In this document: piece after piece, positions 1 to 34,539 of the stretch | Layout of the letters: the number at the start of each line of letters is the position of its first letter | Position numbering within the stretch: the stretch's first letter is position 1 | Source of the DNA: Anaerolineales bacterium | GTDB taxonomy: Bacteria; Chloroflexota; Anaerolineae; Anaerolineales; UBA6668 | DNA: 34,539 nt | Direction: 5' to 3' | NCBI GenBank assembly: GCA_020630805.1 | Contig: JAHDIM010000018.1 | Location: forward strand, 1-34,539 | Position numbers and translations under genes: made by a program | The notes under the pieces: model-generated | What the model was told of the DNA's origin: nothing | Databases searched by the model: none | The model's input: the letters and a program-made list of their open reading frames with translations, nothing else

Positions 1-1323
1 ATGGAAAACTGTCTGATCAAAGATCCAGACATCAATGTGGTTTACACCATCAATGAACCAGCCGCGTTTGGTGCCTACACGGCGCTTGAAGCTGCTGGCC
101 GTGCAGATGATGTCCTGATTGTTTCAGTTGACGGTGGTTGTGCTGGTGTTGAAGGTGTGACGGACGGTCGCATTGCAGCAACCTCACAACAATATCCACT
201 GCGTATGGCAGCACTTGGTGTCGAAGCTGGGGCAACTTATGCAGCAACCGGTGAAGCACCATCTGGTTACACCGATACTGGCGTAACCTTGATTACGCAA
301 GACGGTAGCTATGAAGGCTCTGAAGACGCAGTCTTTGGGGTTGAAAACTGCTGGGGCGAGCCAAGCGAAGGTGCACTTGAAGCAGCGCAAGCTGTTGCTG
401 GTGGCGCTTCATTGGAAGGCGCTGAAGACTTGATCATTGGTCTGATCACCAAAACTGAAACCAACCCATTCTTTGTCAAGATGAAAGAAGGCGCCCAAGA
501 AATGGCAGACGAACTAGGTCTGACATTGATGACGGCTGCCGGTACGTTCGATGGCGACAACGAAAGCCAAGTGACAGCCATTGAAAACATGGTTGCTGCT
601 GGTGCAAGCGGCATTCTAATCACGCCTAGTGACACGGCTGCAATTGTTCCAGCAATTGAAAAGGCCCGTGAAGCTGGTGTCATCGTAATTGCCCTTGATA
701 CCCCAACTGACCCAGAAGATGCTACTGACGCACTTTACGCAACCGACAATTTCAAAGCCGGTATTTTGATTGGCGAATATGCGCGGGCAGCTATGGGTGA
801 CGACGAAGTCAAGATTGCACTGTTGAACTTGGCGCCTGGCATTACCGTTGGTCAACTGCGCCGCGATGGCTTTGTACAAGGCTATGGCATTGAAGATGGC
901 GACCCACAAATTGTGTGTGAAGAAGACACCCGTGGTGACCAAGCACTCGGTCAAACCGCAATGGAAAACTGTCTGATCAAAGATCCAGATATCAATGTGG
1001 TTTACACCATCAATGAACCAGCTGCATTTGGCGCTTATACCGCATTAGAAGCTGCTGGTCGTGAAGACGATGTACTCATCGTTTCCGTTGACGGTGGCTG
1101 TGCTGGTGTTCGTGGTGTGGTCGATGGCCAAATTGCCGCGACTTCACAACAATATCCGCTGCGCATGGCATCCCTTGGTGTAGAAACCATTGCGATTGCT
1201 GCGCTAGGTGGCGATGTTCCCTCTGGTTATACCGACACTGGTGTGACATTGATTGCTGCTGAAGCGGTCGATGGCATTGACAGTGAAGGGCTAGATTTCG
1301 GTCTAGACAACTGCTGGGGCGAA
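1..1323 (+). repeat. Intragenic tandem duplication, 960-bp period (1-351 versus 961-1323)
   Basis: Bases 1-60 and 961-1020 differ at a single position. The following 60 bases differ at about 15 positions, nearly all synonymous. The duplication is therefore old overall, but its first 60 bases have been homogenised or mis-joined. It encodes the two binding-protein domains. Confidence 0.85.
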
Positions 1324-1326
1324 TAG
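1..1326 (+). CDS. Tandem double-domain sugar-binding protein of an ABC transporter (5' partial)
   Basis: Extracytoplasmic binding protein of the ribose/fructose type (Peripla_BP_4 fold), which delivers a sugar to the permease and ATPase encoded next. The visible 441 residues hold the C-terminal third of one binding domain (about 1-117), a linker rich in Ala, Gly and Glu (about 118-140), and a second, complete domain (about 141-441). Residues 1-117 align with 321-437 at an offset of exactly 320 residues, and both copies end in NCWGE. The methionine at base 1 is internal: the same MENCLIKDP occurs inside copy 2 at residue 321. The gene therefore begins upstream of the window, where a signal peptide should lie. 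Motifs such as TNPFF and ITPSDTAAIVPAI fit the family. The substrate is inferred to be fructose or a similar sugar from the downstream kinase. Confidence 0.85.
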   Translation: MENCLIKDPDINVVYTINEPAAFGAYTALEAAGRADDVLIVSVDGGCAGVEGVTDGRIAATSQQYPLRMAALGVEAGATYAATGEAPSGYTDTGVTLITQDGSYEGSEDAVFGVENCWGEPSEGALEAAQAVAGGASLEGAEDLIIGLITKTETNPFFVKMKEGAQEMADELGLTLMTAAGTFDGDNESQVTAIENMVAAGASGILITPSDTAAIVPAIEKAREAGVIVIALDTPTDPEDATDALYATDNFKAGILIGEYARAAMGDDEVKIALLNLAPGITVGQLRRDGFVQGYGIEDGDPQIVCEEDTRGDQALGQTAMENCLIKDPDINVVYTINEPAAFGAYTALEAAGREDDVLIVSVDGGCAGVRGVVDGQIAATSQQYPLRMASLGVETIAIAALGGDVPSGYTDTGVTLIAAEAVDGIDSEGLDFGLDNCWGE

Positions 1327-1338
1327 TCCTGCTGACTG

Positions 1339-1374
1339 TGAAAGGTGCTGCCTGTAAGCGGCCAGCACCTTTCA
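1339..1374 (+). terminator. Intercistronic hairpin between binding protein and permease genes
   Basis: A perfect 12-bp stem (TGAAAGGTGCTG paired with CAGCACCTTTCA) closes a 12-nt loop just after the binding-protein stop codon. No T-run follows, so it is more likely a 3'-end stabilising or partial-termination hairpin than a full terminator. Such elements commonly let the binding protein be made in excess over permease and ATPase. The effect on expression is inference. Confidence 0.6.
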
Positions 1375-1463
1375 ATGAGTTGGAATTAGTGAGCAGTAGC
1401 CTCCCATTGCTGCTCACTGCTTTCAGCTTATTGAAACGTATTTGAGAGAGGAATAAATTACAA

Positions 1464-2474
1464 ATGAGCTCAGAATCTAGTTCAGCAAATACTTCTTTGC
1501 TAAGCAAACTCAGTGCGCCAAGCGTCGGGCCTTTAGTGGCACTGTTGCTGGCCTGTGCATTTTTTGCCTCGCAGAGTGATCGTTTTTTGTCGGGAACAAA
1601 CTTCTCGCTGATTGTGCAGCAAGTAATGGTGGTAGGCACATTGGCAATTGGCCAAACGCTAATCATTTTGACGGCCGGGATTGACCTGTCAAACGGAATG
1701 ATTATGGCCTTTAGCCAAGTGGTGATGGCCTTGCTGTATATGAATAATGGTGTGCCAGCACCAGCTGCAATTGCAATTGGTCTGTTGGTGGGGGGCTTGT
1801 TTGGCTTGCTAAATGGCTTGCTGGTGACTAGGTTGAAACTTCCGCCATTTATTGTCACACTTGGCATGTTCAACATTGGCTTTGCGCTAACGCGTATTTA
1901 TACGGTTACCACCGTTCGCATGACCGACTCACCTTGGCACGTGTTCTTTGGCAGAACGTTTACTGTTGGCGGTACGCTTGTCGATGGCGTGAAAGAAGGG
2001 GGGACAAAATTCAATTATGGGTCTGTCTTCTTACTCATCCTGTTCTTGTTGACGTGGTATGTCCTGACTCAGACGGCAGTTGGGCGACACATTTATGCCG
2101 TTGGGGATGACCCAGAGGCGGCGCGTTTGTCAGGAATTCGCACAGACCGATTATTGACTTGGGTATACACGTCAGCCGGCGTGTTTTATGCGATTGCCGG
2201 CCTATTGCTGATTGCGCGCACCGGCGTTGCAGATCCGCAAGCTGGGCAGAACGCTAATCTTGAAAGTATTACAGCGGTTGTGCTAGGTGGTACGAGCTTG
2301 TTTGGGGGGCGTGGCAACATCATTGGGACGCTCATTGGCGCACTGATTGTGGGGATCTTTCGCAATGGTCTGACGCTGATGGGGGTCCCTTCCATTTACC
2401 AATGGCTGATTACCGGTCTACTCGTTATTCTGGCCGTCTCAGTTGACCAGTTGACCCAACGGAGACGTGCATAA
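1464..2474 (+). CDS. Sugar ABC transporter permease (FrcC/RbsC type)
   Basis: Inner-membrane permease of the BPD_transp_2 (RbsC/FrcC) family, 336 residues, the usual length. Hydrophobic segments run through the whole protein after a short polar N-terminus (MSSESSSANTSLLSKL). Family-typical stretches are GQTLIILTAGIDLS near the first third and AVVLGGTSLFGGRGNIIGT near the C-terminus. It forms the membrane channel that works with the upstream binding protein and the downstream ATPase. A purine-rich GAGAGGAA lies about 14 bases before the ATG. The stop codon overlaps the start of the ATPase gene (TAATG), which implies translational coupling. The family is confident; the exact sugar is not readable from sequence. 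Confidence 0.9.
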   Translation: MSSESSSANTSLLSKLSAPSVGPLVALLLACAFFASQSDRFLSGTNFSLIVQQVMVVGTLAIGQTLIILTAGIDLSNGMIMAFSQVVMALLYMNNGVPAPAAIAIGLLVGGLFGLLNGLLVTRLKLPPFIVTLGMFNIGFALTRIYTVTTVRMTDSPWHVFFGRTFTVGGTLVDGVKEGGTKFNYGSVFLLILFLLTWYVLTQTAVGRHIYAVGDDPEAARLSGIRTDRLLTWVYTSAGVFYAIAGLLLIARTGVADPQAGQNANLESITAVVLGGTSLFGGRGNIIGTLIGALIVGIFRNGLTLMGVPSIYQWLITGLLVILAVSVDQLTQRRRA

Positions 2475-3229
2475 TGACAACCCCAGTTATTTCTGCAAAA
2501 GGATTAGTCAAGCGTTATGGGAACGTCACAGCCCTAGATGGCGCAGATTTTGATCTAATGCCGGGTGAAATTAAAGCCATCATTGGTGACAATGGCGCTG
2601 GAAAATCAACATTGATTAAGGCGCTTTCGGGAGCGTTGACGCCAGACGAAGGTCAAATTTATGTCAATGGTGAGCCGGTGACGTTGCGTTCACCGTTGGA
2701 TGCGAGAGCCTATGGTATTGAGACAGTTTATCAAAACTTGGCGGTTTCTCCGGCTCTGAATATTGTTGAAAATCTGTTTCTTGGCCGTGAGATTAGACGC
2801 CCCGGTGTGCTAGGTTCTGTGTTCCGCATGCTAGATAAAAAGCGCATGCTAAAAGATGCAACCGACTATATGTCTGACTTGAAGTTTCGTATTCAGTCAA
2901 TGACACAGGCCGTGGAAACATTGTCTGGTGGTCAACGGCAAGGTGTTGCTGTTGCCCGCTCTGCTGCATTTGCTAAAAATGTTGTCATTATGGATGAACC
3001 AACGGCTGCCTTAGGCGTCAAAGAGTCTGGCATGGTGTTAGACCTCATTCGCAAGATCCGCGACCGTGGGTTGCCAGTCATCATTATTAGCCACAATATG
3101 CCGCACGTGTTCGAAATTGCAGACCGGATTCATATTCAACGACTTGGTAAACGGGCAACCGTTGTCAAGCCAGGTGAGATTGACATGTCCGATGCTGTTG
3201 CAATTATGACGGGTGCAAAAGAGGTCTAG
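2474..3229 (+). CDS. Sugar ABC transporter ATP-binding protein (FrcA type, single ABC domain)
   Basis: Cytoplasmic ATPase that powers the upstream permease. At 251 residues it has one ABC domain, unlike RbsA/XylG-type proteins that carry two (about 500 residues). This matches the FrcA fructose-transporter subclass. Walker A is GDNGAGKST (about residues 38-46), the signature is LSGGQRQGVAVARS, Walker B is VVIMDEPTAAL, and the switch histidine lies in IIISHNM. Its ATG overlaps the permease stop by one base, and its stop precedes the ROK kinase start by six bases. All four genes therefore look like one transcription unit. Confidence 0.92.
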   Translation: MTTPVISAKGLVKRYGNVTALDGADFDLMPGEIKAIIGDNGAGKSTLIKALSGALTPDEGQIYVNGEPVTLRSPLDARAYGIETVYQNLAVSPALNIVENLFLGREIRRPGVLGSVFRMLDKKRMLKDATDYMSDLKFRIQSMTQAVETLSGGQRQGVAVARSAAFAKNVVIMDEPTAALGVKESGMVLDLIRKIRDRGLPVIIISHNMPHVFEIADRIHIQRLGKRATVVKPGEIDMSDAVAIMTGAKEV

Positions 3230-3235
3230 TAGGGG

Positions 3236-4141
3236 ATGGCTTCGGATACCTATTATGGTGCAATTGAGGCGGGCGGCACCAAGTTTGTCTGTGCTGTTGG
3301 CGCTGGTCCACATGCTGTGGACGCCCAAATTCGGATCCCGACGACAACGCCGTCCGAAACTTTTCAAGCGGTCGTTGACTTCTTCCGTAGTCATACAGCA
3401 GGTCGGCGTTTAGATGCAATTGGCATCGCGTCATTTGGACCAATTGATCTCAATCCGGGGTCTGAGACCTATGGTTACATTACCAGCACACCTAAACCGG
3501 GCTGGAAAAATGCCAACTTTGTGGGCACCATTCGCAATGCATTTGATGTACCAATTGGCTTCGATACTGATGTCAATGGTGCCGTCTTGGCTGAACATAA
3601 GTGGGGCGCGGCCCAAGACGTCAATAGCGCAGTGTATTACACCATTGGAACCGGCATTGGCGGGGGTGGAATTGCCAATGGTCAATTGCTGCATGGCCTT
3701 ATGCATCCTGAAATGGGGCATATGCGCTTGAAAATTTCAGACGATGAAGTAGACGGGTTCAATGGGGCGTGCCCATATCATGGCAATTGCTTTGAGGGGT
3801 TAGCGTCAGGGCCTGCTATGCAGGCGCGCTGGCAAACGCCAGCAGAACAGCTTCCGATTGGGCATCCAGCTTGGACGCTTGAGGCTGGTTATATTGCGCA
3901 GGCCATGGTCAATACGGCTTGTATTCTTTCGCCCGAACGTATTATTCTGGGTGGTGGTGTAATGCAACAAGAGCATTTGTTCCCAATGGTGCATAAGCAG
4001 TTTATGGACACAATGCAAGGTTACATTGCCTCAGTTTCAAGCGCAGCAGCGGTTGAAAATTACATTGTTGCACCCGGTATGGGTGACTTAGTGGGGCTTG
4101 GGGCTGGCTTTGCGCTGGCCGAGGCTGCACTACTTATCTGA
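3236..4141 (+). CDS. ROK-family sugar kinase, probable fructokinase
   Basis: Cytoplasmic ATP-dependent sugar kinase of the ROK family, 301 residues. The N-terminal phosphate-binding motif IEAGGTKF (about 9-16) and TTPSETFQAVVDFF resemble the bacterial fructokinase branch (B. subtilis YdhR/GmuE type). The ROK signature region YTIGTGIGGGGIANG is present, followed by HPEMGHMRL and a zinc-site-like CPYHGNCFEGLASGPA. The gene follows the transporter ATPase by six bases, so it probably phosphorylates the imported sugar on entry, giving fructose 6-phosphate if the substrate is fructose. GGGG lies just two bases before the ATG, a tight spacing. Specificity (fructose, mannose or another hexose) is inferred from similarity and context. 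Confidence 0.85.
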   Translation: MASDTYYGAIEAGGTKFVCAVGAGPHAVDAQIRIPTTTPSETFQAVVDFFRSHTAGRRLDAIGIASFGPIDLNPGSETYGYITSTPKPGWKNANFVGTIRNAFDVPIGFDTDVNGAVLAEHKWGAAQDVNSAVYYTIGTGIGGGGIANGQLLHGLMHPEMGHMRLKISDDEVDGFNGACPYHGNCFEGLASGPAMQARWQTPAEQLPIGHPAWTLEAGYIAQAMVNTACILSPERIILGGGVMQQEHLFPMVHKQFMDTMQGYIASVSSAAAVENYIVAPGMGDLVGLGAGFALAEAALLI

Positions 4142-4152
4142 TTGCTCGTTTT

Positions 4153-4178
4153 TCTGTGAATACTTCAATGTTCACAGA
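4153..4178 (+). terminator. Possible weak terminator hairpin after the sugar kinase gene
   Basis: A perfect 8-bp inverted repeat (TCTGTGAA / TTCACAGA) with a 10-nt loop lies 11 bases after the kinase stop codon. It is followed by a pyrimidine-rich stretch (TTCTTCTTCTCCTCC) rather than a pure T-run. It may end the sugar-uptake operon. Confidence 0.4.
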
Positions 4179-4204
4179 TGCGTTCTTCTTCTCCTCCATG
4201 TGTG

Positions 4205-4230
4205 ATAGCGCAGTTGAATAGCTGCGCTAT
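4205..4230. other. Inverted repeat upstream of the riboflavin-kinase-like gene
   Basis: A perfect 9-bp dyad, ATAGCGCAG / CTGCGCTAT, with an 8-nt spacer sits 46 bases before the next ATG. It could be a second hairpin of the terminator region or an operator. The sequence alone does not decide. Confidence 0.35.
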
Positions 4231-4263
4231 TGCGCGGATGAGAGCGTTTGAATGGATGTCGAC

Positions 4264-4269
4264 TAAAAT
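4264..4269 (+). promoter_or_regulatory. Candidate -10 box (TAAAAT) very close to the next start codon
   Basis: TAAAAT ends six bases before the ATG at 4276. If used, transcription would begin at or near the A of the ATG and give a leaderless mRNA. No good -35 element is visible at 16-18 bases, and no Shine-Dalgarno sequence precedes the ATG. Weak evidence. Confidence 0.25.
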
Positions 4270-4275
4270 AGAGTT

Positions 4276-4740
4276 ATGGACTGGACTTCAATTTCAGGAA
4301 AAATTGTGCAAGGCTATGGCGTTGCGTCTGGAAAAAGCGCGACAACCATTTATCCTGCTGGGTCTATTGCAATGCAAGCTCCTTACTTCAAAGCATTGGG
4401 GCTAGATTTGGAAGGTTACTTCATGGGGACAATCAACGTGTCGGTTGCTCCGGTGGAAGTTGTTGGCGTAAACGCCGCAATGTGCTTCCCAGATGTCGTC
4501 TGGACTTCTATTCATGGGTCAGAAACCTTTTCGTTTTCGCCTTGTAAGCTGCAATATGCTGAATTGGAATGTGAGGCACTTGTGTATTGGCCGCATCCTG
4601 AAACAAAACCAGCCCATGTCCAAGAGATTACTATTCTTGAAATTATTGCACCGCCAATTCCCAATTTGGAATACGGCGATTCTGTGACGCTAAGTGTCAA
4701 TCTCAACGAGATTATTTTGAAAAATTTGCCTAAGGCTTAG
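4276..4740 (+). CDS. CTP-dependent riboflavin kinase-like protein
   Basis: Small protein of 154 residues. From memory of archaeal RibK (M. jannaschii MJ0056), the layout matches: an N-terminal strand-glycine segment (SGKIVQGYGVASG), then LGLDLEGYFMGTINVSV, whose GTIN corresponds to the GTLN that binds Mg2+ and nucleotide, and a C-terminal EIIAPPIPNLEYGDSVTL matching the archaeal EIIAP...L.DGD.V motif. That enzyme converts riboflavin to FMN using CTP. No membrane segment or signal peptide is visible. It lies alone between the sugar operon and the signalling operon, five bases before the next start. It may be a true bacterial riboflavin kinase, or a relative with another substrate. The fold assignment is fairly likely; the activity is unproven. 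Confidence 0.6.
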   Translation: MDWTSISGKIVQGYGVASGKSATTIYPAGSIAMQAPYFKALGLDLEGYFMGTINVSVAPVEVVGVNAAMCFPDVVWTSIHGSETFSFSPCKLQYAELECEALVYWPHPETKPAHVQEITILEIIAPPIPNLEYGDSVTLSVNLNEIILKNLPKA

Positions 4741-4745
4741 TTGAT

Positions 4746-5918
4746 GTGGTTAAGCCGGTAGTTGTTCCTACGCAAGACGAGCTTGATCTCGCGCAATATA
4801 GTGTTCTGATTGTGGATGATGCGCCCATTAACTTGGGCGTACTTGTGCAATTTCTGGAGAGCTACGGCTTAGGGATTCGCGTTGCGCGCAGTGGGGAAAG
4901 TGCCTTGCGGCGGGCGCACTATGATCCGCCAGACATTATTTTGCTGGATGTCCTCATGCCCGGCATTGATGGGTTTGAAACATGCCTGCAGCTCAAAGCG
5001 AACGCAGACACCGCTGACATTCCAGTGATCTTTATGACGTCACTAGGTGAGGTCGAAGATAAAGTGCGTGGTTTTGAAGTTGGTGCGGTTGACTATGTTA
5101 CAAAACCGTTACATCATGAAGAGGTGCTCGCTAGGGTCACAACCCACCTCCAACTCCGGCGGCTGACGAAAATGCTGCAAAGCGAAAAGCAACAGTTGCA
5201 GGTAACAACCGAACAAGAAAAAGCCCGGCTTTTTGATGCGGTTAAGCAACAGCGCGAACAGTTACGAACGCTGAATACGCGTTTGAATGAACTGAAGGAA
5301 TTTGAGTATCAGCAAATTGCGCGCGAATTGCATGACGAACTTGGGCAAACGCTCACTGCAATTCAAATCAATCTGTCTGCCATCCGCAAAGATGTCAACG
5401 GGCATCTGTCACCTAAAGGTGAAGATCGTCTGGCCGAAACTGAAACACTCACGTCTCAAACCCTAGAACAAATTAGAGAGCTATCGTTGAGCCTACGTCC
5501 GCCTATGTTGGATGATCTGGGGCTGGTGCCAACGCTGCGCTGGTATATCAAACGATTTGGCGCGCGACTAGATATCAAGGCTGGCTTTACGACGAGTGGC
5601 GTTGTAACCCGTTTGGCGAGCGAGATGGAAACCCATCTCTATCGGATTGTGCAGGAAGCGCTAACGAACGTTGCGAAGCATGCTCAGGCGCGTAACGCAG
5701 ATGTAAAACTTACATTTCTGAACAACAGAATTAGACTTGCTATTCAAGATGACGGTGTTGGGTTTGACCCGTCTAAGTTGCATCTCAAATCTTCATTGCA
5801 GAATAGTGGCGCTGGGTTATTAGGCATTCGAGAACGGGTGCATTTACTAGGCGGTGAATTAGAGATTAAGTCTACGCCGAACACTGGTACGCTATTGAAC
5901 ATCGAGGCGTCTGTGTGA
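4746..5918 (+). CDS. Receiver-domain-fused histidine kinase (HisKA_3/NarX-DegS type)
   Basis: Soluble 390-residue protein without membrane segments. Residues about 18-135 form a CheY-like receiver with phospho-acceptor Asp68 (LLDVLMPGIDG) and Lys120 (YVTKPL). A helical linker (about 136-188) precedes a HisKA_3 dimerisation and phosphotransfer region with His196 (ARELHDELGQT), then a HATPase domain with N-box QEALTNVAKHA, DDGVGFDP and GAGLLGIRER. HisKA_3 kinases phosphorylate NarL/FixJ regulators, and one follows immediately, overlapping through GTGA. The receiver suggests this kinase is itself controlled by an upstream phosphodonor, most simply the transmembrane kinase at 8268. The start is GTG; the ATG two bases earlier is out of frame. 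Confidence 0.9.
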   Translation: MVKPVVVPTQDELDLAQYSVLIVDDAPINLGVLVQFLESYGLGIRVARSGESALRRAHYDPPDIILLDVLMPGIDGFETCLQLKANADTADIPVIFMTSLGEVEDKVRGFEVGAVDYVTKPLHHEEVLARVTTHLQLRRLTKMLQSEKQQLQVTTEQEKARLFDAVKQQREQLRTLNTRLNELKEFEYQQIARELHDELGQTLTAIQINLSAIRKDVNGHLSPKGEDRLAETETLTSQTLEQIRELSLSLRPPMLDDLGLVPTLRWYIKRFGARLDIKAGFTTSGVVTRLASEMETHLYRIVQEALTNVAKHAQARNADVKLTFLNNRIRLAIQDDGVGFDPSKLHLKSSLQNSGAGLLGIRERVHLLGGELEIKSTPNTGTLLNIEASV

Positions 5919-6574
5919 GTACCCCAATTAAGGTCCTGTTAGCAGAAGATCATGTACTTGTGCGCAAAGGGATCTATTCACTACTATCCGAGCATGCCGA
6001 TATTGAGATTGTTGCCGAAGCAAGCAATGGATTTGAAGCAATTGCAGCAGTGAACGACCATCAGCCTGACGTGGTGGTCATGGACATCAAGATGCCTGAA
6101 CTCAATGGCTTAGAGGCTAGTCGGCAATTACGTAAACTGCACCCCAATTTGAAGATCTTGGCCTTGACGATGTACACCAATGAAGAATATGTCCGCCAAA
6201 TGCTGTCTAGCGGCGTTTCTGGATACGTGGTCAAACAGTCTATTCCAGATGAATTGATCAACGCGATCCGGGCAGTGTATTCTGGAAATGCTTTCCTCAG
6301 TCCCTCAATTTCGCGCAACATTATTGACGAATACCTTTCCAACACGTCTGAGCAGACCCAAACAGATGGGTACGATCGTCTTACGGACCGCGAGCGGGAA
6401 GTGTTGCAGCTTTTAGTGGAAGGTCATGCACCGCGTGAAATTGCTGAAAAGCTTGTCATTAGCCCAAAAACGGTTGGGGTGCATCGTACCAACTTAATGG
6501 AAAAACTCGGTGCCGATAGCCTCCCAGCCTTAGTCAAATATGCTATTCGGAAGGGCATAATTAGCTTAGACTAA
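5915..6574 (+). CDS. NarL/FixJ-family response regulator
   Basis: Transcription factor of 219 residues: receiver domain (about 5-120) with Asp57 ([13 protein letters not shown]) and a C-terminal LuxR-type helix-turn-helix (about 152-215, [22 protein letters not shown], then [16 protein letters not shown]). It is the expected partner of the HisKA_3 kinase encoded directly upstream. The GTG start overlaps that gene's TGA (GTGA), and its own TAA overlaps the ATG of the next gene. Its targets are not identifiable here; the sugar-uptake operon upstream is a reasonable guess only. Confidence 0.92.
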
Positions 6575-8268
6575 TGACCAAGTTGTATTGTGCCAGTCTG
6601 GCTTTGTTTATTGCCACAGCGTTAGTGGGCTGTCGCAGTGCGACTGAAGCTGTTAGCGTTTCGCCAATCCCTGTTACGACAACCCCAATTCCACAAGACA
6701 CAGCTGTTATTACGAGCGCTGAAGAGCGTGCATCTGTCGTTAAAGTTGGCGATGTACAACCGCCTACCATTACTACCCCCTGTGAGCCAAGTGAATGCCT
6801 GTTTGTAGGTCAAAAAGTCACCATTATTGTTAATGGATTAGATAGACAGATGCCCGAAAATAGCGCACTTAGACCAGGGCCAATAGTTGGCCCCTTGTAT
6901 GAAGTGAAAGCAGAGTTTGAAGCGGCAACAGGTGCAACTCTGGAAATTATTGAAAGCCCGTTAGACGAACACTTTACGGTCTTTATTACCGATCTCACCA
7001 CTGGGGCTGGGCGTTATGACGCCTCAATTGCTGGGGCATGGTGGCTTGGTGACTTGGTTTCTCAGGGCTTTATCCAAAGCTATGATGCCTACCTTGATGA
7101 CCCACGCTTCCCGAAATGGGATATTGACGACGTTCAATCTGCGCCGCGAACGCTCCTGCAATATGAAGGTCAAAATTATATGGTTGCAAACGATCACGAC
7201 GGCCAAGTCTTGTATTACCGTCGTGACTTGTTTGAAGATCCACAGCATCAAGACGCTTTTGCTGCATCCTTCGGCTATGCTTTAGACGTGCCACAAACAT
7301 GGTCGCAATTTAGAGATATCGCGAGTTATTTTGACGGCTTAGACCTGAATGGTGATGATGTCCCAGACGATGGATTAACCCTCCACTTGAAGGCTGGTCA
7401 ACAAGGCATGTTCCATTTCATGTCATTTTCTGCGCCTTATGTAATTGGGCCAGAAAATCCAACGTTATATTGGTTTGACCCCGACACCATGCTGCCACTT
7501 ATTGACAGTCCCGGCCATGTACGCGCATTAGAAGCGATGGTTGAGCTTGTCCAATTTGGACCAGAAGAAATGTTGACTTGGGACCTAGGCCAAAGCTGGG
7601 ATCACTTTCTACGCGGTGAAGCTGCAATTACCTTTACGTGGGGCGACTTAGGCGCATTGGCACAGCAAGAAGGGAGCCAAGTCAAAGGAAAAATTGGCAC
7701 GGCGCAATTGCCGGGCACAATGGAATACTATGATTTAACTACCCAACGTTGGGTCGCTACAGAAGCGCCAAACCAGGTGGGCAACACAACCGGTGGCTCT
7801 TGGGCGGGCGTAATTTCGCGCTTTTCCGATAATCCAGAAGCGACCTACTATTTGTTGGCAATGTTAGCCTCACGCGAAAAGTCGCTTGTCTATGCTGCAA
7901 GGGGTTGGGACGGTGTTGATCCTGGGCGTTTTAGCCATTATTTGCCGCCCAATGGAAACGCCGAACTCGAAAGTTACCTGTCCGCTGGTTGGGATGCAAC
8001 TGATATCCAGCAGTATTCCGATGCTTACTACACCACATTCAATAATCAACTACAGTTCCCTTACTTGCGTATTCCGGGGACATTTGGCTATTGGAGCGCA
8101 CTTGATATTCACTTGTTTGAGGCCCTAACCGAACAAATTTCCCCTGCCCAAGCCCTGTCTGAAACGGTCATCGATTTTAAAGAGCTGACAAATTTGCTCG
8201 GTCGTGATCAGCAAATTGATGTTTATCGGATTTCCCTCGGCTTGGAAGAAACTCCATCCCCTAATTGA
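6574..8268 (+). CDS. Extracellular solute-binding lipoprotein (family 1 type), probable sensor subunit
   Basis: Secreted lipoprotein of 564 residues. A signal peptide ends in lipobox LVGC with Cys20, followed by a low-complexity Ser/Thr/Pro linker. The body resembles family-1 solute-binding proteins for oligosaccharides: [12 protein letters not shown] early, a [11 protein letters not shown] loop typical of calcium-type insertions, and aromatic residues throughout. No permease or ATPase genes flank it. It sits between a response regulator and a transmembrane kinase and overlaps both by one base. Its likely job is therefore to present a bound ligand to the kinase at 8268, as ChvE does for VirA or LuxP for LuxQ. 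That role is inference from gene order. The ligand is unknown; a carbohydrate is likely. Confidence 0.85.
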
Positions 8269-10505
8269 TGCGTCCCAATCGGTTGATTAAAACCTTTCCT
8301 TCTTTGGCTAGCCGCAGTATTGGGTGGAAGCTCAATACCGCACTTGGTACGCTACTGCTGCTGACGCTTGTTGTTGTGGCGTTTAGTCTGATTGGAAGTC
8401 GCTTTACAACGGCCAACATTGAGCGAACTACTGATTTACGCGTCCCAGCTGCGCTATCTTCGGTAGAAGCGCAAACGCAATTGTTGCAAATGGTTGCATC
8501 GGTGCGGGCATACTTAGTGTCCGGTGACAGCATTCACATTCGGGATTATCAGGCGACAAAATTGGAATTTGTCGCAAGTTTAGATGCCCTTACAGAGCTG
8601 TCACGTCAGGCCGACAACTCCTCACAAATTGAGAAGTTAGCAGAGCTACAGACGCTATTCTTGCAGTGGTCGCAGCTTGCAGAGCAAATGTTTCAACTGC
8701 ATGACAATCCCCGCCAGAACCAACCAGCCTTTCAAATTTATCGCAATGAGGTTCGTCCGCTAAGCGTTGAAATTTTGGGTGAAATGAGCGACATCATTGC
8801 GCTTCAGCAAAAGCGTGAAGTCTCAGTGGAAAACAGTATTTTGCTCAACGAAATGCTAGATTTCCAAACCTCGTTTGATGCCATCATTACCAACTTGCAC
8901 GCTTATGCTGTGACAGGCGATCTTAGTTTTAGAACCAGCTATATGACCCGCTTGCCGCTAAACACCGCGTCTTGGGAAGAACTTAGCCAAGGACGTGAGG
9001 CATTAACAGCAGAGCAGCAAGCGAAGTTAGACACAATTTCAACGCTACGGGAAGAGCTATTTGTTTTGCCATTCCAGATACTGACGGCAGTAGAAGGGGA
9101 TGAGGCGTACGCAGACCGCTATTTGTTTCGGACAGAAGCCGTCCCGCAAGCAGACGAGATGTCACAACTACTTGCCGAAATTACTGCGTCTGAACAGGAG
9201 CAATTACAGCAAGATCTCTCTTTGAATCGCGAACGATTGACCGCAGTGCAAATCCTAACAATCTTTTTGGGAGCGTTGTCTTTGGTCATTGCGGTGACAA
9301 CGGCAGTTGTGTTTCGTGAAATTATTGCAGGCGCGCTAAAGCGGTTGACACACACAGCGAATCGGATTGCAACTGGCGATTTGATTGTACGGGCAGAAGT
9401 TGAGTCCAACGATGAGATTGGTCAGCTTGCGACATCTTTCAACACAATGACGCAACAGTTGAGTCAAACCATTGATGACTTGAAAGACAAGACGCACCAA
9501 GCTGAAGCTGCCAGCACAGCGAAGAGCCGTTTTCTGGCTAACATGAGCCACGAATTGCGGACTCCGTTAAACGGGATATTGGGATATGCCCATTATTTAG
9601 GACAGCAGCCTAGTTTGCGTTCCACTGAGCAGAACGCGGTGCAAGTGATTGAGCAAAGCGGCCGTCATTTGTTGGTGCTAATTGATGACTTGCTTGACCT
9701 TTCAAAAATTGAGGCAGAAAAGTTAGAGCTTTTTCCAGCGGAAGTGGATCTTGAACGGTTGTTGTCTGAACTCGTGCAAATGTTCACGATTAACGTAAAC
9801 AAGAAGCCCGAAATTGAATTTAGGCACAACATTAACGCTGACATTCCAAGGTATATCTTGGTCGATGCCACGCGACTACGCCAGATCCTGATCAATCTGT
9901 TGAGTAATGCGTTCAAGTTCACAGAAACGGGGTATGTTGCCTTCAATGTCCTAAACGTATCCCAGACACCAGATGTTGAAACCCACTTGCGGTTTGAGGT
10001 ATTGGACAGTGGCATTGGCATGTCGTCAGCCCAAATTGAACAAATCTTTACTCCATTTGAGCAAGTTGGGTCGTCAAAACATCGGGCCGCTGGTGCAGGT
10101 CTAGGGCTAGCGATTAGCAAGCGCTTGGCAGAAGCAATGGGTGGCACGCTGAGTGTCACTAGCCAGCCCCAAGCAGGTAGTCAATTTTGTTTAGAGTTGG
10201 TGCTGCCAGTGCTAACGACGCAGGCTAGCATACAGCCAATTACGCATTCCACGACGGTTATGCAAGGGCCTAGCGTTGAATTTGCTTTGCCTCAGCTGAC
10301 GGTATTGCAAAGCTTGCATGACCTCGCCATGAAAGGCGCTTTACCAAAAATTGGAAAACAAGCCCGGAAATTAGCAAAACAAAATCCAAACTATAAAGAA
10401 TTTAGCAGCACGTTACAGCAATTGGTGAACAATTTCGATGAAGATGGGATTTTTCTGCTGCTTAATCAATCTATGGATACACAATCAAAAGTGGAGGAAC
10501 ACTAA
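8268..10505 (+). CDS. Transmembrane sensor histidine kinase with two CHASE3-like modules
   Basis: 745 residues from the ATG at 8268, which overlaps the previous stop as TGATG; the track's TTG start one codon earlier is less likely. Transmembrane helices lie at about 22-42 and 327-349. The region between is helical and contains two similar motifs, RAYLVSGDSIHIRDY and HAYAVTGDLSFRTSY, which match the CHASE3 pattern, so the sensor appears to be a tandem CHASE3-like pair. HAMP follows (about 350-403), then HisKA with His428 (MSHELRTPLNG) and HATPase (NLLSNAFKFT, DSGIGM, GAGLGLAISKRLAEAMGG). A C-terminal helical tail (about 680-745, LKKGAL-type repeats ending NNFDEDGIFLLL) resembles tails of hybrid kinases. 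It has no receiver of its own, so the receiver on the kinase at 4746 is a natural phosphoacceptor. Confidence 0.9.
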   Translation: MRPNRLIKTFPSLASRSIGWKLNTALGTLLLLTLVVVAFSLIGSRFTTANIERTTDLRVPAALSSVEAQTQLLQMVASVRAYLVSGDSIHIRDYQATKLEFVASLDALTELSRQADNSSQIEKLAELQTLFLQWSQLAEQMFQLHDNPRQNQPAFQIYRNEVRPLSVEILGEMSDIIALQQKREVSVENSILLNEMLDFQTSFDAIITNLHAYAVTGDLSFRTSYMTRLPLNTASWEELSQGREALTAEQQAKLDTISTLREELFVLPFQILTAVEGDEAYADRYLFRTEAVPQADEMSQLLAEITASEQEQLQQDLSLNRERLTAVQILTIFLGALSLVIAVTTAVVFREIIAGALKRLTHTANRIATGDLIVRAEVESNDEIGQLATSFNTMTQQLSQTIDDLKDKTHQAEAASTAKSRFLANMSHELRTPLNGILGYAHYLGQQPSLRSTEQNAVQVIEQSGRHLLVLIDDLLDLSKIEAEKLELFPAEVDLERLLSELVQMFTINVNKKPEIEFRHNINADIPRYILVDATRLRQILINLLSNAFKFTETGYVAFNVLNVSQTPDVETHLRFEVLDSGIGMSSAQIEQIFTPFEQVGSSKHRAAGAGLGLAISKRLAEAMGGTLSVTSQPQAGSQFCLELVLPVLTTQASIQPITHSTTVMQGPSVEFALPQLTVLQSLHDLAMKGALPKIGKQARKLAKQNPNYKEFSSTLQQLVNNFDEDGIFLLLNQSMDTQSKVEEH

Positions 10506-10507
10506 CA

Positions 10508-10813
10508 GTGGTCATTATTGCAGGTGAGTTCAAACTGAATCCAGAAAGACGTAGTGAGGCATTGGAAGCCATGCGCATTGCCTCAGAGAAAACTTTGGCA
10601 AATGACAAAGGGTGCATCCAATATCATTTCTATCAAGAGATTTCTGACCCAGATACAGTCTTGGTATTCGAAAGATGGGCTTCCTATGAAGATATTTTGG
10701 CGCATGTAATGTCAGCGCATATGCCCGCTTTTCACAAAGCGTTGAATGAAACGGTTATTGATCGTGACATTTTTATCTATCAAGATGTTGTGGAAGAACC
10801 GTGTTTGGTGTGA
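10508..10813 (+). CDS. Antibiotic biosynthesis monooxygenase (ABM)-domain protein
   Basis: 101-residue protein of the dimeric alpha/beta-barrel ABM/YgiN group. Typical features are the opening strand VIIAGEFKLNPERRSEALEA, then KGCIQYHFYQEISDPD, LVFERWASYEDILAH and HMPAFHKAL. Members include quinol monooxygenases and small-molecule oxygenases that need no cofactor; the substrate cannot be told here. The start is GTG with a good GGAGG about ten bases upstream. It follows the sensor kinase by two bases and is the last gene before a clear terminator, so it belongs to the signalling operon. Confidence 0.85.
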   Translation: MVIIAGEFKLNPERRSEALEAMRIASEKTLANDKGCIQYHFYQEISDPDTVLVFERWASYEDILAHVMSAHMPAFHKALNETVIDRDIFIYQDVVEEPCLV

Positions 10814-10862
10814 CGTTCTAAATCAGCTCAATTTCTAAGCGCAAAAATTGATACTCTAATGG

Positions 10863-10886
10863 GCCACGGCTTGCCGTGGCGTTTTT
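10863..10886 (+). terminator. Rho-independent terminator of the signalling operon
   Basis: GCCACGGC-TT-GCCGTGGC forms an 8-bp GC-rich inverted repeat (practical loop about four bases), followed by GTTTTTG. It lies 50 bases after the ABM gene. A near-identical copy ends the next operon at 14830. Confidence 0.85.
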
Positions 10887-10899
10887 GATTCTCCAAGAT

Positions 10900-10938
10900 C
10901 TTTAGCAAATCTTTAGAAAACCTTTGCCAATGCTTTAG
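10900..10938 (+). promoter_or_regulatory. Four direct repeats with 11-bp period (OmpR/PhoB-type binding array)
   Basis: CTTTAG begins at 10900, 10911 and 10933, and CTTTGC at 10922, so four hexamers are spaced exactly 11 bases apart. Direct repeats at 11 bp are the known binding pattern of OmpR/PhoB-family regulators, which bind head-to-tail on one face of DNA. An OmpR-family regulator is encoded downstream in the same operon (12766). A TATGCT at 10949-10954 sits about ten bases after the last repeat, the spacing of PhoB-activated promoters that lack a -35 box. Autoregulation is inference. Confidence 0.65.
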
Positions 10939-11004
10939 TCCACATTCATATGCTTCTTTGTACCGATGCCAACTATTGAACTCATAACGTACAAGGAGAC
11001 CAGA

Positions 11005-12261
11005 ATGATTACCAAATTACAAAAGAAAATTGTGCAGCTTAGCCTGCTAAGCGCGATTGTTGCGCTCTTACTCGTAGCATGTGGCGGTGCACCGACAGCC
11101 GAGCCAGAAGCCGCCATTGAAGAAGAACCAGCGATAGAAGAAGCCGCTGAAGAGCTGGAAGCAGAAACGGAGGAGATGGTCGATGCCGATGATGCCGATA
11201 GCGATGACATGGCAATGGCCGAGGACATCAATGTCTTTTTCCAAATGCCAACTGCCAACGCCATAGTGCCACCAACATTCACGGTTGAAATGGGCGCGCT
11301 TGGAGTCGCTGTAGATCCAGCCGGTGAGATCTTAGAGAACTCAGGGCATATGCACATCTTGGTAGATACTGACTTTATTCCAGCCGGTGAGGTCATTCCA
11401 AATGATGAACAACATCTCCACTTTGGTGATGCCTCTACCTCAACCGAACTGACGCTGTCACCAGGGTCACATACGCTGCGTTTGCAGCTGGCTAATGGCG
11501 CACACATTGCCCTGGACGGTGATCAATATCGCGATGAAATTGTGATCACGGTAAGTGAAAATGCAGCAGCCCAGTCAGTCCGCTTTGCAAGTCCGCTTAC
11601 AGGTGCAACTGTGCCGCCAACCTTTAATATCAACATGGCTGCTGCTGGACTAATTGTAGAGCCTGCGGGCGAAATTACAGAGTTAGGCGGTCATATGCAT
11701 ATCCTTGTGAATACTGACTTTATCCCGGCTGGTGATGTTATTCCAAGCGATGAACAGCACTTGCACTATGGGAAAGCCCAACTAGACACAGAACTGACGC
11801 TTGAGCCAGGCGAGCATACCTTGCGCTTGCAATTTGCCAACGGAGCGCACATTGCGCTGGAAGGCGATCAATATCGTGATGAGATCGTGATCAATGTCGC
11901 AGAAGATGCCGCTGCACAATCCGTGTCATTCGTAGCCCCACTTGATGGCAGTGAAGTGTCTGAAACCTTTACTGTCAACATGACAGCGGCTGGTCTCTTT
12001 GTTGAAGGTGCCGGTGCTGTATTGCGCGGTACTGGTGGGCATATGCATATTCTCATCAATACCGACTTTATTGAACCGGGCAGTGTTGTGCCTAGTGATG
12101 AGCAACACTTGCACTTTGGTGGCGGCCAAACCAGCGCTGAAATTACGTTGCCTGAAGGTGAGCACACGTTGCGACTGCAAATGGCAAATGGCGCACACTT
12201 GGCATTGGAAGGCGACCAATATCGTGATGAGATCACGATCACGGTAGGTGACGAATACTAA
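11005..12261 (+). CDS. Lipoprotein with three tandem DUF4399 domains
   Basis: Surface or periplasmic-side lipoprotein of 418 residues. The start at 11005 is preferred over the track's 10966 because AAGGAG precedes it by eight bases and the signal peptide then begins MITKLQKK. The lipobox is LVAC with Cys26. An acidic Glu/Ala linker (about 30-75) leads to three homologous repeats of about 100-110 residues, each with GHMHIL(V/I), IP.DEQHLH(F/Y)G, HTLRLQ.ANGAH and a closing DQYRDEI. These are DUF4399 features. The conserved His-Met-His and His-Leu-His residues could form metal sites. It is the first gene of a unit with a cytochrome c and a two-component system. The function of DUF4399 is unknown; copper or heme-related binding is a speculation. 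Confidence 0.85.
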   Translation: MITKLQKKIVQLSLLSAIVALLLVACGGAPTAEPEAAIEEEPAIEEAAEELEAETEEMVDADDADSDDMAMAEDINVFFQMPTANAIVPPTFTVEMGALGVAVDPAGEILENSGHMHILVDTDFIPAGEVIPNDEQHLHFGDASTSTELTLSPGSHTLRLQLANGAHIALDGDQYRDEIVITVSENAAAQSVRFASPLTGATVPPTFNINMAAAGLIVEPAGEITELGGHMHILVNTDFIPAGDVIPSDEQHLHYGKAQLDTELTLEPGEHTLRLQFANGAHIALEGDQYRDEIVINVAEDAAAQSVSFVAPLDGSEVSETFTVNMTAAGLFVEGAGAVLRGTGGHMHILINTDFIEPGSVVPSDEQHLHFGGGQTSAEITLPEGEHTLRLQMANGAHLALEGDQYRDEITITVGDEY

Positions 12262-12279
12262 CCGCGCTTAGGTATACTA

Positions 12280-12741
12280 ATGAACAGATCAATTCCGAAA
12301 GATAATGGGATGACTGTCGTGCTAATTGCGTGCGCCCTCACCTTTGTGCTGATGCTGCTCGCAAGCTGGTTTACGTACCAAGTCATTAGCGCCGATGTTG
12401 CCCGCCAAGCTGCAATTGCCCTAGATCCGAATGCGCGGCCACCGGCCGAGCTATGGACTGCAATGGGGTGTTCTGCTTGCCACGATCTTTCTGAAGTGCA
12501 AAGTGCTGGCAACAAAGGGCAACCGGGTCCCTATATGGGGGGCTTGGACGCCGTAGCAGCAGACCGCGTTGCGGGTGAAAACGCACTGGCGTATATCAAA
12601 ACCAGTATTGTGGATCCCAATGCCTATGTGCTGGACGGTTATGTTGCGAACATCATGCCGCAAAACTTTTCCGAAAAGATGTCAGCCTCTGAAATAGAGA
12701 TGCTGGCAGCTTGGATCCTTGATCAGAATCGCGAACAATAA
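12280..12741 (+). CDS. Membrane-anchored monoheme cytochrome c
   Basis: 153 residues. One N-terminal transmembrane anchor (about 12-36) is followed by an outward-facing class I-like cytochrome c domain. The heme-binding motif is CSACH (Cys64, Cys67, His68), with a probable axial Met126 in NIMPQNF near the end. The ILDQ-containing C-terminal helix is typical. It likely carries electrons at the outer face of the membrane, perhaps to an oxidase or to a partner of the upstream DUF4399 lipoprotein. It starts 18 bases after that gene and is followed within 24 bases by the response regulator, so all appear co-transcribed. Its donor and acceptor are unknown. Confidence 0.88.
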   Translation: MNRSIPKDNGMTVVLIACALTFVLMLLASWFTYQVISADVARQAAIALDPNARPPAELWTAMGCSACHDLSEVQSAGNKGQPGPYMGGLDAVAADRVAGENALAYIKTSIVDPNAYVLDGYVANIMPQNFSEKMSASEIEMLAAWILDQNREQ

Positions 12742-12765
12742 GCCAATGAGTCTTTGGTCCAAACT

Positions 12766-13458
12766 ATGTCAACCACAATCCTGCTAGTAGAAGATGAGCC
12801 TGCTGCAGCGCAAATGCTGAAGCTCTACTTGGAGGTCGAAGGTTATACATTGGTTTGGGCCGAGGATGGTCCCGCAGCAGAAGCTGCATTTCATGCGAAT
12901 GCGCCGGCCTTGGCGATTATTGATGTCATGCTTCCCGGCTTTGATGGCATTGAGCTTTGCAAGCGCATTCGCAAAACTTCGTTTATCCCCATTATTCTGC
13001 TGACAGCCCAAACCATGGATGTTCAAAAAGCCATTGGGCTTGGGTCTGGTGCAGATGATTACATCACCAAACCTTACAGCCCCGTTGAATTGATAGCACG
13101 CATCAAGGCGTTGCTGCGGCGTAGTTATGATTTCCAGCCACCAGTTGCTCCAACTAAACTGTTAGGCGGCCCCCGCCTTTTACTTGATCCGAAAAAGTTC
13201 ACCATCACGCTAGATGGCATTGAAGTCAATACCACCGTTTTAGAGTTCCGCATTCTTGAAGAGCTAATGCGACATCCTGGCTGGGTCTACAGCCGACTGC
13301 ATCTGTTACAACAAGTCTGGGAAATTGAAGACGAAAGTGGGGTGGAGACAGTGACGGTTCACGTCAGTAACCTGCGAAAAAAACTGGGTGCAACAGGTGA
13401 GCAACTCATCAAAACTGTGCGTGGGGTTGGCTATGTCTATCAAGAAGAAACGTCATGA
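12766..13458 (+). CDS. OmpR/PhoB-family response regulator
   Basis: Response regulator of 230 residues from the ATG at 12766 (the track's TTG at 12754 adds four residues before the conserved TTILLVEDE). The receiver has Asp52 (IIDVMLPGFDG) and Lys101 (YITKPY). A winged-helix Trans_reg_C domain occupies about 135-228, with VTVHVSNLRKKLG as recognition helix and VRGVGYVY as the wing. It pairs with the kinase that overlaps its stop as ATGA. The 11-bp direct repeats upstream of 11005 are its most plausible target. Confidence 0.92.
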   Translation: MSTTILLVEDEPAAAQMLKLYLEVEGYTLVWAEDGPAAEAAFHANAPALAIIDVMLPGFDGIELCKRIRKTSFIPIILLTAQTMDVQKAIGLGSGADDYITKPYSPVELIARIKALLRRSYDFQPPVAPTKLLGGPRLLLDPKKFTITLDGIEVNTTVLEFRILEELMRHPGWVYSRLHLLQQVWEIEDESGVETVTVHVSNLRKKLGATGEQLIKTVRGVGYVYQEETS

Positions 13459-14807
13459 GAAATCGTCTCTTTGTCAGTTTCATTGCTATTGTTGTCACCA
13501 CGGTTGTCGCGTTACTGATCGCGATTCAAACTAATATTGGTGCAACCTTCGATGACTTTCGGGGGGCGCACATAGGGGCGCATTTGCAGCACGTGCCGCA
13601 GGAACTGTCTGCGCACTATCAGACTGTTGGCTCTTGGGATGGCATTGGCCCGGTTCTAGAGCACATCAGCACCACACTCAATATGGAAGTTGGGCTAGTG
13701 GATGTGGATGACAACCTAGTGGCGGCAACCTCTTTAGAGATTAGTGACATTGCCTTCAACTTAGATGTTGAACGTGCGGATTTGGCGGTTGAGATCAAAG
13801 ACCCAGCAAGCAGCGCGGTTGTCGGAACAGCTTTTTTTCGCAGCAGTCCCCTCATCAAACAGCGTGATCAGCTATTTCTGCAACAGCTGTATCGCGTTGC
13901 ACTGTGGGTAGGGCTGAGCGTCCTCGGGCTGGCGGTGCTGCTGAGCTATTGGCTGTCCAATACCATTAGTAAGCCACTCAACCAGCTGAGTCAAGCGGCA
14001 GCGAATATACCCAAAGGCCATTACGACATTGCGGTGGATCGGTCTAGCGACCCTGAAATTGATTCTTTGGTCGTGGCACTGACTCACATGGGCGCGGAGA
14101 TTGGTAAGCTAGAAAAGATGCGCCGCAACTTAGTCACCAATATCTCGCACGACTTGCGCACACCGCTAACTGTGGTCAATGGTTATTTAGAAGGCCTCCG
14201 CAACGGTGCCATTGCAGACCGGCGCACAGCTGAGAAAGTGTTTGAGATTATGCACACTGAGATTCAATATCTCACCACGCTTGTAGAGTCTCTCAATGAA
14301 GTGGCTGCGTTAGATTCGGGCGAAATTCCGTTAAATTACGCTGTTGTCAGCGTACGGTCACTTGTGCGCCAAGCGGTGGATCGCATCAGGCCGAATGCAG
14401 ACTTGCACTCGATACGTGTGCATGACAAGTACACCCACATTGACCAAGACACTTTCATCAAAGTTGATCCCGTCAAATTTGGGCAGGCGCTTTTCAATCT
14501 GCTCGACAACGCCCTGCATTATTCACCGCCCGACGGACGACTCTGTATTGCTGTCACTGCCACGGAGTCCGAACTCTGCTTTGCCGTCAAAGACCGTGGC
14601 GATGGTGTCCTGCCAGAGCATCAGCCGTTTATTTTTGAACGCTTTTATCGCGCTGACCCGAATCGCAACCGGAAACAACATGGCTACGGCATGGGACTTT
14701 CCATTGTGCGATCTGTCGTCCACGCCCACGGCGGGCGCGTCTGGGTAGATAGCAGTGGTGTGCCAGGTGAAGAGACAGTCTTTACCATTGCGTTACCGAT
14801 TGGGTAA
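13455..14807 (+). CDS. Sensor histidine kinase (EnvZ/BaeS type)
   Basis: 450 residues. Transmembrane helices lie at about 5-24 and 148-168, enclosing an extracytoplasmic sensor of some 120 residues with no recognised ligand motif. HAMP follows (about 169-222), then HisKA with His232 (NISHDLRTPLTVVNGY) and HATPase (LLDNALHYSPPDG, DRGDGV, GYGMGLSIV). Its ATG overlaps the regulator stop (ATGA), giving a standard cognate pair. Co-location with a cytochrome and DUF4399 lipoprotein suggests it senses a redox, metal or envelope signal; this is inference. Confidence 0.92.
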   Translation: MRNRLFVSFIAIVVTTVVALLIAIQTNIGATFDDFRGAHIGAHLQHVPQELSAHYQTVGSWDGIGPVLEHISTTLNMEVGLVDVDDNLVAATSLEISDIAFNLDVERADLAVEIKDPASSAVVGTAFFRSSPLIKQRDQLFLQQLYRVALWVGLSVLGLAVLLSYWLSNTISKPLNQLSQAAANIPKGHYDIAVDRSSDPEIDSLVVALTHMGAEIGKLEKMRRNLVTNISHDLRTPLTVVNGYLEGLRNGAIADRRTAEKVFEIMHTEIQYLTTLVESLNEVAALDSGEIPLNYAVVSVRSLVRQAVDRIRPNADLHSIRVHDKYTHIDQDTFIKVDPVKFGQALFNLLDNALHYSPPDGRLCIAVTATESELCFAVKDRGDGVLPEHQPFIFERFYRADPNRNRKQHGYGMGLSIVRSVVHAHGGRVWVDSSGVPGEETVFTIALPIG

Positions 14808-14829
14808 ATAATCTAGGAATGTGTGTTGC

Positions 14830-14851
14830 GCCACGGCTTGCCGTGGCGTTT
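14830..14851 (+). terminator. Rho-independent terminator of the cytochrome/two-component operon
   Basis: GCCACGGC-TT-GCCGTGGC followed by GTTTTAG, 22 bases after the kinase stop. The core hairpin is identical to the one at 10863, and the next bases (GATTC) match too, so the two are a duplicated terminator element. Confidence 0.8.
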
Positions 14852-14940
14852 TAGATTCCTCAAACGCGCACAAAATCGCACATATGGTGCGATTACGTGA
14901 CAAATATACCGGTTGTAGGCTTGTGTAAGCATTATTCTAT

Positions 14941-14972
14941 TAACGCAATCAACTCGGCTGATGATTGCGTTA
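14941..14972 (+). promoter_or_regulatory. 11-bp hairpin abutting the ribosome-binding site of the first SPFH gene
   Basis: TAACGCAATCA and TGATTGCGTTA form a perfect 11-bp inverted repeat with a 10-nt loop. The right arm ends where AGAGGA, the probable Shine-Dalgarno for the ATG at 14981, begins. It could be a leader structure modulating translation, or a DNA operator near a promoter (AT-rich TATTCTATTAA just upstream). Confidence 0.5.
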
Positions 14973-14980
14973 GAGGAATT

Positions 14981-16270
14981 ATGAGGCAAAGGAACAAAAA
15001 GCAACTCAAAACATATAGCAAAAAACTAGGAATTGGCAGCGTGGTTATGTTGATTGTTTTGGCAATATGGCGTTTTACAGGGTATTCACCGCGCTTGGTT
15101 TTTATTGATATTTTCGTGTTTTGTATCAGCTTTATTGTGATGTTGGTCATTACGAGCCAATTCATCCTACCTGTATCGAGTAATTCAGGCAGGAGCCAAG
15201 CATTGTGGCGATTCCTGAGTTATTTAGATCCATGGAATCAGCAGCCAATCTTAGTTGTTAAGGATGGCGAATTAATTGAAAGGCGTGGTGAACGACATAA
15301 ATCAGGGCCAGGTGTTGTGTTGGTGTACCCTGGAAATGCAATTGTGGTGCAAACGCCAACTAAATTTGTTGAGTCTCGAAACTCAGGTGTGGTCTTTCTA
15401 AAAGAGAAACAGCGCCTTCGCGAGTATCTTGATTTACGACCACATTTATTTTTGATCAATGACGTTTACGCGCGAACTAGCGACGGAATTGAAGTAATGG
15501 CAGAACTGAATGTGTCATTCAGGCTTAGTCGACGTCGAAATGGCTCTGAAAGTGCATCACACATCACTCATCCATACGGAGCCCCTTTTGCGGGGCCCTT
15601 GGACAAAGCATTTGATGCTGTGTATCGCGGTGAAGCCGTAGCTCAGCAAGCGGAAACAGCGTATTGGTCTGATTTACCTATCAAGATTGCAGTTGATGTT
15701 TGGCGTAGTGTAATGCTGGATTACAACCTGAACATGTTGTTTCCGAAAGGGTCCGCTATGGTTGGGGCAAAAGGATTGTTAGGAGAAATTGAAGAGAAAA
15801 CGTATCGACGATTAACAACCGACTCTCATTATAAAAATCAAATCAATCCCTTCATGATGGCACCAAGTCAGATTCTTGAACGACGAGGAATTGAGATCAA
15901 GAGCGTCAACATTCAACGGTTATATTTGACCGAGCGTTTGGCAGAAGAGCATGGATCTGAATGGCGTCGTCGTTGGGAGGAGGAGCTTAGTGAACAAACG
16001 CGAAGTGCAGATTGGGATATTACCCAAGCTCGAAATAGTGGCCGCAATATTGCCCAAGCTGCATTTGCAGAAGCCGCACTGAATAACATTGACCCATTTG
16101 GTAGTCATAAGCAAATCAGCTTAGGCATTCTAAATACGATACGTGAATTTCTGAATTTGCACACGATAGGAGTTCAGTTGTCGCACTATCAAGACGTATT
16201 TAGTCATCTCCAGTCTTGGATTGATGATCATACTGATCATGGTGATTGGATTTTTAAACGCAGGATGTAA
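14981..16270 (+). CDS. SPFH/band-7-like membrane protein, first of a pair
   Basis: 429 residues from the ATG at 14981, chosen over the track's GTG at 14897 because AGAGGA precedes it and the extra 28 residues would be read through a hairpin. A basic N-terminus leads to two transmembrane helices (about 17-32 and 37-64). The soluble part has an SPFH-like pattern: SGPGVVLVYPGNAIVVQTP (about 108-126), a strand-turn ARTSDGIEVMAELNVSFRL (about 164-182), and a helical, charged C-terminal half. SPFH proteins assemble into membrane-associated rings that organise proteases, lipids or cell-wall enzymes. The next gene, nine bases away, encodes a larger relative. No known subfamily is recognised; the function is unknown. 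Confidence 0.6.
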   Translation: MRQRNKKQLKTYSKKLGIGSVVMLIVLAIWRFTGYSPRLVFIDIFVFCISFIVMLVITSQFILPVSSNSGRSQALWRFLSYLDPWNQQPILVVKDGELIERRGERHKSGPGVVLVYPGNAIVVQTPTKFVESRNSGVVFLKEKQRLREYLDLRPHLFLINDVYARTSDGIEVMAELNVSFRLSRRRNGSESASHITHPYGAPFAGPLDKAFDAVYRGEAVAQQAETAYWSDLPIKIAVDVWRSVMLDYNLNMLFPKGSAMVGAKGLLGEIEEKTYRRLTTDSHYKNQINPFMMAPSQILERRGIEIKSVNIQRLYLTERLAEEHGSEWRRRWEEELSEQTRSADWDITQARNSGRNIAQAAFAEAALNNIDPFGSHKQISLGILNTIREFLNLHTIGVQLSHYQDVFSHLQSWIDDHTDHGDWIFKRRM

Positions 16271-16279
16271 TAGGGAATT

Positions 16280-18070
16280 ATGAAAAAGATAAACACACAT
16301 CCTCTTGCATTTTTGGCAGTGTTATTTGCGCCATATCAACTCTATCAGAGGGTTAGATTAGGCATTTTTCTAATGATTACATGGCTATATTGGGTGGTGG
16401 TCATTGCAGTTGAAGATCCAGTTACGCCAAATTGGCTCTTGGAAATGCAAGTGGAGAGTTTAGGGCAATTTATTGCAGCAATGGAGTTTATGGCGTGGCT
16501 CTGTTGGCGTCTATTTAATCCTTCAGTTTTGCTGGCGGTTGGACTTTATATTGCGTTTATTGGGGTACTTTGGGTATTAATGTATCTGGTATACGGAGTA
16601 CGTGTCTGGCGATCAAATGAGAATTTTGTAGTATCCATTTTTACGTTTTTATCAGTATTAATCGGGGTAATGATATACGGTGGCGCACTATTCTTTCAGA
16701 CATTAGATCCATTACCACAATCTGTGGAACTCATCTTTACGGACTTTGCTGTCTATGTTGTGTGGCCTGCATCTAATTTGTTCATTACGATGGTGGCACA
16801 ATTTTTTTCTCTTCATGTATTGAAGCATCTGTTTTTTCTTTGGAGTGGAATAGCCACTGCCATCTTCTTAGGTGCAATGTTCGTAGATAATCTGTTTGAG
16901 GCAAAAAACGTTACGAGTGTTTTTTGGCATTTATGCACTGCAATATTTGGCATTAGACAGCAAAAAATAGTTGCTACTGGAGGCGGAGTTCGGAAAGAGG
17001 ATAAGACGAAGATGCTATACCGGATCGGCGGCCCAGGTAAATTAGATGCGCATCTTGGTAGTGCTGCAATTGTCGAATTTGTAGATGCAAATAAATGGGC
17101 AGATGTATTACCAATCGCAAGAAATGGTGATGCAATAAAGCGACGCTTTGAGACAGTCAAACTTGCAGGGTTTCAATATTTGAAAGCGGTTATTGATTTA
17201 CGTGAAAAAGAATTGCACATAAAGGAACTGCCATTTATGACTCGTGATGGGTTGCCAATTAAGGTGATTGATGTGATTGTGCGCTACCGCTTGAGTCGAG
17301 AGCCTGAAGCCCAAAAGCAAGACTTTGACAGAATACCGTTTCCATTTGCAGATCCAGCAATATTTAGTTTAGTCTATCAGCGGCCAAATATCAGACAATA
17401 TTCTTACAATAAGGATCAAGTTCTTGAACGTAATTCCGATAATACGCATCAAAATAATCTAGATGCACAGTGGGAGATGATGGTAAAGAACCGATTGAAA
17501 ATATATTTCAGTCGGCATTTACGTCATTACACATTGGACGAAATTCTACAATTGGATGGCAACAATGAAATTCGCGACAAAATGGCGCAGCAGTTTTTTC
17601 AACGGGCTGATATCTTCGGTGATTTTCAGAGTTTTGGAACTGAACTAATCTGGGTAGGTGTTGGGGCTATCAAAAGTGATCTAGATGCCAAACTTGACAT
17701 TGATAAAGCCCAAATTGAGCGGTGGCAAAAACAAACTTTGGCCGACAAGAAAAAACAAAAGCAATTTATTGCAAACGAGTCTAGCCAAGCGTACACCAAC
17801 GAAATTGTGCGGATATTGAAGCAGTTGCTGAAGTGGTTTCAAGTAAATGTGATTGGTAAACCACCTATGGCTGAAAGCATTAAGACACTAAATAAGGAGT
17901 TTGCACGCCAAATGCGAAGCCTAAAGGAAAAGCTTGGTAGCAGTGCAAGCCCAGAGTTTGTGGCTTTGGTTACGGCCCTTGAGAAAAAATATGGACCGCT
18001 GGACCCGCCCCCGCCAGTCATTATCGGTGGGCAAAATCCTAAAGATCCAAAGCCTGGAAAGCCTACCTGA
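16280..18070 (+). CDS. Polytopic SPFH/band-7-like membrane protein, second of a pair
   Basis: 596 residues. The N-terminal third is membrane-embedded, with hydrophobic helices at about 28-45, 82-106, 116-140, 150-175 and 184-205. A cytosolic region follows with IGGPGKLDAHLGSAAIVEF (about 249-267), a strand pair RDGLPIKVIDVIVRYRL (about 322-338) matching the SPFH pattern of its upstream neighbour, then long charged helices (about 470-570) likely to be coiled coil, and a Pro-rich tail (DPPPPVIIGG). Together the genes look like a two-component membrane scaffold. Codon use seems more AT-rich by eye than in the flanking operons. It converges on purN with only 19 bases between stops and no clear terminator. 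Function unknown. Confidence 0.6.
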   Translation: MKKINTHPLAFLAVLFAPYQLYQRVRLGIFLMITWLYWVVVIAVEDPVTPNWLLEMQVESLGQFIAAMEFMAWLCWRLFNPSVLLAVGLYIAFIGVLWVLMYLVYGVRVWRSNENFVVSIFTFLSVLIGVMIYGGALFFQTLDPLPQSVELIFTDFAVYVVWPASNLFITMVAQFFSLHVLKHLFFLWSGIATAIFLGAMFVDNLFEAKNVTSVFWHLCTAIFGIRQQKIVATGGGVRKEDKTKMLYRIGGPGKLDAHLGSAAIVEFVDANKWADVLPIARNGDAIKRRFETVKLAGFQYLKAVIDLREKELHIKELPFMTRDGLPIKVIDVIVRYRLSREPEAQKQDFDRIPFPFADPAIFSLVYQRPNIRQYSYNKDQVLERNSDNTHQNNLDAQWEMMVKNRLKIYFSRHLRHYTLDEILQLDGNNEIRDKMAQQFFQRADIFGDFQSFGTELIWVGVGAIKSDLDAKLDIDKAQIERWQKQTLADKKKQKQFIANESSQAYTNEIVRILKQLLKWFQVNVIGKPPMAESIKTLNKEFARQMRSLKEKLGSSASPEFVALVTALEKKYGPLDPPPPVIIGGQNPKDPKPGKPT

Positions 18071-18089
18071 TTTTTGATGGCTTTTAGAA

Positions 18090-18671
18090 TTATGCTGGCT
18101 TGGACAAACGCTGGATGGCCTCCACCAACAACGCATGCTCTGCTGCATGCATCCTTGCCTCAAACCCATCCAGCGTCTCTCCTTCTAAAAACGCCACCGT
18201 CGCTGTCGCAATCACAGGCCCGTCATCTACGCCTTCGTCTGGGACGAAATGCACCATTACGCCGGACTCGGTAATTTTTCCAGCTACATAGTCGTTGTAC
18301 GCGCGTTCAATCGCGTGGGTGCCGGGATATTGCCCCGGTAGCGCCGGATGCAGGTTGATGACCTGCATCGGGAAGCGTTCTAAGAAGGCCATTGTCAGTA
18401 AGCGCATCCAGCCGGCTAAGACAATCAGGTCAGGCGCATAATCCGCAACGACTTGCGCCAACTGTGTGTCATAGTTAGCGCGGGACTGGCTTTTTTGACG
18501 TTCTAATACAGTCGTCGCCACGCGCGCAGATTTCGCGCGCGTCAGGCCGTAAGCCTCAGATCTGTTCGACACAACGCCAACCACTTCCGCAGCCAGCGTG
18601 CCATTGGCGCAGGCATCCAAAATTGCTTGTAAATTACTACCAGAGCCAGAGATCAGAACAACGAGTTTCAT
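18090..18671 (-). CDS. purN: Phosphoribosylglycinamide formyltransferase (GART)
   Basis: Third step of de novo purine synthesis: transfers a formyl group from 10-formyl-tetrahydrofolate to glycinamide ribonucleotide. 193 residues from the ATG at 18671, which begins MKLVVLISGSGSNLQAIL, the standard N-terminus. The track's extra 19 residues are translated intergenic repeat. Catalytic residues are visible in INLHPALPG (Asn and His) and VPDEGVDDGPVI (Asp). It is the last gene of the purine cluster and follows purDM across a 198-base repeat-rich gap. Confidence 0.95.
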   Translation of the reverse strand: MKLVVLISGSGSNLQAILDACANGTLAAEVVGVVSNRSEAYGLTRAKSARVATTVLERQKSQSRANYDTQLAQVVADYAPDLIVLAGWMRLLTMAFLERFPMQVINLHPALPGQYPGTHAIERAYNDYVAGKITESGVMVHFVPDEGVDDGPVIATATVAFLEGETLDGFEARMHAAEHALLVEAIQRLSKPA

Positions 18672-18684
18672 AAGGGGATGATTC

Positions 18685-18701
18685 AACGCGGAGACGCAGA
18701 G
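18685..18701. repeat. Copy of the 17-mer AACGCGGAGACGCAGAG (purDM-purN gap)
   Basis: Identical to the left arm of the inverted repeat at 21175-21239. It is a single copy here, next to the purN start codon. It consists of about two degenerate 9-bp units. Confidence 0.75.
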
Positions 18702-18724
18702 AGCGGAATTTGAGTCCACAAATG

Positions 18725-18783
18725 ACACGAATATGCACGAATAAAGAATTCGCGTAAATTCGCTTTATTCGCGAAATTCGCGT
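18725..18783. repeat. Imperfect inverted repeat of CACGAAT-type units (purDM-purN gap)
   Basis: The left arm 18725-18746 (two ACGAAT units) pairs with the right arm 18763-18783 (two TTCGCG units). The innermost nine bases, CGAATAAAG / CTTTATTCG, are perfect. On the coding (minus) strand this would fold in the leader of purN. Confidence 0.6.
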
Positions 18784-18831
18784 CCCAAAGCTCAAAGAAT
18801 AAGTACACCATATTGCAATAGCCCTTACCCG

Positions 18832-18861
18832 ATATCCGTGTAAATCCGTGCTCGTCTGCGG
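18832..18861. repeat. Short periodic repeat ATCCGTGTAAATCCGTG (purDM-purN gap)
   Basis: Two copies of ATCCGTG nine bases apart, followed by CTCGTCTGCGG. It has the same 9-bp-period style as the other pur spacers but no partner arm in this gap. Confidence 0.5.
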
Positions 18862-18869
18862 CTAATGTT

Positions 18870-21155
18870 TCAGTCTAAAAGTTGCACTTCACCCGTGCCT
18901 GTCAGCGTGCCAATCACCGTAACTGGTTCGCTAGCATTGGCAATGATCGTGCCCATATCGCTTTCATCGATAACGGCGACCATGCCGATGCCCATATTGA
19001 ACACGCGGTACATTTCAGTTTGATCAATATTGCCCAGTGTTTGCAGCAATTCAAAGACTGGCGGCGTTTGCCATGCCCCAAGGTAAATGTCTGCACCCAT
19101 GCCATCTGGTAAGGCGCGCGGGAGGTTTTCAATAATCCCGCCGCCAGTGATATGCGCCAGTGCTTTGATCGCACCCGTGTCAATCAACGGCTGAATCAAC
19201 GGGACGTAGTTGCGGTGCGGGGCGAGTAAAGCATCGGCGAGGGTCTGTCCATCGCTCAGCACTTGGTCAAGATCTTGGTCTGCTACCAGCTTGCGGATGA
19301 GCGAGTAACCGTTGGTGTGCGGCCCGCTGCTGGCAAAGCCAATCAGCATATCGCCGACTTGGATGTCCGCTGTGCGCGGCAAAATATCGCCTTGCGCGAC
19401 GGTGCCGACAATTGTGCCTGCCACATCAAACGCCCCATCGTGATAGACACCGGGCATTTCAGCAGTTTCACCACCAAGTAGCGCTGCACCACAAGCTTTA
19501 CACGCTTCGGTCATCCCAATCACGACTTCAGCCACCATTGCTGGTTCCAGTTGCGCCGCGGCGATGTAGTCTAAGAAGAATAGCGGTCGCGCGCCTTGGA
19601 CCAAAATGTCATCCACGCAATGGTTGACAATGTCATGCCCAATGCCGCGATAGCGGCCCAGTTGGGTTGCCAGCTTGACCTTGGTGCCTACGCCATCAGT
19701 TGAGGCCACTAGCGCGGGTTTTTCCACGCGTTGCAGGGCGGAAATATCGAACAAGCCGCCGAATGCGCCAACGCCAGCCAACACTTCAGGCCCTTGAGTG
19801 GAGGCGACTGCATCTGAAATCAGCCGCACGGCTTCGTTGCCCGCTTCAATGTTGACCCCGCTTTCGGCGTACGCACCTTTTGAGGTCGTCAATGCTAGCG
19901 CCTGATAGCCAATATCGCGTCGGAATTGTGCGCCTTCAAAGCTGAGCGTGTCTACGGCGGCGTAAGCGTTGTCTAATGCGGTTTTGAAATCTGCACCCCA
20001 GCCTGTGACGCCAAGTACGCGCCCGCCAGATGTCACCACGGTGTCAGTGTCCAGCGCGGTGCCAGCGTGAAAGACGGTGCTATTGTCTGACTCGGCGTCG
20101 GCAAGGCCAGCAATCGGTTTGCCTTTGGGATAGCTACCGGGGTAGCCGCCTGACGCTAAGACCACACACGCTGCAGCATCGTCTGACCATTGAATGTCAA
20201 TGTCGGCTAAGGTGCCAGTGGCGCAGGCATAGGTGATTTCGAGGAGATCCGTTTGCAATAGCGGCAAGATCACCTGCGTTTCAGGGTCCCCAAAGCGACA
20301 GTTGAACTCTAGCAAGCTGGGACCGCTTTCGGTCAACATTAGCCCTGCGTACAACACGCCAACAAACGGTGTGCCTTCACTGCGCAAACCATCGATTGCG
20401 GGTTGCATAATGTTGGTCATTACCGCCTCAATCAAGACCTGATCGGCAATTGGGGTTGGGGCATAGGTGCCCATCCCGCCGGTGTTCGGTCCCGCATCGC
20501 CTTCTAACAAGCGTTTGTGATCTTGGGCTGGGGGCATGGGCTTGACGGTTGTGCCATCAGAAAAGGCCAACAGTGACACTTCTGGCCCCGACATGCGCTC
20601 TTCAATCACCACTTCAGCACCAGCGCCACCAAAGCGTCCATCTAACATGATGTCACGCAGCGTTTGCTCGGTTTCTGCAGCTGATTCAGGCAAAATGACA
20701 CCTTTGCCAGCGGCCAACCCCGACGCTTTGATCACAATTGGATAGTCAATGGCTTGCGTATGCGAAAGAGCAGCATCAAAGTCAGTGAAGACTTTGTAGC
20801 GGGCGGTTGGTAAATTGTGGCGGGCCATAAAGTCTTTTGAAAAGGCTTTACTGGCTTCAATTTGCGCGGCGGCTTGGCTGGGGCCAAAGACGGGAATGCC
20901 AACCTTGGTCAGCGCATCGCCTAGCCCAGCCGCAAGAGGCGCTTCAGGGCCAATACAGACTAAGCCAATAGTATTTGACTTGGCGAAGTCAATCACAGCG
21001 GCATGGTCATTGACATTTACGCTGACGTTTTTCCCAACAGCCGCTGTTCCGGCGTTGCCAGGGGCAATATACAGTTGGTCAAGTTTGGGGGATTGCGCAA
21101 GTTTCCAAGCAATGGCGTGTTCTCGGCCACCGCTGCCAATCAATAAGACATTCAT
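18870..21155 (-). CDS. purDM: Bifunctional PurD-PurM fusion (GAR synthetase / AIR synthetase)
   Basis: 761 residues. About 1-422 is phosphoribosylamine-glycine ligase (PurD), an ATP-grasp enzyme: MNVLLIGSGGREHAIAWKL at the start, NTGGMGTYAP, and EFNCRFGDPETQ near the metal site. About 426-761 is phosphoribosylformylglycinamidine cyclo-ligase (PurM): ESGVNIEAGNEAV at its start, STDGVGTKVKLA, LGGETAEMPG and SSGPHTNGYSLIRKL. Both halves are full length with intact motifs, in one continuous frame. It catalyses steps 2 and 5 of purine synthesis; step 3 is the next gene, purN. The order GARS-AIRS-GART equals that of the trifunctional animal enzyme; yeast Ade5,7 is a GARS-AIRS fusion. It follows purF across a 93-base gap containing a strong inverted repeat. 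Confidence 0.95.
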   Translation of the reverse strand: MNVLLIGSGGREHAIAWKLAQSPKLDQLYIAPGNAGTAAVGKNVSVNVNDHAAVIDFAKSNTIGLVCIGPEAPLAAGLGDALTKVGIPVFGPSQAAAQIEASKAFSKDFMARHNLPTARYKVFTDFDAALSHTQAIDYPIVIKASGLAAGKGVILPESAAETEQTLRDIMLDGRFGGAGAEVVIEERMSGPEVSLLAFSDGTTVKPMPPAQDHKRLLEGDAGPNTGGMGTYAPTPIADQVLIEAVMTNIMQPAIDGLRSEGTPFVGVLYAGLMLTESGPSLLEFNCRFGDPETQVILPLLQTDLLEITYACATGTLADIDIQWSDDAAACVVLASGGYPGSYPKGKPIAGLADAESDNSTVFHAGTALDTDTVVTSGGRVLGVTGWGADFKTALDNAYAAVDTLSFEGAQFRRDIGYQALALTTSKGAYAESGVNIEAGNEAVRLISDAVASTQGPEVLAGVGAFGGLFDISALQRVEKPALVASTDGVGTKVKLATQLGRYRGIGHDIVNHCVDDILVQGARPLFFLDYIAAAQLEPAMVAEVVIGMTEACKACGAALLGGETAEMPGVYHDGAFDVAGTIVGTVAQGDILPRTADIQVGDMLIGFASSGPHTNGYSLIRKLVADQDLDQVLSDGQTLADALLAPHRNYVPLIQPLIDTGAIKALAHITGGGIIENLPRALPDGMGADIYLGAWQTPPVFELLQTLGNIDQTEMYRVFNMGIGMVAVIDESDMGTIIANASEPVTVIGTLTGTGEVQLLD

Positions 21156-21174
21156 AATCTTTCAAATAAATTTA

Positions 21175-21239
21175 AACGCGGAGACGCAGAGGACGCTGAG
21201 AAATTTTTATAAACTCCGCGCACTCTGCGTCTCCGCGTT
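21175..21239. repeat. 17-bp perfect inverted repeat in the purF-purDM gap
   Basis: AACGCGGAGACGCAGAG (21175-21191) and CTCTGCGTCTCCGCGTT (21223-21239) are perfect complements separated by 31 bases. The same 17-mer recurs at 18685. In mRNA it would form a very stable stem between the purF stop and the purDM start. No T-run follows, so it is not an ordinary terminator. Confidence 0.85.
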
Positions 21240-21248
21240 GAGTCTTTC

Positions 21249-22679
21249 TTAGCCTTCGAATTTGAGCTTTGAACGGCTCAGCGTTTTCACATCAATCGGG
21301 TATTCCCCAGTAAAGCAAGCATTGCAATACGTGGTTTTGGAATTGATGGCTTTCATCATGCCGTCGATGGTGAGGTAGTGCAGTGAGTCGGCGCCAATAA
21401 ACTCCCGAATTTCTTCGGTTGAATAGCGATGGGCAATCAACTCATCATAAGAGCCCATATCGACCCCCATAAAGCACGGAGACACGATGGGCGGCGAACT
21501 CACCCGCACATGCACTTCCTTGGCTCCCGAATCGCGAATTAGTTTGACCAGCGCGCGAGAGGTATTGCCGCGCACGATGCTGTCATCGACCAAAATTACG
21601 CGTTCGCCTTCAAGGTTGTACGGTAACGCATTGAACTTCAGTCGAATCCCAAGCTGACGCAATTCATCGGTCGGTTGGATGAACGTGCGGCCAACATAAT
21701 CGTTTTTGGTCAGCCCTGAAGTGTAGACAATGCGGCTTTCTTTGGCATAGCCAATAGCTGCCGGAATAGCAGACGATGGCACCGCCATCACTACATCCGC
21801 TTCCACTGGCGCTTCGCGGGCCAGTTCAGCCCCCATGCGTTCGCGCACACTATTGATGCTGCGTCCATCCCACTCACTATCGGCGCGGGAGAAATACACG
21901 TGTTCAAAGGTGCAAAACGCAGTCTTTTTCTTCGGCTTCATGCCCGGCGCGCTGTTCATGCCGTCGTAGTTCATCACAACAATTTCACCTGGCATCACTT
22001 CGCGAATGTTGATGCAGCCAAGGGTGTTCAATGCGCAAGTTTCAGACGCAACTGCATAGCCCCAGTCTGGGAAATAGCCAATGCACAACGGTCGGAAGCC
22101 CCATGGATCACGCACGGCATAAAGACCAGTCCGCGACTGGAACACTAGCGAGAATGCGCCTTCCCATTTCGGCATCGTATTCTTGATGCGCTCGGCCCAA
22201 GTGTTTCCTTTAGCGCCAGCAATCATCATCAGCAGAACTTCACTGTCAGAAAACGAGGTCAGCCCCACACCTTTGGCGAGCAATTCTTCCCGCAATTGTG
22301 CGGCATTAGTGATGTTGCCATTGTGCGCCAACGCCAGTGGGCCGTGGGCGGTTTCAATCACATAGGGCTGAATATTGCGTGTGCTAGAGGACCCCGTTGT
22401 GGAATAACGCGTGTGGCCCAATGCATTGATGCCTTTGAGCGTTTGTAGGCGTTCATTCGTAAAGACCGAGTTTAGTAGCCCCATTCCTTTTTCATAATTG
22501 ATCTGTTTTGTGTCAGAAACAGAAATCCCAGCGGCTTCTTGTCCACGGTGTTGCAAGCTCAATAGTCCAAAGAGGCACATCTGCGCGACATCTTTCCCTG
22601 GGCCGTAAACACCCATAATGCCGCACTCTTCTTTTGGGTTATCAGAAAAAGGGAGTGATTTGTCCAGTTCCAAAGTCAT
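21249..22679 (-). CDS. purF: Amidophosphoribosyltransferase
   Basis: First committed step of purine synthesis: PRPP plus glutamine to phosphoribosylamine. 476 residues, normal for the family. An 18-residue N-terminal stretch ends before nucleophile Cys19 (KEECGIMGVYG), consistent with a cleaved propeptide as in B. subtilis PurF. The glutaminase domain has HTRYSTTGSS and AHNGNI; the PRPP site is VILVDDSIVRGNTS. Four cysteines expected for a [4Fe-4S] cluster are present: FCTFEH, SPCFMG and CNACFTG. This places it in the oxygen-labile, Fe-S-containing B. subtilis-like class rather than the E. coli class. No strong Shine-Dalgarno is seen; a hairpin lies just upstream. Confidence 0.97.
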   Translation of the reverse strand: MTLELDKSLPFSDNPKEECGIMGVYGPGKDVAQMCLFGLLSLQHRGQEAAGISVSDTKQINYEKGMGLLNSVFTNERLQTLKGINALGHTRYSTTGSSSTRNIQPYVIETAHGPLALAHNGNITNAAQLREELLAKGVGLTSFSDSEVLLMMIAGAKGNTWAERIKNTMPKWEGAFSLVFQSRTGLYAVRDPWGFRPLCIGYFPDWGYAVASETCALNTLGCINIREVMPGEIVVMNYDGMNSAPGMKPKKKTAFCTFEHVYFSRADSEWDGRSINSVRERMGAELAREAPVEADVVMAVPSSAIPAAIGYAKESRIVYTSGLTKNDYVGRTFIQPTDELRQLGIRLKFNALPYNLEGERVILVDDSIVRGNTSRALVKLIRDSGAKEVHVRVSSPPIVSPCFMGVDMGSYDELIAHRYSTEEIREFIGADSLHYLTIDGMMKAINSKTTYCNACFTGEYPIDVKTLSRSKLKFEG

Positions 22680-22696
22680 TGCGTTGTTAAGAAATT

Positions 22697-22737
22697 TTGG
22701 GAGCCAGACTGAGGTGTTAGGTCAGTTTGGCTCCCAA
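22697..22737 (-). terminator. Hairpin in the purE-purF gap (attenuator or processing site)
   Basis: Two 16-base arms, 15 of 16 complementary, flank a 9-base loop: TTGGGAGCCAGACTGA at 22697 and its partner ending at 22737. On the minus strand it lies between the purE stop and the purF ATG and is followed by AATTTCTT, a weak T-tract. It could attenuate transcription into purF or stabilise an mRNA end. Confidence 0.6.
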
Positions 22738-22750
22738 GTTTGTGTTGGAT

Positions 22751-23233
22751 TTAGCCTTGTAAGTCTGCGTCAGCTTTGTACAGCTTGTCTTGATTTTCTT
22801 TCTGAAGCGCTGCCACGTTCGCACGGATTTCTGGGTTAGACAGCCCAAAGATCTTTGCGGCGCAGAGTGCGGCGTTGCCCGGCTCCAAGATAACCGCTGG
22901 CGCAACGCCTGATGGCATTCGCAATGAGGAGTAAATGTCATTGCCAGCAAAACTGCTGCTGTACGGTGGGCACGCAATCACAGGCGATTGCACTGCGCCG
23001 TCCGTGAAGCCGCTGAGCGCGTTACTACGACCGGCCACTGTGATGTAAATCACTGGACGATCCATGGCTTCGTAGGCGGCTAGCATTTCAGCAGCATACA
23101 TTGGGACTTTGTGGGCAGACCCGATGCGTTGCACGCTTTCGATGCCCAGTTTTTCACAAGCTGCGGCAATCTTGCCGCAGTGGTCAAGGTCAGACGCTGA
23201 CCCCATTAAGATAACGACTAATGGTTTAGACAT
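22751..23233 (-). CDS. purE: Class II-type AIR carboxylase (PurE)
   Basis: 160 residues from the ATG at 23233 (MSKPLVVILMGSASDL), preceded by GGAG; the track's upstream 12 residues are dismissed. Class II PurE converts AIR plus CO2 directly to CAIR, whereas class I is a mutase needing PurK. The sequence resembles class II and the PAICS domain: SDLDHCGKIAAACEKLGI (class I usually reads SDW), RIGSAHKVP, VAGRSNALSG and IYSSLRMPSG, continuing to AAKIFGLSNPEI. No purK lies in the cluster, which agrees. purE follows purC across a 154-base gap with an inverted repeat. Confidence 0.9.
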   Translation of the reverse strand: MSKPLVVILMGSASDLDHCGKIAAACEKLGIESVQRIGSAHKVPMYAAEMLAAYEAMDRPVIYITVAGRSNALSGFTDGAVQSPVIACPPYSSSFAGNDIYSSLRMPSGVAPAVILEPGNAALCAAKIFGLSNPEIRANVAALQKENQDKLYKADADLQG

Positions 23234-23254
23234 GTTTTGTTTCTCCGGAAATGG

Positions 23255-23384
23255 AACCACAAAGGGCACGAAGAGACACTAAGAAGTATCTTTTATAACC
23301 AGTATCTTGCCTGCATCATTGATTGACAGCGATGCAAGGCGTTGAAAACTAATTCTTCGTGCCGCTTCGTGTGACTTCGTGGTT
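23255..23384. repeat. Long imperfect inverted repeat in the purC-purE gap
   Basis: The arm at 23255-23286 (starting AACCACAAAGGGCACGAAG) and the arm at 23353-23384 (ending GACTTCGTGGTT) are complementary over about 32 bases with scattered mismatches. Each arm is built of degenerate 9-bp units of the form CACGAAGnn. A second, weaker inverted repeat (TGCATC / GATGCA region, about 23307-23340) is nested inside. Confidence 0.7.
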
Positions 23385-23387
23385 AAG

Positions 23388-24344
23388 TTATAAAACCCCA
23401 GCGGCTTTTAGATTTTCAACAATGCGTTCTTCAGCAGGATATTCACCGTGCTCGAAGGTTTCGCCGGTTAGCATTTCATACAAGGTGATGTAGCGTTCGC
23501 TCGCGCGGATCCAGAGTGAGTCGTCGACTGCTGGCACTTCACCGTCGCCACGGTAACCAAGCTTGGCAAACTCAAGGCGGATGAATTCTTTGTCGAAGTT
23601 TTCTGGTTCTTCGCCGTTAGCGATGCGTTCTTGGTAGGTGTCACCCTTCCAGAAACGGGATGAGTCAGCGGTGTGGACTTCATCAATCAACATGATGCGA
23701 CCGTCAGGAGCGCGACCGAATTCATACTTGGTATCAACCAAGATCAGACCAGCTTTCGCAGCAACTTCTTGACCGCGCTTGAAAATAGCCAAAGCAGCTT
23801 TTTGGACGGTGTCCCAAGTTTCTTCGTCAAGGTAACCTTGCTCAGTCACTTCGGCGCAGGTCAAGCGTTCATCGTGCCCGGTTGGGCCACCTTTGGTGGT
23901 TGGGGTGATGATGGGTTCTGGCAATGCTTGGTTCTTGGTCAAGCCTTCTGGCATTTCGTGACCGTAAATGACACGGTCGCCTTGTGAGTAGCGATACCAA
24001 AGTGCGGTTTTGGTAACACCAGAGATGTAACCACGCACAATGACTTCCACTGGGAATGGTTCAACTTCTTGCGCAATCAACACGTTTGGATCTGGCAAGC
24101 TCAAGACGTGGTTGTCTACAATGTCTTTGGTTTGTTCAAACCACCAAGCAGCGAGTTGGTTCAAGACTTGTCCTTTGTAAGGTACTTCGGCCAAAATACG
24201 ATCAAACGCAGACAGGCGGTCGGTGGTCACGAGCAAACGGCGACCATCGCCCAAGTTGTACCAGTCACGCACCTTGCCGGTGCTTTTTTCACCAATCGGG
24301 AGATTGGTTTCTCTCAGAGTGTTTTTTAGGTCGATTTTTGTCAT
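23388..24344 (-). CDS. purC: SAICAR synthetase
   Basis: Joins CAIR with aspartate using ATP. 318 residues from the ATG at 24344 (MTKIDLKNTLRETNLP). This is the longer form of the family (about 300 residues, like yeast Ade1) rather than the short E. coli form (about 237). Motifs are GKVRDWYNLGDGRRLLVTTDRLSAFD, the signature VEVIVRGYISGV, PTTKGGPTGHDE and IDEVHTADSSRFW. The track's eight extra N-terminal residues come from the repeat in the upstream gap. It lies between purQ and purE in the cluster. Confidence 0.95.
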   Translation of the reverse strand: MTKIDLKNTLRETNLPIGEKSTGKVRDWYNLGDGRRLLVTTDRLSAFDRILAEVPYKGQVLNQLAAWWFEQTKDIVDNHVLSLPDPNVLIAQEVEPFPVEVIVRGYISGVTKTALWYRYSQGDRVIYGHEMPEGLTKNQALPEPIITPTTKGGPTGHDERLTCAEVTEQGYLDEETWDTVQKAALAIFKRGQEVAAKAGLILVDTKYEFGRAPDGRIMLIDEVHTADSSRFWKGDTYQERIANGEEPENFDKEFIRLEFAKLGYRGDGEVPAVDDSLWIRASERYITLYEMLTGETFEHGEYPAEERIVENLKAAGVL

Positions 24345-24354
24345 TTTGTGAGAA

Positions 24355-24467
24355 TCCACGAATTGCACGAATGTGCACTAATTTGGGCCACTAACACAGT
24401 GGAATAGATCAAATACGTGCTGGTAAATCTGCATTGGCATTTGTGTCTATTCGTGTCATTAGTGGAT
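24355..24467. repeat. Imperfect inverted repeat in the purQ-purC gap
   Basis: The arm at 24355-24381 (TCCACGAATTGCACGAATG...) and the arm at 24441-24467 (...ATTCGTGTCATTAGTGGA) are largely complementary. Units of about nine bases, (C)CACGAATnn, repeat three times per arm. It covers almost the whole 126-base gap between purQ and purC. Confidence 0.7.
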
Positions 24468-24470
24468 CGT

Positions 24471-25250
24471 CTATAAAAACTGCTCGGCGTATTTCACACC
24501 GTTTTCGAACAACGTTAGTCCACTCTGGCCGGATTCACCGCGCGTCCAACGTGGATGCTGGTAAGGCAGAATGTGATTTTCAGGATGTGGCATTAGCCCC
24601 AGTACATTGCCAGCCTTGTTACAAACCCCAGCGATGTCCCCAATTGATCCATTTGGATTGAGCGGATATTCACCGTTGGCTGTTGCGCCATCTGGATGGG
24701 TGTAAGTCAATGCGACTTGCTCATCTGCGTACAATTGATCCAACTCAGCGGCGTTCGCAAGTTGAAAGCGGCCTTCCCCATGTGCAACCGGGCAGGCAAT
24801 CAATTCATCTCCCGCTTTGATCCATGCACAGTTTGAAGATTGCGCTTTCAAGGTGACCCAGCGACATTCAAAATGCTGTCGTTCATTGAAGGTCAGCGTT
24901 GCCTTCTGATTGACATCCAGCGTGGTGTCTGGCAACACACCGGCTTTGACCAAGGCTTGAAAGCCATTGCAAATGCCAATGACTGGCTTGCCACTGTCCA
25001 CAAAGCTGCGGACTTCTTCCGCGAAGTAGGTGCGTAAATCCAGCGCGATCAAATTTCCGGCGCCAAGCGAGTCACCATAGGAAAAGCCGCCTGGAACCAC
25101 TAGCATTTGGTAGTCTGCGAATGCATTTTTGCGCTCACGGAGCGCATTTAGATGCACAATTTCTGGCGCAGCGCCAGCAAGCGTCAGCGCTTTGGCAACA
25201 TCATGGTCGCGATTGGTGCCGTTGGCGTGCAAAATCAGTGCTTTGATCAT
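24471..25250 (-). CDS. purQ: FGAM synthetase, glutaminase subunit
   Basis: Class I glutamine amidotransferase that supplies ammonia to PurL. 259 residues from the ATG at 25250 (MIKALILHANGTNRD). Catalytic cysteine in GICNGFQ, oxyanion region in VVPGGFSYGD, and the His in MPHPENH. The start is preceded by GGAGG, which lies inside the purL 3' end. purL stops only four bases upstream, so the two subunits are translationally coupled. The track's 15 upstream residues overlap purL and are rejected. Confidence 0.96.
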   Translation of the reverse strand: MIKALILHANGTNRDHDVAKALTLAGAAPEIVHLNALRERKNAFADYQMLVVPGGFSYGDSLGAGNLIALDLRTYFAEEVRSFVDSGKPVIGICNGFQALVKAGVLPDTTLDVNQKATLTFNERQHFECRWVTLKAQSSNCAWIKAGDELIACPVAHGEGRFQLANAAELDQLYADEQVALTYTHPDGATANGEYPLNPNGSIGDIAGVCNKAGNVLGLMPHPENHILPYQHPRWTRGESGQSGLTLFENGVKYAEQFL

Positions 25251-25254
25251 CGGC

Positions 25255-28095
25255 TTAGGCCTCCAAGCGTTTCCACGCAGTAACAAGTGCATCAACTGTG
25301 GTTGTGAACAGGTCTTGTAATACCAAGTCTGGTGTTTCCGTCACAGTCCCTAAGCGCAACAGTGGCTGATCTGCGAGTGCGGCTTCAAGTGCCGCTGCGT
25401 TTTCCGGGGTCACTTCAAGTAATAACCGCCCATTGCTTTCGCTAAACAATGCCACCACGCTGTTGTCCGCCACGGCGCTGAGTTCCAGCGTCATGCCTAG
25501 TCGTCCGGCGATACACATTTCAGCCGCAGCGACGGCTAACCCGCCTTCGCTACAGTCGTGTGCAGCGCGCACTAAGCCAGCCTGAATGGCCGCATGGAGT
25601 TGTTGGTAACGTTCTGGTGCGCCTTTCGGCAATTGCGGTGGCGCTTCATTGGAAAGATCAATGTCGCTGACCAAGCCAAGGTGGCTGCCCGCCAGTTCGC
25701 GTTTAGTTTCGCCTAGCAAGTAGACAATGTTGCCAGCGCTTTTAGCATCCATCGTGATGCAGTTGCGTACATCTGGCACAAAACCTAATGATGAAATTAG
25801 CAGCGTGTCAGGAATAGAGTGAGCCACACCGTCTGTGTCGCGCCATTCGTTGTTGAGCGAGTCTTTGCCAGAAACAAACGGGGTACCGTAGTAAACCGCA
25901 GCGTCGTAGCAAGCTTGCCCTGAACGGACAAGTGCGCCTAAGCGGTCTGGCTTGCGGGGATCACCCCAACAGAAGTTATCCAAAATCGCGATGCGGCTAG
26001 GGTCAGCGCCCACGGCCACAATGTTGCGCACGGCTTCATCAATCGCGCTGACAGTCATGGCGTACGCATCGACCTTGCCCAATTCTGGATTGAGCGCCGC
26101 ACCGAGTGCCAATCCGCGCCAGTCTTCCGGTGCAAGCGGCGCTAGGACTGCGCCATCTGACGGGCCATCGTTGTAAACGCCGGTCATCGGCTTGATGACG
26201 GTTGCACCTTTGACCTCATGGTCATACAACCGGATAGTGTCTTCCTTTGTCGCAATATTTGGGTGGGCCAATAAAGCTAGTAACGCCGCTTTTGCATCAG
26301 CAGCAGACAGCGTAGGCGCTGTGCCGCTGGGATCTTGTACTTTTGCAGGAAGATGCGCTTGCATCTCGCGACGTGGGATGCCGTCATGCATAAATGCGGT
26401 TGACAGCGAGACCACGGTTTGCCCATCGTAATGGACGTGTAACTGTTGGTCACCAGTGAAGTAACCGAGGTCGGTTAGCTCAATATCGTACGCGTCACAA
26501 ATGGTTTGTAGCTTTGCAACGTTTTCTGGCGGCACGGCCAGCACCATGCGCTCTTGCGCTTCTGACAACCACAATTCCCAAGGGGCTAGGCCCTTGTATT
26601 TCGTTTTGATCGTAGAGAGATTGACATCCGCACCGAGCTCTTCGGCCATTTCACCAACGGCTGAAGAGTAGCCACCTGCACCACAGTCAGTGATGGCAGT
26701 GTATAGCCCCGCCGCATTGCGAATGACTTCGAGCGTGCCTTTTTCCGTAATCGGATCACCAATTTGCACGGATGCGCCAGCGACCTCGCCGGTTTCTGCA
26801 TCCATTGCCATGGATGAGAATGTTGCGCCGCGCAGACCATCGCGTCCGGTGCGACCGCCAATCGAAATGATGCGGTCGTTGATTTGTGGCTCAGTCACGT
26901 GGGTGCCTTTCTTCGCCATCCCGACACAGCCACAGTACACCAGTGGGTTTGCCACGTAGCCAGCGTCATACACAATTGCGCCGCTGACGGTTGGGAGGCC
27001 CATCTTGTTGCCGTAATCTTCAATGCCAGCCACGACGCCTTCGGCAATTTGGGCTGGATGCAAGACCCCTGCGGGTAAGTCTTCAAGAGCAATTTCTTGG
27101 GGGCCAAAGCAGAGTGCGTCAGTGACTGCAATTGGAATGTGGCTGACACCGAGAATGTCACGGATCACGCCGCCAACGCCAGTGTTTGCACCGCCAAACG
27201 GTTCAATGGCAGACGGGTGATTATGGGTTTCGGCTTTGAAGGAGACTTCGTAGTCTTCGGTAAAGTCGAGAATCCCGGCGTTATCCACAAAGGCAGACCG
27301 GACCCACGGGGCATTGATCTCATCCGTCGCGGCGCGGAGATAGGCTTTCAATATGCCATCGACACTGCCTTCTTCAGTCGCAATTTCAGCGCGGAAGGTC
27401 TTATGAACGCAGTGTTCGCTCCATGTTTGGGCTAGCGTTTCAAGCTCTGCATCGGTGGGGTCACGTTCAATTTCAGTGTAATAGGCTTGAATGGCCTGCA
27501 TCTCCCGCAAGTCGAGTGACAAGCGGCGCTCAGCGCTAATTGCTTCCAAGGCTGTATCAGATTGTTCACGAATGGGCACGTCTTCTACATATAAGTTCCC
27601 ATCTGATGGCGCGGTAAGCGTTGGGGTTGCTGCGCCATGTTGCCATGTCTGGATCACGCTGTTGCAAAGCAGTTTTTCTGCAATTGTTTCAATTTGAGCG
27701 GCTGTGTAGCCTTCAAACTCATACCGTGTACCGGTCAAGGCTTCATCAATGGTGATACCAAGTTGAGTAGCAGCGCGCTTCAACTCGATGGCTGCCGTGT
27801 CTGTGACGCCAGCCCGCAAGACGACTTCGATGGCATCCATACCATCGGAACGGTCATTGAGACTGTTATAAGGTTGCCAACTACAGGCTTCAGTAATGGG
27901 GTCGCTTAGTAGATTGCTGGCAAGGGCATCCAATGTGGCTTGGTCAAAGTTGCCAGCTAAAAAATAAAGACGCGCCGCTGTGATCTTGGCAGTTGGGGCC
28001 TGAATACCCAGCGTTGCGATTTGGGCAACGAGGGGATTTTGCGAAGCTGACTGCGTTGTTGAATACACAACCGCGCGAAAATGCGTTGAGGTCAT
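25255..28095 (-). CDS. purL: FGAM synthetase PurL with two fused N-terminal PurS-like domains
   Basis: 946 residues, between the small B. subtilis-type PurL (about 740) and the large E. coli-type enzyme (about 1295). Two PurS-like modules precede the core: about 5-73 (FRAVVYSTTQ...LLSDPITEACSW) and about 86-152 (IEVVLRAGVTDTAAIELKRA...LLCNSVIQTW), both with the strand-helix pattern and closing L..(N/D)P/SVI motif of PurS. The PurL core begins near 205 with ETLAQTWSEHCVHKTF and contains ETHNHPSAIEPFGGANTG and ATITDCGAGGYSSAV-like ATP and FGAR sites. The glutaminase remains separate as purQ, and no separate purS gene is seen. It is the first gene of the purine cluster. No clear Shine-Dalgarno precedes the ATG. 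Confidence 0.93.
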   Translation of the reverse strand: MTSTHFRAVVYSTTQSASQNPLVAQIATLGIQAPTAKITAARLYFLAGNFDQATLDALASNLLSDPITEACSWQPYNSLNDRSDGMDAIEVVLRAGVTDTAAIELKRAATQLGITIDEALTGTRYEFEGYTAAQIETIAEKLLCNSVIQTWQHGAATPTLTAPSDGNLYVEDVPIREQSDTALEAISAERRLSLDLREMQAIQAYYTEIERDPTDAELETLAQTWSEHCVHKTFRAEIATEEGSVDGILKAYLRAATDEINAPWVRSAFVDNAGILDFTEDYEVSFKAETHNHPSAIEPFGGANTGVGGVIRDILGVSHIPIAVTDALCFGPQEIALEDLPAGVLHPAQIAEGVVAGIEDYGNKMGLPTVSGAIVYDAGYVANPLVYCGCVGMAKKGTHVTEPQINDRIISIGGRTGRDGLRGATFSSMAMDAETGEVAGASVQIGDPITEKGTLEVIRNAAGLYTAITDCGAGGYSSAVGEMAEELGADVNLSTIKTKYKGLAPWELWLSEAQERMVLAVPPENVAKLQTICDAYDIELTDLGYFTGDQQLHVHYDGQTVVSLSTAFMHDGIPRREMQAHLPAKVQDPSGTAPTLSAADAKAALLALLAHPNIATKEDTIRLYDHEVKGATVIKPMTGVYNDGPSDGAVLAPLAPEDWRGLALGAALNPELGKVDAYAMTVSAIDEAVRNIVAVGADPSRIAILDNFCWGDPRKPDRLGALVRSGQACYDAAVYYGTPFVSGKDSLNNEWRDTDGVAHSIPDTLLISSLGFVPDVRNCITMDAKSAGNIVYLLGETKRELAGSHLGLVSDIDLSNEAPPQLPKGAPERYQQLHAAIQAGLVRAAHDCSEGGLAVAAAEMCIAGRLGMTLELSAVADNSVVALFSESNGRLLLEVTPENAAALEAALADQPLLRLGTVTETPDLVLQDLFTTTVDALVTAWKRLEA

Positions 28096-28125
28096 TTGAT
28101 TTTATTGATAGGTTTTTACACAAAA

Positions 28126-28131
28126 ATTATA
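28126..28131 (-). promoter_or_regulatory. purL: Candidate -10 box for the purine cluster
   Basis: On the minus strand TATAAT lies 30 bases before the purL ATG, so the leader would be about two dozen bases long. No convincing -35 element is seen at 16-18 bases. The gap further upstream (to 28210) contains only a 5-bp dyad (GGGCA/TGCCC) and no recognisable purine riboswitch. Confidence 0.4.
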
Positions 28132-28217
28132 AGAGGGTGATGTATGCATCCGTTTGGGCAACTTGTTTGGAGATGCCCTACAAATAATCGGAGAATTTAC
28201 GAGGACAAAGAATCAAA

Positions 28218-28247
28218 AAAGGCGATTGAGAAATTTCAATCGCCTTT
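28218..28247 (-). terminator. Rho-independent terminator of the secreted-protein gene
   Basis: AAAGGCGATTGA and TCAATCGCCTTT form a perfect 12-bp stem with a 6-base loop. On the minus strand it is followed by a run of six T (28220-28215). It lies 22 bases after the stop of the gene at 28270, isolating it from purL. Confidence 0.9.
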
Positions 28248-28269
28248 GACATTGTTTTATGAAGCGGGT

Positions 28270-29217
28270 TTATTTGCCGATTGAAGCGGTTACCAACCCG
28301 AATTCACCTGAAAAGCTGCCCATTGCTGTTGCAATCACTGATCCATGTGGCGCGTTGTTATCTACAACTGCAAACCCTGGTGTGTCTGAGGCTACGAGTT
28401 TATCGCCATAGTTGACGTTGCCGGTGACTTTGATTTGTTCAATCCCAGCGAAGATGACATCGCCATTTTCATCGATGACACCGACGACGTTGCGGTCACC
28501 GAACAATGCGCAGGCTTCAAAGTCGCGTGCTGGTGCAGCGGAGACACACATCACGTTGCCAATGGCGAGTTCAATGTTGATGGTTTCGCTGATGTAATCG
28601 CGAGCTAAGCTGCCAGCGTCGTTCGTGACGTGATTGAATTGAAGGCTTGGGGCACCATTGTGATCTTCATGAGCAAAACCGGTGACTGGAATAATGCGGT
28701 CGTGCAGAATTGCATCGATGCCGGCTTCACTAGCCTCTGCACTCGTGACTTCACCGACGACATCAATGTCGCCGCTGCCAATTTGCCGTGCTACTACTTG
28801 CGGATTAGAAATTGTTGAAGAGTCACCTTGGTCATACGACACTGAAGAACCGCCAGTGTTGATGTTCATGGTCGTGTTACCAGGGCTGCTAGAAATTGAA
28901 GTCGTAGAACTGTTGGCTGTAATCAGCAACAGTTGACCGCTGGCAAGCGTGACCTGACCGCGTTCAATGCGACCATCGCCGTGAGCGATTTCATAACGAT
29001 AAATACCAATGTCATATTGACCAAACACTGGAACGTTTGTGACCTGACCTTCTGCAACAACAACGTCATTGCGTGAATACAACCGATAGCTGTAGTTATG
29101 GTCAGTGTTGACGAATGTAATTGTCCCTTTTGGGGTAGCAGCGAAAGCTGATGCAGCTGAAGTTAGTGCAATTAGAAGTGCAAATATACCTGTAAATACA
29201 ATTTTGAAGCGTTTCAT
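28270..29217 (-). CDS. Secreted protein, paralogue of the divergent LysM gene
   Basis: 315 residues from the ATG at 29217 (MKRFKIVFTGIFALLIALTS), with a standard signal peptide cleaved near AFA-A; the longer track start is rejected. The N-terminal exported region (YSYRLYSRNDVVVAEGQ, YRYEIAHGDGRIERGQVTL) matches the N-terminus of the divergent gene at 29685. A Ser/Thr/Gly-rich stretch follows. The C-terminal domain has GNVMCVSA, IKVTGNVNYGDKLVAS, PGFAVVDNN and GSVIATAMGSF, a beta-rich pattern shared with the neighbour and reminiscent of surface or tail-fibre proteins. No enzyme motif is seen. Likely an extracytoplasmic or cell-surface protein of unknown function. Confidence 0.8.
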   Translation of the reverse strand: MKRFKIVFTGIFALLIALTSAASAFAATPKGTITFVNTDHNYSYRLYSRNDVVVAEGQVTNVPVFGQYDIGIYRYEIAHGDGRIERGQVTLASGQLLLITANSSTTSISSSPGNTTMNINTGGSSVSYDQGDSSTISNPQVVARQIGSGDIDVVGEVTSAEASEAGIDAILHDRIIPVTGFAHEDHNGAPSLQFNHVTNDAGSLARDYISETINIELAIGNVMCVSAAPARDFEACALFGDRNVVGVIDENGDVIFAGIEQIKVTGNVNYGDKLVASDTPGFAVVDNNAPHGSVIATAMGSFSGEFGLVTASIGK

Positions 29218-29391
29218 TTTCTTACCTACTTTAGTGAAGTGCATTTTCTCAACCTGTCTATAACTATCGTATGCCAAGCGTAGGCTTCAGATCATTTAGG
29301 GTGTGTTGAGATGGAAAAAGTTCGCCAATTAATTATTAATATGAAACGGTTTATAAATAGTTTGTTGCAAATTTCATACCATGTGTAAATT

Positions 29392-29418
29392 CAGTGTATT
29401 ACATATGATGTAACACTG
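29392..29418. promoter_or_regulatory. Operator-like dyad in the divergent region
   Basis: CAGTGT-AT-TACAT-ATG-ATGTA-ACACTG: the outer six and inner five bases of each half are perfect complements, with a two-base asymmetry. The position between two divergent genes suggests a shared regulator site. Confidence 0.45.
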
Positions 29419-29458
29419 ATCATTAATCTTTTATAGAAAATGTTTGTTGAAGGGGGCT

Positions 29459-29490
29459 TTGCAGAATTCTGTTGAATATACTTTCTGCAA
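29459..29490. other. 8-bp inverted repeat enclosing a 10-bp palindrome
   Basis: TTGCAGAA / TTCTGCAA with a 16-base spacer; the left half overlaps the perfect palindrome CAGAATTCTG (29462-29471). Possible binding site; no known regulator is assigned. Confidence 0.35.
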
Positions 29491-29573
29491 TTGAAGTCGT
29501 GATACGCGGGTTTGAGGAGTTGACAAATACGGAGTTAAGTTTCGCTAATATTTTGTGTTAGTTATAAATTTGT

Positions 29574-29601
29574 TTGGTATTTGCCCGACATGTAATACAA
29601 T
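29574..29601 (+). promoter_or_regulatory. Candidate sigma70-type promoter for the LysM-protein gene
   Basis: TTGGTA (29574) and TACAAT (29596) with 16-base spacing. Transcription would start near 29608, leaving a leader of about 77 bases before the ATG at 29685, which is preceded by AAGGAAG. An alternative TTGACA at 29520 has only a TAATAT 20 bases downstream. Confidence 0.45.
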
Positions 29602-29684
29602 AGATACATCTGAAAAGGGAACTGAACAATTAGTCCATTAGTCGTGTTCGTACCGGACCAAAATTATTTGTTCAAACAAGGAAG

Positions 29685-30812
29685 ATGTTGATTAATTTAA
29701 AAGCAAAGAGCTTGGCTCTCTCTGTTGTTATAGCTACGTTGAGTGCATTCGCGATTATTATTTCTCCCGCGCGAGCACAAATCGGCGCCCCTGTATTGCC
29801 AGATCTTGCAAGCGTGACGTTTGCAGACATTGGACTCGATTACTACTATATTTTGCGCCGTTCTTCGGTGGTCCAAGAACAAGGGACAGTATGGCCACAA
29901 ATGCCTACAATGGGTGGCCCAATTACCTTGGCTGTCCCGGTGGGTAGCTATACCTATGAACTGTATCGTGAAGATGGCTTCATTGAGTATGGCCAATTTA
30001 CGCTAACCCCAGGTCAACTTGTCATTGTGACTTCAACTGCGACGACGACCAAAGTGTCAACGCAGAATGGCGGCACTACGCTAAGCACAGTCACCGATGG
30101 CATTGTTGCTGAAATGGGGAGTAACGTTGGTTTGCGGATTTCAGCGCCAGCAACGGTAACCACCACTACGTCATCAAGCGTTGGGACAGTTAATGAGAAC
30201 GCTATTCCGGCGACATCTGTTACCGAATACACAGTTCAACCGGGCGATACGATTGGTGCAGTCGCCACAGCATTTGGGCATGATCCAAAAGTGTTGTTGG
30301 CCATCAATCCAATTCTTTCGGCACGCGCAGGAAACGAACTGATCCCAGGCGAAATTATTTTGATCCCTGGTGTGTTCAATGAATCGCAAACGGTTGCAGG
30401 ACCAGCGGTAGCGCAGGCACCACCACCAGCACCAGCCGCAGCACCGGCAAATACTAGCCCTTCATCAAATGCAGTTGTTGCAGATAACACGCCACCAGCA
30501 GGGTTTACGCTTGGTGATGTCCTTTGTATCGATCCTGCGAATCCAAATCCGGATGCGTTGGTATTGTGTACAACACCGGGTAGCCCATTAGTGACTGCAG
30601 TTGCAGGGGCAGACGGTCAATCAGTTCTTGTGGGGACTGCGTCTATCAAGGTGTCAGGGCCTGTACAAGTTGGCGACTTCTTAGTCGCGTCTAGCATTCC
30701 AGGTGTCGCTGTGGTCAACAATAACCCAGCACCGGGAACAGTAATTGCGCAAGCGTTGGAAGTCAATCCAAACGGGACTGCCATTGTGCGGGCGCTGATC
30801 CGTAAGTTCTAG
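29685..30812 (+). CDS. Secreted LysM-domain protein
   Basis: 375 residues. The signal peptide ends near ARA-Q (about residue 31). A domain at about 45-125 (YYYILRRSSVVQEQGTV, YTYELYREDGFIEYGQFTLTPGQL) is homologous to that of the divergent gene at 28270. After a Thr/Ser-rich stretch, a LysM domain occupies about 181-230 (EYTVQPGDTIGAVATAFG...LIPGEIILIPG), which binds peptidoglycan or related glycans. An Ala/Pro linker (PPPAPAAAPA) precedes a C-terminal beta-rich domain (LGDVLCIDP, IKVSGPVQVGDFLVAS, PGVAVVNNN) also shared with the neighbour. Probably a wall- or surface-anchored protein. AAGGAAG lies directly before the ATG, so the TTG one codon later is a possible start too. Confidence 0.85.
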   Translation: MLINLKAKSLALSVVIATLSAFAIIISPARAQIGAPVLPDLASVTFADIGLDYYYILRRSSVVQEQGTVWPQMPTMGGPITLAVPVGSYTYELYREDGFIEYGQFTLTPGQLVIVTSTATTTKVSTQNGGTTLSTVTDGIVAEMGSNVGLRISAPATVTTTTSSSVGTVNENAIPATSVTEYTVQPGDTIGAVATAFGHDPKVLLAINPILSARAGNELIPGEIILIPGVFNESQTVAGPAVAQAPPPAPAAAPANTSPSSNAVVADNTPPAGFTLGDVLCIDPANPNPDALVLCTTPGSPLVTAVAGADGQSVLVGTASIKVSGPVQVGDFLVASSIPGVAVVNNNPAPGTVIAQALEVNPNGTAIVRALIRKF

Positions 30813-30839
30813 ACTTTCACAACAACCAGTCTTAAATCA

Positions 30840-30870
30840 AAAAGCGGGCTTCTTCAAGAAGCCCGCTTTT
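30840..30870. terminator. Bidirectional rho-independent terminator
   Basis: AAAAGCGGGCTTCTT and AAGAAGCCCGCTTTT are perfect 15-base complements around a single C (in practice about a 13-bp stem with a 5-base loop). An A-run on one side and a T-run on the other serve both the plus-strand LysM gene and the convergent dynamin-like gene. Confidence 0.92.
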
Positions 30871-30889
30871 CTGTTAAGCGACTATTGAA

Positions 30890-32617
30890 TTACAGCTTGT
30901 CTACTCGTGCTTTGATCTGCGCAAGTTCCCCTTCAATGCTGCTAAGTGACGTTTTTGCATTCTCAAGTTTGCCGGTTTCGGTGCGAACAAAGCGTGCATA
31001 CGGCGCAATGGCTGTGTTGTGGCGCTGCATAATGCGTTCGAGTTCGCCCGTAAATTGTTGGTTGAGCGTGCGAACAATGCGTTTGCGCATGGTTGCAATC
31101 TTTTCACGGAAGTCGCGTTCTGCAGAACGGCGGCGGGCTGGAATAACGAACAGACCCAGCGCCGCGACAACACTCCCAAGAATAATGCCAGTAGCGTCAG
31201 CAGCAGCGGTCGCAGCAATTGCAGCCACGGCTGCGCCAAGCCCAATCGCACCCACTTCGATCATTGCTAGTGTTGCCACAGCAGATTGGGCACCATCGGC
31301 GAGTAACTCTGCTTCATACTTCCGATCGTACTTTTGCACGACGCGGCTGACTTCGTTGGTCATTTGCTCAAACAAGCGTTCGCGCTCGTAGCGGAATGAG
31401 GCATTCGCATCGTCACCAATTAGATTGGCTTGATGGGCGCGGCGCCGTTCAGCCAAATAGTCATTTACTGCTTGCCACTGACGCAGGTCGGCATCTACAA
31501 GCCAGTCAATGATCTCATTGACCTTGCGTTCGATCTGTTCTGGCACGCCAGCGGTGACTTGCTCTTCAAATCCGCGTTGAATTTCTTCTTTGCGTGTCAG
31601 TTGCCAGACTTTACTAATGCGGAAGATGCTGTCAAAGAAGTCGCGGCCACGCTGCTCCATTTCAAGCAGAATGTTGTCCACGCCCTTGAGGTGCAGATCA
31701 AAGTCACGCTTCATATCAGTTTCGAAGGTGGTCATTTGCCCTTCGACGTTGTTCAGCATCATCAAATCTTCGGCAAGCAACTCGCTTTGCTCATCAATCG
31801 CGCCCAGATAGCGCGAGGTGAGATGCGTGCCAACGCCCACTGGATTAGCCAATTTGAGTTTTAGACGGCTGGCTTCATCCAGTGTTTCTTTGATGTACCG
31901 TTCAAGCGGTTCAAACTGGCTGGACGGCCATAAATCTGGCTCGCCAGTTTTGGCTTTGAAGGCTTGCAGGGCGCTAATTGGAAAGATCTCGACATCAATG
32001 CCGAGCGTTTCGCGGGTACTTTGGCGAATGAACTCTACGATCTTGGTGCGTTCGTCTTCGTTTTGGACGTAATCAATTTTGTTGAGGACGACGACGACCT
32101 TTTTACCCCAATCGCGAATAGGGGCTAGAAAAGCACGCTCACTTTCTGAGAAGGCACGATCTGCTGATATAAGGAAGAGAACGAGATCAGAGCGAGGAAC
32201 GAAGTCTGTTGTCAGCTCTTCATGTTCGCGGAAGATGGCGTTTGCACCGGGCGTATCCACAATGCTGATGTCGCGCAGGACTTCTGCTGGTGCGGTAATT
32301 ACGCGGATCTTTTCTGGAGTGACTTCGTCAGAGACTACATCGCCATAGCGCAAGATGTTGATGTCTTGTGTCGTTGGTAAGTTCCCTTCAGCGAGGATCT
32401 TTTCACCCAGCAGTGCATTGATGAAGCTACTTTTGCCAGTGTTGTATTCCCCAACAATAACCAGCAAGAAAAAGTCATCAAGTTGACGAATAGAGTCGTC
32501 AAGGGTCGCGAGATCCACATCGGTCGCATTGAAAGATTTCAATGCCCGATAGAGCTGCTCAAGAGCGGCTTTTTCGTCATTGAGAAGTTGTTCGTGTTGT
32601 TTGTTTAGTATTTCCAT
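30890..32617 (-). CDS. Bacterial dynamin-like GTPase
   Basis: 575 residues. GTPase motifs: G1 GEYNTGKSS (about 56-64), G2 Thr in LPTTQDI (about 82-83), G3 DTPG (121-124) and G4 NKID (179-182). Long helices on both sides (about 1-45 and 240-430) form the stalk or bundle. A very hydrophobic hairpin (about 455-495, AIGLGAAVAAIAATAA and IILGSVVAALGLFVIP) matches the membrane-inserting paddle of bacterial dynamin-like proteins. A C-terminal coiled-coil follows. Such proteins remodel or protect membranes; many occur in pairs, but only one is here. It has its own leader hairpin and a shared terminator, so it is probably monocistronic. Confidence 0.85.
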   Translation of the reverse strand: MEILNKQHEQLLNDEKAALEQLYRALKSFNATDVDLATLDDSIRQLDDFFLLVIVGEYNTGKSSFINALLGEKILAEGNLPTTQDINILRYGDVVSDEVTPEKIRVITAPAEVLRDISIVDTPGANAIFREHEELTTDFVPRSDLVLFLISADRAFSESERAFLAPIRDWGKKVVVVLNKIDYVQNEDERTKIVEFIRQSTRETLGIDVEIFPISALQAFKAKTGEPDLWPSSQFEPLERYIKETLDEASRLKLKLANPVGVGTHLTSRYLGAIDEQSELLAEDLMMLNNVEGQMTTFETDMKRDFDLHLKGVDNILLEMEQRGRDFFDSIFRISKVWQLTRKEEIQRGFEEQVTAGVPEQIERKVNEIIDWLVDADLRQWQAVNDYLAERRRAHQANLIGDDANASFRYERERLFEQMTNEVSRVVQKYDRKYEAELLADGAQSAVATLAMIEVGAIGLGAAVAAIAATAAADATGIILGSVVAALGLFVIPARRRSAERDFREKIATMRKRIVRTLNQQFTGELERIMQRHNTAIAPYARFVRTETGKLENAKTSLSSIEGELAQIKARVDKL

Positions 32618-32626
32618 TGAAATTCC

Positions 32627-32663
32627 AAAGCTACATAGATTCTTACAAGGCGTATGCAGCTTT
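32627..32663 (-). promoter_or_regulatory. Leader hairpin just upstream of the dynamin-like gene
   Basis: AAAGCTACATA and TATGCAGCTTT pair at 10 of 11 positions with a 15-base loop. It ends ten bases before the minus-strand ATG at 32617, so it would lie against the ribosome-binding region (TTGGAA). Confidence 0.4.
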
Positions 32664-32687
32664 TTGAATGAATACGAAAACTCAGAG

Positions 32688-32715
32688 TGTCATTCCTGCG
32701 TAGGCGAGGGTGACA
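32688..32715. repeat. Degenerate palindromic element (TGTCATTCC...TGACA)
   Basis: TGTCA and TGACA bound an imperfect inner dyad (CCTGCG-TAGG-CGAGG). The pattern resembles the widespread GTCATTCCCGC-type intergenic palindromes of other bacteria. A single copy in this window, so family membership is tentative. Confidence 0.35.
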
Positions 32716-32957
32716 ATTGGGTAATTCTGTGTCGATTTAAGCCTCTCTCTACTGTAATGGTGAGAAGGCGTTTCTTACTTAGATGTCTGATTTTCAATCT
32801 GGACACGCAAAAGCGCAATAAATTCTGCATTTCATATATAGCGCTAACGCACAAAGTGCCTTTGCTAAAGCAAGCGTATCATTAAAGCGCGGTGTCGTTA
32901 GACTTTCGTAAACGGTATTTGTTCGCCACTTGTCCAGATTCCCACGCTTGCCCTACC

Positions 32958-32987
32958 TTGCCGCCGCAAATCCTATTGTGATAAAAT
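32958..32987 (+). promoter_or_regulatory. nuoA: Candidate promoter of the nuo operon
   Basis: TTGCCG (32958) and TAAAAT (32982) with 18-base spacing. The predicted start near 32994 leaves a leader of about 110 bases before nuoA. Confidence 0.4.
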
Positions 32988-33103
32988 TCGCAAACGATTT
33001 TATAAGTCGTGTTGAGCCTTAATCGCTGTGCCATTTTTTAGGATGTCATAGCAAAATTCTAAAAATCCGCTCAAACATAATCCTTTAATAAGGTCTACGT
33101 TAC

Positions 33104-33475
33104 ATGCCCATAGAAAGCTTGATAAACGATTATTTGCCGATCTTGGTTCTGCTCACGCTAGCAACTGGGTTAGCCTGTCTGATCGTCGTCATTGGGACGG
33201 TCATGGGTCCTAAAAAACCATCCGCGACAAAAGGTATGGCCTATGAGTCGGGGATGACGCCAATTGGTTCTGCTGTCCGACGGGTTCCAATCCGTTATTA
33301 CCTCGTTGCAGTTCTATTTATCCTCTTTGATATTGAAGTGATGTTCTTTGTGCCATGGGCTGTCTCCCTCAAGAAAATGGGTGCATTCAGCTTTTGGTCA
33401 ATGATGGTCTTTACATTTGTGCTTACCATCGGCTTGATCTATGAATGGAAAGTCGGTGCGCTAGACTGGGAATAA
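33104..33475 (+). CDS. nuoA: NADH-quinone oxidoreductase subunit A
   Basis: Small membrane subunit of respiratory complex I, 123 residues, three transmembrane helices (about 11-32, 66-88, 95-113). The conserved [30 protein letters not shown]... region and acidic residues of the second helix (FDIEVMF) are typical. nuoB begins four bases after its stop. The operon order A, B, C, D with separate nuoC and nuoD differs from the fused nuoCD of E. coli. Confidence 0.95.
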
Positions 33476-33479
33476 TCTT

Positions 33480-33962
33480 ATGGGTCTTGAACAAAAAGCC
33501 GGAGATTTGGGCGTCGTTACCGCCCGTTTAGAAGACGTTGTCAACTGGGGCCGCACTTACGCAATGTGGCCAATGTTGTTTGGTCTTGCCTGCTGTGCAA
33601 TTGAAATGATTGCAACGCAGTCCTCAAACTACGATGCCTCCCGTTTCGGGATGGAACTCATGCGTCCTTCACCGCGTCAGTCTGATCTGATGATTGTTGC
33701 TGGTCGTGTTACTCGCAAAATGGCACCAGTTGTACGTCGCTTGTACGACCAAATGCCAGAACCAAAGTGGGTAATTGCAATGGGCGACTGTGCATCATGT
33801 AGTGGTGTGTTCAATAACTACGCGCTAGTTCAAGGTGTAGACGAAGTTGTTCCAGTCGATGTTTACGTCGCTGGCTGTCCTCCACGTCCAGAAGCGTTGT
33901 TGAACGGCTTCATGACCTTGCACGAAAAAGTAAAGCAAGAAAAGCTTTCTCACTGGGCATAA
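33480..33962 (+). CDS. nuoB: NADH-quinone oxidoreductase subunit B
   Basis: 160-residue peripheral subunit that holds cluster N2, the last [4Fe-4S] centre before quinone. All four ligand cysteines are visible: the CC pair in GLACCAIEM, one in GDCASCSG and one in [32 protein letters not shown] is a family hallmark. nuoC begins six bases after its stop. Confidence 0.97.
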
Positions 33963-33968
33963 TCGCAC

Positions 33969-34496
33969 ATGAGCCATCTTGAAAAAACTCTCGCTGCTCT
34001 TGAAGCAGAACACCCAGGTGTAATTCAAGAAAAAATCGAGTTTCGTGGTGAAACAACGATTGTAGTTGCACCAGATGTTGTAAAAGCAGTCTTGGCGTTT
34101 TTGAAAAACACGCCAGAGTTGGACTACAACTACTTAGCTGACTTGGCTGCAGTAGATTATTCTCCTGCTGAACCGCGCTTTGCAGTGTCTTATATTCCAT
34201 ATTCACTGCGCTACAACACGCGTTTCCGCGTGAAAACATTTGCTGCGGACAGCTATGAGCCAGAATTGGATACGGTTTCAGACCTTTATTTGTCTGCAAA
34301 CTGGCAAGAACGCGAAGCCTACGACATGATGGGGATTTCCTTTACAGGGCACCCAGACCAACGTCGGATTTTGATGCCAGCAGATTGGGAAGGTCACCCT
34401 CATCGTAAAGATTACCCACTTGGCTACGAAGAAGTTCAGTTCTCCTTCAATCGCCGTGACGTGGATAAGCGCAAGAATTACGCGAAGAGATCATAA
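33969..34496 (+). CDS. nuoC: NADH-quinone oxidoreductase subunit C
   Basis: 175-residue 30-kDa-type subunit. The family signature is near the end: WQEREAYDMMGISFTGHPD followed by RRILMPADWEGHPHRKDYPLG. It is a separate gene, not fused to nuoD, and stops three bases before the nuoD start. Confidence 0.96.
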   Translation: MSHLEKTLAALEAEHPGVIQEKIEFRGETTIVVAPDVVKAVLAFLKNTPELDYNYLADLAAVDYSPAEPRFAVSYIPYSLRYNTRFRVKTFAADSYEPELDTVSDLYLSANWQEREAYDMMGISFTGHPDQRRILMPADWEGHPHRKDYPLGYEEVQFSFNRRDVDKRKNYAKRS

Positions 34497-34499
34497 GTT

Positions 34500-34539
34500 A
34501 TGAGTCAAATTGAACAAGTCGACGCAACTGTAAACGATC
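34500..34539 (+). CDS. nuoD: NADH-quinone oxidoreductase subunit D, first codons only
   Basis: ATG at 34500 opens a frame reading MSQIEQVDATVND to the window edge, three bases after the nuoC stop. The call as nuoD rests on the conserved nuoA-B-C-D order; 13 residues are too few to recognise the protein itself. Confidence 0.65.
   Translation, partial: MSQIEQVDATVND

Follow-up and report, generated by a model that had tools for sequence, protein, structure and literature searches.

The window analysed here, a 34,539-nucleotide stretch of DNA from an Anaerolineales bacterium, carries an operon of four genes on its plus strand. The first gene (11005-12261), whose ATG at 11005 is preceded by the ribosome binding site AAGGAG, encodes a lipoprotein with three DUF4399 domains (PF14347, 9.3e-76, in three stretches), and the second (12280-12741) a membrane-anchored mono-haem cytochrome c (CSACH) for which the match to PF13442 is weak and below the Pfam cutoff. 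The third (12754-13458, with the ATG at 12766 as the likelier start) encodes an OmpR/PhoB-type response regulator composed of a Response_reg domain (PF00072, 1.3e-25) and a winged-helix Trans_reg_C domain (PF00486, 9.3e-23), and the fourth (13455-14807) a HAMP-HisKA-HATPase sensor kinase. These assignments bear out an earlier note on this DNA, which had stated that the operon encodes such a regulator. Upstream, a terminator-like hairpin with a T-run (10863-10888, hairpin at 10863-10880) closes the preceding transcription unit and parts its ABM-domain gene from the repeat array described below; a second terminator-like hairpin (14828-14849) closes the operon. Because hairpins lie on both sides of the array and the four genes, the operon is a closed unit with the array in its upstream region. 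We note that the perfect 18-bp hairpin GCCACGGCTTGCCGTGGC is identical at 10863-10880 and 14830-14847, ending the preceding unit and the operon, respectively, and is possibly a repeated terminator element. On the 3' side of the operon (14897-18070) lie two adjacent large genes, one encoding an SPFH/Band 7 domain and the other without a Pfam match. No orthologs of the whole operon were found: cytochrome matches were rejected as longer, fused proteins (roughly 300 aa) encoded next to cytochrome-b-type genes, and DUF4399 matches in two genomes (G025 and G452) were rejected because their surroundings are unrelated. A scan of genome contigs with the regulator yielded generic regulators only, with ≤41% identity.

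The array lies at positions 10900-10954 (plus strand), which read CTTTAGCAAAT CTTTAGAAAAC CTTTGCCAATG CTTTAGTCCAC ATTCA TATGCT. Exactly as the earlier note had reported, it contains the hexamers CTTTAG (10900-10905), CTTTAG (10911-10916), CTTTGC (10922-10927; degenerate) and CTTTAG (10933-10938). The repeats are direct rather than inverted, with a period of 11 bp, and repeat 4 ends 10 nt 5' of a -10-like TATGCT (10949-10954) situated at +49 from repeat 1. No consensus -35/-10 promoter was called upstream of the DUF4399 operon, including no consensus -35. When four 6-bp repeats were scored over the whole window at all periods of 8-16, this array came top with 22/24, a score reached in 0.5% of whole windows simulated with a Markov-3 model and in none of 20,000 shuffles of the 192-bp intergenic region. 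The window has a single occurrence of four CTTTN7 units followed by TANNNT at +49 (0 expected), and the mismatch-free array of four CTTT words is likewise present only once in the whole 4.67-Mb draft genome.

As a regulon motif, the simple CTTTAG-N5 repeat put forward in the earlier note proved insufficient. The suggested genome scan with CTTTAG-N5-CTTTAG returned 2 matches in the window's own genome and also 2 in the reversed control; because this is chance frequency, the pair cannot define a regulon. Looser matches showed no excess over the reversed control either and, therefore, no larger regulon is definable in this genome, for which all genome-wide statistics rest on pattern searches. The specific form of the motif is CTTTAGCAAA[CT]CTTTAG followed by two degenerate copies, with the -10 at +49. 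In its own genome, CTTTAGCAAA[CT]CTTTAG is found at the window operon, where it spans repeats 1 and 2, and at one other exact site (G000:C80:5151-5167, locus L128). Because the latter has two copies only and lacks a -10 at +49, it is a candidate second site only, and the regulon in this genome looks very small. The C80 site lies 203 bp upstream of the gene for a 740-aa histidine kinase, which itself follows a paralogous kinase gene.

CTTTAG-N5-CTTTAG shows no enrichment across 400 genomes of the order (32 matches), while CTTTAGCAAA[CT]CTTTAG occurs five times against ~0.1 expected, so that 5 of the 32 matches have the spacer CAAA[CT]; in the window the spacer after repeat 1 is CAAAT. The five sites are the window, C80 in the same genome, and one each in G499, G632 and G747, i.e., they fall in 4 of the 400 genomes. 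In G499 and G747, the counterpart of repeat 3 is CTTGAC, and -10-like hexamers (CATACT and GATACT) lie at +49 from the first repeat as in the window. In a protein search of 400 order genomes, apparently the same draw as that used for the motif, the only close relatives of the G747 regulator were those of G499 (80% identity) and the window (56%), followed by a next match at 48%. With this clear gap, a window-type regulator is present in exactly 3 of the 400 genomes, each of which has the box next to its regulator-kinase operon; by simple arithmetic, the overlap of box genomes and regulator genomes alone has p ~4e-7. Moreover, the recognition helices of the three regulators agree: ETVTVHVSNLRKKLG in the window, and DTVTTHVSNLRQKLG and ETVTAHISNLRQKLG in the other two. 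Thus, the head-to-tail OmpR/PhoB geometry suggested in the earlier note is backed comparatively, in that same-type boxes stand beside both of the close relatives that the regulator has in 400 genomes. Because the subfamily occurs in only three genomes, the link between box and regulator rests on three loci, and two observations count against it: in G499 and G747 the box is not ahead of the regulator gene, as it is in the window, but directly after the regulator-kinase pair and before a MacB/FtsX-type permease gene, and the exact boxes in C80 and G632 have no window-type regulator beside them. We also note that at G499:C162:2936 (L126) and G747:C159 (L125:5508) the permease ATG is only 7 nt after the -10 hexamer, and because of this position a leaderless transcript is predicted.

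The CTTTAG box belongs to a wider family. At the first 33 regulator loci, matches to the box with up to three mismatches were in no excess over the control, but the three matches obtained revealed a CTTTA family with the same +49 spacing. The pattern CTTTA-N6-CTTTA-N6-CTT gave ~150 matches in 301 genomes, compared to ~76 in the reversed control, with matches in 91 genomes covering 50 genera. We analysed 111 distinct arrays, the window array not being among them. TANNNT is present at exactly +49 from the first repeat in 64/111 arrays against a background of ~1.4 per offset. In 46/111, a fourth CTTYA copy stands at +33, the position of repeat 4 in the window. Neither feature formed part of the search pattern, and because some arrays are mutual orthologs these counts overstate independence. 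The earlier note had placed the -10 at the right distance, and this distance is indeed fixed and short after the last repeat in the window, in G499 and G747 and across the wider family. Many CTTTA arrays flank regulator-kinase genes. Among 59 regulator loci picked by protein similarity and not by box, a box is present beside 12 of the 24 regulators with a GH[VI]R-like helix vs 0 of the 35 with other helices (Fisher p 2.4e-6). In the 64 arrays of this CTTTAC class, position 6 of copy 1 is C in 54 and otherwise T or A, but never G; it is G in the boxes beside the window's regulator subfamily.

In its layout, the array resembles the tandem operators of OmpR/PhoB-type regulators. PhoB binds head to tail to boxes that are direct repeats of 11 nt (PMC4415409), two or more pho boxes stand in tandem ~10 bp before a TANNNT/A -10 (PMC1906773), and an ArcA site has two to five direct repeats with a spacing of mostly 11 bp (PMC3798270). 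The window array shares with the Escherichia coli PhoB boxes the 11-nt tandem direct repeats ~10 bp before the -10, but differs in its core (CTTTAG vs CTGTCAT) and in an operon without phosphate genes. The pho boxes of cyanobacterial SphR (CTTAACCT, at least three tandem copies) have the same 11-bp period and a similar CTT(T/A)A core, and CTTTACTA occurs as one of their units (PMC1906773), whereas their spacer is different and their targets serve phosphate scavenging. ArcA multi-repeat sites resemble the window in having several direct repeats mostly at 11 bp; unlike in the window family, with its -10 at a fixed offset, their position with respect to the promoter is not conserved. Closest in layout are the CTTTAC-class boxes of the order, with four 11-bp copies, a CAAAT-like spacer after copy 1, a -10 at +49 and regulator-kinase genes alongside, yet these go with a GH[VI]R-like helix and with Met-rich and SHOCT neighbours instead of DUF4399 and cytochrome genes. 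The best NCBIfam model for the window regulator is PhoB; the score of 201.2 bits is below the TIGR02154 cutoff of 296.2. Similarly, regulator and kinase are below the cutoffs of the CusR/CopR-CusS models TIGR01387 and TIGR01386 (137.2 vs 279.2 and 159 vs 292.6 bits, respectively). By these cutoffs, the window regulator is an ortholog of neither PhoB nor CopR.

Because its layout recurs in related bacteria, the array adds a well-supported new case to a known type of bacterial gene switch. Judging from the sequence comparisons, it is very probably a binding site of the regulator encoded in the same operon, and we are confident, with modest reserve, that it acts as a PhoB-type tandem operator-promoter through which the operon of DUF4399 lipoprotein, cytochrome c, regulator and kinase regulates itself. 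In our working model, the tandem operator would stand in for the -35 element of the operon promoter. The kinase, as the proposed partner, would phosphorylate the response regulator, the proposed binder, which would then bind head to tail as two dimers to the four 11-bp half-sites on one helix face and recruit RNA polymerase to the -10 TATGCT at 10949; the transcription start is predicted near 10961. Transcription of the four genes would thereby be switched on, amounting to positive autoregulation of the local operon. We infer that the regulator binds the array and is phosphorylated, that it activates instead of represses, and where transcription starts. The rigid +49 rule argues for direct polymerase contact and hence for activation and, because the regulator gene is inside the operon that it would control, positive autoregulation is the simplest reading. 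As to the signal, relatives have genes for a multicopper oxidase, Met-rich proteins and a MacB-type transporter as neighbours, a hint at metal or envelope stress that comes from these relatives rather than from the window operon itself.

We considered that an OmpR/PhoB-type operator might be bound by another regulator, either an orphan or one encoded on a missing contig, with the operon's own regulator acting elsewhere. The genome encodes at least 12 OmpR-type regulators in a draft that is only 84% complete, and CTTTAC-type boxes with other regulators exist in the order; nevertheless, we regard this as unlikely, because the exact CTTTAG type tracks the window's regulator subfamily in 3/3 genomes and the G at position 6 of copy 1 sets it apart from all 64 CTTTAC-class arrays. 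In addition, the GH[VI]R-QK helix that goes with the CTTTAC class is absent from the regulators found in this genome, and its other OmpR-type regulators have no box nearby.

Proximity of repeat 4 to the -10, at only 10 nt, would also be compatible with negative autoregulation, in which the regulator occupies the DNA up to the -10 and blocks polymerase, as its relative ArcA does by occlusion at many sites (PMC3798270). A repressor would have no need of a fixed offset, and its promoter would require a -35 of its own, whereas both the strict +49 spacing and the absence of a -35 call are in keeping with direct polymerase recruitment of the kind known from PhoB promoters (PMC1906773); we consider repression very unlikely. 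The least probable reading, to which we give hardly any credence, is that CTTT words happen to line up here by chance and play no part in regulation. It is in line with the frequency of the two-copy pair, which equals chance in the genome and shows no enrichment in the order, but conflicts with the shuffles and simulations, with the agreement between genomes in sequence, gene neighbourhood and -10 offset and with the family-wide +49 spacing.

Beyond this operon, we somewhat favour the view that two-component promoters sharing one plan, i.e., four CTTTA[C/G] half-sites at 11 bp with a -10 at exactly +49, form a large and undescribed family in the order. A CTTTAC/GH[VI]R branch would bracket units that encode a Met-rich protein, a regulator and a kinase, with the gene for a small SHOCT protein coming next, and would plausibly constitute a regulon for handling copper or other metals; the window's regulator would represent a diverged CTTTAG/SNLR branch with a changed position 6, now controlling the DUF4399-cytochrome operon, in which helix and operator would have changed in a coupled manner. 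Searches of the literature for a matching motif in this lineage found none; here, the array and its regulator provide a predicted regulator-operator pair. The rigid +49 spacing offers a way to find more such promoters across the order, and the contrast between CTTTAG and CTTTAC boxes, with their two types of recognition helix, allows the evolution of operator specificity among OmpR/PhoB regulators to be tested in a simple way. Because the signal that induces the operon should point to the role of DUF4399 lipoproteins, the operon also provides a handle on their function.

Finally, a recurring unit with a CTTTA box is seen at L159 (2026-5281), L161 (2192-5552) and L172 (4530-7451) and also at L160, L168 and L170, in which the box is followed by the gene for a Met/Gly-rich membrane protein of ~260-310 aa with weak PepSY similarity, the regulator gene and the kinase gene. 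At several of these loci, a second CTTTA box and the gene for an 80-97 aa MMG-rich SHOCT protein follow the kinase gene; no second box is present 3' of the window's kinase gene. The recurring unit looks like a regulon with which members of the order handle metals, perhaps copper.

What the first reader, a model, noticed from the sequence alone, without database searches (positions are those of the whole stretch)
14981..18070. Two adjacent SPFH-like membrane proteins with no known subfamily
A two-helix protein and a five-helix protein share a band-7-like strand pattern (GPG..., DGIEV / DGLPIKV) and are nine bases apart. Known SPFH complexes such as HflK/HflC are hetero-pairs, but these are larger, different in sequence and lack the usual partners. 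They may build a new kind of heteromeric membrane cage or scaffold. Their codon use looks more AT-rich than their neighbours.
Basis: partly seen in the sequence, partly recalled or inferred. Interest (0 to 1): 0.65.

Follow-up and report, generated by a model that had tools for sequence, protein, structure and literature searches.

The report
Lineage-specific paired SPFH membrane proteins
Two neighbouring genes encode a matched pair of band-7 (SPFH) membrane scaffold proteins that has evolved as a pair throughout one group of Chloroflexota; it is a new subfamily of a well-known protein kind, not a new kind of machine.

Summary
Gene A (14981-16270, 429 aa) and gene B (16280-18070, 596 aa) lie nine bases apart, are AT-rich (GC 0.43/0.41; neighbours about 0.5) and both have an SPFH fold. 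B exceeds Pfam's Band_7 cut-off. A does not, but 25 of 46 relatives match and its AlphaFold model (pLDDT 86) retrieves HflK/C, stomatin, prohibitin and flotillin. A and B are paralogues (hhalign E 8e-39).

The pair is widespread in Anaerolineae (Chloroflexota): 112 of 114 B genes have A directly upstream, and the A and B trees agree (r 0.96; 0.87 controlling for a linked gene). No relatives were found outside the class. The pair matches no NCBIfam SPFH model and neither of two adjacent SPFH pairs of a Chloroflexus-type genome, although an analogous operon pair (SPFH11a/b) is published for Chloroflexi.

Most copies precede pseudouridine genes (psuK/psuG), but that gene order persists without the pair, so it proves little. 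The window copy is a diverged second copy lacking psuG.

Most likely A and B co-assemble into a membrane-anchored SPFH ring facing the cytosol; hetero-assembly and orientation are inferred, not shown. New member of a known kind.

The parts
14828..14849 (+). terminator-like hairpin after the upstream histidine kinase gene; suggests A-B is its own transcription unit
   Evidence: 9-pair stem followed by TTT; pattern scan only, number of such sites in the region not above the shuffled expectation
14981..16270 (+). gene A: 429 aa SPFH protein with N-terminal membrane hairpin
   Evidence: ORF; Band_7 E 0.033, below cut-off, but 25/46 relatives match at 1e-3; AF2 pLDDT 85.6 and Foldseek to SPFH structures E 4e-11
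15026..15151 (+). A: two hydrophobic helices (residues 16-34 and 39-57)
   Evidence: hydropathy and AF2 helices H2-33, H37-62
15248..15928 (+). A: SPFH domain (residues about 90-316)
   Evidence: AF2 strand/helix order and Foldseek
15932..16225 (+). A: C-terminal helical (coiled-coil-like) region, residues 318-415
   Evidence: AF2 H318-369, H376-393, H401-415
16280..18070 (+). gene B: 596 aa polytopic SPFH protein
   Evidence: ORF; Pfam Band_7 31.2 bits against cut-off 23.6; AF2 pLDDT 79.9 and Foldseek to SPFH structures E 1e-7
16337..16897 (+). B: membrane region (residues 20-206), 5-6 helices
   Evidence: hydropathy and AF2 helices; low-to-medium model confidence for residues about 60-150
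16964..17677 (+). B: SPFH domain (residues about 229-466)
   Evidence: Pfam stretch 304-493; AF2 and Foldseek
17699..17992 (+). B: C-terminal helical region (residues 474-571)
   Evidence: AF2 helices

Best explanation
A and B are the two subunits of a lineage-specific SPFH (band 7) scaffold of Anaerolineae. Each is held in the cytoplasmic membrane by N-terminal helices (a hairpin in A, several helices in B), with the SPFH domain and helical tail most likely on the cytoplasmic side. By analogy with solved two-paralogue SPFH complexes, they most likely alternate in a ring or dome on the membrane that confines or shields membrane or membrane-bound clients. The window pair is a second, diverged, AT-rich copy, sister to the pair next to psuG elsewhere in the same genome, and sits between a two-component system and purN. 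Shown: SPFH homology and fold, paralogy, near-obligate adjacency, co-divergence, lineage restriction within what was searched, position of the copy. Inferred: hetero-oligomer, orientation, scaffold function. Not known: the clients.
For: SPFH: Pfam, AF2 plus Foldseek for both. Paralogy: hhalign E 8e-39 over 323 columns. Pairing: 112 of 114 B genes have A directly upstream on the same strand, about 20 with a 4-base overlap. Co-divergence: A and B tree distances r 0.964, 42 of 62 splits shared, none of 999 permutations as high; partial r 0.874 given the linked psuG tree; extra copies (window, tpr-linked, c17-linked) keep both genes. Orientation: in giant A relatives an LVIVD repeat region lies between the first and the second hydrophobic segment, and LVIVD repeats are known from cell-surface proteins (own knowledge), so the SPFH part should face the cytosol; the window A N-terminus has 7 K/R and no D/E; sister SPFH pairs are followed by TPR proteins. 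Alternation: PMC12624060 states that the solved heterodimeric SPFH complexes alternate their two paralogues.
Against: No multimer prediction was possible, so a shared ring is unproven. Loop-charge statistics across the A family are not decisive (2.3 K/R before, 3.1 in the loop, 2.8 after). The window copies lie on long branches (about 1.0 and 1.4 changes per site) and could be drifting. Tree agreement partly reflects shared species history.
Confidence: 0.7

Rival explanations
1. A and B are both SPFH proteins but form separate homo-oligomers with different jobs; adjacency only co-regulates them.
For: Stomatin and QmcA assemble as homo-oligomers (established knowledge); there is no direct contact evidence here.
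Against: Near-obligate adjacency with overlapping start/stop, tight co-divergence and joint duplication.
Confidence: 0.17
2. The pair works in pseudouridine breakdown, as a membrane scaffold for PsuK and PsuG.
For: 91 of 119 distinct B genes are followed by psuG and/or a PfkB kinase closest to pseudouridine kinase.
Against: psuG is in 86 of 101 relatives whether or not the pair is present, and the order PHP-pfkB-psuG persists in genomes where the pair is absent or elsewhere. The window copy has no psuG beside it.
Confidence: 0.1
3. The pair is the Anaerolineae version of SPFH11a/b, the operon-linked SPFH pair of Chloroflexi described in 2009.
For: SPFH11a/b are adjacent, in one operon, and listed for 4 of 8 Chloroflexi genomes.
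Against: Two adjacent SPFH pairs in a 5,258,541-base Chloroflexus-type genome show no specific similarity to A or B (hhalign probability at most 13%), while a stomatin-like protein scores 94-96%. SPFH11 is described as tightly conserved (78-90% similarity to consensus), unlike A/B.
Confidence: 0.08
4. The window copy is an acquired or decaying accessory pair with no present function.
For: AT-rich, long branches, and no pair beside purN in the sister genome G002.
Against: Both frames are intact with ribosome-binding sites, signature residues are kept, and both genes are retained together.
Confidence: 0.15

Closest known systems
HflK/HflC (SPFH3) of Proteobacteria
   Same: Two adjacent paralogous SPFH genes, membrane-anchored; best Foldseek hit of both models (7vhq).
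   Different: No NCBIfam HflK/HflC match in any member; HflK/C have one TM helix each, face the periplasm and bind FtsH, whereas A has a hairpin, B is polytopic, and no FtsH is beside them in the window.
SPFH11a/b (Hinderhofer et al. 2009, PMC2636767)
   Same: Adjacent SPFH paralogue pair in one operon, found in Chloroflexi.
   Different: Neither adjacent pair found in a Chloroflexus-type genome matches the A or B profile; which of them is SPFH11 was not confirmed.
Stomatin/slipin with NfeD (SPFH1, QmcA-YbbJ)
   Same: Same fold; a stomatin-like protein of the same genome is the nearest by profile comparison.
   Different: No NfeD neighbour; the same genome has a separate slipin locus with an NfeD-like neighbour (L216).
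Flotillin, prohibitin and erlin hetero-complexes
   Same: Two SPFH paralogues that alternate in a membrane-attached dome.
   Different: No sequence-level affiliation; shorter helical tail than flotillin; bacterial and lineage-restricted.

Membership tests
SPFH / Band 7 superfamily (PF01145) | Band_7 profile match | tested here: met
   B 2.8e-7, above cut-off; A 0.033, below, but 25/46 A relatives and 16/48 B relatives match at 1e-3
SPFH / Band 7 superfamily (PF01145) | SPFH fold | tested here: met
   Foldseek probability 1.00; the top hits are SPFH proteins or the SPFH-containing vault protein
SPFH / Band 7 superfamily (PF01145) | N-terminal membrane segment and C-terminal helical region | tested here: met
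SPFH / Band 7 superfamily (PF01145) | oligomeric ring or dome | not testable with these tools
   single-chain prediction only
HflK/HflC | match to HflK or HflC family models | tested here: not met
   no such NCBIfam match for any of 94 members at E 1e-3
HflK/HflC | association with FtsH | not testable with these tools
   no FtsH among the annotated window neighbours; physical association not testable
SPFH11a/b | adjacent paralogous pair in one operon in Chloroflexi | tested here: met
SPFH11a/b | sequence similarity to SPFH11a/b | tested here: inconclusive
   no similarity to either adjacent pair of a Chloroflexus-type genome, but which of them is SPFH11 was not confirmed
Stomatin-NfeD (SPFH1) | NfeD partner gene | tested here: not met
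   window neighbours are a histidine kinase and purN; conserved neighbours in relatives are psuG, PfkB, PHP and TPR genes

The most novel reading that the evidence does not exclude
The A-B pairs form a transmembrane sensing scaffold: outside modules (the LVIVD repeat region of giant A relatives) coupled through a membrane hairpin to a cytosolic SPFH ring that recruits partners, including the TPR/S24-peptidase-like proteins encoded beside the sister pairs; the window copy would be a stripped-down version.
Probability: 0.12. Interest if true: 0.6.

Novelty: new member of a known kind. Interest (0 to 1): 0.33.

Why it matters
It defines an apparently unnamed, near-obligately paired SPFH subfamily across Anaerolineae, with hairpin or polytopic anchors and, in some members, a large repeat region that is probably extracellular. 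It is an independent natural case for SPFH paralogues kept as pairs, and a candidate for structure work. It does not change how SPFH complexes are thought to work.

Tried and rejected
(1) A natural A-B gene fusion (L110, 959 aa): rejected, because the join is a run of X from unread bases in the assembly. (2) The long B frame in L113 (836 aa): its N-terminus looks like a spurious high-GC extension; not used. (3) psuG linkage as proof of function: weakened by the same gene order without the pair. (4) Identity with SPFH11a/b: no profile support. (5) Single-sequence searches against solved structures found nothing relevant; the A profile weakly found stomatin and HflC, the B profile nothing relevant. 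(6) A first genome-contig scan with B alone found nothing; the alignment scan found 79 loci, all titled Chloroflexi/Chloroflexota or Anaerolineae groups. (7) Weak hits to DUF4229, PTPDL and EzrA: far below their cut-offs.

Full report
What is there. Gene A (14981-16270, 429 aa) and gene B (16280-18070, 596 aa) lie on the + strand nine bases apart, each with a Shine-Dalgarno-like sequence. Upstream is a response regulator/histidine kinase pair followed by a terminator-like hairpin; downstream is convergent purN, followed by further purine biosynthesis genes. GC is 0.430 and 0.409 and GC3 is 0.386 and 0.374, the lowest of the window genes listed.

Both are SPFH proteins. B passes Pfam's Band_7 cut-off (31.2 bits against 23.6); A reaches only E 0.033, but 25 of 46 A relatives and 16 of 48 B relatives match Band_7 at 1e-3. 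AlphaFold models built on 46 and 48 sequences reach pLDDT 85.6 and 79.9. Foldseek against the PDB returns SPFH structures for both with probability 1.00: HflK/C, flotillin, erlin, stomatin, QmcA and prohibitin, plus vault for A. The best hit is HflK/C for both, but E-values across the SPFH families are close, so this does not assign a subfamily. A and B are paralogues (hhalign E 8e-39 over 323 columns). No NCBIfam SPFH model matches any member.

The pair is a conserved unit. Among the window genome and 100 relatives, 51 of 101 genomes match B and 53 match A. Over all loci read, 112 of 114 B genes have A directly upstream on the same strand, about 20 with a 4-base overlap. Tree distances of A and B correlate at 0.964 with 42 of 62 splits shared, and at 0.874 after controlling for the linked psuG gene. 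Of 301 genomes drawn from the phylum, 24 match B, all in the same order or class. A pattern scan of about 85,000 species gave 79 loci, all with Chloroflexi/Chloroflexota or Anaerolineae titles; that scan is limited to the chosen peptide patterns.

Where the window copy fits. The same genome carries a second pair (G000:C141, L062) at normal GC, followed by psuG. The window pair is sister to this genus-level pair with full SH-aLRT support in both trees but on a long branch. In the sister genome G002 the purine cluster is conserved but no SPFH pair lies next to purN. The window pair is therefore an extra copy, either an old duplicate or acquired from a relative; the AT-richness leans to acquisition or relaxed evolution but does not decide.

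Neighbours and function. In 91 of 119 cases the pair is followed by psuG (PF04227, 405 bits for one representative) and/or a PfkB kinase whose best NCBIfam hit is pseudouridine kinase, below its cut-off. This looked like a functional link. But psuG occurs in 86 of 101 relatives, and in genomes where the pair is absent or elsewhere the order PHP-pfkB-psuG persists without it. The link is best read as a favoured position in an existing neighbourhood, not as proof of a shared pathway. The genome also has four other SPFH genes over the Pfam cut-off, one of them a slipin with a neighbouring NfeD-like gene (the naming of these from their sequences is mine).

Orientation and assembly (inferred). A has an N-terminal hairpin and its N-terminus is strongly positive. 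In giant A relatives (about 1500 aa) an LVIVD repeat region lies between the hydrophobic segments. LVIVD repeats are known from surface proteins (own knowledge), so the SPFH domain should face the cytosol; average loop charges across the family neither support nor contradict this. Published two-paralogue SPFH complexes alternate their subunits (PMC12624060). I therefore consider an A/B ring or dome on the cytoplasmic face the most likely assembly, but no multimer model or experiment was available.

Relation to what is known. A 2009 survey (PMC2636767) sorted bacterial SPFH proteins into 12 subfamilies and described SPFH11a/b as invariably adjacent and in one operon, with 4 entries for 8 Chloroflexi genomes. 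I took two adjacent SPFH pairs from a Chloroflexus-type genome (5,258,541 bases) and its relatives; neither matches A or B, whereas a stomatin-like protein of the window's own genome does (94-96% probability). The A-B pair thus appears to be a separate pair, but the SPFH11 sequences themselves could not be read. A full-text search for SPFH with pseudouridine, and for Anaerolineae with band 7, found no paper describing this pair; the library holds open-licence papers only. Verdict: a new subfamily of a known kind, of moderate interest.

Noticed in passing
gene after the sister SPFH pair in L072 (9684-10898), L073, L083, L131, L132, L154, L166, L177: A second type of SPFH pair in the same lineage is followed by a TPR protein that often carries a C-terminal S24-peptidase-like domain with an apparent SM...K dyad (Pfam 5.6e-10 in L072). 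A possible SPFH-linked soluble peptidase or regulator.
   Followed up: partly
L080:5134-9678, and L082, L083, L084, L078, L097: Long A relatives (about 790-1530 aa) have extra N-terminal sequence; LVIVD repeats were confirmed by Pfam in L080 and L078, between the first and second membrane segment.
   Followed up: partly
L062-L117 and L128-L206: The order PHP-domain gene, (A-B), PfkB kinase, psuG, convergent membrane protein is a conserved neighbourhood across Anaerolineae, with the SPFH pair present or absent.
   Followed up: yes
window 18870-21155: A single 761 aa gene carries PurD and PurM domains; the sister genome has a full-length counterpart, 80% identical.
   Followed up: no
L239:3915-5812 and L240:4615-7358: A Chloroflexus-type genome has two further, different adjacent SPFH pairs, so paired SPFH genes seem to have arisen or been kept several times in the phylum.
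   Followed up: partly
window 13455-14807: The histidine kinase next to the pair has no close counterpart in two genomes of the same genus (best 31-32% identity), suggesting the stretch left of the pair is variable; the genome is rich in histidine kinases.
   Followed up: no
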